From a beta proteobacterium CB (GTDB taxonomy: Bacteria; Pseudomonadota; Gammaproteobacteria; Burkholderiales; Burkholderiaceae), in NCBI GenBank assembly GCA_000342265.1, contig CP004348.1, forward strand, positions 1,860,001-1,924,000: a stretch of DNA of 64,000 bases. The letters run 5' to 3'. The position numbers and the translations under genes were made by a program. Positions 1-64,000 of this stretch are shown piece by piece; positions within the stretch are counted from its first letter, which is position 1; each line of letters begins with the position of its first letter. Under the pieces are notes generated by a model, which ran no database searches, had not been told where the DNA came from, and was given only the letters and a program-made list of their open reading frames with translations.

Positions 1-729
1 TAGCGATAAGCCAAAGTGCTCAGTCAGCCCCGCCATACCCAAAACGATCAGTAACAGGTTAAGCATGAACAGCTCTTGAGACCGCAGCTTGGCGACCAAA
101 CTAAACCAGCGACTCATTAAAGTTTGACCAATGACAAAAATCAGAACTAATGCCACCGTAATCTTGATAGAAGCCGCAGTCAGCGCTAAAAATAGGTCTC
201 CGGGATTCTTGCCAAGCGAGGGCAACAAAATCAACAGGAAAACAACCGCCAAATCTTGGAACAGCAAGATACCAATGATGTTGCGCCCATGCTCAGTCTC
301 AATTTCTGAGCGATCAGAAATGAGTTTGGTGACGATGGCGGTTGAAGACATCGCCAAGGCACCCCCTAGAGCAATGGCAGCCTGCCAGGAAATTGGGTAA
401 ATCCAGTTCATCAACAGGCTGGCAGGGACCGCCAAGAGCATGGTCAAAATGACCTGACTGCCGCCTAAGCCAAACACGATAGTTCGCATGGCCCGCAGCT
501 TATGGAGATTGAACTCCAAACCAATCGAGAACATCAAGAAAACCACGCCAAATTCAGCCAAATACTTCACTGTGGCTGAATCATTGGCCAAACCAAGGGC
601 ATGCGGCCCAATCAGGACGCCAATGGCGAGATAGCCCAGAATAGGGGGTAGTCCAAAATAGCGGAAAATAACTACCCCGGCCACTCCAGAGGCCAGCAAG
701 ATGAGAGTTAACTGAAGGACTGACGGCAT
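1..729 (-). CDS. CPA2-family K+/H+ antiporter, Kef type (5' part only)
   Basis: Partial gene: the start is inside the window and the reading frame runs off the left edge with 243 codons visible. The protein begins MPSVLQLTLILLASG and is almost entirely hydrophobic, with about seven membrane segments seen. The stretch FGLPPILGYLAIGVLIGPHA near residues 25-43 and the later FGVVFLMFSIGLEF are typical of the Kef/CPA2 monovalent cation:proton antiporter domain. Family members exchange K+ or Na+ for H+ in the inner membrane. The C-terminal part, where a TrkA-N/RCK regulatory domain would lie, is outside the window, so KefB/KefC cannot be separated from other CPA2 members. It diverges from kdsD with only 11 bases between the two start codons, so each promoter must overlap the other gene. 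Confidence 0.85.
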   Translation of the reverse strand, partial: MPSVLQLTLILLASGVAGVVIFRYFGLPPILGYLAIGVLIGPHALGLANDSATVKYLAEFGVVFLMFSIGLEFNLHKLRAMRTIVFGLGGSQVILTMLLAVPASLLMNWIYPISWQAAIALGGALAMSSTAIVTKLISDRSEIETEHGRNIIGILLFQDLAVVFLLILLPSLGKNPGDLFLALTAASIKITVALVLIFVIGQTLMSRWFSLVAKLRSQELFMLNLLLIVLGMAGLTEHFGLSL

Positions 730-740
730 ATACTCACCCC

Positions 741-1733
741 ATGATAGCTAAGACTCGTGACCGAACCCTAAAGCTTGCGCGCGACACCCTCACAATTGAG
801 GCTGCTGCACTGCACACTATGCGTGATCGCCTTGAAGGCGCTAACGCTGACGCCCTCGTATTGGCCGTAGATCTTCTTCACTCCTGTAAAGGACGTATTG
901 TCGTTTCTGGGATTGGCAAATCAGGGCATATCGCCCGTAAGATTGCTGCTACCTTTGCCTCTACTGGCTCGCCAGCTTTTTTTGTCCATCCCGCCGAAGC
1001 CAGTCATGGCGACCTAGGAATGGTCACGCGTGATGACGTCTTTGTTGCGCTCTCTAATTCCGGTGAAACTGATGAGCTTCTCACCATTGTGCCAATCGTC
1101 AAGCGCACCGGTGCAAAACTCATTGCACTTACTGGCGCACCAAATTCTTCCTTAGCAAAGTTGGCGGATGCCCATTTAGACACCAGTGTTGAAAAAGAAG
1201 CGTGCCCACTTAACTTAGCCCCAACCACCAGCACAACTGCAGCACTTGCTATGGGTGACGCCTTAGCCGTTGCCTTACTAGATGCTCGTGGCTTTCAGGC
1301 TGAAGATTTCCAACGCTCACACCCAGGCGGGCGCTTGGGTCGCAAACAACTCATGCATGTCAGCGAAGTCATGCGTAGTTTTGATGAAACGCCCAAAATT
1401 GCAATCTCTGCCTCCTTAAAAGATGCTTTGCTAGAAATGACTGCTAAGCGTATGGGAATGGTAGTTGCCTTAGGCAAGGCAAATACAGTTGCTGGCATAT
1501 TTACTGATGGTGACTTACGTCGCCTACTGGAGAAGAGCACCAATTTAGATGGCCTCACCTTAGAACAAGCGATTACCTCAGCACCACGCACGATTCCGCC
1601 AGAGCTATTAGCAGAAGAGGCTATTGAGATGATGGAGAAACATCGCATCAATCATTTAGTGGTAACGGATCCTAATGGCGCACTACTTGGAGCACTTAAT
1701 CTCCATGACTTATTTGCGGCCAAAGTTATTTAA
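741..1733 (+). CDS. kdsD: Arabinose-5-phosphate isomerase KdsD
   Basis: Interconverts D-ribulose 5-phosphate and D-arabinose 5-phosphate, the first committed step toward the Kdo sugar of lipid A core. An N-terminal SIS domain carries GIGKSGHIARK (57-67), SHGDLGM (88-94) and SNSGET (105-110). Two CBS repeats fill the C-terminal third from about residue 210. At 330 residues it matches the usual KdsD/KpsF length. It is followed 40 bases later by kdsC, which acts two steps further in the same pathway, and then by the LPS transport genes. The neighbourhood favours the housekeeping KdsD over a capsule KpsF. Confidence 0.95.
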   Translation: MIAKTRDRTLKLARDTLTIEAAALHTMRDRLEGANADALVLAVDLLHSCKGRIVVSGIGKSGHIARKIAATFASTGSPAFFVHPAEASHGDLGMVTRDDVFVALSNSGETDELLTIVPIVKRTGAKLIALTGAPNSSLAKLADAHLDTSVEKEACPLNLAPTTSTTAALAMGDALAVALLDARGFQAEDFQRSHPGGRLGRKQLMHVSEVMRSFDETPKIAISASLKDALLEMTAKRMGMVVALGKANTVAGIFTDGDLRRLLEKSTNLDGLTLEQAITSAPRTIPPELLAEEAIEMMEKHRINHLVVTDPNGALLGALNLHDLFAAKVI

Positions 1734-1773
1734 GTCACCCACTGTTCAATAATTTATTTACTAAATCACTCAC

Positions 1774-2346
1774 ATGCCTAGTGCCTTTCATGTTCACAAA
1801 ACTAACCCGCTGAGCCAATATCCGCAGGCCTGGGACCGTGCCGGGACGGTCAAGCTACTCGTTCTAGACGTCGATGGCGTACTCACGAATGGCCAAGTGT
1901 TTATTGGCGAGAATGGCAAAGAATCTCTGAAGGCTTTTGATATTCAGGATGGCTTGGGAATCAAGCTCTTAGAAAAAATTGGTATACCAACTGCCATCAT
2001 CACTGGACGTAACTCGAAAATGGTTTTGGCTCGCTGCGATGAACTCGGCATCAAACATGTACACATGGGCGTTGAAAATAAAGCTGCGGCTTTAGAAAAG
2101 ATCCTGCAATCACTTGGACTCAAGTCATCCGATTGCGCTGTGATGGGTGATGACTGGCCTGATTTTCAAATGATGAAGTCTGCGGGCTTGAAGATCTGCC
2201 CATCACAAGGCCATGATGCCGTAAAAGAAACGGCTCACTTTGTTACCACTCGATCGGGTGGTGCTGGTGCGGTACGCGAAGTCTGCGATCTCATATTAAA
2301 AGCGCAAAACCGCTACGAAGAATTACTAACCCAGGCGCGCGCTTAA
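1774..2346 (+). CDS. kdsC: 3-deoxy-D-manno-octulosonate 8-phosphate phosphatase KdsC
   Basis: HAD-superfamily phosphatase that removes phosphate from Kdo-8-phosphate to give free Kdo. The nucleophile motif DVDG is at residues 32-35 (LLVLDVDGVLTNG), ITGR follows near 77, and the Mg-binding GDDWPD lies near 145. With 190 residues and no cap domain it fits the tetrameric C0-type KdsC family. It lies between kdsD and lptC in the order kdsD-kdsC-lptC-lptA-lptB found in many proteobacteria, and is probably co-transcribed with them. Confidence 0.95.
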   Translation: MPSAFHVHKTNPLSQYPQAWDRAGTVKLLVLDVDGVLTNGQVFIGENGKESLKAFDIQDGLGIKLLEKIGIPTAIITGRNSKMVLARCDELGIKHVHMGVENKAAALEKILQSLGLKSSDCAVMGDDWPDFQMMKSAGLKICPSQGHDAVKETAHFVTTRSGGAGAVREVCDLILKAQNRYEELLTQARA

Positions 2347-2358
2347 GGTCGTTTTGCA

Positions 2359-3003
2359 ATGGAATTAAATGCCCAACAAATCAAACTGAGTATCTGGCGC
2401 ACCTTATTACGCCTGATGCCATTGATCTTGATGGGTACTCTAACTCTCGTCACATTTTGGCTTGTCAAAAAAAATACTCCAGCGGAAAAATCAGCTATTG
2501 AACGTGTACGCTTACATGAGCCCGATTACACCATCACCAATGGCGCCTTATCTGCTCTCAATGAATTTGGTAATACGAAATACCGCGTGTTGGGCAAGAA
2601 AGTGATTCACTATGACGATGACGCTTCTATCGACATAGAAACACCTCGTATACGCTTGTTTCCACCTGAAAAATCGCCTGTTACTGTTAAAGCGGATACA
2701 GGGCATTTGGATGGCGATCTGACAATCTTAGATCTGATTGATAACGCTGAAATTTTTCGTCCGGCTCAAGCTGCCACAGCAACCGAACCAGCAAGACCAC
2801 GCATGCTTGCACGCTCTTCTTATTTCAAGGTACTCATCAACGACGATATTATTGAAACAGATAAACCCATTACGCTCGAGCAAGGAGTTTCTGTAATGCG
2901 CTCAACAGATGGTGGCGTATTTAATAACATCGAACAAAGCATGGTTTTATCTGGGCAAGTAAGAGGTCGTATCGAGCGGGTGCAGCCTGGAGCGCAGCCA
3001 TGA
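2359..3003 (+). CDS. lptC: LPS export ABC transporter periplasmic protein LptC
   Basis: Inner-membrane-anchored periplasmic component of the Lpt bridge that passes lipopolysaccharide from LptB2FG to LptA. One membrane segment spans about residues 15-36, followed by a soluble beta-rich domain that aligns in character with the OstA/LptC fold. Length is 214 residues, near the E. coli protein (191). Sequence conservation in this family is low, so the call leans on gene order: it sits between kdsC and lptA, and its stop overlaps the lptA start by 4 bases (ATGA). Confidence 0.9.
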   Translation: MELNAQQIKLSIWRTLLRLMPLILMGTLTLVTFWLVKKNTPAEKSAIERVRLHEPDYTITNGALSALNEFGNTKYRVLGKKVIHYDDDASIDIETPRIRLFPPEKSPVTVKADTGHLDGDLTILDLIDNAEIFRPAQAATATEPARPRMLARSSYFKVLINDDIIETDKPITLEQGVSVMRSTDGGVFNNIEQSMVLSGQVRGRIERVQPGAQP

Positions 3004-3557
3004 TCTACCCGCGCAAACTCGGCCTATCTTTTGCAGTATTGACAGCCTGTTTCATTACCACCGCTCATGCCGAAAAAGCGGATCAAGATAAACCGGTTAT
3101 CTTGGAAGCCGAAAAAGTTTCTGTGAATGACGTACAACAAGTCTATGCACTTGATGGTGCAGTCCTCTTAATCAAAGGTAGTATTTTGATTACCGGCGAG
3201 AAGGGCAATATTAAAGTTGATCCTGAAGGTTATGAATATGTCGATGTTCAGGGCAGCCCTGAATCTACTGCCAGTTTCCGACAAAGGCGCGAAGGCCCTG
3301 CCAATGAGTTTATGCAAGGTCGCGGCCAAACGGTTACTTACAACGCTAAAACTGAGCTCCTGACATTGACCGGAGATGCCAGCTTGAAGCGTCTTCATAA
3401 TATGCAGACCTTAGATCAATTACACGGCTGGAAAATTGATTACGACGATGTTCAGCAGCGCTACCAAGTTACACCACCCGCGAATGCCAAAGCAGACGAC
3501 CTACCTTTAGCTAGAGCGATCCTTTCACCAAGAAGAAAAGCTACACTAGAGAAATGA
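3000..3557 (+). CDS. lptA: LPS transport periplasmic protein LptA
   Basis: Periplasmic beta-jellyroll protein that polymerises into the bridge carrying LPS to the outer-membrane LptDE complex. The first 24 residues form a signal peptide ending AHA before EKAD. The mature part contains the OstA-like core, with [30 protein letters not shown] and the later [14 protein letters not shown]. It starts in a 4-base overlap with lptC, and its own stop overlaps lptB by 4 bases. Translation of the three is therefore probably coupled. Confidence 0.93.
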
Positions 3558-4321
3558 CCACGGATTCAAGTAGCATTCAAAAGCCAGCCACCCTCAGCGC
3601 TCAACACCTTCAGAAGCGTTATGGATCTCGCACCGTAGTGCGAGATGTATCAGTCGAGGTCAAGTGTGGCGAAGTCGTTGGGCTCCTGGGGCCCAATGGT
3701 GCCGGCAAAACAACCTCCTTCTACATGATTGTTGGCCTAGTTCCTTTGGACGGTGGCAGCATTGTTCTAGATGGTACGGACATTACCCATCTACCCATTC
3801 ATGAGCGAGCTCGCATGGGTCTGTCTTACCTTCCACAGGAGGCTTCTGTTTTTAGAAAGCTGAATGTGGCTGAAAATATTCAGGCCGTATTAGAGCTTCA
3901 GGTTCAGGGCGGAAAACCATTAAGTAAAGCTGAGATAGCACATCGTTTAGATGAGCTCTTGGGCGAACTACAAATTAGCCACCTGCGTGATAACCCCGCA
4001 CTTTCTCTGTCTGGTGGCGAACGTCGTCGTGTTGAGATTGCTAGAGCCCTAGCCTCTCAACCCAAGTTCATTCTGCTGGATGAGCCCTTTGCTGGCGTTG
4101 ATCCGATTGCAGTTGGAGAGATTCAGCGGATTGTGCGCTTCTTAAGGGACCGCCAGATTGGCGTTCTCATCACGGACCATAACGTTCGAGAAACTTTAGG
4201 TATTTGCGATCATGCCTACATCATCAGTGAAGGCAGCGTGCTGGCAGAAGGTAAACCAGACCAAATCATTGAGAATGACGCTGTTAGAAGAGTATATCTA
4301 GGCGAAAACTTCCGTATGTAA
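3554..4321 (+). CDS. lptB: LPS export ABC transporter ATP-binding protein LptB
   Basis: Cytoplasmic ATPase of the LptB2FG transporter that extracts LPS from the inner membrane. It has a Walker A motif GPNGAGKT (46-53), the Q-loop in LPQEASVF (93-100), the ABC signature LSGGE (152-156) and Walker B FILLDEP (172-178), followed by the switch histidine in ITDHNVRE. The C-terminal LGENFRM is characteristic of LptB. It ends the kds-lpt operon. In many relatives rpoN comes next, but here a 192-base gap leads directly to hpf. Confidence 0.96.
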
Positions 4322-4513
4322 ATATTCAGAGGTTTTCGAATATTTATTAAATAAACATGATCTGCCCCCTTGGTTTTCAGCAAAATCGCTGATACGCTGG
4401 AGGTTCATGAAGTTCATTTCCGTATAAACAAGTACAACATTACAGGGGCCTGCTGCGCACCCCGGGTAATTATTTGCGCATGCATTTTGTTTTGTTATGA
4501 ATAGGAGCTGCTG
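4322..4513. other. Gap between lptB and hpf where rpoN is usually found
   Basis: This 192-base stretch holds no gene I can support. Just after the lptB stop is an AT-rich inverted repeat (AAATATTC at 4320-4327, GAATATTT at 4338-4345, 10-base loop) without a good U-run, so it is at best a weak terminator. A strong Shine-Dalgarno (AGGAG) at the right end serves hpf. No translated frame resembles any part of sigma-54. Confidence 0.5.
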
Positions 4514-4837
4514 ATGAATCTGAAAATTAATAGCCGTCATGTTGAAGTTACTCCAGCTATGCGTTCCCACCTTGAAGCCGGGCTAGCCAAAATTCGTAAA
4601 CACTTTGACCACGTCCTTGATGCCTCGGCATTTTTAATTGTTGACAACGCCAAAGAAAAAAATCTTCGTCAAGCAGCCGAGATCACTATTCACCTCAAAG
4701 GCAAAGAACTTTTTGCAGAAGCCCATAACGCCGATCTTTACCATGCGATGGATGCGGTAGTGGATAAACTCGAGCGTCAAGTAGTCAAGCACAAAGAAAA
4801 GATCCAAAACCATCATCATGAAAAGCACTTTGAGTGA
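4514..4837 (+). CDS. hpf: Short ribosome hibernation promoting factor HPF
   Basis: Binds the 30S subunit near the decoding centre and helps form inactive 100S dimers in stationary phase. The protein starts MNLKINSRHVEVTPAMRSH, typical of the S30AE/HPF domain, and keeps the dsRBD-like fold with AHNADLYHAMDAVVDKLERQ in the C-terminal half. At 107 residues it is the short form, without the dimerising C-terminal domain of long HPF. An AGGAG lies 7 bases before the ATG. It is followed by ptsN, as in the classical rpoN-hpf-ptsN cluster. Confidence 0.95.
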   Translation: MNLKINSRHVEVTPAMRSHLEAGLAKIRKHFDHVLDASAFLIVDNAKEKNLRQAAEITIHLKGKELFAEAHNADLYHAMDAVVDKLERQVVKHKEKIQNHHHEKHFE

Positions 4838-4870
4838 TTCTTGGCGTCAGGACACCTATAATCAACCGAC

Positions 4871-5329
4871 ATGAATGCCCTGACCGATCTTTTCGCTTTA
4901 GACCGCATTGCCTTAAATAGCCCCTCTAAAAATCGGGCTGAGGCATTTGCGGCCGTAGGACAACTATTTGCTAAGCAGGCAGGACTTGAAGCTGAAGCAA
5001 TTGTTGGCTTCTTAAATGCTCGCGAGGACTTAGGCTCCACCGCTCTGGGTGCTGGCGTCGCCATTCCCCACGGCCGCGTAAAAGGGCTCAAGAGTCCGCT
5101 TGCAGCATTCGTCAAATTAAAAGATCCAATCGAATTTGCCGCACCGGATGGTGGGGCTGTTTCTATTTTGATTTTTTTGCTCGTCCCCGAAAAAGCAACT
5201 CAGCAACATTTAGAAATTCTGTCCTCGATTGCACAACTACTCTCCGACCAAGATGCTCGCAAGTCACTTGCTGCGGAAGACAATCCAGAAAAGGTGTGCC
5301 AGTTATTACAAACTTGGGGCTCCGCTTGA
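4871..5329 (+). CDS. ptsN: PTS-Ntr EIIA component PtsN
   Basis: Phosphoryl acceptor of the nitrogen-related phosphotransferase branch, a regulator rather than a sugar transporter. The EIIA fold is complete, and the phosphorylated histidine is H67 in GVAIPHGR. Length (152) matches the family. It is followed at once by HPr kinase, the usual betaproteobacterial arrangement. EI and HPr, its likely phosphate donors, are encoded at 36765-38788. Confidence 0.94.
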
Positions 5330-6315
5330 CAACCCAACCCCTCCTCCTTGAGGGCGTGACTGCCCAGCAGATCTTTGATGACAACGTATCTGACTTAAAG
5401 CTCTCTTGGATTGGTGGTTTAGAGGGTGCAGACCGCACATTTCCCCCCGAAGCTGTTAAGGCGGCCGCAGCTAGCTCGGACTTGGTAGGTCACTTAAACC
5501 TCATTCACCCAAGCCGCATTCAGATTTTTGGTGAGCAAGAGGTTGACTACCATGCCCAGCTAGAACAAAAGCAAAGGCAAGATCAGATCTCCAGCTTAAT
5601 TTCCAAAACACCGCCTTGTGTGATTGTGGCCGATGGGAAAACAGCCGATGCAGATCTACAACTATTCTGCCAAAGATCCTCAACCCCACTCTTTACAACA
5701 GCCATCTCAGCTGCTGAGGTAATTGATCACTTACGCACCTATCTCACGAAAATTGGCGCGCCCCAGATTACGATGCATGGCGTGTTCATGGATATTCTGG
5801 GCTTGGGTGTCCTCATTATGGGTGAATCAGGCTTAGGCAAAAGCGAATTAGGTTTAGAGTTAATTTCTCGCGGCCATGGTTTAGTAGCAGATGATGCAGT
5901 CGACTTTGCTCGCCTAGGACCAGACTACATTGAAGGTCGCTGCCCCGTGATCCTGCGCAATCTTCTAGAGGTGCGTGGACTGGGTTTATTAGATATCCGC
6001 ACCATTTTTGGTGAAACGGCTGTGCGTCGTAAATTGAAATTACGTTTGATAGTGCAGCTCGTTCGACGCAATGATGGCGAATTTGAGCGCCTCCCATTGG
6101 AAGCCCAGCACATTGATGTACTGGGTATTCCAATTAGAACCGTCAAAATTCAAGTGGCTGCGGGACGCAACTTGGCGGTTCTCGTAGAGGCTGCAGTGCG
6201 CAATACTATTTTGCAACTGCGAGGCATTGATACCCTAAAAGAATTTATGGAGCGCCAACGTTTACAAATGAATGCTGAGGCAGAGTCCACAAAGTCACAA
6301 GGTCGACTCATTTAA
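5326..6315 (+). CDS. hprK: HPr kinase/phosphorylase HprK
   Basis: Phosphorylates and dephosphorylates Ser46 of HPr. The P-loop GESGLGKS is at residues 166-173, the family histidine lies in [14 protein letters not shown] just before it, and the late signature [16 protein letters not shown] is present. No ATG precedes the conserved region. A GTG at 5296 would overlap ptsN by 34 bases. I prefer the TTG at 5326, which overlaps the ptsN stop (TTGA), has a GGGG about 9 bases upstream, and gives an N-terminus of family-like length before QQIFDDN. The start remains an inference. HPr with Ser46 is encoded at 38519-38788. Confidence 0.9.
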
Positions 6316-6316
6316 T

Positions 6317-7207
6317 ATGCAAATCAATCTGATTACCGGCATCTCCGGCTCAGGTAAATCAGTTGCTCTTAGAGCCTTTGAGGATGCGGGTTATGACTGT
6401 GTAGACAACCTACCAGTAGCTTTATTAACAAACCTCGTTGAGACTTTAGAAAAAGAGAAGTGTGATCGAGTAGCGGTCGCGATTGATGCCCGCCGTGGTC
6501 AAACAATCTCAGAGCTACCTACCATTTTAGAAACCTTACGGCGTCACCATGATGTGCGTATTATTTTTCTCAACGCCGATACGAATACCTTAATACAGCG
6601 TTTTTCAGAGACCCGTCGCCGCCACCCGCTCTCTGGCAAGACACAAGAAACACAAGAAGCTACTCTGATAGAGGCGATCGATAAGGAACGTAGTCTGCTT
6701 GAGCCATTGCGCACCCAAGCCCATAGTATTGATACCAGCAATCTGCCGGCTCATGCCCTGCGCTCCTGGATGCAGGATCTTCTCAAAGATAAGCCACAAG
6801 GCCTCACCGTGATTTTTGAATCTTTTGGATTTAAAAAAGGCTTACCAAGCGAAGCTGACCTAGTCTTCGATGTTCGCTGTTTACCAAACCCCCACTATGA
6901 CAAAGCTTTACGCCCCCTATCAGGAAAAGATCAAGCCGTCAGAGAATTTCTAGAAAAGATTTCTGAAGTGGTAAACATGGAAAAAGATATCACCGCGTTT
7001 ATCGAAAAGTGGTTGCCGCACTATATTGCAGACGGACGTAGTTACCTTACTGTTGCGATTGGCTGCACTGGTGGACAACATCGCTCTGTTTATTTGGTGA
7101 CGCGTCTTGTTGAACACTTCCAAGCTCAGAAAGAGTTAGCAGCACTCCAAATCAATTTCTTAACTCGCCATCGCGAGCTAGATTCAAGCCCTGTAAAAGC
7201 AGCTTAA
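6317..7207 (+). CDS. rapZ: RNase adapter protein RapZ
   Basis: Nucleotide-binding protein of the YvcJ/RapZ family. In E. coli it binds GlmZ/GlmY small RNAs and guides RNase E to control glucosamine-6-phosphate synthase. The P-loop GISGSGKS is at residues 8-15, and the C-terminal RNA-binding half has TVAIGCTGGQHRSVYL. The frame is open further upstream, but the ATG at 6317, one base after the hprK stop, gives the conserved MQINLITGISGSGKS start and 296 residues. Whether its target is glmS here cannot be judged. Its 3' end overlaps the convergent mutY by 56 bases. Confidence 0.93.
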   Translation: MQINLITGISGSGKSVALRAFEDAGYDCVDNLPVALLTNLVETLEKEKCDRVAVAIDARRGQTISELPTILETLRRHHDVRIIFLNADTNTLIQRFSETRRRHPLSGKTQETQEATLIEAIDKERSLLEPLRTQAHSIDTSNLPAHALRSWMQDLLKDKPQGLTVIFESFGFKKGLPSEADLVFDVRCLPNPHYDKALRPLSGKDQAVREFLEKISEVVNMEKDITAFIEKWLPHYIADGRSYLTVAIGCTGGQHRSVYLVTRLVEHFQAQKELAALQINFLTRHRELDSSPVKAA

Positions 7208-8318
7208 TTGGCTGGGGTAAGCCGTATTTACCGAGTTGACGCAAGGGAATCCACTTCAAGTCTTCGCTATTGAATTTCACAGCATCGCTTGAAGTCACAT
7301 GCCAAATCTGCATCCATAGGCGGCGATGTGTGAAGATATGTTTAATTTCTAATCCCTGCTCGATCGATTGACAACCATTTAAAACGCTAGAGATATTTTG
7401 ATCTGGCAACGCTCGTTGTAACAATTCTTTCACGGTTAAATTGGCCACATCGACAGAAGGCTTGGGACTTTTTTCTTTTACTCTCCAAGTAGATTCAGGC
7501 AAAGACCATAGCCCGCCCCAGATAGCTTTTTCAGGACGCCTTTGCAGTAAGACTGAGTCACCATGCCGGAGTAACAGCATGTCGCAATTAAATTCGGGGG
7601 ATTTTGCTTTAGCCACCTTACGAGGCAGTAACAAGACTTGATCGCTAAGATTGGCTTGGCATTCTTTTTCAAATGGGCATTTCTTTTCGCTGCTCAAGCA
7701 CACCGGCTTACGAGAAGTACACCACGTTGCCCCAAAATCCATCAGTGCCTGCGTGTATACCGGCATATCCGTAGCTTTTTTTGGAAGGAGTATTTTGGCT
7801 AGCGACCATAATTCTTCATTCACTGCTTTTTCTTGGATGGCACCCTCTATGCCAAACAGTCTTGCCAAAATGCGTTTGACGTTTGCATCCAAAATAGGTG
7901 CCCGCTCATGAAATGCAAATGCAGCTATAGCGCCTGCCGTTGATCTACCAATACCCTTGAGTTGCTCAAGCAACACTGGGTCATGAGGAAACTTCGCTCC
8001 AAACTCTGCGACAACCTGCTTGGCACAGGCATGAAGGTTACGAGCACGCGTGTAATAGCCGAGCCCCGCCCATTCCGCCAAGACATCATCTAATGGTGCG
8101 GCAGCCAATTTCTTGACAGTCGGAAAACGTTTCATAAAGCGGGGGTAGCGCTCTAGAACAGTAGCGACCTGAGTTTGTTGCAGCATGATTTCAGAAATCC
8201 ACACCGCGTACGGATCTCGAATACTTTGCCATGGCAAGCCCTGGCGCCCGTCCTTGCCATGCCAAGCTATCAGCTTAGCGGCGAAGTGCTTGATCAGCGC
8301 TTCTGACATTGGGGGCAA
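7152..8318 (-). CDS. mutY: Adenine DNA glycosylase MutY
   Basis: Removes adenine mispaired with 8-oxoguanine. The catalytic residues are E43 (SEIMLQQTQ) and D144 (PILDANVKR), with the helix-hairpin-helix around 120-132 (LKGIGRSTAGA). A C-terminal NUDIX-like 8-oxoG recognition domain follows, and total length is 388. The iron-sulfur loop cysteines are C200, C207, C214 and C220, a C-X6-C-X6-C-X5-C spacing. E. coli MutY and relatives have C-X6-C-X2-C-X5-C, so four extra residues lie between cysteines two and three. The start overlaps the mutM stop by 25 bases, so the two 8-oxoG repair genes are coupled. Confidence 0.95.
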   Translation of the reverse strand: MPPMSEALIKHFAAKLIAWHGKDGRQGLPWQSIRDPYAVWISEIMLQQTQVATVLERYPRFMKRFPTVKKLAAAPLDDVLAEWAGLGYYTRARNLHACAKQVVAEFGAKFPHDPVLLEQLKGIGRSTAGAIAAFAFHERAPILDANVKRILARLFGIEGAIQEKAVNEELWSLAKILLPKKATDMPVYTQALMDFGATWCTSRKPVCLSSEKKCPFEKECQANLSDQVLLLPRKVAKAKSPEFNCDMLLLRHGDSVLLQRRPEKAIWGGLWSLPESTWRVKEKSPKPSVDVANLTVKELLQRALPDQNISSVLNGCQSIEQGLEIKHIFTHRRLWMQIWHVTSSDAVKFNSEDLKWIPLRQLGKYGLPQPIKLLLQGLNLARDGELRN

Positions 8319-9130
8319 AAATAAGTAGAACGCTGACCTTGCACTATTTGTTTAATCGGCGTCTTGCATACCTTGCAAGGCTGATCTTTGCGATCGTAGA
8401 CTTTGGTTTGCACCATGAAGTGTCCTGGGTCACCTTCACTGTTCACGAAGTCTTTTAAAGAACTACCACCTGCAGCAATCGCTTTTTTCAAAATCAATCT
8501 CACTGCAGCAGCGAGCCGAGAGCATTGAGGGCGAGTTAATTTTCCAGCAGCCTTTGCTGGATGGATACCAGCCTCGAATAAGCTTTCTGAGCAATAGATG
8601 TTGCCAACACCAACCACTGCTTGCCCTGACAGTAAAAATTGCTTCACAGCAACACTACGCTTACGCGAGCATTCATATAAGACATCTACGCCAAGCTCAC
8701 CCGAAAACTCTGGCGAAAACGGCTCAACCCCGAGTTTTTGCAAGAGCACGTTGTTCTCAATCGGCCCTTTAGATTTTGGGTGCCATAAAACTGCGCCAAA
8801 CTTGCGGGGATCATGCAGACGCAAACTGAGCTTGCCAAACTCAAAAGTTACACGATCATGCGGCTTCAGAGGATCGCCATTAGGAAGCACGCGCAATGTT
8901 CCTGTCATGCCTAAGTGCAGCAACAGGTATCCAGTATCTAACTCCATTAAAAGATACTTACCACGGCGCTCTATTCCCAAAACCTTCTGGCCAGAAAGTA
9001 AAGCATTGAGATTGCTGGGAACTGGCCAACGCAAACGACCATCAATAATTTTGACGGCACTCACTCTATGACCCTCTAAATGGGGTGCAATACCCAATCG
9101 GGTAACTTCGACTTCTGGGAGTTCTGGCAT
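8294..9130 (-). CDS. mutM: Formamidopyrimidine-DNA glycosylase MutM (Fpg)
   Basis: Excises 8-oxoguanine and formamidopyrimidines and cleaves the abasic site. It begins with the invariant MPELPEVE, in which P2 is the nucleophile and E3 catalytic. The C-terminal zinc finger has cysteines 252, 255, 272 and 275 (CKVC and CPQC). Its 278 residues match the family. It is the first gene of a mutM-mutY pair and diverges from the TPR-LolB gene at 9166 across a 35-base gap that must hold both promoters. Confidence 0.97.
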   Translation of the reverse strand: MPELPEVEVTRLGIAPHLEGHRVSAVKIIDGRLRWPVPSNLNALLSGQKVLGIERRGKYLLMELDTGYLLLHLGMTGTLRVLPNGDPLKPHDRVTFEFGKLSLRLHDPRKFGAVLWHPKSKGPIENNVLLQKLGVEPFSPEFSGELGVDVLYECSRKRSVAVKQFLLSGQAVVGVGNIYCSESLFEAGIHPAKAAGKLTRPQCSRLAAAVRLILKKAIAAGGSSLKDFVNSEGDPGHFMVQTKVYDRKDQPCKVCKTPIKQIVQGQRSTYFCPQCQKR

Positions 9131-9165
9131 AAATGGATTGTAGATTCGCGGATTAGAATGTGCTC

Positions 9166-10653
9166 ATGACCAAATTTTCATTAAAGCCTTCTTTAGGGGC
9201 CTTATTGCTCGCAGCCTGGCTTGGCCTGGGCCTTTCCTCCAGTCAAGCCCTTGCCAAAAATAGTAGCCTAGATAGCGGTCAAGCTGTCTTTGAGGTCTTG
9301 GCCTCCGAAATTGCCTTACAACGCGGCGAAGCTGGTCTGGCATACACAACCTACTTAGAGCTCGCTCGCCAACTCGACGACCCCCGTTTAGCGCAAAGAG
9401 CCATGGAGATTGCTATTACTGCGGGTGCGCCGGATCTAGCGCTGCAAGCAGCCCAAACCTGGGATGGTTTGGCTGGACCCAAGCAAACCAAACCCAAAGA
9501 AGTGCTTGTGACACTCTTAATCTTGAATCAACGCTGGTCAGATGCAGTCAAACCTGCTATCTCTCTTTTAAATCAGCAGACACCGGCGCAGCGCGATAAC
9601 ACGTTGCTACAGATTCAGTCCTTACTAGCTAAAGCCACTGATGAATCAGAGGCCTTAAGAGCTTTTTACGAGATCGTCTCAACATTAAAGCCAGAGCCAA
9701 AAGATCCTGGGCTGCTCTATACCTACGCTATGTCTGCTGAAAAATCCGGACGCATCGATGTGATGGAAAAAACTCTGCGTGAAATCTTGCGCAAAAATCC
9801 AAATGATATAAATAGCCTGAATGCACTTGGATACTCTCTGGCTGATCGTAATCAAAAATTACCTGAGGCATTCAAACTCATCAGTAAAGCGCATCAACTA
9901 TCACCTAGAGATGGTTTTATTTTAGATAGCCTTGGCTGGGTGAACTTTCGCATGGGCAACAATGCACTTGCGCTTGAACAACTTCAACAAGCGTTTAACT
10001 TGAAGCCTGAGGCAGATATTGCTGCACACATCGGTGAAGTCTTATGGATTATGAATCGCCCAGCCGAAGCAGAAGATATGTGGCGCAAGGGGCAGCAATT
10101 AGACGCTAATAATCCTACCCTTAAGGAAACCTTAAAGCGCTTGAAGCCAGATTGGTCGGTAGCGGAAAAATCCCTCAAAGGCTCATGGGACGGTCGTTTT
10201 GCGGTGAAGGTTACAGGCCTCACCGAAGGCAAAAATCAAGGCGGAACAGGTGGCTTTACCCTGACTCAAGATGCACTGACTGATGTATTAGAAATTCGTA
10301 ATCCAGTAGGTGGATCAATTGCCAAAATTACGATTAAACCTGGTGAGGCAATTTTGGAACGCGATGGTCAGCTCACTACAGCGATCGATGCCGATACGCT
10401 CATTCAAAATACATTGGGACTTCCGCTACCTGCTCGTGGTTTATCCGACTGGTTGCGCGGGCAAACTCGTCCTGGCAGCAATGCGAGTGTTGAAAGAAAT
10501 TCAAAAGGGCAAGTGAGCAAAATCACGCAAGACGGTTGGACCTTAAATTACAACTGGAACAATGCTGAGCGACTGGAAAAACTCACGATGAATCGTAGCT
10601 CTAATATCGGATCGATTGATATCCGCTTGGTATTTGATATTCCAAATGAGTGA
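9166..10653 (+). CDS. TPR protein fused to a LolB-like outer-membrane lipoprotein receptor domain
   Basis: Two-part exported protein of 495 residues counted from the ATG at 9166 (an in-frame GTG lies 6 bases upstream). Residues 1-30 form a signal peptide ending SSSQALA, with no lipobox cysteine. Residues about 35-330 are helical TPR-like repeats (for example NSLNALGYSLADR and DGFILDSLGWVNFRMGN). Residues about 335-495 resemble LolB: an initial GSWDGRFAVKV strand, NPVGGS, a TLGLPLPARGLSDWLRG segment that matches the LTGMPIPLNSLRQWILG region of E. coli LolB, and a final RLVFD strand. LolB receives lipoproteins from LolA and inserts them in the outer membrane. The downstream neighbours ispE and prs are those of lolB in enterobacteria, which supports the call. 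Function of the fused TPR part is unknown. Confidence 0.8.
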   Translation: MTKFSLKPSLGALLLAAWLGLGLSSSQALAKNSSLDSGQAVFEVLASEIALQRGEAGLAYTTYLELARQLDDPRLAQRAMEIAITAGAPDLALQAAQTWDGLAGPKQTKPKEVLVTLLILNQRWSDAVKPAISLLNQQTPAQRDNTLLQIQSLLAKATDESEALRAFYEIVSTLKPEPKDPGLLYTYAMSAEKSGRIDVMEKTLREILRKNPNDINSLNALGYSLADRNQKLPEAFKLISKAHQLSPRDGFILDSLGWVNFRMGNNALALEQLQQAFNLKPEADIAAHIGEVLWIMNRPAEAEDMWRKGQQLDANNPTLKETLKRLKPDWSVAEKSLKGSWDGRFAVKVTGLTEGKNQGGTGGFTLTQDALTDVLEIRNPVGGSIAKITIKPGEAILERDGQLTTAIDADTLIQNTLGLPLPARGLSDWLRGQTRPGSNASVERNSKGQVSKITQDGWTLNYNWNNAERLEKLTMNRSSNIGSIDIRLVFDIPNE

Positions 10654-10660
10654 AGTGTGA

Positions 10661-11536
10661 ATGAAGAGTGATGCGTTAGAACTGCGCTGTCCTGCAAAGA
10701 TTAATCTCTTTTTGCACATTATTGGACGCCGAGAAGATGGCTATCACCTACTGCAATCTGTTTTTCAATTGATAGATTGGTGCGATGTCCTCACCTTGAA
10801 GGGCATTCCGGAAAACGAGGTTCGCCGCATCAAGCCCATTCCTGGAGTCCCCCCAGAGCAAGACTTGGTCGTTCGTGCAGCTCAACTCCTCAAAGAGCAC
10901 TGCAAGATTAATCGGGGGGTTGAAATCAGTCTCCAGAAAAATATTCCAATGGGCGCTGGCCTTGGCGGTGGATCCTCTGATGCCGCATCCACCCTGATTG
11001 GACTAAATACCCTCTGGGATCTTCACCTTGATATCGCAACGCTTTGCCAACTTGGCCTAAAACTTGGCGCTGACGTACCATTTTTCATCTTTGGCCAAAA
11101 TGCCTTTGTTGAGGGGGTTGGGGAGAAATTAAAGGCAATTTCCCTGGAAACCCAAGACTTCTTAGTCATCTTCCCCAACCAAGGGATCGCTACTGCGCAG
11201 ATTTTTCAAGACCCTCATTTGACCCGGGATCACGCTCCGATTACAATAGATGGCTTTCTTGCATCGCCAAGGTCATATCAATCAAATGATTGTCAGGCAG
11301 TAGCGGTGCAAAAATATCCTGAAGTGAAGCAAGCATTAGATTGGATTTACAAGGCAGTGCCAAACTCGGCACCTTGCATGTCCGGCTCTGGAAGTAGCGT
11401 ATTTGTCGCCTTAGACCCTAAGACGGACACCGCAAAACTGGAAAATCTTCTGCAAAATCTTCCAAAAGGATGGATAGGTCGAATTGTTCGAGGGCTAAAT
11501 AAAAATCCCGCTTACAATTTGATTTCTTCAGATTGA
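10661..11536 (+). CDS. ispE: 4-diphosphocytidyl-2-C-methyl-D-erythritol kinase IspE
   Basis: GHMP kinase of the MEP isoprenoid pathway. It phosphorylates CDP-methylerythritol at the 2-hydroxyl. The substrate-binding PAKINLFLHI is at residues 11-20 and the glycine-rich ATP loop GAGLGGGSSDAA at 98-109, with the third GHMP motif MSGSGSSVF near 243. Length 291 is normal. It starts 7 bases after the TPR-LolB stop and is followed directly by tRNA-Gln, so the three may share a transcript. Confidence 0.96.
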   Translation: MKSDALELRCPAKINLFLHIIGRREDGYHLLQSVFQLIDWCDVLTLKGIPENEVRRIKPIPGVPPEQDLVVRAAQLLKEHCKINRGVEISLQKNIPMGAGLGGGSSDAASTLIGLNTLWDLHLDIATLCQLGLKLGADVPFFIFGQNAFVEGVGEKLKAISLETQDFLVIFPNQGIATAQIFQDPHLTRDHAPITIDGFLASPRSYQSNDCQAVAVQKYPEVKQALDWIYKAVPNSAPCMSGSGSSVFVALDPKTDTAKLENLLQNLPKGWIGRIVRGLNKNPAYNLISSD

Positions 11537-11541
11537 CCTGT

Positions 11542-11618
11542 AGGGGAATCGCCAAGCTGGTTAAGGCACTGGATTTTGATTCCAGCATGCGAAGGTTCGA
11601 ATCCTTCTTCCCCTGCCA
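11542..11618 (+). tRNA. tRNA-Gln (anticodon TTG)
   Basis: A 77-base cloverleaf with encoded CCA. The acceptor stem pairs AGGGGAA with TTCCCCT, then discriminator G and CCA. The D-arm contains AAGCTGGTTAAGGC. The anticodon stem is CTGGA/TCCAG with loop TTTTGAT, which reads CAA/CAG glutamine codons. The T-arm has GGTTCGAATCC. It lies between ispE and prs. Confidence 0.96.
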
Positions 11619-11679
11619 ACTACTGTAGATACGACCAAAAGATATCCATTCGACCCCTACCAAAATTTCAAAATCACCT

Positions 11680-12648
11680 ATGTCCGCCCCAATGAACGCT
11701 GATTTACTGACTCTTTTCACCGGCAATGCAAATCCGGTTTTGGCCCATGCAGTAGCCAAAGAGCTCAATCTCCCGATGGGAAAAGCATTTGTTGGCCGGT
11801 TCTCCGATGGTGAAATCCAGGTAGAAATTCAAGAAAACGTTCGTGGTAAGAACGTTGTCGTAATCCAATCCACTTGTGCTCCAACGAACGATAGTTTGAT
11901 GGAGCTCATGATCATGATTGATGCCCTAAAACGAGCATCAGCAAGCCGTATAACCGCAGTGATCCCTTACTTCGGTTACGCCAGACAAGACCGTCGCCCG
12001 CGCTCAGCTCGGGTTGCGATCTCCGCCAGAATCGTTGCAAACATGCTTCAATCCGTTGCTGGTGTTGAGCGTGTTTTGACCATGGATCTTCATGCCGACC
12101 AAATTCAGGGATTCTTTGATATTCCCGTAGATAACATCTACGCGTCACCCGTCCTTTTGGCTGACTTAGAAGCCCAAAAGACTAAAAAAGATCTCATTAT
12201 TGTTTCGCCTGACATCGGCGGCGTAGTTCGCGCCCGCGCAATGGCTAAGCAATTAGGGACAGATTTGGCGATTATTGATAAACGCCGCCCTAAGGCAAAC
12301 GTATCAGAAGTAATGCACTTAATTGGCGAAGTAGAGGGCCGTCATTGCGTAATCATGGATGACATCATCGATACCGGCGGAACGCTCTGTAAAGCTGCTG
12401 AGGCTCTTAAAGAGCGTGGCGCGAAGGGTGTGACCGCTTACTGTACCCATGCCGTGCTTTCTGGTGGTGCCGTAGCCCGTATTGCTGCTTCTGAATTAGA
12501 CGAATTAGTCGTTACCGACACAATTCCACTGACGCCAGAGGCAATGAAAATCGCCAAAATTCGTCAATTGAGCGTTGCTCCTATCCTAGCTGAGACGCTT
12601 TCCCGCATTAGTAAGGGTGATTCAGTGATGTCGATGTTCGCTGAATAA
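11680..12648 (+). CDS. prs: Ribose-phosphate pyrophosphokinase Prs
   Basis: Makes PRPP from ribose 5-phosphate and ATP for nucleotide, histidine, tryptophan and NAD synthesis. It shows the ATP-binding FGYARQDR, the metal and substrate region [19 protein letters not shown], and the PRPP loop [11 protein letters not shown]. Length is 322. The ATG at 11680 is used here; a second ATG 12 bases on is equally possible. It lies 61 bases after tRNA-Gln and ends at an inverted repeat. Confidence 0.97.
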
Positions 12649-12681
12649 GCCAAAAATAGCGTTTCCACCCCTGTTTTTGGC
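12649..12681 (+). terminator. Possible weak terminator after prs
   Basis: Inverted repeat GCCAAAAA (12649-12656) and TTTTTGGC (12674-12681) with a 17-base loop begins right after the prs stop. The stem is AT-rich and not followed by a clean U-run, so termination is uncertain. Confidence 0.35.
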
Positions 12682-12697
12682 AGTTTTGAGCTCTTTC

Positions 12698-12728
12698 TAG
12701 GCAAAAACCACGATTCCCAAGATATAAT
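12698..12728 (+). promoter_or_regulatory. Candidate promoter for rplY
   Basis: A perfect -10 hexamer TATAAT is at 12723-12728, 57 bases before the rplY start. The -35 side is poor (TAGGCA at 12698-12703 with a 19-base spacer), so activity is inferred mainly from the -10 and the intergenic position. Confidence 0.45.
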
Positions 12729-12784
12729 CAAAGGCTTTTCTGTTTGGTCGCGAACGGAAATTAACCTTAATTTAGGAATTCGAT

Positions 12785-13423
12785 ATGAAAGTAGTAGCCT
12801 TTGAAAGAAGCGTACAGGGAACGGGTGCGAGCCGCCGTCTGCGCAACTCCGGTAAAACTCCGGGCATCATCTACGGCGGTAAAGACGCCGCAACTGTAAT
12901 TGAGTTGGATCACAACGCACTGTTCCATGCTCTCCGCAAGGAAGCATTCCACTCATCCATCCTTGATCTCGAAATCGGCGGCAAAGCACAAAAAGTGTTG
13001 TTGCGCGATTACCAGATGCATCCATTTAAGCCTTTGGTTCTGCACATCGACTTTCAGCGCGTTTCTGCGAGTGAAAAAGTTCACATGCGCGTTCCATTGC
13101 ACTTCATCAACGCTGACACTTCAGCTGCAGTGAAATTGCAAGGCGCTGTAATCAGCCACATCTCAACTGAATTGGAAGTTTCTTGCTTACCAGCAGACTT
13201 GCCAGAATTCATCGAAGTGGACCTGAACAAGATTGAAGTTGGTCACGGTATTCATGCTAAAGACATCGCATTGCCAAAAGGCGTTACCTTGGTATTGCAT
13301 GTTGAGCAAGAAAACCCAGTATTAGCTAACGCGCGTATCCCAGCAGTGAAATCTGCCGATACTGAAGCTGCTCCTGCAGCTGCTGCGGCTCCTGCTGCTG
13401 ATGCCCCAAAGGATAAAGCTTAA
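12785..13423 (+). CDS. rplY: 50S ribosomal protein L25/general stress protein Ctc
   Basis: Binds 5S rRNA on the large subunit. The N-terminal L25 domain (about 1-95) starts [21 protein letters not shown] second TL5/Ctc beta domain (about 100-185) follows, ending in an Ala-rich low-complexity tail with the acidic/basic end DAPKDKA. The 212-residue two-domain form is usual in betaproteobacteria. It is flanked by prs and pth and ends at a strong hairpin terminator. Confidence 0.96.
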
Positions 13424-13456
13424 TCATTTAAGCCCTTATCTTTGCGACAGAGGAAG

Positions 13457-13483
13457 CCCGCTTACAAGCGGGTTTTCTTTTTT
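13457..13483 (+). terminator. Rho-independent terminator of rplY
   Basis: GC-rich stem CCCGCTT (13457-13463) and AAGCGGG (13466-13472) followed by a T-rich run to 13483. It separates rplY from pth, which then needs its own start signal in the 30 bases before 13515 or depends on read-through. Confidence 0.9.
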
Positions 13484-13514
13484 GCAAAAATACTTTTATC
13501 CTTAAGCACTCATC

Positions 13515-14111
13515 ATGACTAAATTAATTGTTGGCCTTGGCAATCCAGGCGAAGAACATATAGAAGATCGGCACAATGCTGGCTTCTGGTTTGTTGACGC
13601 CCTTGCTAAACAATTGAACACACGCTTTGAGACTGAAAAGCGCTTTCATGGGAAGGTGGCTAAGGCCAAATGGGAAGGTGAAGATCTTTTCTTACTTAAG
13701 CCCAGTACTTATATGAATCTCAGCGGCCAGGCCGTAGGGGCGCTATGCCGCTTCCATAAAATTACACCTAAAGATGTACTGGTAGTTCAAGACGAGCTTG
13801 ATCTCAAGCCCGGTACAGCCCGTATCAAGCTTGGTGGTGGCACTGGTGGGCACAACGGCTTAAAAGATATTCAAGCCCATCTAGGAACGCCTGACTACTG
13901 GCGGCTGCGTTTGGGGATTGGCCATCCGCGTGATCTCGCCGCAGAAGGCGCCCGAGTAATGGATGTTGCAGACTATGTATTGAGAAGACCTTTGCAGGCT
14001 GAGCAAAAGCAGATTGATGCCAGCATTGAAAACGGTCTACAGGTTTTCGGTTTATTTATGAAGGGTGACACTCAGGCTGCCATGCTGGAACTTCACTCAA
14101 AAACGAATTAG
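13515..14111 (+). CDS. pth: Peptidyl-tRNA hydrolase Pth
   Basis: Recycles tRNA from peptidyl-tRNA dropped by ribosomes. The start TKLIVGLGNPGEEH, the catalytic histidine in DRHNAGFW, the LLKPSTYMNLSGQAV segment and the GGGTGGHNGLK loop are all present. Length 198 matches the family. It follows rplY, a conserved partner gene, and converges on the ferredoxin gene. Confidence 0.97.
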   Translation: MTKLIVGLGNPGEEHIEDRHNAGFWFVDALAKQLNTRFETEKRFHGKVAKAKWEGEDLFLLKPSTYMNLSGQAVGALCRFHKITPKDVLVVQDELDLKPGTARIKLGGGTGGHNGLKDIQAHLGTPDYWRLRLGIGHPRDLAAEGARVMDVADYVLRRPLQAEQKQIDASIENGLQVFGLFMKGDTQAAMLELHSKTN

Positions 14112-14140
14112 GGTGGACATCATACGCCCATGAACAAGCT

Positions 14141-14419
<279 letters not shown>

Positions 14420-14428
14420 CTACCAGCC

Positions 14429-14923
14429 CTACTCTTTGCTCTTATTGGCTTCAATCTTTTTGACTAGCCACTTTTCTACAGATGGGAATACAAACTTACT
14501 AACATCTCCACCCATCGAAGCAATCTCACGAACAAAGGTTCCAGAAATAAATTGGTATTGATCTGAAGGCGTAAGGAATAGTGTCTCAACATCAGGCAAC
14601 AAATAGCGATTCATACCAGCCATCTGAAACTCATATTCAAAATCAGATACTGCGCGCAAACCACGCACAATGACACGCGCATTATGTTCGCGAGCGAAAT
14701 CTTTTAATAAACCTGTGAAACCAACAATCTTGACATTGGAATAATGACCAAGAACCTCTTTGGCAATCTCAATACGCTCGTCCAAAGTGAAGAAGGGGCG
14801 CTTACTACGGCTATCAGCAACACCAACAATGAGTTCCCCAAAAATACTTGAGGCACGGCGCACTAAGTCCTCGTGACCACGAGTAAAGGGATCAAATGTT
14901 CCAGGGTATACGGCAACAGTCAT
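14429..14923 (-). CDS. coaD: Pantetheine-phosphate adenylyltransferase CoaD
   Basis: Transfers AMP to 4'-phosphopantetheine to make dephospho-CoA. The nucleotidyltransferase motif [10 protein letters not shown] is near residues 8-17, [15 protein letters not shown] is present, and [11 protein letters not shown] lies toward the end. Length 164 fits. It is placed next to rsmD on the same strand, a very common pairing. The first-step enzyme of the same pathway, CoaX, is at 50375. Confidence 0.97.
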
Positions 14924-14959
14924 AACGCTCCTAAGGCTTTTTCAGCTACAGGCAAGAGT

Positions 14960-15610
14960 TTAGCCCCTCTTCGAGCGAAATAGACCAGCTTTTACCTGCC
15001 CAGCCTCTAGGTACTTCCCACAATGCCAATCAGGCACCAGCGCCTCAATCTGCTCTCGGGTGCGGCTAGCAGGAAACTCTACGTAAATCCCCCCGCCTGC
15101 GCTGTCATCACAGATGCGAGCGGCCTCTGCAAGGGCTTGATTTAACAGACCATCTTCCTGAAAGGGTGGATCTATAAAGATCAAATTACTGGAGCGATCT
15201 GCCTGCTGCTTTAAAAACTCTAAACTGTCTTTGTGCAAAATTTGCACCAACCCAGGGGCGGGAGATGACTGGAGTAAAGCAAAATTAGCCAAAAGTTTGG
15301 CATAAGCCTTCTTGTCTTTTTCTATCAGAGTTACTGAATTAGCGTGTCGTGAGGCAGCCTCAAAACCTAAAGCACCAGTACCCGCAAATAAATCTAAGCA
15401 ATTTAAACCTACCAGATCCTGCCCGAGCCAATTAAATAAGGTCTCACGCACACGATCGGTACTGGGACGCAGGCCAGGTAGATCCAACACACTCAACAAA
15501 CGACTACGCCAAACTCCACCAATAATGCGAATTTTCTGAGGAGGCTCTGAACGCTTACCTTGCGAAGCGGGCTTTGCTGACTTATTTATTTTTAGCTCCC
15601 AAAACCACAA
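14960..15610 (-). CDS. rsmD: 16S rRNA (guanine966-N2)-methyltransferase RsmD
   Basis: Methylates G966 of 16S rRNA with SAM. The conserved start of the domain IRIIGGVWRSR, LRPSTDRVRETLFNWL, the SAM motif LDLFAGTGALGFEA and the catalytic FIDPPF are visible. The only conventional start codon upstream of IRIIGG is a TTG at 15610, inside the end of the preceding M16 gene (29-base overlap). The exact start is therefore uncertain. It is followed by coaD. Confidence 0.93.
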   Translation of the reverse strand: MWFWELKINKSAKPASQGKRSEPPQKIRIIGGVWRSRLLSVLDLPGLRPSTDRVRETLFNWLGQDLVGLNCLDLFAGTGALGFEAASRHANSVTLIEKDKKAYAKLLANFALLQSSPAPGLVQILHKDSLEFLKQQADRSSNLIFIDPPFQEDGLLNQALAEAARICDDSAGGGIYVEFPASRTREQIEALVPDWHCGKYLEAGQVKAGLFRSKRG

Positions 15611-16928
15611 TCTTCATTCGATCCATCGCTAAGTGTTTTTGGAATGCTGTCTTTACTTGCTCCAGACTCACTGCCTCCACCTGCTTAGTCCAAACCTCCA
15701 TCGTATCGAGAGGTAAATTATTCCAAGCAATGGATGACACGTTATCGAGCAACTTGCGGTTGTTATCAATCCTCAAGGGGTAGCCATTAATCAAATTCGC
15801 TTTAGCGGCATCGAGCTCAGATTGAGTCGGTCCATTGACAATAAATTGTGAGATCGTTGAGCTCATGACATCGAGTGCCAAAGCGGCCTGATCATTCTTG
15901 GTTTGCAAGCCCGCCTGAAAAATTCCTGCATCTTTCCCGGGAGCAAAATAACTAAACACGCTATAGGCAAGGCCACGCTTTTCACGAACCTCTGACATGA
16001 GGCGCGACACAAAACCACCCCCACCCAAAACATAATTCCCCACTAGCAATGGAAAATAATCGGGATTGCTACGGGTAACCGCAGTCATTCCGAGGGCAAT
16101 ATGCGCTTGCTGTGAATCAAATGGAATAGTGACTTCGCGCTGACTTAAAGGTTCGACTGGTGATCGCTCAAACTCTGGCAACTTGGCTATGGCAGGTCCA
16201 GACTGAGGCACTCTTTGCAATAAGCCCTGAACAATCTCAGCAGCCTCGGCTTTAGTCACATCACCCACAATGCTGACAATCATCCGATCACCACGGTAAA
16301 ACTGTTTATGAAACTGCTGCAGGTCGGTTGCGCTGATATTGGCAATACTTTGCACTGTTGGTGAATTAGCTAATGGATAATTTCCATAAACTGATTTTCT
16401 GAAGCGGCGATCTAAAGCTGTCTCTGGCTTCGTCTCCGCCTCTAGTAATGCCGTTGTCATTCTTTGCTTCTCACGCGCTAATATCTTGGGATCATAAGTC
16501 GGGGCGGTCAACATGGCTGATGCCAATTGAACGGCGCGATCACGCAAATCTTGGCGACTCAAAGTCCGAATACGCATAATGGCACGCTCACCGCTGACAG
16601 AGACGCCAATGTTTGCACCTAAGTCAGCAATCTCATCCGCAATCTGAGCCTCATTCAACAAGCCCTTCGCAGACCTGGCGCCATAGTGCATCAACCGCCC
16701 AGCTACAGTGGCTAAACCACTCTTTACCGCTGGGTCATAGCGATCACCCGCATCAATACTGATTTCAATATCGACCATGGGTAGGGCTTTGGTTTGTACT
16801 AGGTAGGCTTGCGCGCCCTTGAAAGAGTCCAACTTTTCAATAGGCAATATTGCATGAGCAGACACGATCACCCCAACCATTAATGCGATTGAGAGAATAG
16901 CTTGCTTGATGAATTTATTTGGCAGCAC
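15582..16928 (-). CDS. M16 family peptidase-like protein, non-catalytic subunit
   Basis: Second member of an M16 (pitrilysin/processing peptidase-like) pair. The HxxEH zinc motif is absent (the equivalent place reads GRLMHYGAR), but the C-terminal substrate-binding region EKRGLAYSVFSYF, with the R/Y pair typical of M16B partner subunits, is kept. A signal peptide (LPNKFIKQAILSIALMVGVIVSAHA) predicts export. I place the start at the GTG at 16928, because a perfect AAGGAGG Shine-Dalgarno (16934-16940) lies 5 bases upstream. The more distal ATG at 16952 would put that sequence inside the gene. It overlaps the catalytic subunit by 14 bases. Confidence 0.88.
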   Translation of the reverse strand: MLPNKFIKQAILSIALMVGVIVSAHAILPIEKLDSFKGAQAYLVQTKALPMVDIEISIDAGDRYDPAVKSGLATVAGRLMHYGARSAKGLLNEAQIADEIADLGANIGVSVSGERAIMRIRTLSRQDLRDRAVQLASAMLTAPTYDPKILAREKQRMTTALLEAETKPETALDRRFRKSVYGNYPLANSPTVQSIANISATDLQQFHKQFYRGDRMIVSIVGDVTKAEAAEIVQGLLQRVPQSGPAIAKLPEFERSPVEPLSQREVTIPFDSQQAHIALGMTAVTRSNPDYFPLLVGNYVLGGGGFVSRLMSEVREKRGLAYSVFSYFAPGKDAGIFQAGLQTKNDQAALALDVMSSTISQFIVNGPTQSELDAAKANLINGYPLRIDNNRKLLDNVSSIAWNNLPLDTMEVWTKQVEAVSLEQVKTAFQKHLAMDRMKIVVLGAKNK

Positions 16929-18300
16929 GATTGCCTCCTTGCTTACTCTCATCGGACTGACGCGCCTGCGGATCTAATATGGCAATAGTCAAACCGTCAT
17001 CGACTAAATATTTTTTTGCAACAGCCTGGACTTGCGCGGGGGTAATGGTCTGCATCTTTTCTAACATCACGTCAATATCTCGCCATGAGAATCCAGCCAT
17101 CTCTGTACTGCCAATTTCCATTGCTTGGCCAAAGATCGAATCACGCTTATAAATTTGATCAGACAGAATTCGTACTTTGATGCGCTTGAGTTCCGATTCT
17201 AGAATTCCTTTATCAGCAACTTCTTTTAAGGCTTTCCGAATACTGCTCTCAGCCTGCTCTACTGTTTTTCCTTTGGACATACTGGTGCTGATTAAAAAAA
17301 GTTCTGGCCCTCTGGAGATCATGTCGTAACCTACGCCCACATCATTCACTACGCGCTCTTGCTTTACCAGCGTACGGTTCAAACGGGCATTGTCATAACC
17401 ATCAAGTACTGCGGCTAGAAGCTCTAAAGCATATGGCTCATCATCATCTAACTTACCCACCTGTAGCTTAGGAACCTTCCATGCCATTGCCAACTGCGCG
17501 CTATCCGCAGGCGCTTTCACTTGAACGCGCTTAATACCTCTTTGTACAGGCTCAATCTGCGGCTTGCGATCTGGCAACTCTTTTGCAGAAGCAAGCCCAT
17601 AATATTTTTCTACTAAGCGTAAGATGACTTTAGGATCAACATCACCGGCAATCACTACTGTTGCGTTATTTGGTTTGTACCAACTGCGATACCAATCTCG
17701 CGCATCAGCAGCTTTCATATTCATGAGGTCATTCATCCACCCCACTACCGGATGACGATAGGGAGAGCTCATATAAGCAGTGGCCATGAGTGATTCATTA
17801 AGCAGGCTACTCGGATTATCTTCAGTACGTAGACGACGCTCTTCCATCACTACCTGAATTTCTTTCAGAAACTCCGCATCATCAAAGTTGAGGTTGGACA
17901 TGCGATCAGCCTCTAGCTTCATGACCTCCTCTAACTTAGTTTTTTCCACTTGCTGAAAATAGGCGGTGTAATCGCGGGAGGTGAAAGCATTTTCTCGGCC
18001 ACCAACTGCCGCAACTAAGCGGGAGAACTCGCCTGACTTCACTTTGTCAGTACCCTTAAACATCATGTGCTCGAGCACATGAGCTACCCCAGTTTTACCG
18101 TTAACCTCATCCATAGAGCCAGCACGGTACCAAACCATATGTGCGACTGTAGGCGCCCGATGATCCTCGCGCACAATTAACTTCAGCCCATTAGAAAGTA
18201 CAAACTCATGAGTATTGGCTTGGCCTAGGTCCGTTACCGCCCAAGCACTGGGACAGCAAAGCATCAAAAAGAAAGAAAATCGTAATAAAGTGGCGCGCAT
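16915..18300 (-). CDS. M16 family zinc metallopeptidase, catalytic subunit
   Basis: Exported zinc peptidase of 461 residues. A signal peptide (LLRFSFFLMLCCPSAWA) is followed by the M16 domain with the inverted zinc motif HVLEH in GVAHVLEHMMFKG and the downstream glutamate region EVMKLEADRMSNL. The C-terminal half lacks the R/Y substrate motif, which the next gene supplies, so the two products probably form a heterodimer like other M16B pairs. The ATG at 18300 is preferred; an in-frame GTG lies at 18312. Substrate unknown. Divergent from ftsY. Confidence 0.9.
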   Translation of the reverse strand: MRATLLRFSFFLMLCCPSAWAVTDLGQANTHEFVLSNGLKLIVREDHRAPTVAHMVWYRAGSMDEVNGKTGVAHVLEHMMFKGTDKVKSGEFSRLVAAVGGRENAFTSRDYTAYFQQVEKTKLEEVMKLEADRMSNLNFDDAEFLKEIQVVMEERRLRTEDNPSSLLNESLMATAYMSSPYRHPVVGWMNDLMNMKAADARDWYRSWYKPNNATVVIAGDVDPKVILRLVEKYYGLASAKELPDRKPQIEPVQRGIKRVQVKAPADSAQLAMAWKVPKLQVGKLDDDEPYALELLAAVLDGYDNARLNRTLVKQERVVNDVGVGYDMISRGPELFLISTSMSKGKTVEQAESSIRKALKEVADKGILESELKRIKVRILSDQIYKRDSIFGQAMEIGSTEMAGFSWRDIDVMLEKMQTITPAQVQAVAKKYLVDDGLTIAILDPQARQSDESKQGGNRAAK

Positions 18301-18323
18301 CTGTAAGATCACCTATCCCAAGA

Positions 18324-18354
18324 ATTAAATTGATAAGATGCAAGGATTAAATTG
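18324..18354. repeat. Direct repeat in the M16/ftsY divergent promoter region
   Basis: The nonamer ATTAAATTG occurs at 18324-18332 and again at 18346-18354, 22 bases apart (about two helical turns), in the 62-base gap between the two divergent genes. It may be promoter sequence or a binding site. Nothing more can be said. Confidence 0.4.
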
Positions 18355-18362
18355 TATCGATT

Positions 18363-19253
18363 ATGTTCGGCCTACGTAAAACCCTCGGATCCCTATTTAA
18401 ATCCAATCAGACTGATGAAGCCTGGTTTGATGCCCTAGAAGAATCTCTCATTCTGAGTGATGTGGGCCTACCCACGACTGAGCAACTGATTAGCAAACTT
18501 CGTAAAGCTGCCAAATCAGAAAAGGCCAATAGTCCAGAAGACTTGAAGCAACTTCTCATTGCAGAGGTAGCAAGCCTTTTACAGCCTTTGGAGCCAAATC
18601 CCAATCCTTTATACGTGCATGATCAAAAGACCATGCCGGAAGTGTGGCTAGTTATCGGCGTCAATGGTGCAGGTAAGACCACCACCATCGGCAAGCTCTG
18701 CAGACTCTTTCAGTCGCAAGGTAAATCCGTCTTACTGGCAGCCGGCGATACTTTCCGCGCAGCAGCTCGCAATCAGCTCCTTGAATGGGGTGGTCGCAAT
18801 CAAGTAGACGTCATCATGCAAGAGAGCGGTGATGCTGCAGCGGTCGCACACGATGCCATTCATGCCGCGATTTCTCGCAAGAGCGACATTCTGATTATTG
18901 ATACCGCGGGAAGACTAGCCACTCAAGACCATCTCATGGAAGAGTTGAAGAAGGTCAGAAGAGTCATCGGCAAGGCTCTTCCAGGAGCACCTCACCAGAC
19001 TTTGCTTGTTCTGGATGGCAATACTGGTCAAAACGGTTTAAGCCAAGTAAAGGCCTTTCATACCGCTTTAGGCCTGTCTGCCTTAATCGTGACCAAGCTG
19101 GATGGCACCGCCAAAGGTGGGGTGATCTGCGCGCTTGCTCACACCCTCAATGATGCGTCAAAACCTGCGGTTTTGGCTTTGGGTAAAGGTGAGGGAATTG
19201 ATGATTTAACCCCCTTCACTGCAGCCCAATATTCCTCTGAATTATTCAATTAA
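18363..19253 (+). CDS. ftsY: Signal recognition particle receptor FtsY
   Basis: GTPase that docks SRP-ribosome complexes at the membrane. The NG domain is complete: GVNGAGKTTTIGKL (P-loop), AGDTFRAAARNQL, IDTAGRLATQ, TKLDGTAKGG. At 296 residues it lacks the long acidic A domain of E. coli FtsY (497 residues), leaving only MFGLRKTLGSLFKS before the N domain, likely an amphipathic membrane anchor. In E. coli, ftsY also precedes the cell division ftsEX genes and rpoH. Here rpoH follows directly and ftsEX are absent. Confidence 0.96.
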   Translation: MFGLRKTLGSLFKSNQTDEAWFDALEESLILSDVGLPTTEQLISKLRKAAKSEKANSPEDLKQLLIAEVASLLQPLEPNPNPLYVHDQKTMPEVWLVIGVNGAGKTTTIGKLCRLFQSQGKSVLLAAGDTFRAAARNQLLEWGGRNQVDVIMQESGDAAAVAHDAIHAAISRKSDILIIDTAGRLATQDHLMEELKKVRRVIGKALPGAPHQTLLVLDGNTGQNGLSQVKAFHTALGLSALIVTKLDGTAKGGVICALAHTLNDASKPAVLALGKGEGIDDLTPFTAAQYSSELFN

Positions 19254-19281
19254 ATCAGTGACTTATGGAAGTAAAAAACCA

Positions 19282-19308
19282 TTAGCACTCTCTTGACAAG
19301 AGTGCTAA
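19282..19308 (+). promoter_or_regulatory. CIRCE operator (HrcA-binding site) upstream of rpoH
   Basis: TTAGCACTC (19282-19290), a 9-base spacer and GAGTGCTAA (19300-19308) match the CIRCE consensus without mismatch. The spacer contains TTGACA (19293-19298), a perfect sigma-70 -35 hexamer. HrcA bound here would cover the -35 of a promoter reading into rpoH at 19347. No strong -10 is seen: ACTTAT at 19316-19321 has a 17-base spacer but only three matches. Confidence 0.93.
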
Positions 19309-19346
19309 AATAGAAACTTATCAATACCAATATATATAAAAAGAAA

Positions 19347-20288
19347 ATGGTTCAAAAGAAAGCATTCAAACCGCAATTGCAAGCAAGGCAAACGCTGCCA
19401 GCAGCGCAGACTGCTGCGGCTTCGCTTGCCTTTCCGATGTTGCCTTCCCTTGGGGTCGGCACACTCGACTCATATATCTCGTATGTGAATCGCGTACCCA
19501 TGCTCAGTGCCGCAGAGGAACTTCACCTCGCGCAGGAATTTCGTCGCACTGAAAATGTTGATGCTGCGAAAACTTTAGTTCTCTCACACCTCCGCTTGGT
19601 GGTGTCTGTTGCACGTCAATACCTAGGTTATGGCATTCCACACGCCGACTTAATTCAAGAAGGTAACATCGGCTTGATGAAGGCTGTAAAGCGCTATGAC
19701 CCTAACCAAGGTGCACGCTTAGTCTCTTACGCAATCCATTGGATTAAGGCAGAGATTCATGAGTACATTCTCAAGAACTGGCGCTTAGTTAAAGTGGCAA
19801 CAACTAAAGCACAACGTAAATTATTCTTTAATTTACGCAGCAACAAGCCTACTCTGGCCGCCCTAACACCAAATGAGGTTGAGGCATTGGCCAAGGCTCT
19901 GGATGTCAAAGGTTCTGACGTTAAAGAAATGGAAATGCGTCTTGCTGGTGGCGATGTTGCCCTAGAGGGTGATGACAGTGATGATGAGTCAGCCTACGCA
20001 CCGATTCAATGGTTGGCCGATAGCAGCCAAGAACCAACTGAGATGATGGCTGCTTCTGCAACCGATGATTTGCATGGCCCACAACTGGATCACGCGCTGA
20101 TGGCCTTGGATGAGCGTAGCCGCAATATTGTGCAATCTCGTTGGTTAGCAATGGATGCAGAGGGCAATGGCACAAAGACATTACACGATCTCGCCAGTGA
20201 ATACGGCATCTCAGCAGAGCGTGTTCGTCAGATTGAGACTGCTGCACTTAAAAAAATGCGCAGCCTCCTACAAACTCAAGCTGCTTAA
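19347..20288 (+). CDS. rpoH: RNA polymerase heat-shock sigma factor RpoH (sigma-32)
   Basis: Directs transcription of heat-shock genes. Region 2 is clear (SHLRLVVSVARQYLGYGIPHADLIQEGNIGLMKAV and HWIKAEIHEYIL). The RpoH-specific box QRKLFFNLR is at 156-164, and the region 4 helix-turn-helix (YGISAERVRQIETAALKKMR) ends the protein. There is an N-terminal extension of about 20 residues relative to E. coli RpoH, rich in Ala and Gln. The upstream 93 bases carry a perfect CIRCE element, so HrcA repression is likely in addition to any sigma-32-type control. Confidence 0.96.
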   Translation: MVQKKAFKPQLQARQTLPAAQTAAASLAFPMLPSLGVGTLDSYISYVNRVPMLSAAEELHLAQEFRRTENVDAAKTLVLSHLRLVVSVARQYLGYGIPHADLIQEGNIGLMKAVKRYDPNQGARLVSYAIHWIKAEIHEYILKNWRLVKVATTKAQRKLFFNLRSNKPTLAALTPNEVEALAKALDVKGSDVKEMEMRLAGGDVALEGDDSDDESAYAPIQWLADSSQEPTEMMAASATDDLHGPQLDHALMALDERSRNIVQSRWLAMDAEGNGTKTLHDLASEYGISAERVRQIETAALKKMRSLLQTQAA

Positions 20289-20308
20289 GCAAGCTTCCCT
20301 CTCAGCCT

Positions 20309-20920
20309 TTACTTCAGTAGCTCTTTCAAGTCTTGCGCCAAGGTCTCAGCACCTTGTGCATGCTTGATGTAAAGGCGTAAATGGCCTTCTGGATCAAAAG
20401 CATAGCTGCCTGCCGTGTGATCCATGGTGTATGAGCCTGGACTCGTGCCAGGCACCTTCTTGTAATAAATCTTGAAATCCTTAGTCACTTTTTCCAGGGC
20501 TGCCTCATCTGCTGGACGCAATCCCAAGAAACGTGAATCAAATGCAGGTACATACTGCTTTAAGATGCTGGCGCTATCTCGCTCAGGATCGACGGTCACA
20601 AATAGCACTTGCACCTTATCAGCTTGAGGGCCTAACAAAGTCATGACCTGCTGCATCTCTGTGAGAGTTGTAGGACAGACATCCGGACACTGCGTATACC
20701 CAAAGAACATCACCACTGCTTTACCTTTAAAGTCAGCCAGAGTCCTGACTTTTCCATCAGGATCGAGCAGACTGAAGTCCGTACCAAATGCCTTGCTGCC
20801 AGTGATGTCGACATTTTTGAAACTCTGCTTGGGGCTGCAGGCCACTAGAGCTAAACCAATGAGAGAAAGCATCAAGATACGCGCAAGACGGATGGAGAGT
20901 ATTGGTAAATTCATATTCAT
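20309..20920 (-). CDS. SCO1/SenC family copper chaperone lipoprotein
   Basis: Thioredoxin-fold assembly factor that helps load CuA in cytochrome c oxidase subunit II. A lipoprotein signal ends LALVAC with C28 as the lipidated cysteine, so it is anchored in the membrane facing the periplasm. The copper-binding CPDVC (C78, C82) and the distal histidine H168 (YTMDH) are all present. It is the last gene of the heme/oxidase assembly run, 1 base after ctaB, and is convergent with rpoH. Confidence 0.95.
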   Translation of the reverse strand: MNMNLPILSIRLARILMLSLIGLALVACSPKQSFKNVDITGSKAFGTDFSLLDPDGKVRTLADFKGKAVVMFFGYTQCPDVCPTTLTEMQQVMTLLGPQADKVQVLFVTVDPERDSASILKQYVPAFDSRFLGLRPADEAALEKVTKDFKIYYKKVPGTSPGSYTMDHTAGSYAFDPEGHLRLYIKHAQGAETLAQDLKELLK

Positions 20921-20921
20921 C

Positions 20922-21815
20922 TCAAATGAAATAGTGATCGATTAATAGCGCCGCAAAAAGGATAGATAAATACGTAATCGAAAACCGGAATGTTTTCTTC
21001 GCCAACTCATCGCTATAGGAAACAAATAAAGCGATCACATAAGCCAAAAATATGAGGCCGAGAATGATTGCAGAAATCAAATACACCAGCCCACTCATGC
21101 CGTAGATATAAGGCAGTAAAGTAGCGGCAATCAAGATTAAGGTGTACAGTAAAATATTGAGTAGCGTAAACCGTTCGCCATGCGTCACTGGCAGCATCGG
21201 TAATCCACTTTGCACATAATCATCTCGACGATATAGGGCAAGTGCCCAAAAGTGTGGCGGGGTCCAAACAAAAATAATGAGCACTAAAAGCCAAGCCTCT
21301 GCAGAAAGGCTGTTAGTGACTGCCGCCCAACCTAAGGCGGGTGGCATAGCGCCAGAAAGTCCACCAATCACAATATTCTGCGGAGTGGCGGGCTTCAGTA
21401 ACCAAGTGTAAATCACAGCGTAACCAACAAAGGTTGCCAAGGTGAGCCACATCGTTAATGGGTTGCAGAAGTTCCACAAGATAACCATTCCCAAACTACC
21501 GAGAACAATCGAGAAAACAGTAATATGAAAAGGCGTTACTTCACCAGTTGCAGATGGCCTCCAAGAGGTGCGCTTCATCTTCGCATCAACAGCTTGTTCA
21601 ATCAAACAGTTCATTGCAAAAGCAGCGCCTGCTAATAACCATATCCCAACAATACCCCCAATCAGAACTGGATAAGGAACCATACCGGGGGTAGCTAAGA
21701 ACATCCCAATCACTGCGCAAAACACTGCTAACTGAGTGACGCGGGGCTTGGTGAGCACCCAGTATTGACGCCAACGCGGCATCGCTACAGAAGTGGAAGG
21801 GGTGGGGCTACTCAT
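20922..21815 (-). CDS. ctaB: Protoheme IX farnesyltransferase CtaB (heme O synthase)
   Basis: UbiA-superfamily prenyltransferase that adds a farnesyl group to heme B to give heme O. The first aspartate-rich site is in [20 protein letters not shown] (N..D..DxxMxRT type), and further membrane segments with [16 protein letters not shown] are typical. About nine membrane helices and 297 residues fit. Its start overlaps the ctaA stop by 4 bases; CtaA converts the product to heme A. Confidence 0.96.
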
Positions 21816-22942
21816 AATGATTTAACCATCTTAATATGAACGGGGGCACTCCAAGAGGACCACTGAGTGAGGCGAACCAAACAGAACACCAGGGCTGCGG
21901 AACCAGCGGTATGCATCAAGGCAGCAAGAAGCGGCCACTGAAAGACTACATTGGAAATACCTGTAAGCGCCTGAAGAATTAATAGGCCGAGTAATAGCTT
22001 GGCAATCTTGCCCATCCCTGAGGATGCGGAATTACTCAATTGGAGAGCGCTTATTCCCAATAGACTGAGGGCTGCAATAGCAACTACAGCAAACACACGA
22101 TGCGCCCAATGAATTGTTTGCAAGGCCACAGGAGAAATAGATTCGCCTTGAGCATTTAGACCAAGGGCACGCCACAGAGTAAAGCCCTCTTGCCAATCGG
22201 TTTCTGGCCAAAGAGTTCCCATACAAGTTGGAAAATCAGGACAAGCTAGGACAGCGTAATTTGTGCTCACCCACGCACCCAAAAAGATTTGGATACATAA
22301 GGCGACCGCAGCAAGTAAGAGTAACTTTGCAGAAAGTGGCTTGATCTGAAAGCGCTGAACAGAGGAAGCCATCTCTCCCCACGCTTGCTGCGCATAAGTC
22401 GTTAAACAGGCCAGCAAAACCAAAGCTAACATTAAGTGGATGGTCACAATGATGGGTTGTAATTTAAGCGTCACTGTCCAGGCGCCAAATGCCCCCTGAA
22501 TACACACCAAAACCAGCAAGCCGAGACTACCGAACAAAGGTTTCGCGCCCAAGCTCCGCAACTTACTCCAGGCTACTGCCACCTGAATCAAAATTAAGGC
22601 TCCGACTGTCATCGCTAAATAGCGATGAATCATCTCTATCCAGGCCTTAATCACTGTGACGGGGCCAGTAGGCATATTCGCTTCAGCTTGCTGGATCTCA
22701 CCGATTGCATGCCACGGGTTTGAGGTGCCGTAACAGCCAGGCCAATCTGGACACCCTAGGCCAGAATCTGTAAGTCGAGTAAATGCACCAAACACAATCA
22801 AATCAAAGGTCATAAAGACCAAAACCCAATTGAGCTTTTGAAAAAAGTTATAGCCTGGTCTTGTCCAGAGATAAAGCAAGGGTAGTCCTGCAAAGATGAT
22901 TGCAATTGCAGCTAACTCCGCGAGTAATAACAAACTACTCAT
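21812..22942 (-). CDS. ctaA: Heme A synthase CtaA (COX15 family)
   Basis: Oxidises the methyl group of heme O to give heme A for aa3 oxidase. A polytopic membrane protein of 376 residues with the family signatures [32 protein letters not shown], and [11 protein letters not shown], in which the histidines are heme ligands. Paired cysteines are present in GCPDWPGC and ACPDFPTC. Overlaps by 4 bases with the gene on each side, indicating one transcript with the SURF1 and ctaB genes. Confidence 0.95.
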
Positions 22943-23598
22943 TGCAATTTTTCGCCCTTACGATTGAGACGTAATAGTTTCTCGAGATCCTTTTTGATGC
23001 TGCCAAATTCTTTAGGGGAGTTTGTCACTGGAAAGACCATCATCTTGGCTGGGCTTGGGTCAATCAACTGAATTTTCTGACCTGCGCCATCACGATTAAG
23101 CCAAGCTTCAAACTCTGCCCTTAACTTGGGGTCTGCTGGCAAACTCAGAATCTGAAATCCCGCAGTCTTTTGATCATAGGCTAGCAATACTTCAGGATCT
23201 ACTGGCTTCCCATCTGTATTGACCCACACCAACTGCACGCGACTACTCTCGCGACCGACTGCAATACGCAACTGACGCATCAAAAATAAAGCCTCAAGGC
23301 AAGATTCGTTTTTAATGGCGCACTCACCAGCCGGCCTAGCAATTAGCAAGGTCCACTTTCCATTAAAAGGAATATCAAACCAAGCGGGATTCACATCTTG
23401 CACCGGCTGAACTAAAGTTCCGAAGTTTGTCTTTGCACCTTCAGGCTTAAAAACATAGTAGGCCAAATAGGAGGCAATCACTGGCGCTGCGCAGGCAAGC
23501 AATAGGAGCAGCATCTGAATGCGTCCACGCCGAGTTTGTGTATTAATCACAGTCACATCTGTTTGTGATGCTGGAATCAATAATTCTTTATCACTCAC
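22939..23598 (-). CDS. Membrane-anchored protein of the cytochrome oxidase locus, function unknown
   Basis: I do not recognise a named family. The 219-residue protein has a hydrophilic N-terminus with basic residues (RRGR), one membrane segment at about 27-50, and an outside domain with NGKWTLLIARPAGEC and two cysteines C93 and C100 (C-X6-C) followed by a helix, LEALFLMRQLRIAVG. The order strand, cysteine pair, helix, then VQLVWVNTDG resembles SCO/thioredoxin-like folds, though without CxxC or CxxxC. It overlaps SURF1 and ctaA by 4 bases each, so a role in oxidase or heme A assembly is inferred from position only. Confidence 0.8.
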   Translation of the reverse strand: MSDKELLIPASQTDVTVINTQTRRGRIQMLLLLLACAAPVIASYLAYYVFKPEGAKTNFGTLVQPVQDVNPAWFDIPFNGKWTLLIARPAGECAIKNESCLEALFLMRQLRIAVGRESSRVQLVWVNTDGKPVDPEVLLAYDQKTAGFQILSLPADPKLRAEFEAWLNRDGAGQKIQLIDPSPAKMMVFPVTNSPKEFGSIKKDLEKLLRLNRKGEKLQ

Positions 23599-24377
23599 AC
23601 TCTATCTCCATTAACAACAAGCTCTCGCCGATATTTGATGAGCCCATTGATAAGCCAAAATAAGAATCCGGCCAGCGCCAATACAAACCACTGAAAGGCA
23701 TAAGCATAATGGCGATCGACTCCGCTTGTTGGGGAGGGCCAATTTCTGACTAAACCATCCTTCTTGGCTGAATCGGATTCGCGGACAATAAAAGGTAATT
23801 GCTTCCTTGGATGACTTTGGGCCTCTAATCCCAAGTCGAAATTTTGCTCAATTCGCGGCCTAACTTTCGTATCGCCCTTTTGCCCCAACTCATACACCCT
23901 CCCTGGATGTGGGAAAGCAATACCTTCGATCGTCACCACTTCATTAGTAGTCTGTACTGAGGGTAGCTCAACACGATTTTCATTATTGCGAGGTGCCCAG
24001 CCGCGATTAACCCAAAGCACCGTCTCTTGACCATCCAATTTCAGAGGCATCATCACATAAAAGCCTGATTGCCCAGTACCGCCATTGGCGCCATCTGGAA
24101 TAGGACGAGGACGGTTATCTAGCCAGATAGCCTCATCTTGTATAAAGCGCCCTCTGACAAGAATCCGACGCTCTGCGGCCTGTTCTAAGGTCAAACTATC
24201 TGTGTTGGCATTCAGAATGGGCATTTGCAGCTTTGCAGCCAAAGACTGTCCCAGCCGAATCTTTTGGTCTGCTCGATTCAACTGCCAAATACCAGCTCCA
24301 CAGCCCACTAAAATTACCAGAAGGGCTGATAAAGTAGCGACTATACGACTAGTAATTAAGCTAGAAAAGATATTCAC
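23595..24377 (-). CDS. SURF1 family cytochrome oxidase assembly protein
   Basis: Inner-membrane protein that aids heme A insertion into oxidase subunit I. It has two membrane segments, one near the N-terminus (VATLSALLVILVGCGAGIWQL) and one near the C-terminus (WFVLALAGFLFWLI), with a periplasmic domain between. Diagnostic pieces are WQLNRADQK, the VRGRFI strand, VWVNRGWAPR and RHYAYAFQWF. Length 260. It diverges from the small gene at 24392 and leads the minus-strand group ending with the SCO gene. Confidence 0.94.
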   Translation of the reverse strand: MNIFSSLITSRIVATLSALLVILVGCGAGIWQLNRADQKIRLGQSLAAKLQMPILNANTDSLTLEQAAERRILVRGRFIQDEAIWLDNRPRPIPDGANGGTGQSGFYVMMPLKLDGQETVLWVNRGWAPRNNENRVELPSVQTTNEVVTIEGIAFPHPGRVYELGQKGDTKVRPRIEQNFDLGLEAQSHPRKQLPFIVRESDSAKKDGLVRNWPSPTSGVDRHYAYAFQWFVLALAGFLFWLINGLIKYRRELVVNGDRV

Positions 24378-24391
24378 AGGGGTATTTTTAG

Positions 24392-24604
24392 ATGAAATGG
24401 ATTATTCCAGTTGCACTGCTAATGATTGTAGGAAGCCTAGGCTCCGCCCTCTACTTCATGATGAAAGACAAAGGCGGGAGCTCAAGAATGGTTCAGTCTC
24501 TCATGCTGCGTATTGGACTTTCAATAGTTCTATTTCTTGGCATTTTGATTGCCCACTACTTTGGCTACATTGAGGCTGGCGGTGTTCGGGTGGGTACGAA
24601 CTAA
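24392..24604 (+). CDS. Small twin-membrane-segment protein (DUF2909-like)
   Basis: A 70-residue protein with two hydrophobic segments (about 3-21 and 38-58) joined by a charged loop MMKDKGGSSRM. The size, layout and position beside SURF1 and coxC match the DUF2909 small proteins found in betaproteobacterial oxidase clusters. It is the only plus-strand gene inside the oxidase locus, and it ends at a hairpin shared with coxC. No function is known. Confidence 0.75.
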   Translation: MKWIIPVALLMIVGSLGSALYFMMKDKGGSSRMVQSLMLRIGLSIVLFLGILIAHYFGYIEAGGVRVGTN

Positions 24605-24635
24605 GCAGCATCCTTTGCCAGCATGTATCCAAAAC

Positions 24636-24662
24636 AAATCGGGGCTTAACGCCCCGATTTTT
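24636..24662. terminator. Bidirectional terminator between the DUF2909-like gene and coxC
   Basis: Stem AAATCGGGGC (24636-24645) and GCCCCGATTT (24651-24660) with a 5-base loop. T-rich on the plus side and A-rich on the left, so it can serve both converging transcripts. Confidence 0.9.
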
Positions 24663-24668
24663 ATTTCC

Positions 24669-25541
24669 TTACATCCAGTAAACGGCGATGTAGAGGCCAA
24701 GCCAGACAACGTCAACAAAGTGCCAGTACCAGGCAGCGCCTTCAAACGCAAAATGGTTCTCGGCGGTAAAGTCGCCACGAATCATTCGGCGTAAAACGAT
24801 CGCCAACATTAAGCCGCCAAGGAATACGTGGAAACCGTGGAAACCAGTCAACATAAAGAATGTGGAACCATAAACACCTGAAGTCAATTTCAAGTTCAAG
24901 GCATGGTATGCATGGTAGTACTCGTACATCTGAAAACCCAAGAAGATAATGCCAAGGCCAACGGTTGCAGCCAAGCCATTAATAGCCTTCTTCATATGGT
25001 TTTCACGAAGTGCGTGGTGAGCATAAGTAACCGTTACACCAGAGCTCAAGAGCAACAAGGTATTGATGGTTGGAATTGGCCATGGGCCCATGGTCGTAAA
25101 TTTCTCCACCAAGCCAGCAGGGCCATCATTAGGCCAAACAGCCTGGAAGTCAGGCCAAAGTAACTTGCTTTCTACATCACCCATCCAAGGCATCGCAATA
25201 TTGCGCGCATAGAACAAAGCGGCAAAGAATGCACCGAAGAACATGATCTCCGAGAAGATGAACCAGGCCATCGACCAGCGATAAGAAATATCTACGTTCA
25301 CACCGTTTTTGCCGGCATTAGACTCGGCAATGGTGTCTCCAAACCAGTTATAGAGAACAAATAAAATCCAGAGTACGCCTACTGCAGTTACCGGGCCTCC
25401 CCAAGCTGCATGGTTTACCCAGCCAGACATACCAGCGCCAAAAGCAAGTAAGCCTAAGGCTGCTGATGCTGGATGGCTGGAGAGTCCAGGAACGAAATAG
25501 TAAGGGGTTGAATTGGATGACATCTTATTCTCTCTATTCAA
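24669..25541 (-). CDS. coxC: Cytochrome c oxidase subunit III
   Basis: Core subunit of the aa3-type proton-pumping oxidase. The seven-helix protein (290 residues) has SEIMFFGAFFAALFYAR, ALRENHMKKA, FHGFHVFLGGLML and a final WYWHFVDVVWLGLYIAVYWM-type end, all standard for subunit III. It is the last gene of the coxB-ctaD-ctaG-DUF2970-coxC run and ends just before the shared hairpin. Confidence 0.97.
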   Translation of the reverse strand: MNRENKMSSNSTPYYFVPGLSSHPASAALGLLAFGAGMSGWVNHAAWGGPVTAVGVLWILFVLYNWFGDTIAESNAGKNGVNVDISYRWSMAWFIFSEIMFFGAFFAALFYARNIAMPWMGDVESKLLWPDFQAVWPNDGPAGLVEKFTTMGPWPIPTINTLLLLSSGVTVTYAHHALRENHMKKAINGLAATVGLGIIFLGFQMYEYYHAYHALNLKLTSGVYGSTFFMLTGFHGFHVFLGGLMLAIVLRRMIRGDFTAENHFAFEGAAWYWHFVDVVWLGLYIAVYWM

Positions 25542-25552
25542 TCAAAAAATAA

Positions 25553-25747
25553 TCAATGGGACACAACTGCTTTAACTATCAGGAGGAGTGCACCCATAAA
25601 AATCAAGGCACCCAAAACCCCCGCAATAACAATGTGGACAAAACTTAATGAAGCTACATCTTCCTGCAATCCTGACTTCTTACGCACACCCAAAAAAGCC
25701 CACAATACAGCGATCATGGATTGCATAAAAGTGCTTTTCTTACTCAT
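25553..25747 (-). CDS. DUF2970 family small membrane protein
   Basis: 64 residues with a basic N-terminus and the run MIAVLWAFLGVRKKSG, then a single strong membrane segment (HIVIAGVLGALIFMGALLLIV). DUF2970 proteins occur between ctaG and coxC in many betaproteobacteria. Its start overlaps the ctaG stop by 4 bases. Function unknown, probably oxidase assembly or a minor subunit by association. Confidence 0.85.
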   Translation of the reverse strand: MSKKSTFMQSMIAVLWAFLGVRKKSGLQEDVASLSFVHIVIAGVLGALIFMGALLLIVKAVVSH

Positions 25748-26337
25748 GACGCCGTTTTCGATTTAGGGGTTGTTGAACCTGCTGGCTGCTGACCAACTCC
25801 CAATTCAAAAAAGGTGTAGGACAAAGTAATCGTTTTCACATCAGCAGGCAAGCCCGCATCAATCACAAACACCACCGGCATCTTCTTCATTTCATGAGCT
25901 GCCAGGGTTTGCTGCTGAAAACAAAAACATTCCAATTTGGTAAAGAACTCCATAGCACTTTTGGGTGCATAACTTGGAATAGCTTGAGCCTCTACAGGGC
26001 GATTCAAATTGTTTGTTACCTCGTAGACTATCTCTGTCATTTCACCTGGGTGTACTTCTAAAAAGTTCTTGACCGGGCGAAAAGTAAAAGGTCCGCGACT
26101 ATTGGAGTCAAACTCGATAGTCACTTTACGGGAATAGTCCACTTGGGTATTGCCAACCTTATTGGCGCTGTAAGCTCGGATGCCATAGTCATTCTTGCTG
26201 GTAACCACGTTGATACCAGTTACTTCGCACAAGGCTTTATACATTGGCACCAATGCATAACCAAAACCAAACATCATCACTGAAGCAATCAATAGCTTCA
26301 GCATGATTTGGCGATTAATGGATGCAATAGCAGACAT
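25744..26337 (-). CDS. ctaG: Cytochrome c oxidase assembly protein CtaG (Cox11)
   Basis: Delivers copper to CuB of subunit I. One N-terminal membrane segment (LLIASVMMFGFGYALVPMY) is followed by a periplasmic domain. The copper site is C-F-C in KLECFCFQQQTL, with CEVTG near the membrane. Length 197 matches Cox11. Next to coxC through the DUF2970 gene and downstream of ctaD with one tiny gene between. Confidence 0.95.
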   Translation of the reverse strand: MSAIASINRQIMLKLLIASVMMFGFGYALVPMYKALCEVTGINVVTSKNDYGIRAYSANKVGNTQVDYSRKVTIEFDSNSRGPFTFRPVKNFLEVHPGEMTEIVYEVTNNLNRPVEAQAIPSYAPKSAMEFFTKLECFCFQQQTLAAHEMKKMPVVFVIDAGLPADVKTITLSYTFFELGVGQQPAGSTTPKSKTAS

Positions 26338-26351
26338 AATGAGAGCAGGCT

Positions 26352-26483
26352 TTAACCCAGTACGCTCCGCTTAAGCAAGATACCAATAAAGAACACAATG
26401 GCAACGCTTAAAAGGATAAAACCCAATCTGCGATTACTAGCAGATTGGGATTTGTGTGCGGCTACTTTAGATTCCTGCAGCAT
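26352..26483 (-). CDS. 43-residue cytochrome oxidase small assembly-type membrane protein
   Basis: A short frame missed by length cut-offs. ATG at 26483, TAA at 26352-26354. The start overlaps the end of ctaD by 17 bases, and the gene ends 15 bases before the ctaG start. The protein begins MLQESKVAAHKSQSASNRRL, continues with the hydrophobic segment GFILLSVAIVFFIGILL and ends KRSVLG. Very small single-helix proteins at exactly this place between ctaD and ctaG are known in Burkholderiales and annotated as cytochrome oxidase small assembly proteins. Function is inferred from context. Confidence 0.75.
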   Translation of the reverse strand: MLQESKVAAHKSQSASNRRLGFILLSVAIVFFIGILLKRSVLG

Positions 26484-28086
26484 TTAACTCTGCAGCGTTA
26501 GGAGGAGTTTCAAATGTATGGTGTGGTGCTGGTGAAGGCACAGTCCACTCCAAACCTTTGGCACCATCCCATGGCTTCATTGGCGCTTTTTCACCTTTGC
26601 CGTTGTAGGCTGGCAAGACGACGAATAACAAGAAATAAACCTGAGATAAACCAAAACCGAGCGCGCCAATAGAAGCAACCATATTGAAATCAGCAAACTG
26701 CGTTGGGTAATCTGCATAGCGACGCGGCATACCTGCCAAGCCCAAGAAGTGCATTGGGAAGAAGGTGATATTAAAGAAAATCATGGAAGTCCAGAAATGG
26801 ATCTTGCCACGAGTTTCACTAGCCATGTAGCCAGTCCACTTTGGACACCAGTAGTAGAAACCAGCAAACATCGCGAACAATGAGCCTGCAACTAATACAT
26901 AGTGGAAGTGAGCAACAACGTAATAAGTATCTTGTACGCCAATGTCAATTGGCGCCATTGCCAGAATCAAACCTGTGAAACCACCCATCGTAAATACGAA
27001 GATGAAACCAACTGCCCACAACATTGGAGTTTCGAATGTCATCGAACCCTTCCACATAGTTGCGACCCAGTTAAAAATCTTCACGCCGGTTGGAACAGCG
27101 ATCAACATTGTGGCGTACATGAAGAACAACTGACCAGTTACAGGCATGCCTGTTGCAAACATGTGGTGAGCCCAAACAATGAATGACAAGATCGCGATTG
27201 ATGCGGTTGCATAAACCATTGAGCTATAGCCAAACAAAGTTTTTCTGGAGAAGGCAGGGATGATCTCACTCACAATTCCGAATGCTGGAAGAATCATGAT
27301 GTAAACCTCTGGATGACCAAAGAACCAGAAAATATGCTGGAACATGATTGGGTCACCGCCGCCAACTGCGGAGAAGAAAGAAGTGCCGAAATGACGGTCT
27401 GTAAGCACCATGGTGATTGCACCAGCCAATACAGGCATTACCGCAATCAACAAATAAGCAGTGATCAACCAAGTCCAGCAGAACATTGGCATCTTCATCA
27501 ATGTCAAGCCAGGAGCGCGCATGTTCAAGATAGTCACGATGATGTTAATCGAGCCCATGATTGAAGAAGCACCCAATAAGTGGAGTGCAAAAATACCCAT
27601 GTCTAAACCTGGGCCCATTTGCGATGTCAATGGAGCATACAAAGTCCAACCACCAGCAGGTGCACCACCAGGAGCCAAGAATGAACCAAACAATAAACAA
27701 GCTGCTACTGGAAGAATCCAGAAGCTAAAGTTATTCATACGAGCAAATGCCATATCGGATGCGCCGATTTGCAAAGGAATCATCCAGTTTGCAAATCCAA
27801 CGAAGGCTGGCATGATCGCACCGAACACCATTACCAAACCGTGCATGGTAGTTAGCTGGTTGAAGAACTCTGGGCGCAAGAATTGCAGACCTGGCTGGAA
27901 CAGTTCCAAACGAATACCCAAGGCCATCACACCACCAGCCAATAAGCTGACAAATGAGAAGATCAAATACATCGTACCGATGTCTTTGTGATTGGTTGCA
28001 AACAACCAACGACGCCAACCATGTGGCGTGTGATCATCATGCGCGTGATCGTGTGCGTGATCGTGGGTGGTAGAGACTGTGCTCAT
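26467..28086 (-). CDS. ctaD: Cytochrome c oxidase subunit I
   Basis: Catalytic subunit holding heme a and the heme a3-CuB centre. Twelve membrane helices in 539 residues. Visible signatures are TMHGLVMVFGAIMPAF (heme a ligand), WFFGHPEVYIMILPAFG (CuB His with the cross-linked Tyr), and VVAHFHYVLVAG (heme a/a3 ligands). The N-terminus carries a His/Asp-rich stretch (HDHAHDHAHDDHTPHG) ahead of WRRWLFATNHKDIGT. It follows coxB by 40 bases. Confidence 0.98.
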   Translation of the reverse strand: MSTVSTTHDHAHDHAHDDHTPHGWRRWLFATNHKDIGTMYLIFSFVSLLAGGVMALGIRLELFQPGLQFLRPEFFNQLTTMHGLVMVFGAIMPAFVGFANWMIPLQIGASDMAFARMNNFSFWILPVAACLLFGSFLAPGGAPAGGWTLYAPLTSQMGPGLDMGIFALHLLGASSIMGSINIIVTILNMRAPGLTLMKMPMFCWTWLITAYLLIAVMPVLAGAITMVLTDRHFGTSFFSAVGGGDPIMFQHIFWFFGHPEVYIMILPAFGIVSEIIPAFSRKTLFGYSSMVYATASIAILSFIVWAHHMFATGMPVTGQLFFMYATMLIAVPTGVKIFNWVATMWKGSMTFETPMLWAVGFIFVFTMGGFTGLILAMAPIDIGVQDTYYVVAHFHYVLVAGSLFAMFAGFYYWCPKWTGYMASETRGKIHFWTSMIFFNITFFPMHFLGLAGMPRRYADYPTQFADFNMVASIGALGFGLSQVYFLLFVVLPAYNGKGEKAPMKPWDGAKGLEWTVPSPAPHHTFETPPNAAELNAAGI

Positions 28087-28126
28087 GGATTACTCCGGTT
28101 TAGTTTGATCTGTATTAATAAATAAA

Positions 28127-29284
28127 TTACTTGCCAGCGCGTGCAGAAACAATATCTTGGGTCTGAATTACTTCGCCCGTTTTATTGCCCCAGGCATTGC
28201 GGGTGTAGGTCATCACAGCAGCAATATCGCCATCAGAAATCACACCAGCCCACTTCGGCATTGCACCCTTACCATTGATAAGAATGTTGTATTGAGCTGC
28301 TTTTGGTCCAAGCACCATCTTGCTGCCATCTAATGCTGGGAACGCGCCCGCACCTTTACCGTTTGGCTGGTGGCAAGCTGCGCAGTTAGCTGCATAGACC
28401 TTAGCACCGCGCTCCTTTTGTTCGTCCAAGGTGTAAACCTTGGTTGGATCATCAGAAGACGCACCCATTTCTTTTTTCTTCTCGTCTACCCATTTGGTGT
28501 AATCCTCTTGGGAAACTACTCTCACTACGATCGGCATAAAGGCATGTTGTGCGCCGCACAACTCCGAGCATTGACCGCGGAAAGTGCCGATCTTATCTGC
28601 ACGAAACCAAGTGTCGCGCACAAAACCAGGGATTGCATCTTGCTTAACGCCAAATGCCGGAACTGCCCATGCATGGATCACGTCATTTGCGGTAGTAATG
28701 ATGCGAATCTTTTTACCAACTGGCACAACCATCTCGTTATCAACTTCCATCAAATAGGTATTTGATTTTGGTGCCAAGTTGTTAACAGCTTCACGTGAAG
28801 TAGACAAGGTAGATAAAAAGCTAATGCCTTCACCTTCACCTTTGATGTAGTCGTAGCCCCATTTCCACTGGTAACCAGTGGTCTTAATGGTGATATCAGA
28901 ATTCGTTGTGTCTTTCATCGCCACAACTGTTTTTGTTGCTGGCAAAGCCATACCGATCACGATCAACAATGGAATGACTGTCCAAATGATCTCAACAGTG
29001 GTGCTTTCGTGGAAAGAGGCAGATTTAGCACCCAAAGATTTGCGATGCTTGAGAATGGAATAGAACATCACCCCAAAAACGCCGACAAAAATTAGCGCAC
29101 AAATAATCAACATCATCCAATGCAACCAATGGATTTCTTGCATGATTTTGGTTGCTGCGGGGGTAAAGTTCAGCTGATTTACAGCCGGACCACCTGGCAT
29201 ATCTTCTGCCGCATGTGCAATTGCAGTGCCAAAGGCTGCTACTAAGTAGAGCGAAGCCCTAGTGACTTTTCCAAATAAATTCAT
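28127..29284 (-). CDS. coxB: Cytochrome c oxidase subunit II with fused cytochrome c domain
   Basis: Accepts electrons from cytochrome c. A signal peptide and two membrane segments are followed by the cupredoxin domain with the CuA ligands H204, C239, C243 and H247 (CSELCGAQH). A C-terminal cytochrome c domain is fused on, with heme motif CAACH at 301-305 and a methionine ligand probably in GAMPKWAG. This is a caa3-like arrangement in a 385-residue protein. It is the first gene of the oxidase operon, behind a good promoter at 29374-29402. Confidence 0.97.
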   Translation of the reverse strand: MNLFGKVTRASLYLVAAFGTAIAHAAEDMPGGPAVNQLNFTPAATKIMQEIHWLHWMMLIICALIFVGVFGVMFYSILKHRKSLGAKSASFHESTTVEIIWTVIPLLIVIGMALPATKTVVAMKDTTNSDITIKTTGYQWKWGYDYIKGEGEGISFLSTLSTSREAVNNLAPKSNTYLMEVDNEMVVPVGKKIRIITTANDVIHAWAVPAFGVKQDAIPGFVRDTWFRADKIGTFRGQCSELCGAQHAFMPIVVRVVSQEDYTKWVDEKKKEMGASSDDPTKVYTLDEQKERGAKVYAANCAACHQPNGKGAGAFPALDGSKMVLGPKAAQYNILINGKGAMPKWAGVISDGDIAAVMTYTRNAWGNKTGEVIQTQDIVSARAGK

Positions 29285-29373
29285 CTTATTCTCTGTTTAT
29301 TGTCGTGAACTTCTGCAGCAATACAGCCTCAGAAAGCCCAAAAAAACGGTATCAAGCAATTCAACTAGCGCTA

Positions 29374-29402
29374 ATTATAGGGTTATTTAAGCTCAACAAC
29401 AA
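29374..29402 (-). promoter_or_regulatory. Sigma-70-type promoter of the coxB operon
   Basis: On the minus strand: -35 TTGTTG (29402-29397), 17-base spacer, -10 TATAAT (29379-29374). It would give a leader of about 80 bases before coxB. The rest of the 180-base gap (29285-29464) shows no gene. Confidence 0.7.
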
Positions 29403-29464
29403 ACCGGGTTAACCAGGCTCGCCTCAATCTTGGCAATGGTTTAAAAGATAGTGTGTGCTCACAC

Positions 29465-30268
29465 TTAAGCAGAATCACTCCTAGTCTTGCGTCCGATTTG
29501 ATTTGGATCAATATAAGCAACATGATCTTGCGCTTTAGCAAGGTGCTTACCCAAAGCCCAAGCATGTCCATAAACCACCTCTAAGGTCAGTTTTTTGGGT
29601 AATTGAGCATCTAGGGGGCGGTTTTGATCGGTAGAACCAAGTAAATTTAAGGCCCTAGCATCTGATAAAAGAATGTCGTCACTCTCATAATCCAAAACCA
29701 AGAACTCCATGTCCATGACTGGGTCTGAGAGGCGCTCAGCCAGCAAGGCATCCCCCATATCGTGCATATCCCAGGGGCTAGCCAGTTGCTTGAGAGGTAA
29801 TTGCTGAGCCAAGAGTTCCGAGCTGAGTTCTTTAGCGGTGTCCGGGCCTAGATAACTGAATGTCAGTAATCCGCCTTCTTTCAGTACGCGCCAACACTCT
29901 TGCAAAAAATGCTTGGGGTCAGCTAGATCCTGAATGAAGAGAACGCTCATTACTAGATCTACAGAATTACTCGGAAGGTTAATGCGGCCCATTTTCTTAT
30001 ATTCATCAAGAGAAATAACGGACGCGGACTTCATTCTTGAATTCCAAAATCGAGCTAGCCTCAATTTAAATAAATCAAAACCTAATAGCCTGTATTCAGG
30101 CGCACTATGAAAACGAACACCTGGAAAACGTTTCGTCAGAAAAGGGGCATGCGCACCGGGAAAATCTGGAAGCAATAAGACGTCCTTAACTTCTAGCTTG
30201 ACGATGTCTAATTTTTGCAACATGCGAGCTGCAATTTCATCCTGAAGCCATCTGATTGATTGGGTCAT
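29465..30268 (-). CDS. BioC-like methyltransferase-fold protein with degenerate SAM motif
   Basis: 267 residues from the ATG at 30268; the frame continues to a TTG at 30301 that would overlap comF. The C-terminal half looks like a class I methyltransferase: DLVMSVLFIQDLADPKHFLQECWRVLKEGGLLTFSYLGPDT, as in BioC-type malonyl-ACP O-methyltransferases. But motif I, normally LDLGCGTG, reads LLLPDFPGAHAP, so the glycine-rich SAM loop is missing. It may be divergent or inactive as a methyltransferase. It diverges from comF, a pairing seen in related genomes. Not certain to be biotin-related. Confidence 0.65.
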   Translation of the reverse strand: MTQSIRWLQDEIAARMLQKLDIVKLEVKDVLLLPDFPGAHAPFLTKRFPGVRFHSAPEYRLLGFDLFKLRLARFWNSRMKSASVISLDEYKKMGRINLPSNSVDLVMSVLFIQDLADPKHFLQECWRVLKEGGLLTFSYLGPDTAKELSSELLAQQLPLKQLASPWDMHDMGDALLAERLSDPVMDMEFLVLDYESDDILLSDARALNLLGSTDQNRPLDAQLPKKLTLEVVYGHAWALGKHLAKAQDHVAYIDPNQIGRKTRSDSA

Positions 30269-30291
30269 TCGCTCAGTATACTCAGCGACCC

Positions 30292-31053
30292 ATGCGAACA
30301 ATAGAGAATATTTTCAAAGCAATTTCTTCTCACTTACTACCTAGTGCTTGCATTATTTGTGGGGTGTTTCAGCAGCGTGCGCTCTGCATTGATTGCTCCT
30401 CGCAACTTGAGTCAGATTGCTTATTCAACTACGAATGTTGTCAGCAATGTGGGTTGACTCTTCAAGCAGTCGAGCTAAAAGAAAAACGTTGTCAAAATTG
30501 CACTCTGAACGCACCCTACTTTGATCAGACCTTTTGCCTTGATCGCTACGATGGCAGGCTACAGTCCGCTTTGCATCAATTGAAATACCAACGACGACTG
30601 GCTTGCGCGCATGGACTGGCATCAGCATGGAATCAGCTGATGACTAAAGACCTCAACAATTTACAAGCAGACTTTTTGCTCCCGGTACCACTCAGTCTAG
30701 AAAAATTGTGTAGTCGTGGATTTAATCAAAGCTGGGAGTTGGCTAGGCGCATTTATTGTGACAAACGCATTCATAAAAACCCACACATTCTGAGGCGCCA
30801 TCATCACACGCAACATCAGGCCTCTGAAAATCGAGCCAATCGTCAACTCGCCATTCAAGATATGTTCTTCATCAACCCTCGATACCAAGGACAACTTGAG
30901 TCCACCTCAGTAATCGTATTTGACGATGTCATGACTAGCGGGGCAACCTTAAATGAAATCGCCCGCATATTGAAGGACAATGGCGTATCTCGTGTTATTA
31001 ATTGGGTTCTACTCAGAACACTTCGTCCATCGCAAAGATCAGAGCATGTTTAA
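30292..31053 (+). CDS. ComF family phosphoribosyltransferase-like protein
   Basis: Double zinc-ribbon plus PRTase-fold protein related to ComF/GntX, linked to natural transformation or nucleotide metabolism in some bacteria. N-terminal cysteines lie in ACIICG, LCIDC, CCQQCG and RCQNC. The PRPP-binding loop VIVFDDVMTSGATLNE is near the C-terminus. I use the ATG at 30292 (MRTIENIF); the frame is open further upstream but would overlap the divergent gene. It overlaps trmL by 8 bases. Confidence 0.9.
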   Translation: MRTIENIFKAISSHLLPSACIICGVFQQRALCIDCSSQLESDCLFNYECCQQCGLTLQAVELKEKRCQNCTLNAPYFDQTFCLDRYDGRLQSALHQLKYQRRLACAHGLASAWNQLMTKDLNNLQADFLLPVPLSLEKLCSRGFNQSWELARRIYCDKRIHKNPHILRRHHHTQHQASENRANRQLAIQDMFFINPRYQGQLESTSVIVFDDVMTSGATLNEIARILKDNGVSRVINWVLLRTLRPSQRSEHV

Positions 31054-31516
31054 CATTGTTTTATTCGAACCAGAAATTCCACCCAATACAGGCAACATCA
31101 TTCGCCTGTGTGCAAACACGGGTGCAAAACTACATCTTATAGAGCCGCTTGGCTTCCCCATGGAAGATGCCAAACTTCGCAGGGCAGGACTGGATTACCA
31201 CGAGTTCGCAAAAGTAAAAGTTCATAAAAACTGGGCGCAATTTCTGATTGATGAAAAACCCAAACCTGAACATATTTTTGCTCTCACCACCAAAGGCTCG
31301 GGAAAGTTTCATGATGGCAAATATTTGCCGGAAGATTATTTTGTTTTTGGTTCAGAAACCAAAGGTATTACTGAGGAAGTGAGAAGCTCAATTCCGGTGC
31401 CCAACCAAATGCGCTTAGCGATGCAAGATAGCAGTCGCAGCTTGAATCTCTCGAACACGGTAGCAATTGTGGTTTATGAAGCTTGGCGCCAGAACGGATT
31501 GCTTGGCGGAAATTAA
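31046..31516 (+). CDS. trmL: tRNA (cytidine34/uridine34-2'-O)-methyltransferase TrmL
   Basis: SPOUT-class enzyme that methylates the wobble base of tRNA-Leu isoacceptors. Starts MFNIVLFEPEIPPNTGNIIRL, with the knot motifs FVFGSETKGI and MRLAMQDSSRSLNLSNTVAI. From the ATG at 31046 it is 156 residues, against 157 in E. coli. The frame is open upstream within comF, but the extension has no family support. Converges on gpsA with a 5-base gap. Confidence 0.95.
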   Translation: MFNIVLFEPEIPPNTGNIIRLCANTGAKLHLIEPLGFPMEDAKLRRAGLDYHEFAKVKVHKNWAQFLIDEKPKPEHIFALTTKGSGKFHDGKYLPEDYFVFGSETKGITEEVRSSIPVPNQMRLAMQDSSRSLNLSNTVAIVVYEAWRQNGLLGGN

Positions 31517-31521
31517 GAAAC

Positions 31522-32544
31522 TTAAACCTCAACCTTGGGGTCGCGCCCCATCAGTTTTTTCACTGCGTCGTGCGGTGAAAGTTTTCCAGATAAGACTTCA
31601 CCCATCATCGCAGTAATTGGCATCTCGACACCCAGGCGAGTCGCTAGATTGCCAACCGCAGAGGCGCACAAGACACCTTCAGCAACATGTCCTAAATTAC
31701 CCAAGATTTCAGGCAAAGGTTTTCCTGCGGCAAGCGCCAAACCAACACGACGATTACGCGAGAGATCGCCAGTGGCAGTCAATATCAAATCACCTACGCC
31801 AGTGAGCCCCATGCAGGTCTCTGGTCGGCCGCCAGCAGCCTTTACTAAGCGCATCATTTCTGCAAGGCCACGAGTTAACACTGCAGCGCGTGCATTTAAG
31901 CCAAGATCCAGACCATCACCAATACCAGCAGCAATTGCCAAGACGTTTTTAATCGCACCGCCCAGCTCGACACCAACCAAATCATCGCTTGCATAGATGC
32001 GCATATTGCCGTGATGGAAGGCGCCCTGAACAATGTCGCACAAAGTATTGGATTTGCTGGCAATCGTTAATGCGCAAGGCATTCCATTGCCAACTTCTTG
32101 TGCAAAACTAGGTCCTGATAGGGCGCCATACGAGTGACTTAGGCCATGACTGTGAAGTTGATCTTCACGCTCGACTACCTGATGCGGCAGTAAGGTGGTG
32201 CTGGGCTCTAAACCCTTGCACAACCACACAATATTGAGTGGGTGCTTTGCGAGGCGCAATACCTGCGCTACTGTTTCTGACAAACCCGACATTGGAGTAG
32301 CGATCACCAAAAGATCATTTTCAGTAAGGCGCTCAATAGCCCGCTCAAAACTAGACTCTAATTGCAGGCCTTTAGGCAAGATAACGCCAGGCAGATAATC
32401 TGCGTTCTCTCCCGACTTTTGAATGGCCTCTAACTGCTTAGCACTTCTCGACCACAAACAAACGTCGCCAGGCTGAAGATGGCGCGCAGCTTGTGCGGCC
32501 ATAGCAGTACCCCATGATCCAGCTCCAAGCAGCGTCACTTTCAT
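31522..32544 (-). CDS. gpsA: Glycerol-3-phosphate dehydrogenase [NAD(P)+] GpsA
   Basis: Makes sn-glycerol 3-phosphate from dihydroxyacetone phosphate for phospholipid synthesis. The Rossmann loop GAGSWGTAMA is at 7-16. The catalytic lysine lies in GGAIKNVLAIAAGIGDGL, and GLTGVGDLILTATGDLSRNR is characteristic. Length 340. It follows secB on the same strand with a 26-base gap, the conserved grx-secB-gpsA order of proteobacteria. Confidence 0.97.
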   Translation of the reverse strand: MKVTLLGAGSWGTAMAAQAARHLQPGDVCLWSRSAKQLEAIQKSGENADYLPGVILPKGLQLESSFERAIERLTENDLLVIATPMSGLSETVAQVLRLAKHPLNIVWLCKGLEPSTTLLPHQVVEREDQLHSHGLSHSYGALSGPSFAQEVGNGMPCALTIASKSNTLCDIVQGAFHHGNMRIYASDDLVGVELGGAIKNVLAIAAGIGDGLDLGLNARAAVLTRGLAEMMRLVKAAGGRPETCMGLTGVGDLILTATGDLSRNRRVGLALAAGKPLPEILGNLGHVAEGVLCASAVGNLATRLGVEMPITAMMGEVLSGKLSPHDAVKKLMGRDPKVEV

Positions 32545-32570
32545 GATCTGTGGGCTTTAATTAAATCAGC

Positions 32571-33092
32571 TTAGTGAGGAAGAATGATTTTGCTTTCATC
32601 GGCAGAACCACTCTCCGTTGCAGCCGCTTGCGCAGCCTGCATCAGGCGATGCTCATACATACCGTGGAAATTAATCTCGTTCAAATGAATTGGCTGGAAA
32701 CCAGCGCGACTAATAATGTCGGCAATATTTGAGCGCAAGTAAGGATACAAAATCGTTGGGCAAGCAATGCCTAACATTGGATCAATTTGCTCTGCAGGAA
32801 TATTGCTAAATTCAAAAATACCAGCTTGCTTTGCCTCAATCAAAAAGAGTACCTTGCCTTCTACTTTGGCAGTTACTGTCGCAATTAAAGCAACCTCAAA
32901 AATCTCATCACCCAAACGAGTAACAGCAACATCCACCTCTACCTCTACTTGAGGCTCGGCTGAAACCAATAAAATTTGTGGTGCATGTGGCTGCTCTAAA
33001 GATAAGTCCTTGAGGTAGATCCGTTGAATGCGGAAACCAGGCTCTTTTGAGTTATCAACTGCATCTGGAGCGGAAGTGGCTTGTTCAGTCAT
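32571..33092 (-). CDS. secB: Protein-export chaperone SecB
   Basis: Tetrameric chaperone that keeps preproteins unfolded and hands them to SecA. Recognisable parts are [42 protein letters not shown], and [32 protein letters not shown]. At 173 residues it is slightly longer than E. coli SecB (155), with extra N-terminal residues. It lies between the glutaredoxin gene and gpsA. Confidence 0.96.
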
Positions 33093-33115
33093 GGAAAACT
33101 TTCTGAGTAAATTTT

Positions 33116-33370
33116 TTAAGCTAGCAGTGGATCAAGTTGGCCCGCACGGTCTAAGGCCACTAGATCGTCATAACCACCAACATGAGTTTCACCAATGTAA
33201 ATTTGCGGCACAGTGCGACGACCTGTTCGAGTCATCATGATCTCGCGCTGTGCAGGGTCGCGATCAATCAGGATCTTCTCGAGATTTGTAACGCCTTTTT
33301 TCTGCAATAACTTCTCCGCCATAACGCAGTATGGGCAAACTTGGGTGCTATACATCGTGACTGGTGGCAT
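33116..33370 (-). CDS. grxC: Glutaredoxin 3 (GrxC type)
   Basis: Glutathione-dependent disulfide reductase, 84 residues. The active site is CPYC ([15 protein letters not shown]), followed by the [18 protein letters not shown] glutathione-binding region. It stands upstream of secB with a 23-base gap and 17 bases after the rhodanese gene, the usual rhodanese-grx-secB-gpsA set. Glutathione synthesis genes are also in this window (gshA, gshB). Confidence 0.95.
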
Positions 33371-33387
33371 ATCTGAGACCCGCTGAA

Positions 33388-33804
33388 TTATTTAACTAAC
33401 GGCAGGGCTGCAGCCTGCCAACCTTGAACTCCGCCTTCTAAGACTGCAATCTCAGAAAAGCCCATTTTTTTCAACTCTGGAACAAGCTTACGGGCGCTCA
33501 TTCCAGAATGACAAACCAAAATAACAGGGTTCTTGCGATCCAGCTTGAGCTTATCGACTCCAGAAGGGATTTGCTCGGCCAAAATATGTTTTGCTCCAGG
33601 CAGATGACCAGCTTTAAAGTCGGATTCTGGACGCAAGTCCAAAACAGCCGCTTTACGGCGATTCATCCAAATAGTTGCTTCTGTAGGCGATAAGCCTTTT
33701 CCGCTAATAAGCGTAGATAATGTGGGAAGGAAGAGTGCTGCGCCCGAAACTAGCAGGAGGGCGATAAGCGCTAAATTATCAATTTGCGTGAGAAAGTTCA
33801 TCAC
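33388..33804 (-). CDS. Membrane-anchored rhodanese-like protein
   Basis: 138 residues with a single N-terminal membrane segment (about 8-32) and a rhodanese domain (about 42-135). The sulfur-carrying cysteine C98 sits in the loop CHSGMSA, so a sulfurtransferase or redox role is possible. This YibN-like gene is commonly first in the grx-secB-gpsA operon. It diverges from gpmA with only 19 bases between start codons. Substrate unknown. Confidence 0.9.
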   Translation of the reverse strand: MMNFLTQIDNLALIALLLVSGAALFLPTLSTLISGKGLSPTEATIWMNRRKAAVLDLRPESDFKAGHLPGAKHILAEQIPSGVDKLKLDRKNPVILVCHSGMSARKLVPELKKMGFSEIAVLEGGVQGWQAAALPLVK

Positions 33805-33823
33805 CGGATTATAGAATGGCTCT

Positions 33824-34513
33824 ATGAAACAACTTGTCCTTATTCGTCATGGCGAATCTGCCTGGAACCTTGAAAACCGCTTCACTGGCTGGGCGGACGT
33901 TGACTTAACCCCAAAAGGTACCCAACAAGCACTTGCCGCAGGTGAAAACCTCCGCAAGGCAGGCTATGAGTTCGATGTGGCCTACACCTCAGTCCTCAGA
34001 AGAGCTATTCGCACCCTGTGGCATGTCCAAGACACCATGGACCTGATGTGGTTGCCCGTAGTTCACAGTTGGAGGCTGAATGAGCGTCACTACGGCGCCC
34101 TGACTGGCCTCAATAAAGCCGAAACTGCCGAACAGTACGGAGATGCTCAGGTTCATATTTGGCGTCGCTCCTACGATGTGCGCCCACCACTTCTGGAAAA
34201 AGGTGATGAGCGTAATCCGCAAAATGATCGACGCTACGAAAAGCTGAGCGCTTCTGATATTCCATTGGGCGAGTGCCTTAAAGACAACGTCGAGCGTGTA
34301 CTACCCCTTTGGAACGAATCTATAGCCCCAGCCCTCAAAGCGGGCAAGCGCGTATTGCTGGTTGCACATGGCAATAGTATTCGCTCATTAATTAAGTATT
34401 TGGATCAGGTTTCTGACGAAGACATTATGGAAATCAACGTCCCTAATGGCATCCCGCTTGTATATGAGCTCGATGACAACCTCAAACCCATTCAGCATTT
34501 TTATTTGGATTAA
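33824..34513 (+). CDS. gpmA: 2,3-bisphosphoglycerate-dependent phosphoglycerate mutase GpmA
   Basis: Interconverts 3- and 2-phosphoglycerate in glycolysis and gluconeogenesis. The phosphohistidine motif is [10 protein letters not shown] (7-16), followed by [15 protein letters not shown] and [15 protein letters not shown]. The second catalytic histidine is in [10 protein letters not shown]. Length 229 is typical of the dPGM type. It leads the plus-strand group gpmA-ctpA-thiF, with 14 bases to ctpA. Confidence 0.97.
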
Positions 34514-34527
34514 GGTAAAACAGAAGC

Positions 34528-35961
34528 ATGCGCGTATTTTTCAAGAACTTTGCCCTAGTTTCTGTTGGCCTCATTGCCGGGGTTGCAGCCACCATCCAAT
34601 TGTCTGCTACCGCCCAACAAGGCTCAACACTACCCTTAGATGAACTGCGCACACTCTCTAATGTCTTTGCGCAAATCAAACGTGAATATGTTGAGCCGAT
34701 TGAAGATAAACAGTTACTAACCGATGCCGTCAAAGGTATGGTGAGTAGTCTTGATCCGCACTCCACCTATCTTGATAAAAAAGATTTTTCTGAAATGCAG
34801 GAGCAAACTAGCGGCAAGTTTGCTGGTCTTGGTATTGAGATCACTTCAGAGGACGGCGTTGTCAAGGTGCTTAACCCGATTGAAGATAGTCCTGCGGCAC
34901 GTGCTGGCTTGCAAGCTGGTGATCTCATTACTCGCTTAGATGACAAACCCGTTCGCGGTATGTCACTCGACAAAGCGGTACGCACCATGCGTGGTACACC
35001 AGGCACAAAGATTACTTTGACCGTCTTTCGCAAAAGTGAAGAGCGTAGCTTTCCAGTAACCATTACTCGTGCTGAAATTAAAGTGCAGTCCGTTAAAGCC
35101 AAAATTTTGGACAACAATATTGCTTGGGTCAGAGTTACGAGCTTCCAAGAGCGTACCGTTCCTGACCTTGCTAAAAAATTAGCCGATCTTGCAAATCAAG
35201 ATCCCAAAATGAAGGGCATCATTCTCGATCTCAGAAATAATGGTGGTGGCTTGCTACAAGGTGCAGTTGGAGTCGCTGCCGCCTTTTTGCCAGCAGATGC
35301 TGTGATTGTTTCCACCAAAGGCCAGACGGCTGACTCAAAGCAAGTATTCAATGCAACACCCGCAATGTATCGCCTCAGCGAACCCGGCGATCCTTTGTCT
35401 AGCGTGCCAGCGATGTATAAAAAATTACCGATGGTAGTTTTAGTAAACGCCTACTCCGCGTCTGCATCTGAGATTGTGGCTGGCGCCTTGCAGGATTACA
35501 AACGCGCAACCATTATTGGTAAGACTACCTTCGGCAAAGGCTCTGTACAAACAGTACGCCCACTTACGAACGATTCTGCACTAAAGATCACTACAGCTTA
35601 TTACTACACACCGAGTGGCAAATCGATTCAGGCCTATGGCATCAAACCAGATATCGCAGTAGATCAAAATAAAGATGGTGATCCTGATGATGTATTAATC
35701 ACTCGCGAAATCGATAGTGAGAAGCATTTGCGCAACAAGCAATCCTCAGAAGAAAAACTCGTTGCCGATCGTGAGAAACGTCGTCTAGAGGAGCTACAGC
35801 GGATTGAGGAAAAAAATGCCAAGAAGACTCCTGAAGAGAAGGAAAAAGATAAGTCTAAAAAGCCAGTTGAACTCGGTGGTGCAGATGACTTTATGCTTTC
35901 TCAGGCAGTCGCATTTATCAATGGTGAGCCTGTAAAACGCTCCGCCTCCAAGCTAGAGTAA
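34528..35961 (+). CDS. ctpA: S41 family carboxyl-terminal processing protease (CtpA-like)
   Basis: Periplasmic serine protease that trims C-termini of envelope proteins. An N-terminal signal anchor (about 5-25) is followed by a PDZ domain (about 95-180) and the S41 core. The nucleophile lies in the motif SASASE (310-315) and the catalytic lysine in TIIGKTTFGKG (K332). The C-terminal part is a charged Lys/Glu-rich segment (about 400-455). Length 477. Between gpmA and a MoeB/ThiF gene, an arrangement common in this group. Confidence 0.94.
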   Translation: MRVFFKNFALVSVGLIAGVAATIQLSATAQQGSTLPLDELRTLSNVFAQIKREYVEPIEDKQLLTDAVKGMVSSLDPHSTYLDKKDFSEMQEQTSGKFAGLGIEITSEDGVVKVLNPIEDSPAARAGLQAGDLITRLDDKPVRGMSLDKAVRTMRGTPGTKITLTVFRKSEERSFPVTITRAEIKVQSVKAKILDNNIAWVRVTSFQERTVPDLAKKLADLANQDPKMKGIILDLRNNGGGLLQGAVGVAAAFLPADAVIVSTKGQTADSKQVFNATPAMYRLSEPGDPLSSVPAMYKKLPMVVLVNAYSASASEIVAGALQDYKRATIIGKTTFGKGSVQTVRPLTNDSALKITTAYYYTPSGKSIQAYGIKPDIAVDQNKDGDPDDVLITREIDSEKHLRNKQSSEEKLVADREKRRLEELQRIEEKNAKKTPEEKEKDKSKKPVELGGADDFMLSQAVAFINGEPVKRSASKLE

Positions 35962-35983
35962 GTTCTAGCAATTAGGCATACAT

Positions 35984-36736
35984 ATGAATGATGAGCAGCT
36001 ACTTCGCTACTCGCGGCATTTATTGCTAGAAGAAATTGATGTTGCCGGCCAAGAAACACTTCTTGGATCGCACATCCTCATCATTGGCGCAGGTGGATTA
36101 GGAAGTGCCGCCGCACCTTATTTGGCTGCGGCTGGCATAGGACAGATAACACTTGTCGACCATGACAAAGTTGAGCTCACCAATTTGCAACGCCAAATCA
36201 TGCATACCCAAAAATCGATTGGTCAACACAAGGTAGATTCAGGTAAACAATTTTTACAGAGCATCAATCCCACACTCACAATTAATGCAGTCTCAGAGAA
36301 GGCCTCAGAAAATTTACTGACTGAACTCTTGCCAACAATGGATCTTGTTCTAGATTGCACGGATAATTTTTCTACCCGCCAACTAATCAATGCGACCTGC
36401 TTCACGCATCAGGTGCCACTTGTCTCTGGATCTGCCCTCAAATTTGATGGTCAATTAAGTGTTTTTGATTTTCGTAATGAAGCATCACCCTGCTATGCGT
36501 GTCTCTTCTCTCCAGCAGAGCAGTTTGAGGAGGTGAGCTGTGCCAGCATGGGAATCTTTTCCCCCTTGGTAGGCATCATCGGCGCCATGCAAGCAGCCCA
36601 AGCTCTACAGGTATTGATTGGCTTTGGTCAGCCTTTGGTTGGAAGAATGTTGTTATGGAATGCACTCAACACGCAGATTGACGAGATTCGCATTTCCAGA
36701 AATCCCGAATGCTTGGTTTGCGGTCAAGTGCACTAA
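35984..36736 (+). CDS. ThiF/MoeB/HesA family sulfur-carrier adenylyltransferase
   Basis: E1-like enzyme that adenylates the C-terminal glycine of ThiS or MoaD. The ATP-binding loop GAGGLGSAAAPYLAAAG is at about 37-53, with the conserved DHDKVELTNLQRQ just after. Zinc cysteines are in CYAC and CLVC, and an additional cysteine region VSCASMG is present. Length 250. MoeB and ThiF cannot be told apart from this sequence alone; many bacteria use one enzyme for both. Last gene of the gpmA-ctpA group. Confidence 0.9.
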   Translation: MNDEQLLRYSRHLLLEEIDVAGQETLLGSHILIIGAGGLGSAAAPYLAAAGIGQITLVDHDKVELTNLQRQIMHTQKSIGQHKVDSGKQFLQSINPTLTINAVSEKASENLLTELLPTMDLVLDCTDNFSTRQLINATCFTHQVPLVSGSALKFDGQLSVFDFRNEASPCYACLFSPAEQFEEVSCASMGIFSPLVGIIGAMQAAQALQVLIGFGQPLVGRMLLWNALNTQIDEIRISRNPECLVCGQVH

Positions 36737-36764
36737 ACCAGCAGCATCACAACTCTAAAATAAC

Positions 36765-38516
36765 CTAAGAGAGCAGCTTTTCCAAAGCCTCAGCTTGCTC
36801 TTCAGGCTCAATCGCTTTGAGCACTGCACCGATACGCGACTTCAGTAACCCAACATCTGCCTTCAATATCTCCCGCTTTACTAATAGCAGTTGACTAAAG
36901 TGCATTGAGAAGTCGGTCAACCCCAAGCCGAGCAACAATTTCGTCATTGAGGGATCGCCCGCCATTTCTCCACATACAGCTACGGGAATATTGGCACGCT
37001 TGGCTTGATCAATGATGTTGAATAGCAAATTCAGAATGGCTGGATGGTATGGGTCATAGAGATGTGCAACCGCATGATCAGCCCGATCAATTGCCAAAGT
37101 GTATTGAATCAAATCATTGGTGCCAATCGACAAGAAATCAAATCGATTAATAAACAAAGGAAGAACCAAGGCAGCGGCCGGAATCTCAATCATGGCTCCC
37201 ACTTGAATATTGGGATTAAATGCCTGGCCGCGTTGATGCAACTGTTGCTTGGCTTTTTCAATTAAACGTAAAGTCTCATCAATCTCTTTGACGTGGGCTA
37301 GCATCGGAATCATGATCCGCGCTTGACCATGTGCTGAAGCCCGCAAGATGGCCCGCAACTGGGTTAAGAAAATCTCAGGCTCAGTCAAAGACCAGCGAAT
37401 AGCTCGCAAACCGAGAGGTGAAGTACCAGTCTCAGATAAATCCGAACCCGAACCCAGCGCTTTATCTGCGCCCACATCAATCGTACGAATATTGACTGGC
37501 AAACCATGCATCAGATCAACTACACGGCGATATTCTTGATATTGCTGCTCTTCATCTGGAAGCGCTTGCTTGCGGTCCATGAATAAAAATTCTGAACGAA
37601 ATAGGCCAACACCAATTGCACCCAAATCTACCGCTTGAGTAGCGTCTTCTGGTAATTCAATATTAGCCAATAATTCAATTGCAACATGATCGATCGTAGT
37701 AGTACGTGAGTGCTTTAGTTCTTGTAACTTACGAGTCTCTTGAATGGCCTTCTCTTGCAATAGGCGGTATTCAGACAACAGCTGTTCGTCGGGCGCAACG
37801 ACGACGACACCATGCTCACCATCAATCACCAACCAATCGCCATGACGAATCATCTCGCTGGCATGTCGCACACCGACTACAGCAGGAATTTCCATACTGC
37901 GCGCAACAATTGCTGTGTGCGAAGTCTTACCGCCTAAGTCAGTCACAAATCCAGTAAAGGCGTGCTCTTTAAAACGCAACATGTCATGTGGTGCAATATC
38001 GTGCGCCACAATGATGGCATCTACCCCAACATCACTTGGTGACAACAATTCAGAATCACCTAAAGCATCTTTTTGCTGAGCATTTAGCGCTTTGAGGACC
38101 CGCTCGGCTACCTGACGAATATCGTTCGCCCGCTCCTTTAAATACGCATCCTCAATCTCTGCAAATTGCTCTAAAAGATCATTGAGCTCTGTAGTCAATG
38201 CCCAAGCTGCATTCAAACGTTGCGTGCGAATCAGCTTCAGTGGCTTTTCAGCTAGAGCTGGATCCGCCAGAATCATGCCGTGCACATCTAAGAATGCAGC
38301 CATTTCTTGAGGAGCATCTTTGGGCAGTCCTTGACGTAACTGCGCTAACTCTAGGCGCACCTGCTCAAAAGCATCTAATAATCTTTTGGCCTCAACCTCT
38401 TCTTTGCCAGCCTCAATGAGGTAATGACTAACTTCTAATGCTGCACGCGATATCAGTACGGCTTTGCCAATAGCAATACCTTTGGATACTGCAATTCCGT
38501 GCAGGGCAAAAGTCAT
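36765..38516 (-). CDS. ptsI: PTS enzyme I (phosphoenolpyruvate-protein phosphotransferase)
   Basis: Takes phosphate from PEP and gives it to HPr. The phosphorylated histidine is H200 in GGKTSHTAIVARS. The PEP-binding TIM barrel shows LFRSEFLFMDR, GLRAIRWSLTEPEIF, IMIPMLAHVKE, SIGTNDLIQYTLA and VCGEMAGD. Length 583. The gene follows ptsH by 2 bases and ends a minus-strand group gshA-gshB-EIIA-ptsH-ptsI. There is no GAF domain, so it is a standard EI and not PtsP. Confidence 0.97.
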   Translation of the reverse strand: MTFALHGIAVSKGIAIGKAVLISRAALEVSHYLIEAGKEEVEAKRLLDAFEQVRLELAQLRQGLPKDAPQEMAAFLDVHGMILADPALAEKPLKLIRTQRLNAAWALTTELNDLLEQFAEIEDAYLKERANDIRQVAERVLKALNAQQKDALGDSELLSPSDVGVDAIIVAHDIAPHDMLRFKEHAFTGFVTDLGGKTSHTAIVARSMEIPAVVGVRHASEMIRHGDWLVIDGEHGVVVVAPDEQLLSEYRLLQEKAIQETRKLQELKHSRTTTIDHVAIELLANIELPEDATQAVDLGAIGVGLFRSEFLFMDRKQALPDEEQQYQEYRRVVDLMHGLPVNIRTIDVGADKALGSGSDLSETGTSPLGLRAIRWSLTEPEIFLTQLRAILRASAHGQARIMIPMLAHVKEIDETLRLIEKAKQQLHQRGQAFNPNIQVGAMIEIPAAALVLPLFINRFDFLSIGTNDLIQYTLAIDRADHAVAHLYDPYHPAILNLLFNIIDQAKRANIPVAVCGEMAGDPSMTKLLLGLGLTDFSMHFSQLLLVKREILKADVGLLKSRIGAVLKAIEPEEQAEALEKLLS

Positions 38517-38518
38517 CC

Positions 38519-38788
38519 TTATTCGCCCTCACCAAATCGATCATTAATCAATGCAGTTAAAGCTTGCATCGCCTCATCCTCTTTCTCACCAACAGTCTCT
38601 AGGGTGACAGTGCTCCCAATACCCGCAGCTAGCATCATGACACCCATAATGCTCTTAGCATTTATTTGACGTCCATTTCGGGATAAAAAGATTTCACAAG
38701 GAAACTCGGCAGCAAGCTGGGATAACTTCGCAGATGCGCGAGCATGCAATCCCAACTTGTTAATGATTTCAATTTCAGCAACAGGCAT
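38519..38788 (-). CDS. ptsH: Phosphocarrier protein HPr
   Basis: Small phosphocarrier of 89 residues. H15 is in KLGLHARAS, and S46 in NAKSIMG is the site used by HPr kinase (encoded at 5326). Both are present, so it can receive EI and HprK signals. It lies 8 bases after the EIIA-Man-like gene and 2 bases before ptsI. Confidence 0.97.
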   Translation of the reverse strand: MPVAEIEIINKLGLHARASAKLSQLAAEFPCEIFLSRNGRQINAKSIMGVMMLAAGIGSTVTLETVGEKEDEAMQALTALINDRFGEGE

Positions 38789-38796
38789 AGCGCATC

Positions 38797-39231
38797 CTAT
38801 TTCTCCGTAGTGGCTTGCGGTGCTTTAGAACCCAAGCGCAAAATTCCATTTTGACCACCTAAAAGTGCTTTTTTAGCCAACTCTTCTAAGCCCTCACCAC
38901 GATGAGAAATGCAGCGCATCAGCATGGGTAGATTTAATCCAGCCAAGACAATTACTGGCGCATTCAAACCAGACAATGGCCCAAGAGCTTCAAGCTTAGA
39001 TGCCACATTGGCTGGAGTCGCGCCCATTACATCGGTCAGTATTAAAACGCCCTGCCCTGTATTAACGCCATAAGCTGCTTTTAACAACCGGTCGAAGCTA
39101 GCTTTTGTATCTTCATAGGGCGGAATATCAACAGCCCTCACCCTCTCTGGCACCACACCAAATGCATGCTCAGCAAAGCCAAGCATCGCGCTTGCTACTG
39201 GAGTGTGAGCCACTATTACGATTCCAACCAT
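38797..39231 (-). CDS. PTS EIIA component, mannose/fructose-type (regulatory)
   Basis: 144-residue EIIA-Man-fold protein starting MVGIVIVAHTPVASAML, with H9 as the phosphorylated residue, then LILTDVMGATPANVASKL, characteristic of the family. No EIIB, EIIC or EIID of the mannose class is in the window, so it is likely a regulatory acceptor, as in other betaproteobacteria with incomplete PTS. It starts 2 bases after gshB and precedes ptsH. Confidence 0.93.
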   Translation of the reverse strand: MVGIVIVAHTPVASAMLGFAEHAFGVVPERVRAVDIPPYEDTKASFDRLLKAAYGVNTGQGVLILTDVMGATPANVASKLEALGPLSGLNAPVIVLAGLNLPMLMRCISHRGEGLEELAKKALLGGQNGILRLGSKAPQATTEK

Positions 39232-39233
39232 GT

Positions 39234-40175
39234 TTATGCCAATGCCTTTTCAAGCGCTGTTAACCAAAATTTCGGAACATCAAATCCACTTTGCTCGGTA
39301 ATCTCTACAAAGCACGTTGGGCTCGTCACATTGATTTCGGTAACATAAGCGCCAATTAAATCTAACCCTACCAAGAACAGGCCTCGGGCATTTAGTATGG
39401 GGGCGAGACGCTCTGCAACCTTTATTTCGGCATCAGTTAATGGCATGGCAACCCCTTTGCCCCCGGCAGCTAAGTTACCGCGGATTTCACTGCCCTGAGG
39501 AATGCGGGCCAATGCAAATGGCACCACCTTGCCACCAATCAGCAGCACTCGTTTATCCCCTTGGGCTATCTCAGGCAAGAATTTCTGCACCATCAAAGTA
39601 CGCGCGCCGTTCTCGCCTAGCGTCTCAACAATGCTAGCAAGGTTTAACCCATCGGGACCAACACGAAATACGCCCATGCCACCCATACCATCTAGGGGCT
39701 TAATCACAATATCTTGATGCTCTTGATGAAACACTTCAATCGCACTGAGTTCACGCGTCACTAAAGTTGGCGGAATGAGCTCTGGAAATTCCGTGATAGA
39801 AATCTTTTCGGAGTGATCCCGAATAGCTGTTGGGTTATTAAATACTTTCGCACCCTGACGAACTGCAGCAGACAACAGCCAAGTGGTATTGAGGTATTCA
39901 ATATCAAATGGCGGATCAGTACGCATCATGACTGCGTTAAAAGTATTTAACGGGCGATCCTCTATGGGACCCAATTCGAACCATGATGTACTGCTTGGCT
40001 TAATTTCGAGTGGCTGACAATCAGCCACCACAAAGTCATCTCGCCAAAGAATATTGCGACTTTCGCAAAACCAGAGTTGATGCCCTGCTTCTTGCGCAAC
40101 TCGCATCATTGCTAAGGTGGAGTCTTTACTAATCTTAAAAGACTCTAGAGGATCAGCAATGAAAAGAAAGTTCAT
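39234..40175 (-). CDS. gshB: Glutathione synthetase GshB
   Basis: ATP-grasp ligase that adds glycine to gamma-glutamylcysteine. Signatures: MRTDPPFDIEYLNTTWLL, the phosphate-binding loop DGMGGMGVFRVG, VLLIGGKVVPFALARIP, RGNLAAGGKGV and EINVTSPTCFVEI. Length 313. It is preceded by gshA with a 17-base gap and followed within 2 bases by the PTS EIIA gene. Confidence 0.97.
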   Translation of the reverse strand: MNFLFIADPLESFKISKDSTLAMMRVAQEAGHQLWFCESRNILWRDDFVVADCQPLEIKPSSTSWFELGPIEDRPLNTFNAVMMRTDPPFDIEYLNTTWLLSAAVRQGAKVFNNPTAIRDHSEKISITEFPELIPPTLVTRELSAIEVFHQEHQDIVIKPLDGMGGMGVFRVGPDGLNLASIVETLGENGARTLMVQKFLPEIAQGDKRVLLIGGKVVPFALARIPQGSEIRGNLAAGGKGVAMPLTDAEIKVAERLAPILNARGLFLVGLDLIGAYVTEINVTSPTCFVEITEQSGFDVPKFWLTALEKALA

Positions 40176-40192
40176 TTCAATATCCGAATAAA

Positions 40193-41491
40193 TTAAGCAG
40201 CTTCAGCATTAGGATCGGAGCGCTCTAACTCTAAGGAGGCTGCCAACAATGCTAGACGTGCAACGACGCCATACAGATAGAAACGATTTGGCGGCGCACT
40301 ACCTGGCTTGGCACCCAGGTCTGGCATAGAGTTTTGCTCAAATGCCAATGGCACAAAATGCATACCTGGCGCATTGAGATTCTCATCGGGACCACGATCG
40401 GTGTGCACGCGATAGAAGCCACCGATTACATAGCGATCAATCATATACACCACGGGCTCAGCAACTGCCTCGTTCACTTTCTCGAAGGTATAAACACCTT
40501 CCTGAATCAATACGTCACTTACTTCAAGACCTTCTTTGACTACGCTCATCTTATTGCGATCTTTGCGGTTCAGGCCTTTGAGCTGAGCTGGATCGTTCAC
40601 CACCATCACGCCCATGCCGTATGTCCCAGCATCTGCTTTGACAACGACATAAGGCTTTTCTTTAATACCGTACTCACGGTATTTCTTGGCAGTCTTCTTT
40701 AAGACCTTCTCAACCGCAGCTTGCAATTCCTCTTCGCCCTTGCGCTCATGAAAGTCCACATTAGAACAACTAGCAAAATAGGGGTTGATCATCCACGGAT
40801 CAATATCAACCACCTTCGCAAATTTTTTGGCAACCTCATCGTACGCAGCAAAGTGATTTGATTTGCGACGAACATGCCAACCAGCATGCAAGCCCGGTAA
40901 AAGGTACTGCTCGTGTAGATTTTCTAAGATCGGAGGAATGCCGGCGGATAAATCATTGTTCAGCAAGATTGAACAAGGATCGAAATCTTTGAGTCCGAGA
41001 CGCTGTTTTTTCAGACCCAAACGAGATAATGGCTCCATCAAGAGGCGGTTGCCATCTGGCAAATCAATCCAAGTTGGTTTTTTAATTTCGTCAGATAAAG
41101 TACCGAGGCGAACATTAAGGCCTGCTTGACGCAAAATCGAGGAGAGGCGTGCAATATTCTGTAAATAGAATGTATTACGAGTATGTCTCTCGGGTATCAA
41201 CAGTAAATTTTTTGCTTCAGGGCAGATCTTCTCAATTGCTGCCATTGCTGCCTGAACCGCTAAAGGCAACATTTGAGGCGAGAGATTGTTAAAGCCACCC
41301 GGAAAGAGGTTGGTATCAACTGGCGCCAGCTTAAAGCCTGCATTGCGCAGATCCACAGAACAGTAGAACGGCGGGGTATGCTCCTGCCATTCAAGCCTGA
41401 ACCAGCGCTCAATTGTTGGGGTTGCTTCTAATACCTTCGACTCGAGATCGAGAAGAGGGCCACTAAGGGCGGTGATGAGATGTGGGACCAT
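40193..41491 (-). CDS. gshA: Glutamate-cysteine ligase GshA (proteobacterial PF08886-type)
   Basis: First step of glutathione synthesis. The 432-residue protein is not the E. coli-type GshA. It resembles the single-domain glutamate-cysteine ligase family found in betaproteobacteria and others: VDLRNAGFKLAPVDTNLFPGGFNNL, LIPERHTRNTFYLQNIA, and VVKADAGTYGMGVMVV. It is the first gene of the group leading to gshB and the PTS genes. Upstream, two terminators isolate it from amtB. Confidence 0.93.
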   Translation of the reverse strand: MVPHLITALSGPLLDLESKVLEATPTIERWFRLEWQEHTPPFYCSVDLRNAGFKLAPVDTNLFPGGFNNLSPQMLPLAVQAAMAAIEKICPEAKNLLLIPERHTRNTFYLQNIARLSSILRQAGLNVRLGTLSDEIKKPTWIDLPDGNRLLMEPLSRLGLKKQRLGLKDFDPCSILLNNDLSAGIPPILENLHEQYLLPGLHAGWHVRRKSNHFAAYDEVAKKFAKVVDIDPWMINPYFASCSNVDFHERKGEEELQAAVEKVLKKTAKKYREYGIKEKPYVVVKADAGTYGMGVMVVNDPAQLKGLNRKDRNKMSVVKEGLEVSDVLIQEGVYTFEKVNEAVAEPVVYMIDRYVIGGFYRVHTDRGPDENLNAPGMHFVPLAFEQNSMPDLGAKPGSAPPNRFYLYGVVARLALLAASLELERSDPNAEAA

Positions 41492-41521
41492 TTCACCATT
41501 GTAAGATTTTTAAAAGAAAGA

Positions 41522-41543
41522 CGCGGAATCCGAGGATCCCGCG
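41522..41543 (-). terminator. Second hairpin downstream of amtB
   Basis: CGCGGAATCC (41522-41531) and GGATCCCGCG (41534-41543) form a stem with one G-U pair and a tiny loop. On the minus strand it is followed by a T-rich stretch (TCTTTCTTTT). It lies just beyond the first terminator. Confidence 0.7.
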
Positions 41544-41550
41544 CTTAAAA

Positions 41551-41578
41551 ACTGGGCAGCCAACTAAAGCCGCCCAGT
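41551..41578 (-). terminator. Rho-independent terminator of amtB
   Basis: ACTGGGC (41551-41557) pairs with GCCCAGT (41572-41578). On the minus strand the hairpin is followed by a T5 run, a classic intrinsic terminator 18 bases after the amtB stop. Confidence 0.88.
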
Positions 41579-41596
41579 GAGGGGTAAAAACGCTAA

Positions 41597-43060
41597 TTAA
41601 GACTCGTAAGCAGACTCACCGTGGGAGGTGATATCCAAGCCTTCGCGCTCAGCATCTTCCTTGACACGTAAACCAATCACGATATCTACCAATTTGAAGG
41701 CGATATAAGAAACTACGCCAGACCAAATCAGGGTAACAATCACGCCTTGGCTCTGAATCCACAATTGGCTAGCAATCGAGTAATCAGGGGCCGCAGCATT
41801 TGCTACGTAATCCCAAATACCTGTTCCGCCTAAGGCTGGATCCGCGAACACACCAGTTAACAAAGCGCCCAAGATACCGCCAACGCCATGCACACCGAAT
41901 ACGTCCAAGCTATCGTCTGAACCCAACATCTTCTTGAGACCAGAAACACCCCATAAGCAAATCACTCCAGCAAGAGCACCGATAACGAGTGCACCCATTG
42001 GGCCAACAAAGCCAGCAGCTGGAGTAATTGCAACCAAACCAGCTACGCAACCAGATGCAGCGCCCAACATAGAAGGTTTGCCTTTAGTAATCCACTCAGC
42101 AAATGACCAGCCCAATACTGCAGCAGCTGTTGCCAACAATGTATTTACGAATGCTAAGACTGCGCTGCCATTTGCTTCAAGAGCAGAACCAGCATTGAAA
42201 CCAAACCAACCGAACCACAACAGTGAGGCACCAATCATGACAAACACTAAGTTGTGTGGCTTCATTGCTTCTTTGCCGTAACCTAAACGTTTGCCGATCA
42301 CAAATGAACCTACCAAGCCTGCAATCGCAGCATTGATGTGAACAACGGTACCGCCAGCAAAGTCGAGAACACCCTTCTGCCATAACCAACCGGCACGAGC
42401 TGTAATCGCTTCGAGTGATGCAGCATCTTTGATGTCATCAGGACCAGGCCAGAACCAAACCATGTGAGCGATTGGCAAGTAGCTGAAAGTGAACCACAAA
42501 ATCACAAACAAAATAATTGCAGAAAACTTTGCACGCTCAGCAAACGCGCCAATGATCAAGCAGCAAGTAATTGTTGCGAATGCAGCTTGGAAGGCCATAA
42601 ATACAAACTCAGGAATAACAACACCCTTACTAAAGGTAGCTGCAACTGAGTCTGGAGTCATGCCCTGTAAGAACAAGCGATCTAGGCCACCGATGAATGC
42701 ACCGCCTTCGCTAAATGCAAAGCTATATCCATAAAGAGACCATAAAACAATCACTATTGAAAAGATAAACATGCACTGTACGAGGACAGAAAGAATGTTC
42801 TTACTACGTGTTAAGCCGCCATAGAACAGAGCCAAACCAGGCAATGTCATCAAGATTACCAATGCAGTACACACTAATAACCAAGCTGTATCAGCCTTGT
42901 TAGGAACTAATGCAGGAGCCGCTGCAACTGCCGCGGCTGCTGCTGCAGCTACTGGCTTTGCTTCATCAGCAAAAGCTGGTGAAGCTACCATCACGCTAGT
43001 TGCGCCAATAGCCAAGGCCATTGCGCTTCCAGCTAGGAGTCGTTTCATCCAAGTTAACAT
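41597..43060 (-). CDS. amtB: Ammonium transporter AmtB
   Basis: Trimeric ammonium channel of the inner membrane. I place the start at the ATG at 43060, preceded by AGAGAGG, which gives 487 residues with a signal peptide (MLTWMKRLLAGSAMALAIGA... ending ASPAFA). An upstream open stretch would run through glnK. An Ala-rich linker precedes the transport domain, which has DTAWLLVCTALVILMTLPGLALFYGG, FAGGTVVHINAAIAGLVG and the twin-histidine region VFGVHGVGGILGALLTGVFAD. glnK is 13 bases upstream, the normal partner that blocks the channel when nitrogen is plentiful. Confidence 0.97.
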   Translation of the reverse strand: MLTWMKRLLAGSAMALAIGATSVMVASPAFADEAKPVAAAAAAAVAAAPALVPNKADTAWLLVCTALVILMTLPGLALFYGGLTRSKNILSVLVQCMFIFSIVIVLWSLYGYSFAFSEGGAFIGGLDRLFLQGMTPDSVAATFSKGVVIPEFVFMAFQAAFATITCCLIIGAFAERAKFSAIILFVILWFTFSYLPIAHMVWFWPGPDDIKDAASLEAITARAGWLWQKGVLDFAGGTVVHINAAIAGLVGSFVIGKRLGYGKEAMKPHNLVFVMIGASLLWFGWFGFNAGSALEANGSAVLAFVNTLLATAAAVLGWSFAEWITKGKPSMLGAASGCVAGLVAITPAAGFVGPMGALVIGALAGVICLWGVSGLKKMLGSDDSLDVFGVHGVGGILGALLTGVFADPALGGTGIWDYVANAAAPDYSIASQLWIQSQGVIVTLIWSGVVSYIAFKLVDIVIGLRVKEDAEREGLDITSHGESAYES

Positions 43061-43073
43061 TTTGAACCTCTCT

Positions 43074-43424
<351 letters not shown>

Positions 43425-43437
43425 TCAGAGGAAAGAA

Positions 43438-44286
43438 TTAGAAAGTTTTTGTGAGGGCAACTACCGCACCGCCACGGCCAGCTGAGCTTGTTGCTGCCCC
43501 AGTAGTTGAGCTAGACCATGTATTCCACCAGTACGGATTTGCATTTGTGCTCACATATGATGCCGATAAAGATAAGCCACCACCAAAATCCTTGGTTGCG
43601 CCGAGCTTCCAATCGGTGTAACTCAGGTTGGTAAGCGGTTGCGCAACAGGGCCACCACTGTTTGGCTGTCCAGCTACATACTGGTAGCCAACGTGTCCAT
43701 TCAAACTAATTCCCCAGATACCTGTGTCATAGTTCGCAGTTAAGTCAGGGTAAAAAGACCCGGCACTGTTAGGTACGCCGAAGATGTTTGTCAAACCATA
43801 GTTCACTTTTACGAAACCGGTAACTGGCCCAAATGTGAAGTTCTGGGCAGCATAGATTTCAGTGGTGTTTGGGTTTAGCATCATCCCGTTGTAGTTACCG
43901 CCTGTTTGGTTATAGTAGTACTGCAACACACCAAAATCAGAAGCAAATCCTTCAGCAATCAACTCCTTTTTAAAGCCACCGTAGAAATCCATTTCCAAAG
44001 GAGCTTTGATGCCGTTATTAGTGGTATTCGAAACCCAGTTAATAGTACTGTTCCAGTTACCAATATAGAGGCCGCTTTCATGAGCGTAGTCAAAGCCACC
44101 CTGAATTGCTGGCTGATAGTTTGTTTGTGAGATACCGCGGTAACGGTAGTCATTAGTTACAGTCACGTTGGCTGTAACTGGGCTTACTTCTGGAGCTTCT
44201 GCCGCAGGAGCTGTTTGTGCAAACGCTGCTGTTGCGAATAAGCCAGATGCTGCTAGAGCGATGGCTGTCTTTTGAATAGTTTTCAT
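43438..44286 (-). CDS. TorF-family putative outer-membrane porin
   Basis: 282-residue exported beta-barrel protein of the Gcw_chp/TorF family. The signal peptide ends TAAFAQ. The mature protein opens with VTANVTVTNDYRYRGISQTNYQPA, the family hallmark, and has alternating aromatic strands and a terminal KTF, with phenylalanine as last residue as for outer-membrane barrels. Location upstream of glnK-amtB suggests a role in ammonium or small nitrogen-compound entry, an inference from context only. Confidence 0.9.
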   Translation of the reverse strand: MKTIQKTAIALAASGLFATAAFAQTAPAAEAPEVSPVTANVTVTNDYRYRGISQTNYQPAIQGGFDYAHESGLYIGNWNSTINWVSNTTNNGIKAPLEMDFYGGFKKELIAEGFASDFGVLQYYYNQTGGNYNGMMLNPNTTEIYAAQNFTFGPVTGFVKVNYGLTNIFGVPNSAGSFYPDLTANYDTGIWGISLNGHVGYQYVAGQPNSGGPVAQPLTNLSYTDWKLGATKDFGGGLSLSASYVSTNANPYWWNTWSSSTTGAATSSAGRGGAVVALTKTF

Positions 44287-44370
44287 GTGTTGCTCCTTGC
44301 TGTGTGTAATGAAAAAGGGATAAATGCTTTATTGCATGGAGTGATCATGAATCTCTGGGCTCCTCCCTAT

Positions 44371-44448
44371 TTGGTGCAATTCACCTAAATAAGGCTTATG
44401 CCCAATTTTGGTGCTTATCTTTGCACCATTTACGTTCATTTTGGTGCA
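44371..44448 (-). promoter_or_regulatory. Cluster of NtrC-like TGGTGC/GCACCA sites upstream of porin-glnK-amtB
   Basis: Four copies of the half-site occur: TTGGTGCA at 44371, TTGGTGC at 44408, the inverted TTGCACCA at 44421 and TTGGTGCA at 44441. The 17-base window 44399-44415 matches the NtrC form TGCACCA-N3-TGGTGCA at 11 of 14 half-site bases. TGCACCA (44422-44428) and TGGTGCA (44442-44448) form a perfect inverted repeat but with a 13-base spacer in place of 3. I find no GG-N10-GC sigma-54 promoter between these and the porin. Confidence 0.55.
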
Positions 44449-44548
44449 TATGCAGCATTTTTGGCTGTTTTCGCCTGTTTTTAGCCCAACAACATAAAAT
44501 AGATTCTGTATCTTTTAAGCAACTTTCAACAGAACGGCGGGCAGCATT

Positions 44549-44803
44549 ATGCAAAAACCAGGCGAAATCCTAGAACAAATCCAGCGCATTGCTAGCGATA
44601 TGCAAAACAAAGTTGGAGATGCTATTCGTAATTCACCAGCACAAGAGATTGAAAAGAATGTGCGTGCGATGATGAATCAAGGTTTCCAAAAAATGGACTT
44701 GGTTACTCGCGAAGAGTTTGATCTGCAATCAAAGGTGTTGGCAAAGACCAGGGAGAAGTTAGAAGCTCTCGAAGCTAAAGTTGCCGCTCTAGAAAAATCT
44801 TAA
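44549..44803 (+). CDS. ubiK: Ubiquinone biosynthesis accessory factor UbiK
   Basis: 84-residue coiled-coil protein of the BMFP/YqiC family. In E. coli, UbiK associates with UbiJ and is needed for efficient aerobic ubiquinone synthesis. The middle has AMMNQGFQKMDLVTREEFDLQSKVL and the C-terminal coiled coil ends KLEALEAKVAALEKS. The gene stands alone, divergent from the porin across a 262-base gap and convergent with a lipoprotein gene. Confidence 0.9.
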   Translation: MQKPGEILEQIQRIASDMQNKVGDAIRNSPAQEIEKNVRAMMNQGFQKMDLVTREEFDLQSKVLAKTREKLEALEAKVAALEKS

Positions 44804-44828
44804 TCAGGATCTCAGCTTCGCCTGGAGA

Positions 44829-45404
44829 CTATTCTGGGCGAAACTCATCAAAGAAGTTGGAGTACGCCTCTTCGGAGAAAAATCGTTTTGCATCCACTCT
44901 TGATGGAGCGGTGTGCAAAACAGATATTTGATAAATCCATGCTCCAGTATCTGGCGCAATCCTGGTAATCCAACGAACACGCATTGATTGTTCTACGGCA
45001 CCAGTAGATTTAAATTCTAAGAAGTAATCCTTAGTAGCAGCACGCTGTTTATTCGCAGTCTGATAAAGGGTGTCGATACTAGCTGCAGTTTCCAAATTTA
45101 CATTCGCACGATTGAATAGATTGCCTTGCAATTGTTCTAGTAATTTAGGGGCTAGTGCAGCCTGATCTTTGTTCAAGTGAATCGCACTCACAGAATAAAT
45201 ATCATCCTCGATTTTTACTGCTTCTAAAGTTTGAGGAATTTCTTGATTTGCGTAAGACAGTCGTCGCTCAATTTTTTCAGGCTTGCCTGGAAATAATGTG
45301 CTGTAGCGTTCTTGAGGAGACTGCACAGTCCGCCAATCTAACTTAGGACTGCAAGCGGTAAGAAGAAATGCAAGCGCTATAACTACGCCAAACTTTTGGA
45401 ACAT
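44829..45404 (-). CDS. Lipoprotein of unknown function downstream of lipA
   Basis: 191 residues from the ATG at 45404. The frame is open further upstream into lipA, but that part has no signal. The N-terminus MFQKFGVVIALAFLLTAC is a lipoprotein signal with cysteine 18. The rest is a soluble domain (SPQERYSTLFPGKPEKIERRLSYA, then IYSVSAIHL) that I do not recognise. It resembles short periplasmic lipoproteins of unknown role. Four bases separate it from the lipA stop, so it is probably co-transcribed with lipB-lipA. Confidence 0.85.
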   Translation of the reverse strand: MFQKFGVVIALAFLLTACSPKLDWRTVQSPQERYSTLFPGKPEKIERRLSYANQEIPQTLEAVKIEDDIYSVSAIHLNKDQAALAPKLLEQLQGNLFNRANVNLETAASIDTLYQTANKQRAATKDYFLEFKSTGAVEQSMRVRWITRIAPDTGAWIYQISVLHTAPSRVDAKRFFSEEAYSNFFDEFRPE

Positions 45405-45408
45405 AAGA

Positions 45409-46425
45409 TTAGACAAGGCCTGCACTATGCGCTTGTTGATCAGCATGGTAGCTAGAGCGCACCATTGCACCCACAGCGGCATGTGAGAAGCCCATGGCAT
45501 AAGCCTCTTCTTCAAAACGCTTGAAGACGTCAGGGTGCACATAACGACGAACTGGCAGGTGATGTCCTGAAGGGGCCAAATACTGACCAATAGTCAGCAT
45601 ATCAATATTGTGTTCACGCATATCGCGCATCACTTCTAAAATTTCTTCATCAGTTTCTCCCAAGCCAACCATTAAACCGCTCTTAGTTGGAATATGCGGG
45701 AAACGCTCTTTGAAATCCTTCAGCAACTTTAAAGAGTGTGCGTAGTCGGCACCGGGTCGCGCCTCCTTATATAGGCGCGGAACCGTTTCTAGGTTGTGGT
45801 TCATCACGTCAGGTAGGCCTTGCGGTGCATGCTCCGAAAAAATATCCAAAGCTTTATCTAAGCGGCCACGAAAATCCGGAACCAGGACTTCAATGCGGGT
45901 ACTTGGAGAGAGATCTCTTGATTGAGAAATGCAGTCCACATAGTGCATGGCACCACCATCACGTAAATCATCACGATCTACACTAGTAATCACCACATAA
46001 TTTAATTTCAGGGCAGCAATCGTACGGGCTAAATTGCCAGGCTCTTTAGCGTCTAGTGGATCCGGCCTGCCGTGACCAACATCGCAAAATGGACAACGAC
46101 GCGTACATTTATCACCCATGATCATGAAGGTGGCGGTACCTTTACCAAAGCACTCACCAATATTGGGGCAACTTGCTTCTTCACATACCGTTACTAACTC
46201 ATTCTCACGAAGAATTTTTTTAATCTCAGAGAAGCGGGAATTTCCAGAGGCAGCTTTTACTCGAATCCAATCTGGTTTTTTGAGTACCTGCTCCAGGGGT
46301 ACGATCTTGATCGGAATACGCGCAGTTTTCTCACTCGACTTCTGCTTACGCGAAGCATCGTAATTAAGATCCTGCCGGCTATTACTATTGGCAGTAGGGT
46401 CGAGATCCGGCTTATTGGTGGTCAT
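45409..46425 (-). CDS. lipA: Lipoyl synthase LipA
   Basis: Radical-SAM enzyme that inserts two sulfurs into octanoyl groups. The sacrificial auxiliary cluster cysteines are C81, C86 and C92 ([12 protein letters not shown]); the SAM cluster CTRRCPFC has C107, C111 and C114. The C-terminal conserved serine is in [14 protein letters not shown]. Length 338, with a 35-residue low-complexity N-terminus. Overlaps lipB by 4 bases; LipB supplies the substrate. Confidence 0.97.
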
Positions 46426-47066
46426 GATGGAATCAGTTGCTTTTGCAAATGCCCTAAAAGGGTTTGGCTAATAATGTCTATATTGTCCTTGATACCAAGG
46501 GTTTGCATATCTACCGTCCTTAAGCCCTCATAGCCGCATGGATGAATACGGGCAAAAGCAGCCAAATCGGTAGATACATTCAGGGCAAGCCCGTGATAGG
46601 AGCACCCTTTAGAGACTTTAAGGCCCAAAGCAGCAATCTTTGCGCCCCGATACTCCAATGAAACTGCGCTCTCTTGGGCAATATAAATACCCGGTGCACC
46701 AGCATGTCTTTCTGCCTGAATATCGAAATCCGCTAGGGTATCAATTAAAGCCTGCTCGATTCGGGAGACAAGCTCTTTGACAAAAATCCCCAAACGCCTG
46801 AGATCGAGCAACAGGTAGACCACGATTTGCCCGGGCCCATGATAAGTAATTTCACCACCCCGATCCACCTGAACCAAGGGGATTTGATTGCTTGGGGAGT
46901 GCAAATTGCCTGCATCCCCTGCCAAACCTAAAGTAAATACCGGGGGATGCTCAAGAACCCAAATTTCATCTGGAGTATCGCCATCTCGCTGCTGCGTGAA
47001 ATCTCGCATCGCTTGATAGGTTGACTCGTAGTCAGCTACCCCTAAATGTTTTACCAAAAAACTCAT
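46422..47066 (-). CDS. lipB: Octanoyltransferase LipB
   Basis: Moves octanoate from acyl carrier protein to lipoyl domains. Conserved [21 protein letters not shown] is at 69-89. Catalytic residues are K143 (GAKIAALGL) and C177 (IHPCGYEG). Length 214. The gene stands between the YbeD-like gene (9 bases) and lipA (4-base overlap), the classical ybeD-lipB-lipA order. Confidence 0.97.
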
Positions 47067-47075
47067 GCAAGTAAT

Positions 47076-47345
47076 TTAGAGAACAACGCTAACCAGAGGG
47101 TGCGTGGATAGTGTGCGATACAACTCGTCTAATTGCTCACGGCTAGTTGCAGTGATCGGCAAAGTAATGCCCAAATAATTGCCATCCTTAGAAGGTCGTT
47201 GCTCAACCTTGCTCTCATCAAGGCTAGGGTCAAATTGACGGGCAATATGCAAGATTGCTGGCAAGTATTCTGGATTAGCCTTACCCATCACCTTAATTGG
47301 AAACTCGGATGGATACTCAATAAGAGATTTTCTATCTTCAGTCAT
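47076..47345 (-). CDS. YbeD family protein (DUF493)
   Basis: 89-residue ferredoxin-like-fold protein: SLIEYPSEFPIKVMGKANPEY at the start, then ITLPITATSREQLDELYRTLSTHPLVSVVL. Family members sit beside lipB in many proteobacteria; their biochemical role is not settled. Here it precedes lipB by 9 bases. Confidence 0.93.
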   Translation of the reverse strand: MTEDRKSLIEYPSEFPIKVMGKANPEYLPAILHIARQFDPSLDESKVEQRPSKDGNYLGITLPITATSREQLDELYRTLSTHPLVSVVL

Positions 47346-47376
47346 ATGTTTTGATCCTTCTTATTTGCTTTGTGCT

Positions 47377-48093
47377 TTATTGCTTACGATGATCAGGCAT
47401 GCCCAACCAAGCGCCAGTGATGATGTTACGAATGCAATGTAAGCGTCGGTGGAAAAAATGATCTGCGCCAGGCACCACTTGAACTGTTAGCTCTTGGGGG
47501 CGCGCCCAATCTAATACATCGATTAAGGGAATCGTTTCATCCACCTCACCATGAATCAAAATCGTATCAGCGGGAACGGGCGCCAAGACCCACTTACCCG
47601 CTGCACTACCTACCATGACGAGTCGCTCAGCTGGGCGACCTAGCTCTGCCAAGCGCTGCACTAGATGGGTCCCAACAAAACTGCCAAATGAAAAACCGGA
47701 AACCACTAAAGGCAAGGTATTTGCAGTCTGAATCCACGCTTGTTGTGAAGTCGCTTCGAATTGATTCCAGCTCGAGGGGGTGCGCATCCAATCAGTGACA
47801 TGAAGCAAATCTTCCATCTCGCCAACACCGTCATCATGCACGCCGGCAGTAGCCCCGACTCCACGAAAATTGGGACGCACACTGACGTAACCTAATTGAT
47901 TAAAGGCACGCGCCATCGTTTGCGCAACTTTGTTGTCCATTGTTCCACCCATCAGTGGATGAGGATGCGCAACTAAAGCTAAACCCCTTACCAAAAAATC
48001 AGGGTTATTTTTTAATTCATCAGGCAGATCAATCGACATTTCAATTTGACCTACGACACCTTCAATATGAATGATTTTTGTACGGCTATTCAT
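47377..48093 (-). CDS. Alpha/beta hydrolase, CocE/dienelactone-hydrolase-like
   Basis: 238-residue cytoplasmic hydrolase. Features: ALVAHPHPLMGGTMDNKVAQTMA near the N-terminus, the nucleophile elbow GFSFGSF (Ser), the acid-loop ILIHGEVDETIPL and the late catalytic histidine GADHFFHRRL. It resembles the small alpha/beta hydrolases (YfhR/PHP-like) annotated in many betaproteobacteria, substrate unknown. It lies 22 bases after the ferredoxin gene and 31 before ybeD. Confidence 0.85.
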   Translation of the reverse strand: MNSRTKIIHIEGVVGQIEMSIDLPDELKNNPDFLVRGLALVAHPHPLMGGTMDNKVAQTMARAFNQLGYVSVRPNFRGVGATAGVHDDGVGEMEDLLHVTDWMRTPSSWNQFEATSQQAWIQTANTLPLVVSGFSFGSFVGTHLVQRLAELGRPAERLVMVGSAAGKWVLAPVPADTILIHGEVDETIPLIDVLDWARPQELTVQVVPGADHFFHRRLHCIRNIITGAWLGMPDHRKQ

Positions 48094-48115
48094 GACGGAA
48101 ACTTTCCAAAATCTT

Positions 48116-48424
48116 TTAAGTCAACTGCAGACGATCGACTGGACGCCCTTGTATTAAGTGAGACTGAATAATTTCTTCAATGTCTTCAGTATCCACAAAG
48201 GTATACCAAATACCCTCTGGGTAAATCACCGCCACAGGGCCATCAGCGCAACGATCTAAACATCCTGCCTTGTTAATGCGGATTTTTCCTGGGCCAGATA
48301 ATCCCAACTCTTTTACGCGTTTTTTTGCATAGTCAAATAATGCAAAAGCGTTATGACGATCACAACAATCTTCGCCATTACTTCGCTGGTTTAGGCAGAA
48401 AAAAACGTGGTGTTTGAAACTCAT
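48116..48424 (-). CDS. Thioredoxin-like [2Fe-2S] ferredoxin
   Basis: 102 residues from the ATG at 48424 (a TTG lies 6 bases upstream). MSFKHHVFFCLNQR... GEDCCDRHNA at the start and NKAGCLDRCADGPVAVIYPEG later supply the cysteines of thioredoxin-fold [2Fe-2S] ferredoxins of the Shethna/HoxE-like type. The electron partner is unknown. It lies between the VanZ-like gene (12 bases) and the hydrolase. Confidence 0.88.
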   Translation of the reverse strand: MSFKHHVFFCLNQRSNGEDCCDRHNAFALFDYAKKRVKELGLSGPGKIRINKAGCLDRCADGPVAVIYPEGIWYTFVDTEDIEEIIQSHLIQGRPVDRLQLT

Positions 48425-48436
48425 AAGCAATCTTAA

Positions 48437-49531
48437 TCAAGGTTTTAAATTAAAAGTAGTCCGATTTCGGAGCACCCAAAGTAAAGCTAATGGCAACCAT
48501 ACTACTGAAACCCACTGCATCAGTTCATTAAAGTGTAATAGCCGGCCTTGGTACCAGTGCCGCAGTGTCAGAATGAAATAAGGGTTATCTGGTAAAAGAT
48601 TAATTGCCAGAGTGGCACTCAGCAAGCAAGCAATCGCAAGCCAGGTTTTATTGGATTCAGAAAATTGGAGAGTCCATTTCAGCAATAGACTTCCCAACAC
48701 CATCCCCCAAATGGCCCCCGCAGTAAGCCATAGCAAGCTAAACTCCGCCCCAAATTGCAATGCAGTAAAGGCAATCTTGATCAAAACAGTGAAACAAAGC
48801 AGGCCATTTAAGATTTTCCACTGGGGCGCTTTTGTACGCATACCCAGTGATAGCAAGAGTCCAGTACCAAGCCAACAAATGGCCGTAATGATCGATTCCT
48901 GAACGACGTGGTTGACGACCATGGTTCCCCAGTCGACTGAGGCGAAGATCGCATGCCCCCATACACCGGTGCCTAACCAAGAGCTTTGGGGGTAAATCTG
49001 GGCCCAAGGAAAGAGTAGAAATAAGGCGCAAGCAGCCCAATTCAAACCAAACCACTGGTCAAAACGACGGCGTACTACACTGCCAGAGAGCCACTGCGGA
49101 CCCAGGGGAATTGCCAATAAACCACCCATCAAGCCACCCAAGACATTGGCCCACCAATCCATTTGGCTCGGAATGCGGGTAGGCAGCCAAGTTTGTAAAG
49201 ACTCCACACTGAAAGCCAGTGCTGCACTAAAGCTCAATGCAATGCCTAGGGCAACAAAATTACGCCAACGCGGGTAACAAGCAAAGACCAGCAAAAATCC
49301 CAAGGGGATATAAGCCAAGATATTGACCGAGACATCAAAGAGCGTAATAAAGCGGGGCAAGGGGGCATCCAACCACGCCCAGGGGGCTATGCCATTATCA
49401 AAGTTGAAATCAAAAGGATTTAGGCTGACATAAATGATTAACAGCGCATAGCTCAAGCTAATAGCTCTGGCCAAAGGCATTGCCTGGAGTGGCCAAACAA
49501 ACTTGCGAGGACGCTGATCATCGTGATGCAT
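48437..49531 (-). CDS. VanZ family membrane protein
   Basis: 364 residues with about nine to ten membrane segments. The VanZ-like domain occupies the first half: LLIIYVSLNPFDF, FDVSVNILAYIPLGFLLVF and the conserved RIPSQMDWWANVLGGLMGG. The second half is an additional set of membrane helices of unknown identity. VanZ-like proteins are linked to glycopeptide tolerance in some Gram-positives, but the role in Gram-negative bacteria is unclear. Divergent from birA with a 46-base gap. Confidence 0.85.
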   Translation of the reverse strand: MHHDDQRPRKFVWPLQAMPLARAISLSYALLIIYVSLNPFDFNFDNGIAPWAWLDAPLPRFITLFDVSVNILAYIPLGFLLVFACYPRWRNFVALGIALSFSAALAFSVESLQTWLPTRIPSQMDWWANVLGGLMGGLLAIPLGPQWLSGSVVRRRFDQWFGLNWAACALFLLFPWAQIYPQSSWLGTGVWGHAIFASVDWGTMVVNHVVQESIITAICWLGTGLLLSLGMRTKAPQWKILNGLLCFTVLIKIAFTALQFGAEFSLLWLTAGAIWGMVLGSLLLKWTLQFSESNKTWLAIACLLSATLAINLLPDNPYFILTLRHWYQGRLLHFNELMQWVSVVWLPLALLWVLRNRTTFNLKP

Positions 49532-49577
49532 TCCACCATTCTAGGTCAGCCTGGTCAGATCTTTCTACAATAGGCAA

Positions 49578-50378
49578 ATGAGTACGAATTGCATACTGGA
49601 GCGCGTTGCCACCACCAAATCAACTAATGATGATTTATTGGCCCGTTGGCGCGCCGGGGAATTAATTGATCCCATTGCCCGCATTGCCCAAGAGCAGACC
49701 GCCGGTAAAGGTAGAGCTGGAAGAGCTTGGCTTTCCAATCCCGAAGACACTCTGTGCTTTTCCTTAGCCCACCCTTTTCATAAACGTCCTAATGAACTGA
49801 GTGGGCTTAGTCTTGTTATTGGCTTAGCGGTTATTTCTGGAATTGCCGCAGCACTAGGTCTCAGCGAGGATGCATTGCATCAACAAGGCTTACAACTGAA
49901 GTGGCCCAATGATTTACTGCTTAACAATGCCAAGCTTGGCGGCATCCTCATTGAAGGGGGACAGAGTAACCCAAGCTCGCCCACCTGGATGGTGATCGGG
50001 CTGGGTCTCAACTTACGTAATGCAGCGCTGATTGAAAAAAGCCTAGAAGGACAAACCCCTTTTGGGGTTGCTGCGTTGGAGCAACTCATGCCTCACCAAA
50101 GAGCGCTTCCTGATACTGAGTTTGTTTGGCTAAAACTCATTGAGTCCTTTGAGAAATATTTGGCTCAGTTTGACCAAAATGGATTTGGCTATTTTAAGAA
50201 TTCGTGGGAGCGGTGGGATGCCTTTAACGGCCAATCTGTTTGTATATCAGGCGCTGGTAAAGAATCCATCACCGGAATTTCTTCCGGGGTTGATGCAACT
50301 GGCGCGCTTATCCTCAAGCAGCATGACAAATTAATTGCCATTCATGCAGGCGATGTTTCTTTGCGAGTTCAACCATGA
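49578..50378 (+). CDS. birA: Biotin-[acetyl-CoA-carboxylase] ligase (monofunctional BirA)
   Basis: Attaches biotin to the carboxylase carrier protein. The biotinyl-AMP-binding loop GKGRAGRAW is near residue 40, followed by LKWPNDLLLNNAKLGGILIE. A short C-terminal domain follows. At 266 residues there is no N-terminal helix-turn-helix, so it cannot act as the biotin-operon repressor that E. coli BirA is. It overlaps coaX by 4 bases, a common pairing. Confidence 0.95.
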   Translation: MSTNCILERVATTKSTNDDLLARWRAGELIDPIARIAQEQTAGKGRAGRAWLSNPEDTLCFSLAHPFHKRPNELSGLSLVIGLAVISGIAAALGLSEDALHQQGLQLKWPNDLLLNNAKLGGILIEGGQSNPSSPTWMVIGLGLNLRNAALIEKSLEGQTPFGVAALEQLMPHQRALPDTEFVWLKLIESFEKYLAQFDQNGFGYFKNSWERWDAFNGQSVCISGAGKESITGISSGVDATGALILKQHDKLIAIHAGDVSLRVQP

Positions 50379-51196
50379 GTCTGTATTTAGTATTTGATCT
50401 TGGCAACACCCGGCTTAAGTGGGCCGCTGTCGAATCTACACAAAACATTGCAGATCGCAATAAAAAACTGTGGGCGTACTCTGGATCGATTAGCACTAAA
50501 TCTTTTCAATCACCAGAGCTGCGTGCTGAGCTCTCTGACTATATTTCCAAAACCTTGCCTAAGCCCGATGCGATTGGATTTTCTTGTGTGGCGGGTGATG
50601 CAGCCATTGATAATTTGCGCAAGCTCTTTCCGCAATGGCAAGATCTTGAATGGAAGCAATTTACAGGTAGCAGTTCTTACGATGGTGTTCGCACACTCTA
50701 TCAAGACCCAAGCAAGCTGGGCGCAGACCGATGGGCCGCATTAATTGGCGCAAGAGCACTCTCAAATACCAACACGCTGGTGATTAGTGCTGGTACAGCC
50801 ACAACTATTGACTTACTGGGTGGCAATGGCGTTCATTACGGCGGCTGGATCTTGCCAGGCCTCACACTGATGCAAGAAAGTCTCCAGCAAAATACGGCTC
50901 AACTCCCATTAGCAATGCGCGCTAACAATCCTGAAACTCAAGCAAGCTTTGGCACAACAACAGATGAAGCCATAACTGGCGGTTGTGATGCAGCACAAAT
51001 TGGGGCAATACTGCGTGCAGTCTATTTAGCCAAAGCTATGAATCATCCAGTCGAACGAATTTGGCTTGATGGCGGCAATGCAAAAATTTTAGCCAATGAA
51101 ATTAAACAATTTCCTGAGCTAGCAGCACTGCCTATTGAGCCTATTGAAGGCTTGGTGCTGCGCGGAATTTGGGCTTGGCTCTTACAAAATCTTTGA
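50375..51196 (+). CDS. coaX: Type III pantothenate kinase CoaX
   Basis: First step of coenzyme A synthesis. The ASKHA fold motifs are YLVFDLGNTRLKWA (start), GADRWAALIGARAL with VISAGTATTIDLL, and LDGGNAK near the end. Length 273 fits the type III kinase. It is translationally coupled to birA. The later pathway enzyme CoaD is at 14429. Confidence 0.96.
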   Translation: MSLYLVFDLGNTRLKWAAVESTQNIADRNKKLWAYSGSISTKSFQSPELRAELSDYISKTLPKPDAIGFSCVAGDAAIDNLRKLFPQWQDLEWKQFTGSSSYDGVRTLYQDPSKLGADRWAALIGARALSNTNTLVISAGTATTIDLLGGNGVHYGGWILPGLTLMQESLQQNTAQLPLAMRANNPETQASFGTTTDEAITGGCDAAQIGAILRAVYLAKAMNHPVERIWLDGGNAKILANEIKQFPELAALPIEPIEGLVLRGIWAWLLQNL

Positions 51197-51223
51197 ATAC
51201 TAGTCAGCCTTAATTAGTCAGAA

Positions 51224-51709
51224 TTAGTTAGTACGAATCTTGCCCAATAGCGTTGTTGTAGAGCGCTCATATAAAAATGGAATGGCAACCGCTTTGCCAC
51301 CCCAAGTTTTCACTAAGCGCGTTTCTTCTAGGGTATCGATTTCATAATCCCCGCCCTTAACGTAGATATCCGGATGAATTCTGGCAATCAAATTTACAGG
51401 GGTCTGCTCCGTAAATAACACTGCTAAATCTACGCTCTCCAGCGCCGCCAATAAAGCTTGGCGATCAGCCTCGCTATTAATAGGCCTGTCATCACCCTTA
51501 CCCAACATCTTGACTGAGGCATCCGAGTTCACCCCCACCACCAGACTGGCACCCAATGCTCGTGCCTGAGCTAAGTAACTAGCGTGACCGCGATGCAAAA
51601 TATCAAAGACGCCATTCGTGAACACCAGGGGCCTTGGAAGCGCAGCAATGCGAGCCTCGAGCTCTAACGGGGCACAGACTTTGGACTCAAATGAAGGTAA
51701 AGGACTCAT
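51224..51709 (-). CDS. rfaE2: D-glycero-beta-D-manno-heptose 1-phosphate adenylyltransferase
   Basis: Makes ADP-heptose for the LPS inner core. The nucleotidyltransferase motif is FTNGVFDILHRGHASYL (HxGH present), with VGVNSDASVKMLGKGDDRPI and VKGGDY later. At 161 residues it is the single-domain (RfaE2/HldE-C) form, so the kinase half must be encoded elsewhere. It diverges from the peroxidase operon with a 90-base gap. Confidence 0.95.
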   Translation of the reverse strand: MSPLPSFESKVCAPLELEARIAALPRPLVFTNGVFDILHRGHASYLAQARALGASLVVGVNSDASVKMLGKGDDRPINSEADRQALLAALESVDLAVLFTEQTPVNLIARIHPDIYVKGGDYEIDTLEETRLVKTWGGKAVAIPFLYERSTTTLLGKIRTN

Positions 51710-51727
51710 AACGTCATATTAATGGCA

Positions 51728-51742
51728 TTGAGCTGGGCTCAA
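51728..51742. promoter_or_regulatory. Short inverted repeat upstream of the glutathione peroxidase operon
   Basis: TTGAGC (51728-51733), 3 bases, GCTCAA (51737-51742) in the 90-base gap between divergent rfaE2 and the 51800 operon. It could be a regulator's binding site. No -35/-10 pair is clear enough to name. Confidence 0.35.
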
Positions 51743-51799
51743 CGATATTTGCCAGAATGTCTTAGACTTGGATATCCCAGCCCCATCTAAAGGTTCAAG

Positions 51800-52378
51800 A
51801 TGATTCGCAATATGCCGAGCTACTTACTGGCTCTACTTTTGTTGCTACCTACAATTCAATTCGCAAAAGCGGCTCCTGCAGCCTCGGCCAGTTGCAGTCC
51901 CCTGCTATCCCATACCTTTCCAAGATTGCAGGATGAGGCCCCTCAAAACCTCTGCCAATATCAAGGCAAAGTCATTCTGGTTGTTAATACAGCTAGTTTT
52001 TGCGGCTTTACCAGTCAATATGAAGGCCTTGAGAAACTGTATGCCAAATATAAAGATCGCGGCTTAGTTGTATTGGGGTTTCCATCTAATGATTTTGGTC
52101 AACAGGAGCCTGGCAGCAATAAAGATATTGCCGAATTCTGCAAAAATACCTATGACGTGAAGTTTCCGATGTTTGCAAAGAGCTCAGTGAGTGGAAGCAA
52201 TCCCAATCCTCTATTTAAAATGCTCATTGCCAAGACTGGCACAACACCTAAATGGAATTTTTATAAGTACCTCATTGATCGTAACGGCAATGTTGTGGAC
52301 TCATATGGCAGTATGACTAAACCAAACAGCAGCAGCATTACTGGCGAAATAGAAAAACTTCTTGGAGAGAAAATTTAG
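51800..52378 (+). CDS. Exported glutathione peroxidase family protein
   Basis: 192 residues. A signal peptide spans about 1-24 (ending FAKA), unlike most cytoplasmic bacterial members. The catalytic cysteine C68 is in VNTASFCGFTSQ, with Q102 (QEPG) and W152/N153 (KWNF) completing the tetrad. It should reduce organic or lipid hydroperoxides with thioredoxin or glutathione as donor. First gene of a five-gene operon with lipid-modifying enzymes, and its stop shares a base with the next start (TAGTG). Confidence 0.93.
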   Translation: MIRNMPSYLLALLLLLPTIQFAKAAPAASASCSPLLSHTFPRLQDEAPQNLCQYQGKVILVVNTASFCGFTSQYEGLEKLYAKYKDRGLVVLGFPSNDFGQQEPGSNKDIAEFCKNTYDVKFPMFAKSSVSGSNPNPLFKMLIAKTGTTPKWNFYKYLIDRNGNVVDSYGSMTKPNSSSITGEIEKLLGEKI

Positions 52379-53766
52379 TGGGTAAGAAAAAAGTTGCCAT
52401 CATTGGCGCCGGTATTTCTGGATTAGGGTGCGCCTATGCATTAAGACAGCACCCAGATTTAGATCTCACCATATTCGAAGGCGGCAATCATATTGGCGGC
52501 CATAGCAATACAGTAGACCTCACATTAGAAACTCCTCAAGGTAAGACGAGCTACGGGGTCGATACTGGATTCTTGGTATTTAATCGTAAAACCTATCCCC
52601 GCTTAGTTCGTCTGTTTGAGGAAATTCAGGTACCGATTGCACCATCAGAAATGTCTTTTTCAGTATCAATCGATGCTGGCGAAAAAACTGGACGCAGCAA
52701 AAAGATTGAGTGGGCTGGTAACGATCTCAATTCTTTCTTTGGACAAAGAAGCAATCTGTTCTCACTGTCATTTTGGAGAATGGCTTATGACATCCTGCGC
52801 TTCAATCGTCTCGCAACTCGACTCGCAGAAGAACAAATTACTGCCAAGCTTGAATTCTCAGAGCCAGATGAGCGTATTAAAGATTTTCTAGATCGCAATC
52901 GTTTTAGCACTAGCTTCAGAGAGAATTATTTTTTACCAATGATTGGTGCAATTTGGTCATGTTCCGTTGAACAGATGCTAGAGTTTCCGATTCAAACCAT
53001 GGTTCGCTTCTGTCACAACCATGGCCTCTTGCAAATTCAAAATCGCCCGCAATGGCTTACTGTGAAAGGCGGCTCGCGAGAGTATGTGAAGCTTTTAGTA
53101 GCGGCCCTGGAGAAATATCGAGTCCAATTTGTGCGTGAATCCGTTTCTCGTGTCAATGCCAGTCAATCTGAAAACTCTCAAGTGGAAGTCGTTACTTCAA
53201 CAGGATCACACTGGTTTGATGAAGTAGTTATGGCTTGTCATAGCGATCAGACTTTAGAGCTGGTCCACGGAATTGACCAAGATGCTCGCAATATTTTGGC
53301 CTCAGTGCCTTATCAAAAAAATCGTGCAATTTTGCATACAGATATTAATTTCTTACCAGCTACAGAGCGCTGTTGGGCGGCTTGGAACTACACTGCAAAA
53401 TCCGGCACAACACCAACTGCACAACAACACGTCAGCGTGAATTATTTAATTAACCGCCTACAGCCGCTACCGAAAGCATTCAAGAATAAACAGATTATTG
53501 TGAGCTTGAACCCACTGACTGATCCGAATCCAAAATTGGTGCACGAGGAAATTCACTACTCGCATCCAGTCTTTGATATGCGCGCCGTTCAGGCGCAAAA
53601 AGAGCTACCCCTGATTCAGGGCAATTCCTCAATTTGGTATTGTGGTGCATGGACTGGCTTTGGCTTTCACGAAGATGGCCTTCGCTCAGGTGAATTAGTA
53701 GCGATGGATCTAATGGAAAAAATTGCTCATCGTGTTTTACCCAGTTCCATTAAAGATGCTCAGTAA
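52378..53766 (+). CDS. NAD(P)/FAD-dependent amine-oxidase-family oxidoreductase
   Basis: 462 residues from a GTG start that overlaps the peroxidase stop. The FAD dinucleotide loop is VAIIGAGISGLGCAYAL near residue 5, with an internal GVDTGFLVFNR and a C-terminal FAD contact YCGAWTGFGFHEDGLRSG. It belongs to the flavin amine oxidase/phytoene-desaturase-like group regularly adjacent to DUF1365 and CFA synthase-like genes. In Rhodobacter, genes of this type take part in making furan fatty acids from methylated acyl chains; this identity is an inference. Confidence 0.88.
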   Translation: MGKKKVAIIGAGISGLGCAYALRQHPDLDLTIFEGGNHIGGHSNTVDLTLETPQGKTSYGVDTGFLVFNRKTYPRLVRLFEEIQVPIAPSEMSFSVSIDAGEKTGRSKKIEWAGNDLNSFFGQRSNLFSLSFWRMAYDILRFNRLATRLAEEQITAKLEFSEPDERIKDFLDRNRFSTSFRENYFLPMIGAIWSCSVEQMLEFPIQTMVRFCHNHGLLQIQNRPQWLTVKGGSREYVKLLVAALEKYRVQFVRESVSRVNASQSENSQVEVVTSTGSHWFDEVVMACHSDQTLELVHGIDQDARNILASVPYQKNRAILHTDINFLPATERCWAAWNYTAKSGTTPTAQQHVSVNYLINRLQPLPKAFKNKQIIVSLNPLTDPNPKLVHEEIHYSHPVFDMRAVQAQKELPLIQGNSSIWYCGAWTGFGFHEDGLRSGELVAMDLMEKIAHRVLPSSIKDAQ

Positions 53767-54552
53767 ATGAGTTTGCCAACGATTAATTTTGGCGTGGTGA
53801 AGCATCGGCGCTTTCGCCCCGCCAAGAACGCTTTTGGCTATGGCGTATTCACCTTATCTATTCCGATGCGTGCGCGCAGAAGTGACCCAAAACTACTCAG
53901 CAAGCACGGCCTTAAAGACAATCAGTTCGGACTCTTCTCATTCTTCGACCAAGATCATGGATTGGGTAATGCGGATAGCCTATCCTGGCTTGAAGCGATC
54001 CTCAAGGAAAATCATATTCAGCATGTTGATGGTGAGATTTGGTTACAAACCTTCCCGCGAGTGCTAGGCTACGTCTTCAATCCTGTGAGCTTTTGGATCT
54101 GCACTCAAGCAAATGGCCAAGTTCAAGCTGTATTAGCCGAGGTTAATAACACCTTTGGTGAACGGCACTGCTACTTACTCAATCATGACTCTGGCAAAGC
54201 CTTGCAATCCGGGGAGACCTTGGTAAGTACGAAAGTTTTCCATGTATCACCTTTCTGTGACGTACGTGGGGAATACCACTTCCGCTTTTTATTTCCCCAG
54301 GACAGCAATTCAAAGCAGAATATCGTTTGTCGGATTGAACTTCATGAAGATGGCGCCCCATTGATTAATACGAGCATCAGCGGACTAGCTCAGCCCCTGA
54401 ATAAGAGCACCCTGTATCTTGCCTTCCTTCGCTACCCACTGATGAGCTTGGGTGTCATTGGCCGAATTCATTGGCAGGCATTGAAATTATGGTTAAAAGG
54501 TGTACCCTTTCATTCAAAACCTAAACCACCAGAACTTGAAATTACCCGATGA
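53767..54552 (+). CDS. DUF1365 family protein
   Basis: 261 residues starting right after the preceding stop. Visible: VVKHRRFRPAKNAFGYGVFTL, FPRVLGYVFNPVSFWIC, AEVNNTFGERHCYLL, and KVFHVSPFCDVRGEYHFRF. DUF1365 proteins occur next to the FAD oxidoreductase and cyclopropane-synthase-like genes in many proteobacteria. Its function has no firm description, but the tight position suggests a part in the same lipid-modifying pathway. A 4-base overlap with the next gene. Confidence 0.92.
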   Translation: MSLPTINFGVVKHRRFRPAKNAFGYGVFTLSIPMRARRSDPKLLSKHGLKDNQFGLFSFFDQDHGLGNADSLSWLEAILKENHIQHVDGEIWLQTFPRVLGYVFNPVSFWICTQANGQVQAVLAEVNNTFGERHCYLLNHDSGKALQSGETLVSTKVFHVSPFCDVRGEYHFRFLFPQDSNSKQNIVCRIELHEDGAPLINTSISGLAQPLNKSTLYLAFLRYPLMSLGVIGRIHWQALKLWLKGVPFHSKPKPPELEITR

Positions 54553-55844
54553 ATCGCCCTGGCCAATCACTGTTGTCTCGCCTAACCTTCTCTCTCCATG
54601 AGAAGCGCGAATCCAAAAAGCAACAATACCGCTCAAGCACAGAAACCCTTTTATCTCTTTTGGGGCAATTACGCAGTGGGCATTTGCTACTCACCCTACC
54701 AAATAAAGAAATCAAAGAATTTGGAAATCGATCAGATCAACTGCATGCAGAAATCCAAGTTTTAGATTGGTCTGTATTTAAGCAAGTTTTATCTCATGGG
54801 GATATTGGCTTTGCTGAGAGCTATATTCGGGGTGAATGGAATACACCTGATCTCAAAGCCGTTCTGGAATTGGCTATTCGAAATCGCAACATCCTAGAAA
54901 AGGCAATCTACGGAAGCTGGCTAGGATCTATAGCGTATCGCCTGAGGCATTGGTTTAGAGATAACTCCAAATCTGGAAGTCGTAAAAATATTCATGCGCA
55001 TTATGATTTAGGAAATGCCTTCTACAGTCTTTGGCTAGATCCCACCATGAGCTATTCAAGCGCCTGGTTCTCTGAAGGTGACAAACAATCCCTGATGGAT
55101 GCGCAGCGTGCCAAGATCAAGCGTATTTTAGATTCCATACATACCAAGCCAGGCGATCAACTCCTAGAAATTGGCTGTGGTTGGGGTGGCTTTATGGAAG
55201 AGGCCTTACGGAACGGCAATCAAGTTACCGGCCTGACTTTATCAACGGCACAAAAGGCTTTTGCAGATACCCGACTTCAAAACGTTGCTACGGAAATCAA
55301 TAGCGCCCAGCAATTCGAAGTGCGTCTTCAGGACTATCGAGACTGTAATGAACAATTTGATGGCATTGCCTCCATTGAAATGTTTGAAGCAGTTGGTGAA
55401 AATCATTGGAGCGAATACTTCCAAACTATTGCAAAGCGGCTAAAAGCAGGTGGCCGAGCTTGCATCCAAACCATCGTCATAGCGGAAGACTTATTTGATC
55501 GCTATCGCCACAGCACCGACTTCATTCAACAGTATGTTTTCCCGGGGGGCATGCTACCTTCGCCCTCTAAATTCAAAGCTGCAGCGGCTGGCGCAGGCTT
55601 AGAAGTTGAAGCAGAGTTTGCATTTGGTGCTGACTATGCCAAAACTTTATGTTTATGGCGTGATAGCTTTAATCACAAGATTGAAGAAATTTATCATCTT
55701 GGATTTGATGAGGCCTTTATTCGACTCTGGAATTTCTATCTCATGTACTGTGCAGCTGGATTCTCAGAAAAGAATATTGATGTCGTTCAGTACACCCTTA
55801 AACACCAAGACGGTGTTCGCTCAAGTGATGCCCTGCGCCCATGA
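54549..55844 (+). CDS. Cyclopropane-fatty-acyl-phospholipid synthase family methyltransferase
   Basis: 431 residues, close to the CFA synthase family length. The SAM motif is LLEIGCGWGGFMEEAL, with the family landmarks IHAHYDLGNAFYSLWLD, MSYSSAWFSEG and IFPGGMLPS-like YVFPGGMLPS. It transfers a methylene or methyl group from SAM to an unsaturated acyl chain in the membrane. Flanked by DUF1365 (4-base overlap) and an SDR (4-base overlap). Whether the product is a cyclopropane ring or a methylated chain that is oxidised further cannot be decided from sequence. Confidence 0.9.
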   Translation: MNRPGQSLLSRLTFSLHEKRESKKQQYRSSTETLLSLLGQLRSGHLLLTLPNKEIKEFGNRSDQLHAEIQVLDWSVFKQVLSHGDIGFAESYIRGEWNTPDLKAVLELAIRNRNILEKAIYGSWLGSIAYRLRHWFRDNSKSGSRKNIHAHYDLGNAFYSLWLDPTMSYSSAWFSEGDKQSLMDAQRAKIKRILDSIHTKPGDQLLEIGCGWGGFMEEALRNGNQVTGLTLSTAQKAFADTRLQNVATEINSAQQFEVRLQDYRDCNEQFDGIASIEMFEAVGENHWSEYFQTIAKRLKAGGRACIQTIVIAEDLFDRYRHSTDFIQQYVFPGGMLPSPSKFKAAAAGAGLEVEAEFAFGADYAKTLCLWRDSFNHKIEEIYHLGFDEAFIRLWNFYLMYCAAGFSEKNIDVVQYTLKHQDGVRSSDALRP

Positions 55845-56617
55845 AACAAAAAGGGATTGATTCATTCGTAAATCAACGGATTTGGATTATTGGCGCCTCC
55901 AGCGGAATTGGTGAGGCCTGCACACAAGCCTTTATCAAGGCGGGCGCAAAAGTTGCCCTCTCTAGTCGTCGTGCTGAGAGGCTCAATGCAATTGCACAAT
56001 CCGCAGAGCCGGGGCAAGCCTTAGTTGTCCCGTTAGATGTGACCCAGCATGAACAGCTCATTTCTGCTTACCAAGGAATCCTGGGTGCCTGGGGTGGCTT
56101 AGACCTAATGCTGTTTGTTTCGGGTGTGTATACCCCTTTACGCGCCGATAATTTTGAGTTTGAAGTTGCGCAAAAAACCATTGATGCCAACCTACTTGGC
56201 CCCATGAGAGCTGTCAGCCTTGTTTTGCCCAACATGCTCAAAGAGCATGCCGGTCACATTGCCATCGTGGGTAGCGTAGCTGGATACAGCGGATTACCAA
56301 AAGCCTTAGCCTATGGACCGAGTAAAGCAGGAATTATTAATTTCTGCGAAACCCTGTACTACGACTTACTCCCGCAGGGAGTGAGCGTGCACATGATTTC
56401 ACCAGGATTTGTGGCAACCGAAGCTACCGCTCAAAATGATTTTGAGATGCCAGCACTCATTACTGCTGATGAGGCTGCTAAAGAAATCCTGAACGGAATT
56501 CAAGCGGGAGAATTTGATATTCACTTCCCTAAGCGGTTTTCAGGATTCTTAAAGTTTCTCAGAATCCTGCCTTACCCTCTTTACTTCTGGATCGTACGAC
56601 GCTTCGTCAAAATCTAA
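55841..56617 (+). CDS. Short-chain dehydrogenase/reductase
   Basis: 258 residues. The nucleotide loop is IIGASSGIGEACTQAF, NADP preference is suggested by SSRRAERL, and the catalytic S-Y-K triad is in VGSVAGYSGLPKALAYGPSKAGI. The C-terminus is hydrophobic (FLKFLRILPYPLYFWIVRRFV), suggesting membrane association. Last gene of the operon (4-base overlap with the CFA-type gene), and convergent with dsbA. Substrate likely a lipid intermediate by context only. Confidence 0.9.
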   Translation: MKQKGIDSFVNQRIWIIGASSGIGEACTQAFIKAGAKVALSSRRAERLNAIAQSAEPGQALVVPLDVTQHEQLISAYQGILGAWGGLDLMLFVSGVYTPLRADNFEFEVAQKTIDANLLGPMRAVSLVLPNMLKEHAGHIAIVGSVAGYSGLPKALAYGPSKAGIINFCETLYYDLLPQGVSVHMISPGFVATEATAQNDFEMPALITADEAAKEILNGIQAGEFDIHFPKRFSGFLKFLRILPYPLYFWIVRRFVKI

Positions 56618-56626
56618 GACTCTGGG

Positions 56627-57289
56627 TTACTTGTACTTATCTTTGCGGATTTTTTGCTCCAGATAATCCATTACAGCAATCGCTTTAGCTTTAGTTCCGG
56701 CAATTGATGGGGAAGTGACATAGCGACCCTGCATAACAATAGTTGGCACACCATCAATACGATAGGCATCAGTCATCTGTCTCGCAGCGCGTGCTTTAGA
56801 TACAACAGCAAACGAACGATAGGTAGCTAAGAAAGTATTGCGATCGATACCTTGAGAAGCAACCCAATCTGCAATCTCATTTTCCGTCATGAGACGTTTG
56901 TTTTCTTTATGCATGGCGTACATGACTTTGTCATTCATCGCCTCGCCCTTACCCATAGCCTCTAAGGCATAGAACAACTGGCTGTGCGGCATAAAGTCAT
57001 CACGAAAGGCAACGGGAACTTTGCGGAAAGTGACATCTTTTGGTTGGCGCTTCAGCCACGCATTGAGCTCTGGCTCAAAGTCATAGCAATGTGGGCAACC
57101 GTACCAAAAAAACTCGATGACTTCAACCTTACCCTTAGACTCAACTGGTTGAGGGATAGGTAGAACACGGTAATCAAAGCCTTCTTCAATTTTTGGGCTT
57201 TGCGCAGCAGCCAGGTTTGAAAATGAGAATGCCAGACCAAGAATGGCGGCAGATAAGAGGGCTCGCTTAGACTTCGATAATGTAATCAT
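56627..57289 (-). CDS. dsbA: Thiol:disulfide interchange protein DsbA
   Basis: Periplasmic oxidant that forms disulfides in exported proteins. The signal peptide ends NLAAAQ, and the CPHC active site is at C65/C68 (FFWYGCPHCYDFEPEL). The cis-proline loop is GVPTIVMQGRY. Length 220. Overlaps the SPOR-domain gene by 4 bases. The downstream partner DsbB is not in the window. Confidence 0.96.
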   Translation of the reverse strand: MITLSKSKRALLSAAILGLAFSFSNLAAAQSPKIEEGFDYRVLPIPQPVESKGKVEVIEFFWYGCPHCYDFEPELNAWLKRQPKDVTFRKVPVAFRDDFMPHSQLFYALEAMGKGEAMNDKVMYAMHKENKRLMTENEIADWVASQGIDRNTFLATYRSFAVVSKARAARQMTDAYRIDGVPTIVMQGRYVTSPSIAGTKAKAIAVMDYLEQKIRKDKYK

Positions 57290-57900
57290 GATTTGCTAGA
57301 TTTAATAACGCTCGGTTTAATGCCCATGCCATTTAACTTATCTCGCACGGGATTGCTTTCTTCGACGCTATTGTATGGACCAACACGGACGCGCCAGAGT
57401 GTGTTGCCCTCACTACTAATTTCACTTAATTGCGACTGAATCCCCTGAATAGCTAGACTGGCTTTTTGTGCATCTGCATCAGCCCGCTTATTAAAGGCAC
57501 CTACTTGTAGGAAATAAATTACATCGGATTTTACGGCAGGGGCTGGAGCCGCTTCAACGGGCTTTTTACCGTTAGCCAAATCAGCGATTGGGTCTGGGAC
57601 ATTAGCGGAAGGTGCTGCCGACTTGCCTTGCAAAGGCTTATTCAAATCTAGAGCCTCCGCTGGAGCAACTGCTTCACCTTCAGCAGGTGCTGGTCCCGAC
57701 TTAATTGTTAAAGGGAGATTGGGGGCTCTAACTCCGGGGCGCTCTTGGGGTGTATTTTTTGAAAGATAAAAAGCAATCACAAAAGCAACGCCTAGACCAA
57801 CTCCAAGGCCCAAAATGAAGCCAAGGATAGTGCCGCCATATTCTGGGCTCGCAGGTTTTACCTTTGGAGCAAAGCTGGTGTGTTGATTATTTTTTTTCAT
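57286..57900 (-). CDS. SPOR domain membrane protein
   Basis: 204 residues: a cytoplasmic tail, one membrane segment (about 23-48, GTILGFILGLGVGLGVAFVIAFYL), a Pro/Ala-rich linker, and a C-terminal SPOR domain (about 125-202) with DVIYFLQVGAFNKRADADAQKASLA and NTLWRVRVGPYNS. SPOR domains bind denuded peptidoglycan at the division septum, so a septal role in the manner of FtsN is plausible. It lies between argS and dsbA, a common betaproteobacterial order. Confidence 0.93.
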   Translation of the reverse strand: MKKNNQHTSFAPKVKPASPEYGGTILGFILGLGVGLGVAFVIAFYLSKNTPQERPGVRAPNLPLTIKSGPAPAEGEAVAPAEALDLNKPLQGKSAAPSANVPDPIADLANGKKPVEAAPAPAVKSDVIYFLQVGAFNKRADADAQKASLAIQGIQSQLSEISSEGNTLWRVRVGPYNSVEESNPVRDKLNGMGIKPSVIKSSKS

Positions 57901-57950
57901 CGTGTCCCCATCCTTCTTTTTACCACTTAAGCGCTAGCAATGAATACAGC

Positions 57951-59678
57951 CTACATCTTAGCGGGTGCTGAAACACCTAATACTTTTAATCCATTTTCAA
58001 GCACCTGACGCGTCGCAGAAAGTAATGCCAGACGAGCTAGCTTCAATGCAGGGTCATCCACCAAAACGCGATCTGCGTTGTAAAAAGTATGGAAGTCTCC
58101 AGCCAAATCACGTAGGTAAAAAGCTAAAGCGTGTGGGGCTAAGTCTGCAGCGGCATCCGTGAGCATTTCTGGATATTCAGCTAAACGACGCAGGAGATGA
58201 TCTGAGGCCTTGCTTTGCAATAAAGAAAGGTCGGCACTCTTAAGGTCAGAAACTTGTCCACCCCATTGAGTCAAGATTGAGCAAATGCGGGCATGGGCGT
58301 ATTGCACATAGAACACGGGGTTCTCATCATTTTGCTGCAATGCTAGATCAACATCAAATACAAACTCGGTATCAGCCTTGCGGGAGATCAGGAAGAAACG
58401 TACCGCATCACGTCCACGCTGTAGCGCAAGCTCACGCTCATCAGCGGCCATTTCTGGCGTAACACCACCGGACCACTCGACTAAGTCACGCACAGTTACA
58501 TAAGATCCTGCACGTTTAGAAATTTTCACCTCTTCACCATGGCGCATCACTGTCACCATCTTGTGCAATACATAGTCAGGGTAGGTTTTTGGAATATCCC
58601 AACCACGCTTCTGCGCCACGCCCTGCAAGCCTGAGCGCACGCGGGCGATCGTGCCATGGTGATCACTTCCTTGGACGTTAATCACTTTTTCAAAGCCACG
58701 ATTCCATTTGCTGGTGTGATAGGCGACATCCGGCACAAAATAAGTAAAGCTGCCATCTGACTTACGCATAACGCGATCTTTATCATCACCATCATCTGTT
58801 GTCTTAAGCCAAAGTGCACCTTCAGACTCATAGGTCTTACCGATGCTTTGCAACTCTTCAACAATCTTTGCAACACTACCATCGGTATACAAGGAAGACT
58901 CTAAGTAGTAGCAATCAAACTTCACACCAAATGTTTTTAAATCGATATCTTGTTCATTACGCAAATACGCCACCGCAAATTGACGAATGGCTTCAAGCTC
59001 ATCTTTATATTCAGGTGAAGCCTTAAAAGCAGAGGCAATTTCGGCAATGTACTCACCGTTGTAAGCACTCTCTGGCCAAGCAGCATCACCTGGTTTAAGT
59101 CCATTTAATCGAGCCTGTACTGAGAGCGCCAAATTCGCGATCTGCACTCCAGCATCGTTGTAATAAAACTCACGGTGCACCTGAATGCCCTGAGTTGCCA
59201 ATAAGTTTGCCAAGGCATCACCTAGTGCGGCTTGACGACCATGACCAACATGTAACGGGCCAGTCGGGTTGGCTGATACAAACTCAATCATGGCGCTAGA
59301 GACTGGAGCTGCTTCTGGAGCTAGCTGACCAAAACGGGATCCTGCCGCGAGAACCTCTTGCACCACCGCAGTTTTAGCGGCGCTGCTCAGGCGAAAGTTA
59401 ATAAATCCAGGCCCCGCGATTTCGCAAGAGGCAATGAGATCGCCATAGCCGGGCTGCTGCTCTAAACGCTCAACCAGTGCTTGCGCTAATTCCCTAGGAT
59501 TCAGCTTCCAAGCCTTGGAAAGCTGGAGAGCAATATTACAAGCGACATCGCCATGGTCTACAGCTTTAGGACGCTCTAAGCGAGGTGCAGGGGCATCGCC
59601 CAAGCCACGCTCCTGAGCCAAACCCTGGAGAGCTGCACTGAGCATTTCAATTAAACGATTTTTATTAGTTAACAACAT
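57951..59678 (-). CDS. argS: Arginyl-tRNA synthetase ArgS
   Basis: Class I tRNA synthetase of 575 residues. The HIGH-type motif is in [23 protein letters not shown], the KMSK-equivalent is KISKR, and the C-terminal all-helical DALR domain ([19 protein letters not shown]) binds the anticodon. The N-terminal Add-1 domain precedes the catalytic core. It is followed by the SPOR gene and dsbA with a 50-base gap, and its start diverges from the DUF1840 gene. Confidence 0.97.
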
Positions 59679-59713
59679 AGATAAGTGAGTTTATCAGGTG
59701 GTAAGCTATTGAA

Positions 59714-60031
59714 ATGATCTATCAATTTCGCTCCAAAGCGGGTCCTGACGTCATCATGCTGGCTGATCTGACCCAGCGAATCTTTGAAATTTTAGGCCGC
59801 CCGTTAGAGCCTAGAGGGATTTTGACGGTTGAACAACTACCAACCCTCATCATCGCTCTAGAAACCGCTATTCTGAAAGATCTGGAAGATCGAGCCAAAA
59901 GTAATGAGGCTGGCAAAGAACATGCTGAAAAGCCGAAGCTGGCGGATAGATTGGGGCAACGTGCCTACCCCTTCCTAGAGCTCATGAAACAAGCCAAAAC
60001 CAAAGATGAGCCGGTGATGTGGGGCGTTTAA
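59714..60031 (+). CDS. DUF1840 family protein
   Basis: 105 residues, soluble: MIYQFRSKAGPDVIMLADLTQRI at the start, then a helix, and a charged middle part. The end is RAYPFLELMKQAKTKDEPVMWGV, typical of the family. Function is unknown; such genes often sit beside argS in Burkholderiales. It converges on the metH large-subunit gene with 39 bases between. Confidence 0.9.
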   Translation: MIYQFRSKAGPDVIMLADLTQRIFEILGRPLEPRGILTVEQLPTLIIALETAILKDLEDRAKSNEAGKEHAEKPKLADRLGQRAYPFLELMKQAKTKDEPVMWGV

Positions 60032-60070
60032 GCGCCGATCCCACTCTCCTAGACTCCAAGCAAACCCAAT

Positions 60071-62818
60071 TTAATCTATTGAGCTTGCCAGCTGGCGACG
60101 GATGTCTTCAACAGACTCATTGCGACGCTTAGCAAGATCCTCAATCTGGTCTACTGACAACTTACCCACATTGAAATAACGTGCATCTGGATGCGCCAGA
60201 TAAAAGCCACTGACGCTGGAAGCTGGATTCATGGCCATCGATTCGGTCAAGGTCATACCAATATCCTCTGAACCAATGACGCGCAATAAATCTTTTTTCA
60301 CCTCATGCGCAGGGCAAGCTGGATAACCTGGCGCCGGACGGATTCCGCGGTATTCCTCATTGATCATTTGATCATTCGTCAAAATCTCATCAGTTGCATA
60401 ACCCCACAGATCAGTGCGAACGCGGTGATGCATTAACTCTGCAAATGCTTCCGCTAAACGGTCGGCCAAGGATTGCAACATGATTGCACTGTAATCATCA
60501 TGCTTTGCATGAAACTCAGCAACTTTTTTCTCAACGCCGTGACCAGTTGTAACCGCAAAACAGCCTAGGTAATCAGCCACCTTGGAATCTTTTGGAGCAA
60601 CATAATCTGCCAAACAGCGATTAGGCCGGCGGACACCATCGATAACTGGACGCTCGGCCTGCTGACGCAAGTTATGCCAAACAAATACTGGATGCTCGCG
60701 AGATTCGTCGCTGTACAAGACGATGTCATCACCAATTGCGTTTGCTGGGTAGAAGGCCACTACAGCATCAGCTTGTAACCACTGACCTTTGATCAATTTA
60801 TCCAGTAGCGCCTGGCCATCTTCAAATACTTTACGAGCTTCTACGCCGACGATTTCATCATCCAAGATTGCTGGAAACTTACCAGCCAAATCCCAAGTCT
60901 GAAAGAATGGCGTCCAGTCAATGTATTTAGCAATATCACTTAGAGAAAAGTTCTTGAAAACACGGCGCCCAATAAACTTCGGCTTCTCAGGCACATAACT
61001 AGCCCAATCAATAAGCTCGCGATTCTTACGTGCAGCCTCTAAAGAGATGGTTGGCGATGCTTTCTTGTTAGCATGTTGCTCACGAATACGTACATAGTCA
61101 TCGCGCAGATCTTGAATAAATTTCTTAGCACTTTCATCTGATAGCAAACTCGAGGCTACTGACACAGAGCGGGATGCATCAGGCACATAGACCACAGGGC
61201 CATCATAATGTGGCGCAATCTTCACCGCGGTATGCACACGAGAAGTGGTAGCACCACCAATCATCAATGGAATTTGACGTTCACGGAAATAGTCATCACG
61301 CTGCATCTCTTGAGCAACGTAGGTCATCTCTTCTAAAGATGGGGTAATCAAACCAGACAGTCCAACAATGTCTGCTTTTTCTTCTTTGGCACGTTTCAGA
61401 ATTTCTGCGCAAGGCACCATCACACCCATATTGGCAACTTCAAAGTTATTACATTGCAACACCACCGTCACAATGTTTTTTCCAATATCGTGCACGTCAC
61501 CTTTAACGGTCGCCATCACAATCTTGCCCTTGGCTTTCGCTTCGCCACCAGAGGCAATATGCAGGCGTTTTTCTTCCTCAATATAAGGAATCAAGATCGC
61601 TACCGCTTGTTTCATTACGCGCGCACTCTTCACTACTTGCGGCAAGAACATCTTACCGGCACCAAACAAGTCACCGACGACATTCATACCATCCATTAGA
61701 GGGCCTTCAATAACCTCGATCGGACGACCGCCCGCACCCATAATTTGTGCACGCAGCTCCTCAGTATCTTCTTCAATAAAAGTAGTGATGCCATGTACTA
61801 GTGCATGAGTTAAACGCTCACGCACTGGGGATTCACGCCAGACTAAGTTCTCCACCTGCTTTGCGCCACCGCCCTTAAATTGGTCAGCAATATCTAGCAA
61901 GCGCTCCGTTGGAGTCTTGCCGTCTTTTTCTTTAAAGCGGTTAAGCACCACATCTTCAACGCGCTCACGCAATTCAGGGTCTAGGTCTGCATATACGCCG
62001 AGCTGTCCTGCATTGACAATACCCATATCCATACCCGCCTGAATAGCGTGATACAGGAACACGGTATGAATAGCCTCTCGCACACGATCGTTACCGCGGA
62101 ATGAGAAGCTGACATTAGAAACACCACCACTCACCTTTGCGCCCGGCAGATTTTCTTTAATCCAACGAGTAGCGTTAATGAAATCTACTGCATAGTTGTC
62201 ATGCTCTTCAATACCAGTCGCAATGGCAAAAATATTGGGATCAAAAATAATATCTTCTGCTGGAAAGCCAATCTCGTTAACGAGAATTTGATAGCAACGC
62301 TGGCAAATTTCTGTCTTGCGCTTGAAAGTATCTGCTTGGCCCACTTCATCAAATGCCATCACTACAGATGCCGCACCGTAACGCCGAATCAGACGCGCTT
62401 GTTTTCTGAAAGGCTCTTCACCTTCTTTGAGAGAGATTGAATTAACAATCGGTTTTCCTTGAATACATTTCAAACCAGCCTCAATCACACTCCATTTAGA
62501 GGAGTCGATCATGATTGGTACACGAGCAATGTCTGGCTCTGAAGCAATTAAATTCAAGAAGCGTGTCATCGCCGCTTCCGAATCCAACATCGCCTCATCC
62601 ATATTGATGTCAATGACTTGAGCACCATTCTCAACTTGCTGTCTTGCAACTACTAAAGCTTCATCAAATTGATTATTCAAAATCATGCGCGCAAATGCTT
62701 TTGAGCCCGTGACGTTTGTACGCTCACCAATATTGACAAAGCCTACATCAGCCGTGACATTGAAAGGCTCTAAGCCTGAAAGCTTCATGGGTGGCATTAG
62801 CTTGATAGTCTTGCTCAT
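60071..62818 (-). CDS. metH: Methionine synthase large part: folate, cobalamin and reactivation domains
   Basis: 915 residues equal to E. coli MetH from about position 354 onward. A pterin-binding domain comes first ([16 protein letters not shown] at 27-42, [15 protein letters not shown]). The cobalamin-binding domain follows with DVHDIGKN (441-448), H443 being the lower cobalt ligand. The last section is the SAM-binding reactivation domain ([16 protein letters not shown]). The homocysteine domain is missing and is supplied by the upstream gene, with which it overlaps by 4 bases (ATGA). The two should form one enzyme complex. Confidence 0.96.
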
Positions 62819-63879
62819 GCGGTTGCCTCCACGCTCTCGCGATAGAAGGCGCGCGGCTTACGCTTGGCAACTGCATTCGCGATCGCACGAATATGATCTG
62901 GCGTCGTTCCACAGCAACCACCTACGAGATTAACTAAGCCATCTTTTGCAAAGCCATCAACCAAGCTAGAAGTAATGTCTGGGGTTTCATCAAAGCCAGT
63001 GTCACTCATTGGATTAGGTAAGCCCGCATTGGGATAGCAGGATACGGCGGCATCACAAATGCGAGCAAGCTCAGCAATATAAGGACGCATCAGCGCTGCA
63101 CCTAAGGCGCAGTTCAAGCCAAAGGTCAGCGGCTTGATGTGGCGCAAGCTATTCCAAAACGCCTCAACGGTTTGCCCCGACAAGATGCGACCAGAAGCGT
63201 CAGTCACCGTTCCTGAAATCATTACCGGCAAACGCTCACCAGTTTCTTCAAAGAATTCATCCAAGGCAAACAATGCAGCTTTGGCATTGAGTGTGTCGAA
63301 AATTGTTTCGACTAAAAATAAATCAACACCACCTTCAAAGAGGCCTTCAATCTGTTCGCGATAGGAAGCTCGTAATGCATCAAACGTTACATTACGCGCA
63401 CCCGGGTCATTTACATCCGGAGAAATACTCGCCGTCTTTGGAGTGGGTCCAATTGCGCCAGCTGCAAAACGTGGCTTATCTGGCGTAGAGTATTTTTCAC
63501 ATGCAGCGCGAGCCAATTGAGCAGAGACAACGTTCATCTCCCGAGCCAAGCCAGCCATTTTGTAATCCTCTTGGGCTACAGAAGTAGCGCCAAAAGTATT
63601 GGTTTCAATAATGTCTGCACCCGCATCTAAATACTGCTCATGAATCTTGCTGATGATTTGGGGTTGCGTGAGAACTAAGAGTTCATTATTGCCCTTGATA
63701 TCGCCTGGATGATTTTCAAAGCGAGTGCTTGCGGGCAATCCGCGGTAATCCGCCTCATTCAGCTTGTATTGCTGAATCATGGTGCCCATAGCGCCATCCA
63801 AAATCAGAATGCGCTGCTTCAGTAGCTCAGGAAGTGCCTGACCACGGGTGTAGGGCTGGGATAAACCATTAGATTGCAT
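62815..63879 (-). CDS. metH: Methionine synthase small part: homocysteine S-methyltransferase domain
   Basis: 354 residues, the length of the first domain of E. coli MetH (about 1-353). It shows [15 protein letters not shown] at the start, [14 protein letters not shown], and the zinc-binding cysteines in GLNCALGA and [11 protein letters not shown]. It accepts the methyl group from methylcobalamin in the partner protein onto homocysteine. The split falls exactly on the domain boundary and the overlap ATGA suggests coupled translation, so this is a genuine two-gene form and not a frameshift. Confidence 0.95.
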
Positions 63880-63957
63880 TGCTTAACCGGGATTAATCTC
63901 TAGAATCTCTTATTGTATTGGCAATAAGCCACTTTTATCTGACCCGGAGCCCGCCCT

Positions 63958-64000
63958 ATGTTTGGAACTATCCCTGAATTTAATCAAAGCCTTGAAATGA
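63958..64000 (+). CDS. 5' end of an unidentified gene (possibly PhaM-like)
   Basis: Only 14 codons are inside the window: MFGTIPEFNQSLEM, running off the right edge with no stop. The frame begins after a 78-base gap divergent from the methionine synthase genes. The start MFGxIPEF is reminiscent of granule-associated PhaM-like proteins of Burkholderiales, but that is a weak recollection and cannot be tested with so few residues. Confidence 0.35.
   Translation, partial: MFGTIPEFNQSLEM

Follow-up and report, generated by a model that had tools for sequence, protein, structure and literature searches.

What does a predicted binding site for the repressor HrcA do in front of rpoH, the gene for the heat-shock sigma factor sigma-32? 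Bacterial heat shock is usually framed as two alternatives, in which the response is governed either by the activator sigma-32, under mostly post-transcriptional control (as in Escherichia coli), or by the repressor HrcA (as in Bacillus). In the 64-kb stretch of DNA analysed here (the window), ftsY and rpoH are collinear, the products of both exceed curated NCBIfam cut-offs, and a CIRCE, the operator of HrcA, lies between the two genes (Table 1). A first-pass annotation had described this element as an exact CIRCE that overlaps the rpoH promoter, and had taken the TTGACA in its spacer as the −35 hexamer of that promoter. It had also proposed a cascade that would place the entire sigma-32 regulon under HrcA.

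Table 1 Features of the ftsY–rpoH region (positions in the window)
Feature	Position	Strand	Basis
ftsY, gene 5′ of rpoH	18363..19253	+	TIGR00064, 305.4 bits (cut-off 260.7)
GGAAGTA, sharing 5 of 7 bases with GGAACTT, the sigma-E −35 in relatives	19267..19273	+	Read from the sequence; at most a remnant
CIRCE, predicted HrcA operator	19282..19308	+	0 mismatches; co-occurs with hrcA in relatives
Candidate sigma-70 −35, TTAGCA (first bases of the left CIRCE arm)	19282..19287	+	Promoter scan; putative function
TTGACA in the CIRCE spacer	19293..19298	+	Conserved in the genus (16/25 genomes)
Candidate extended −10, TG-C-TAAAAT (right CIRCE arm plus AAT)	19303..19311	+	Promoter scan, weight scan, flanking T
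rpoH, heat-shock sigma factor sigma-32 (313 amino acids)	19347..20288	+	TIGR02392, 384.5 bits (cut-off 323.1)

The predicted operator and its repressor

The element reads TTAGCACTC-TCTTGACAA-GAGTGCTAA, which matches the HrcA operator pattern TTAGCACTC-N9-GAGTGCTAA with 0 mismatches and a 9-base spacer, as the first-pass annotation had stated. It begins 65 bases before the rpoH ATG and ends 38 bases before it, and it is the sole match with ≤3 mismatches within the window; dinucleotide-preserving shuffles yield a mean of 0.03 CIRCE matches per 64 kb.

Absence of hrcA from the genome had been named as a finding that would refute an action of HrcA here, and this refutation fails. The genome (one contig, 2.05 Mb) carries one intact-looking copy of hrcA, a frame of 340 amino acids with the winged-helix and C-terminal domains of HrcA; PF01628 (206.4 bits) and PF03444 (26.5 bits) both exceed the cut-off. 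A genome-wide scan at ≤3 mismatches found two CIRCE sites, the one at rpoH and one 5′ of groES, the latter with 1 mismatch and ending 109 bases before the gene; the same scan found none at hrcA itself. At this threshold, the predicted HrcA regulon of the genome is groESL and rpoH.

The element is also common among relatives of the organism, for which the first-pass annotation had suggested a comparison across Polynucleobacter and other Burkholderiales. Across 40 genomes (this one and 39 relatives), the CIRCE before rpoH has 0 mismatches in 28, 1 in 10, 2 in one and 4 in one (G033), that is, ≤2 mismatches in 39/40. By comparison, 4,880 letter-shuffled rpoH-upstream regions gave no match with ≤3 mismatches and 8 with 4. 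Among the best 80 named loci, the nearest 45 (L203–L247) all have an rpoH CIRCE with ≤2 mismatches, including a Polynucleobacter locus (L203) with an RpoH 89% identical to that of the window and the same CIRCE; on this basis, and following the first-pass annotation, the genus of the window is taken to be Polynucleobacter. Of the 35 remaining loci in that set, 12 have the site at ≤3 mismatches, and it was not found in, for example, the Vibrio, Pantoea, Haemophilus, Halomonas and Photorhabdus loci. A CIRCE before rpoH is not peculiar to this species and, judged from the sequences, is the usual state in the sampled class where hrcA is kept. In Xanthomonas pisi (L252), Luteimonas (L265) and one further locus (L307, from G183), CIRCE-like sites upstream of rpoH show matching changes in both arms (GCAGT…ACTGC type), hinting at a shift of HrcA specificity in this lineage.

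Joint retention and loss of CIRCE and hrcA

Co-occurrence of the operator and the repressor gene was examined at two taxonomic depths. From 150 genomes of the order, five without an rpoH match (G030, G054, G068, G148 and G149) and two with rpoH at a contig end (G104 and G157) were removed, leaving 143. The class set comprised 94 genomes, each from a different family, and was reduced to 85 by removal of 9 without an rpoH match. Presence before rpoH was counted at ≤4 mismatches in the order set.

All 127 order-set genomes with intact hrcA have the rpoH CIRCE (120 at ≤2 mismatches and 7 at 3–4), whereas 14 of the 16 without intact hrcA have no such site (127/127 versus 2/16; Fisher p = 1.4e-17, ignoring relatedness). 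The two exceptions, G075 and G166, are both 84% complete; given this, their hrcA may simply be unsequenced. In the class set the site is found in 55/59 genomes with hrcA and in 5/26 without (Fisher p = 1.4e-11, again ignoring relatedness). Both Fisher values overstate independence, because the genomes are related. The 14 order-set losses are spread over seven families (f4, f20, f25, f34, f40, f41 and f44), and in f4, f25 and f34 other members retain both hrcA and the rpoH CIRCE.

Four class-set genomes have hrcA and no CIRCE within 400 bases before rpoH (G184, G197, G208 and G243). Conversely, a site is present and hrcA is missing in G176, G204 and G209 (62–86% complete), in G246 (3 mismatches) and in G187, which is 97% complete and has a 1-mismatch site. 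G203 has two rpoH genes and a 1-mismatch CIRCE before one of them, and was scored as having the site (54/59 otherwise). With the exceptions named here, site and hrcA are present or absent together across the relatives. G107 was counted among the genomes without intact hrcA as its gene is a fragment with an in-frame stop codon (C49:23722-24117, 41.6 bits); in this genome the rpoH CIRCE is gone and the groES site has 4 mismatches, and the loss of hrcA looks like a recent one.

The groES operator behaves in the same manner. In 49 genomes, some selected for their similarity to the groES of the window and others by hand, the groES CIRCE is present in 38/38 with hrcA and in 1/11 without, the one being G075. 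That repressor and site are lost together at both rpoH and groES would be expected of an HrcA operator but not of a terminator or an RNA hairpin. The co-loss argues strongly, if indirectly, for an action of HrcA on rpoH.

Promoter motifs within the operator

The claim that the operator overlaps the rpoH promoter is supported by the motifs found here, although the arms of the operator are favoured over the spacer TTGACA as the source of the −35. A promoter scan of positions 19150–19420 returned a single sigma-70-like site, TTAGCA-N18-TAAAAT with a TG (9/12 matches), which has the form of an extended −10 promoter (a TGnTAtaaT-like −10 with a −35 at 16–18 bases). Shuffles of the same region yield a mean of 0.5 sigma-70-like sites, so that the scan call by itself is weak. 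In a simple weight scan, a site of this type ranks top in 17/17 genus genomes and in 190/204 genomes overall.

As the arms are fixed by HrcA in any case, independent evidence for a promoter can come only from the flanking bases. The third base after the rpoH CIRCE (19311) is T in 25/25 genus genomes and in 120/122 other genomes of the order, compared with just 6/39 after the groES CIRCE; the putative TGCTAAWAT-like box, formed by the right arm and its flank, is mainly a feature of rpoH. The CIRCE arms (TTAGCA…TGCTAAAAT) are a more likely source of the promoter than TTGACA.

The strongest competing explanation retains control by HrcA and places the −35 at the spacer TTGACA, with a transcription start some 20 bases 3′ of the one expected from the arm-made promoter, or with use of both promoters. 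The hexamer matches a −35 perfectly, and in the genus the spacer is conserved above its surroundings, with a mean pairwise identity of 0.89 across 17 genomes against 0.59 and 0.61 in the flanks (0.74 in the groES spacer). However, TTGACA is confined to the genus, being found in 0/117 RpoE-bearing and 0/5 other RpoE-negative genomes of the order and in 0/58 genomes of the class, and neither the promoter scan nor the weight scan found a good −10 at 16–18 bases downstream of it. Its best −10 hexamers at 15–17 bases in the window, AAACTT and ACTTAT, score 4.0 and 3.7, compared with 8.7 for TTAGCA-N18-TAAAAT. We consider this explanation unlikely and do not adopt TTGACA as the main −35; it may be part of a second, weaker promoter or have a role in contacts with HrcA.

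The unusually conserved spacer (19291–19299) also forms, together with the arms, an offset palindrome, CTCTTG-A-CAAGAG. A sigma-32-like reading of the genus sequences, CTTGACA…CTATTAA, was rejected by eye, the gap being about 19 bases compared with about 15 at the groES of the same genome.

Outside the genus, the arm-made promoter is accompanied by a second set of motifs, the bases 5′ of CIRCE being GGAACTT at a fixed place. At least 6 of these 7 bases occur at −18 to −14 in 71/117 RpoE-bearing genomes of the order (0–6 in any one of seven control windows) and in 30/58 genomes of the class (controls, 0 to 4); at the groES CIRCE the motif was found in 0/39. About 16 bases after GGAACTT, the TC of the left arm and a TNA of the spacer would form a sigma-E-like −10 at the junction of arm and spacer. 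In the order, TNA opens the spacer in 49/73 genomes with the GGAACTT −35 and in 2/33 with ≤4 of its 7 bases (p = 2e-9; 16 of the 122 genomes, those with a 5-of-7 match, were excluded by design), and in 0/39 groES spacers. RpoE-bearing relatives of the order show a GGAACTT at a fixed distance, linked to a TCTNA, as expected of a sigma-E promoter; for the class set this link is no more than suggestive (15/30 versus 5/22; p = 0.08, not significant).

The genus of the window has neither an RpoE over the cut-off nor this −35. RpoE was detected at E ≤ 1e-30 in 132/150 genomes of the order (129 over the cut-off), and over the cut-off in 0/61 genus genomes, where E ≤ 0.001 gave weak matches in 59/61 (best E, 3.4e-13). 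GGAACTT at ≥6 of 7 bases was found in 0/25 genus genomes, and the best match in the window has 5 of 7 (Table 1). The motif is still present in 2/5 RpoE-negative genomes outside the genus (G056 and G144), which counts against a simple RpoE rule.

Three hrcA-less genomes (G057, G246 and G248) have a decayed but recognisable CIRCE in which GAACTT, a TC-type −10 and TGNTAAWAT are retained and other arm bases are changed; two genomes with the same genus label as G057 (G101 and G143) have both hrcA and a perfect CIRCE. In these three cases the proposed promoter bases appear to have outlived the repressor. This is not a rule, and other hrcA-less genomes (for example, G152, G076 and G111) have neither motif. 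At one further locus (L125, from G137, in which no hrcA was found), a different perfect 9-N9-9 palindrome, TCAGGCACT-N9-AGTGCCTGA, replaces CIRCE within 75 bases before rpoH and stands behind GAACTT-N16-TCTTA; it is possibly an operator adopted by another regulator.

Two further explanations were weighed. CIRCE could be a passive leftover that HrcA binds to little physiological effect, while other promoters and regulation of the sigma-32 protein determine the output of rpoH. Control at the protein level is the main one for E. coli sigma-32 (PMC3989490), and rpoH of Xylella fastidiosa rises 2-fold under nitrogen starvation despite a 4-fold rise of hrcA and a fall of groESL (PMC3224663). A site of no effect, however, leaves unexplained why every hrcA-bearing genome of the order retains it and nearly all of the others have lost it, and we regard this explanation as very improbable.

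Least credible of all is a function of the inverted repeat in RNA, as a 5′ hairpin or thermosensor for translation or stability of the rpoH mRNA or as a terminator after ftsY: the arms would pair as a 10-pair RNA hairpin (z = −2.2; 4/200 shuffles fold equally well) and on the minus strand (19308–19282) the element resembles a terminator, a hairpin followed by a T-rich tail (shuffle mean, 0.4), but the plus strand continues with AAATAGAAAC and has no T run, by which a terminator after ftsY was rejected; no Rfam family reaches its gathering threshold at 19200–19600 (best, 16.4 bits against 80), by which a known RNA leader or thermosensor was rejected; conservation extends to sequence beyond the pairing; the repeat disappears with hrcA; and transcription probably begins 3′ of the hairpin, the leader from 19318 folding no better than expected by chance (z = −1.3).

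Proposed control of sigma-32 supply and its setting

We think it likely that CIRCE is both a working HrcA operator and the core of the rpoH promoter, and that HrcA occludes this promoter within a loop gated by GroEL. From the operator, the repressor gene, their co-loss and the promoter motifs, all read from sequence, we infer HrcA binding, the start sites and repression. The dependence on GroEL is taken by analogy from other bacteria, GroE having been reported to stimulate HrcA binding in Campylobacter jejuni (PMC8533110). Free GroEL would keep HrcA active, and HrcA on CIRCE would hold rpoH down, covering the −35 and −10 of the sigma-70 promoter TTAGCA-N18-TGCTAAAAT as well as the −10 of the sigma-E promoter. 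Once GroEL is filled by unfolded protein, or HrcA is inactivated by heat, rpoH and groESL would be released together; sigma-32 would then boost groESL and drive its other targets, and new GroEL would restore HrcA and close the loop. Where relatives carry RpoE, the same operator would be fed by a sigma-E-like promoter (GGAACTT and TCTNA, some 16 bases apart), and the genus of the window, with neither RpoE nor the GGAACTT −35, would retain the sigma-70 form.

The mere finding of a CIRCE before rpoH is not presented as new. Permina and Gelfand (2003), who wrote on this regulon in betaproteobacteria, may have described such sites. In the literature searched, as far as its available parts go, the only case found is that of Geobacter sulfurreducens, in which a perfect CIRCE is predicted 51 bases before rpoH (PMC545781, Table 8). 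It resembles the present one in being a perfect site before the same gene; it concerns one species of another phylum, and its listing includes neither promoter overlap nor co-loss. A term search of PMC5343134 for mentions of HrcA and rpoH returned no match. Likewise, neither an operator that overlaps promoters for sigma-70 and sigma-E nor the pattern of co-loss was met in the available parts of the literature searched.

The operator and the repressor family at rpoH are the same as in the familiar HrcA/CIRCE regulon (groESL and hrcA-grpE-dnaKJ). The arrangement differs: upstream of groES (L369–L398 and L407–L420), CIRCE directly follows a sigma-32-like TTGA…TAT pair (CTTGAAA…CCTATNA) in 30/39 cases, whereas the rpoH operator seems to serve as the promoter in its own right, with a sigma factor as the target. 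Two enterobacterial loci (L273 and L282) have GAACTT-N16-TCTGA before rpoH and no CIRCE, as in the sigma-E-dependent rpoH promoter P3 of E. coli. The P3 type resembles the GGAACTT…TCTNA of CIRCE-bearing relatives, in which the −10 falls inside the operator. In Agrobacterium tumefaciens, groE is under dual control by RpoH and HrcA (PMC11764788), and HrcA and sigma-32 share one chaperonin circuit, as here; both regulators act on groE in that species, whereas here HrcA is placed above rpoH too.

With less confidence, we lean towards a broader reading, in which the ancestral rpoH region of hrcA-bearing Gammaproteobacteria (in the GTDB sense, which includes the betaproteobacteria) was a compact three-input switch. 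Sigma-E and sigma-70 promoters would fire inside the HrcA operator, and the state of the chaperonin would gate both the housekeeping and the envelope-stress supply of sigma-32. After the loss of hrcA, some lineages would have retained the sigma-E promoter but not the operator, as in the E. coli P3 type, and the genus of the window would have kept the operator and lost sigma-E.

The rpoH CIRCE would set the sigma-32 and HrcA designs of the heat-shock response in series and, by the pattern of co-loss, would do so across much of a class. If true, this would explain how the supply of sigma-32 is set where hrcA is retained and suggest what E. coli-type lineages lost along with hrcA, and it would provide a case of one promoter that combines envelope stress with cytosolic folding stress.
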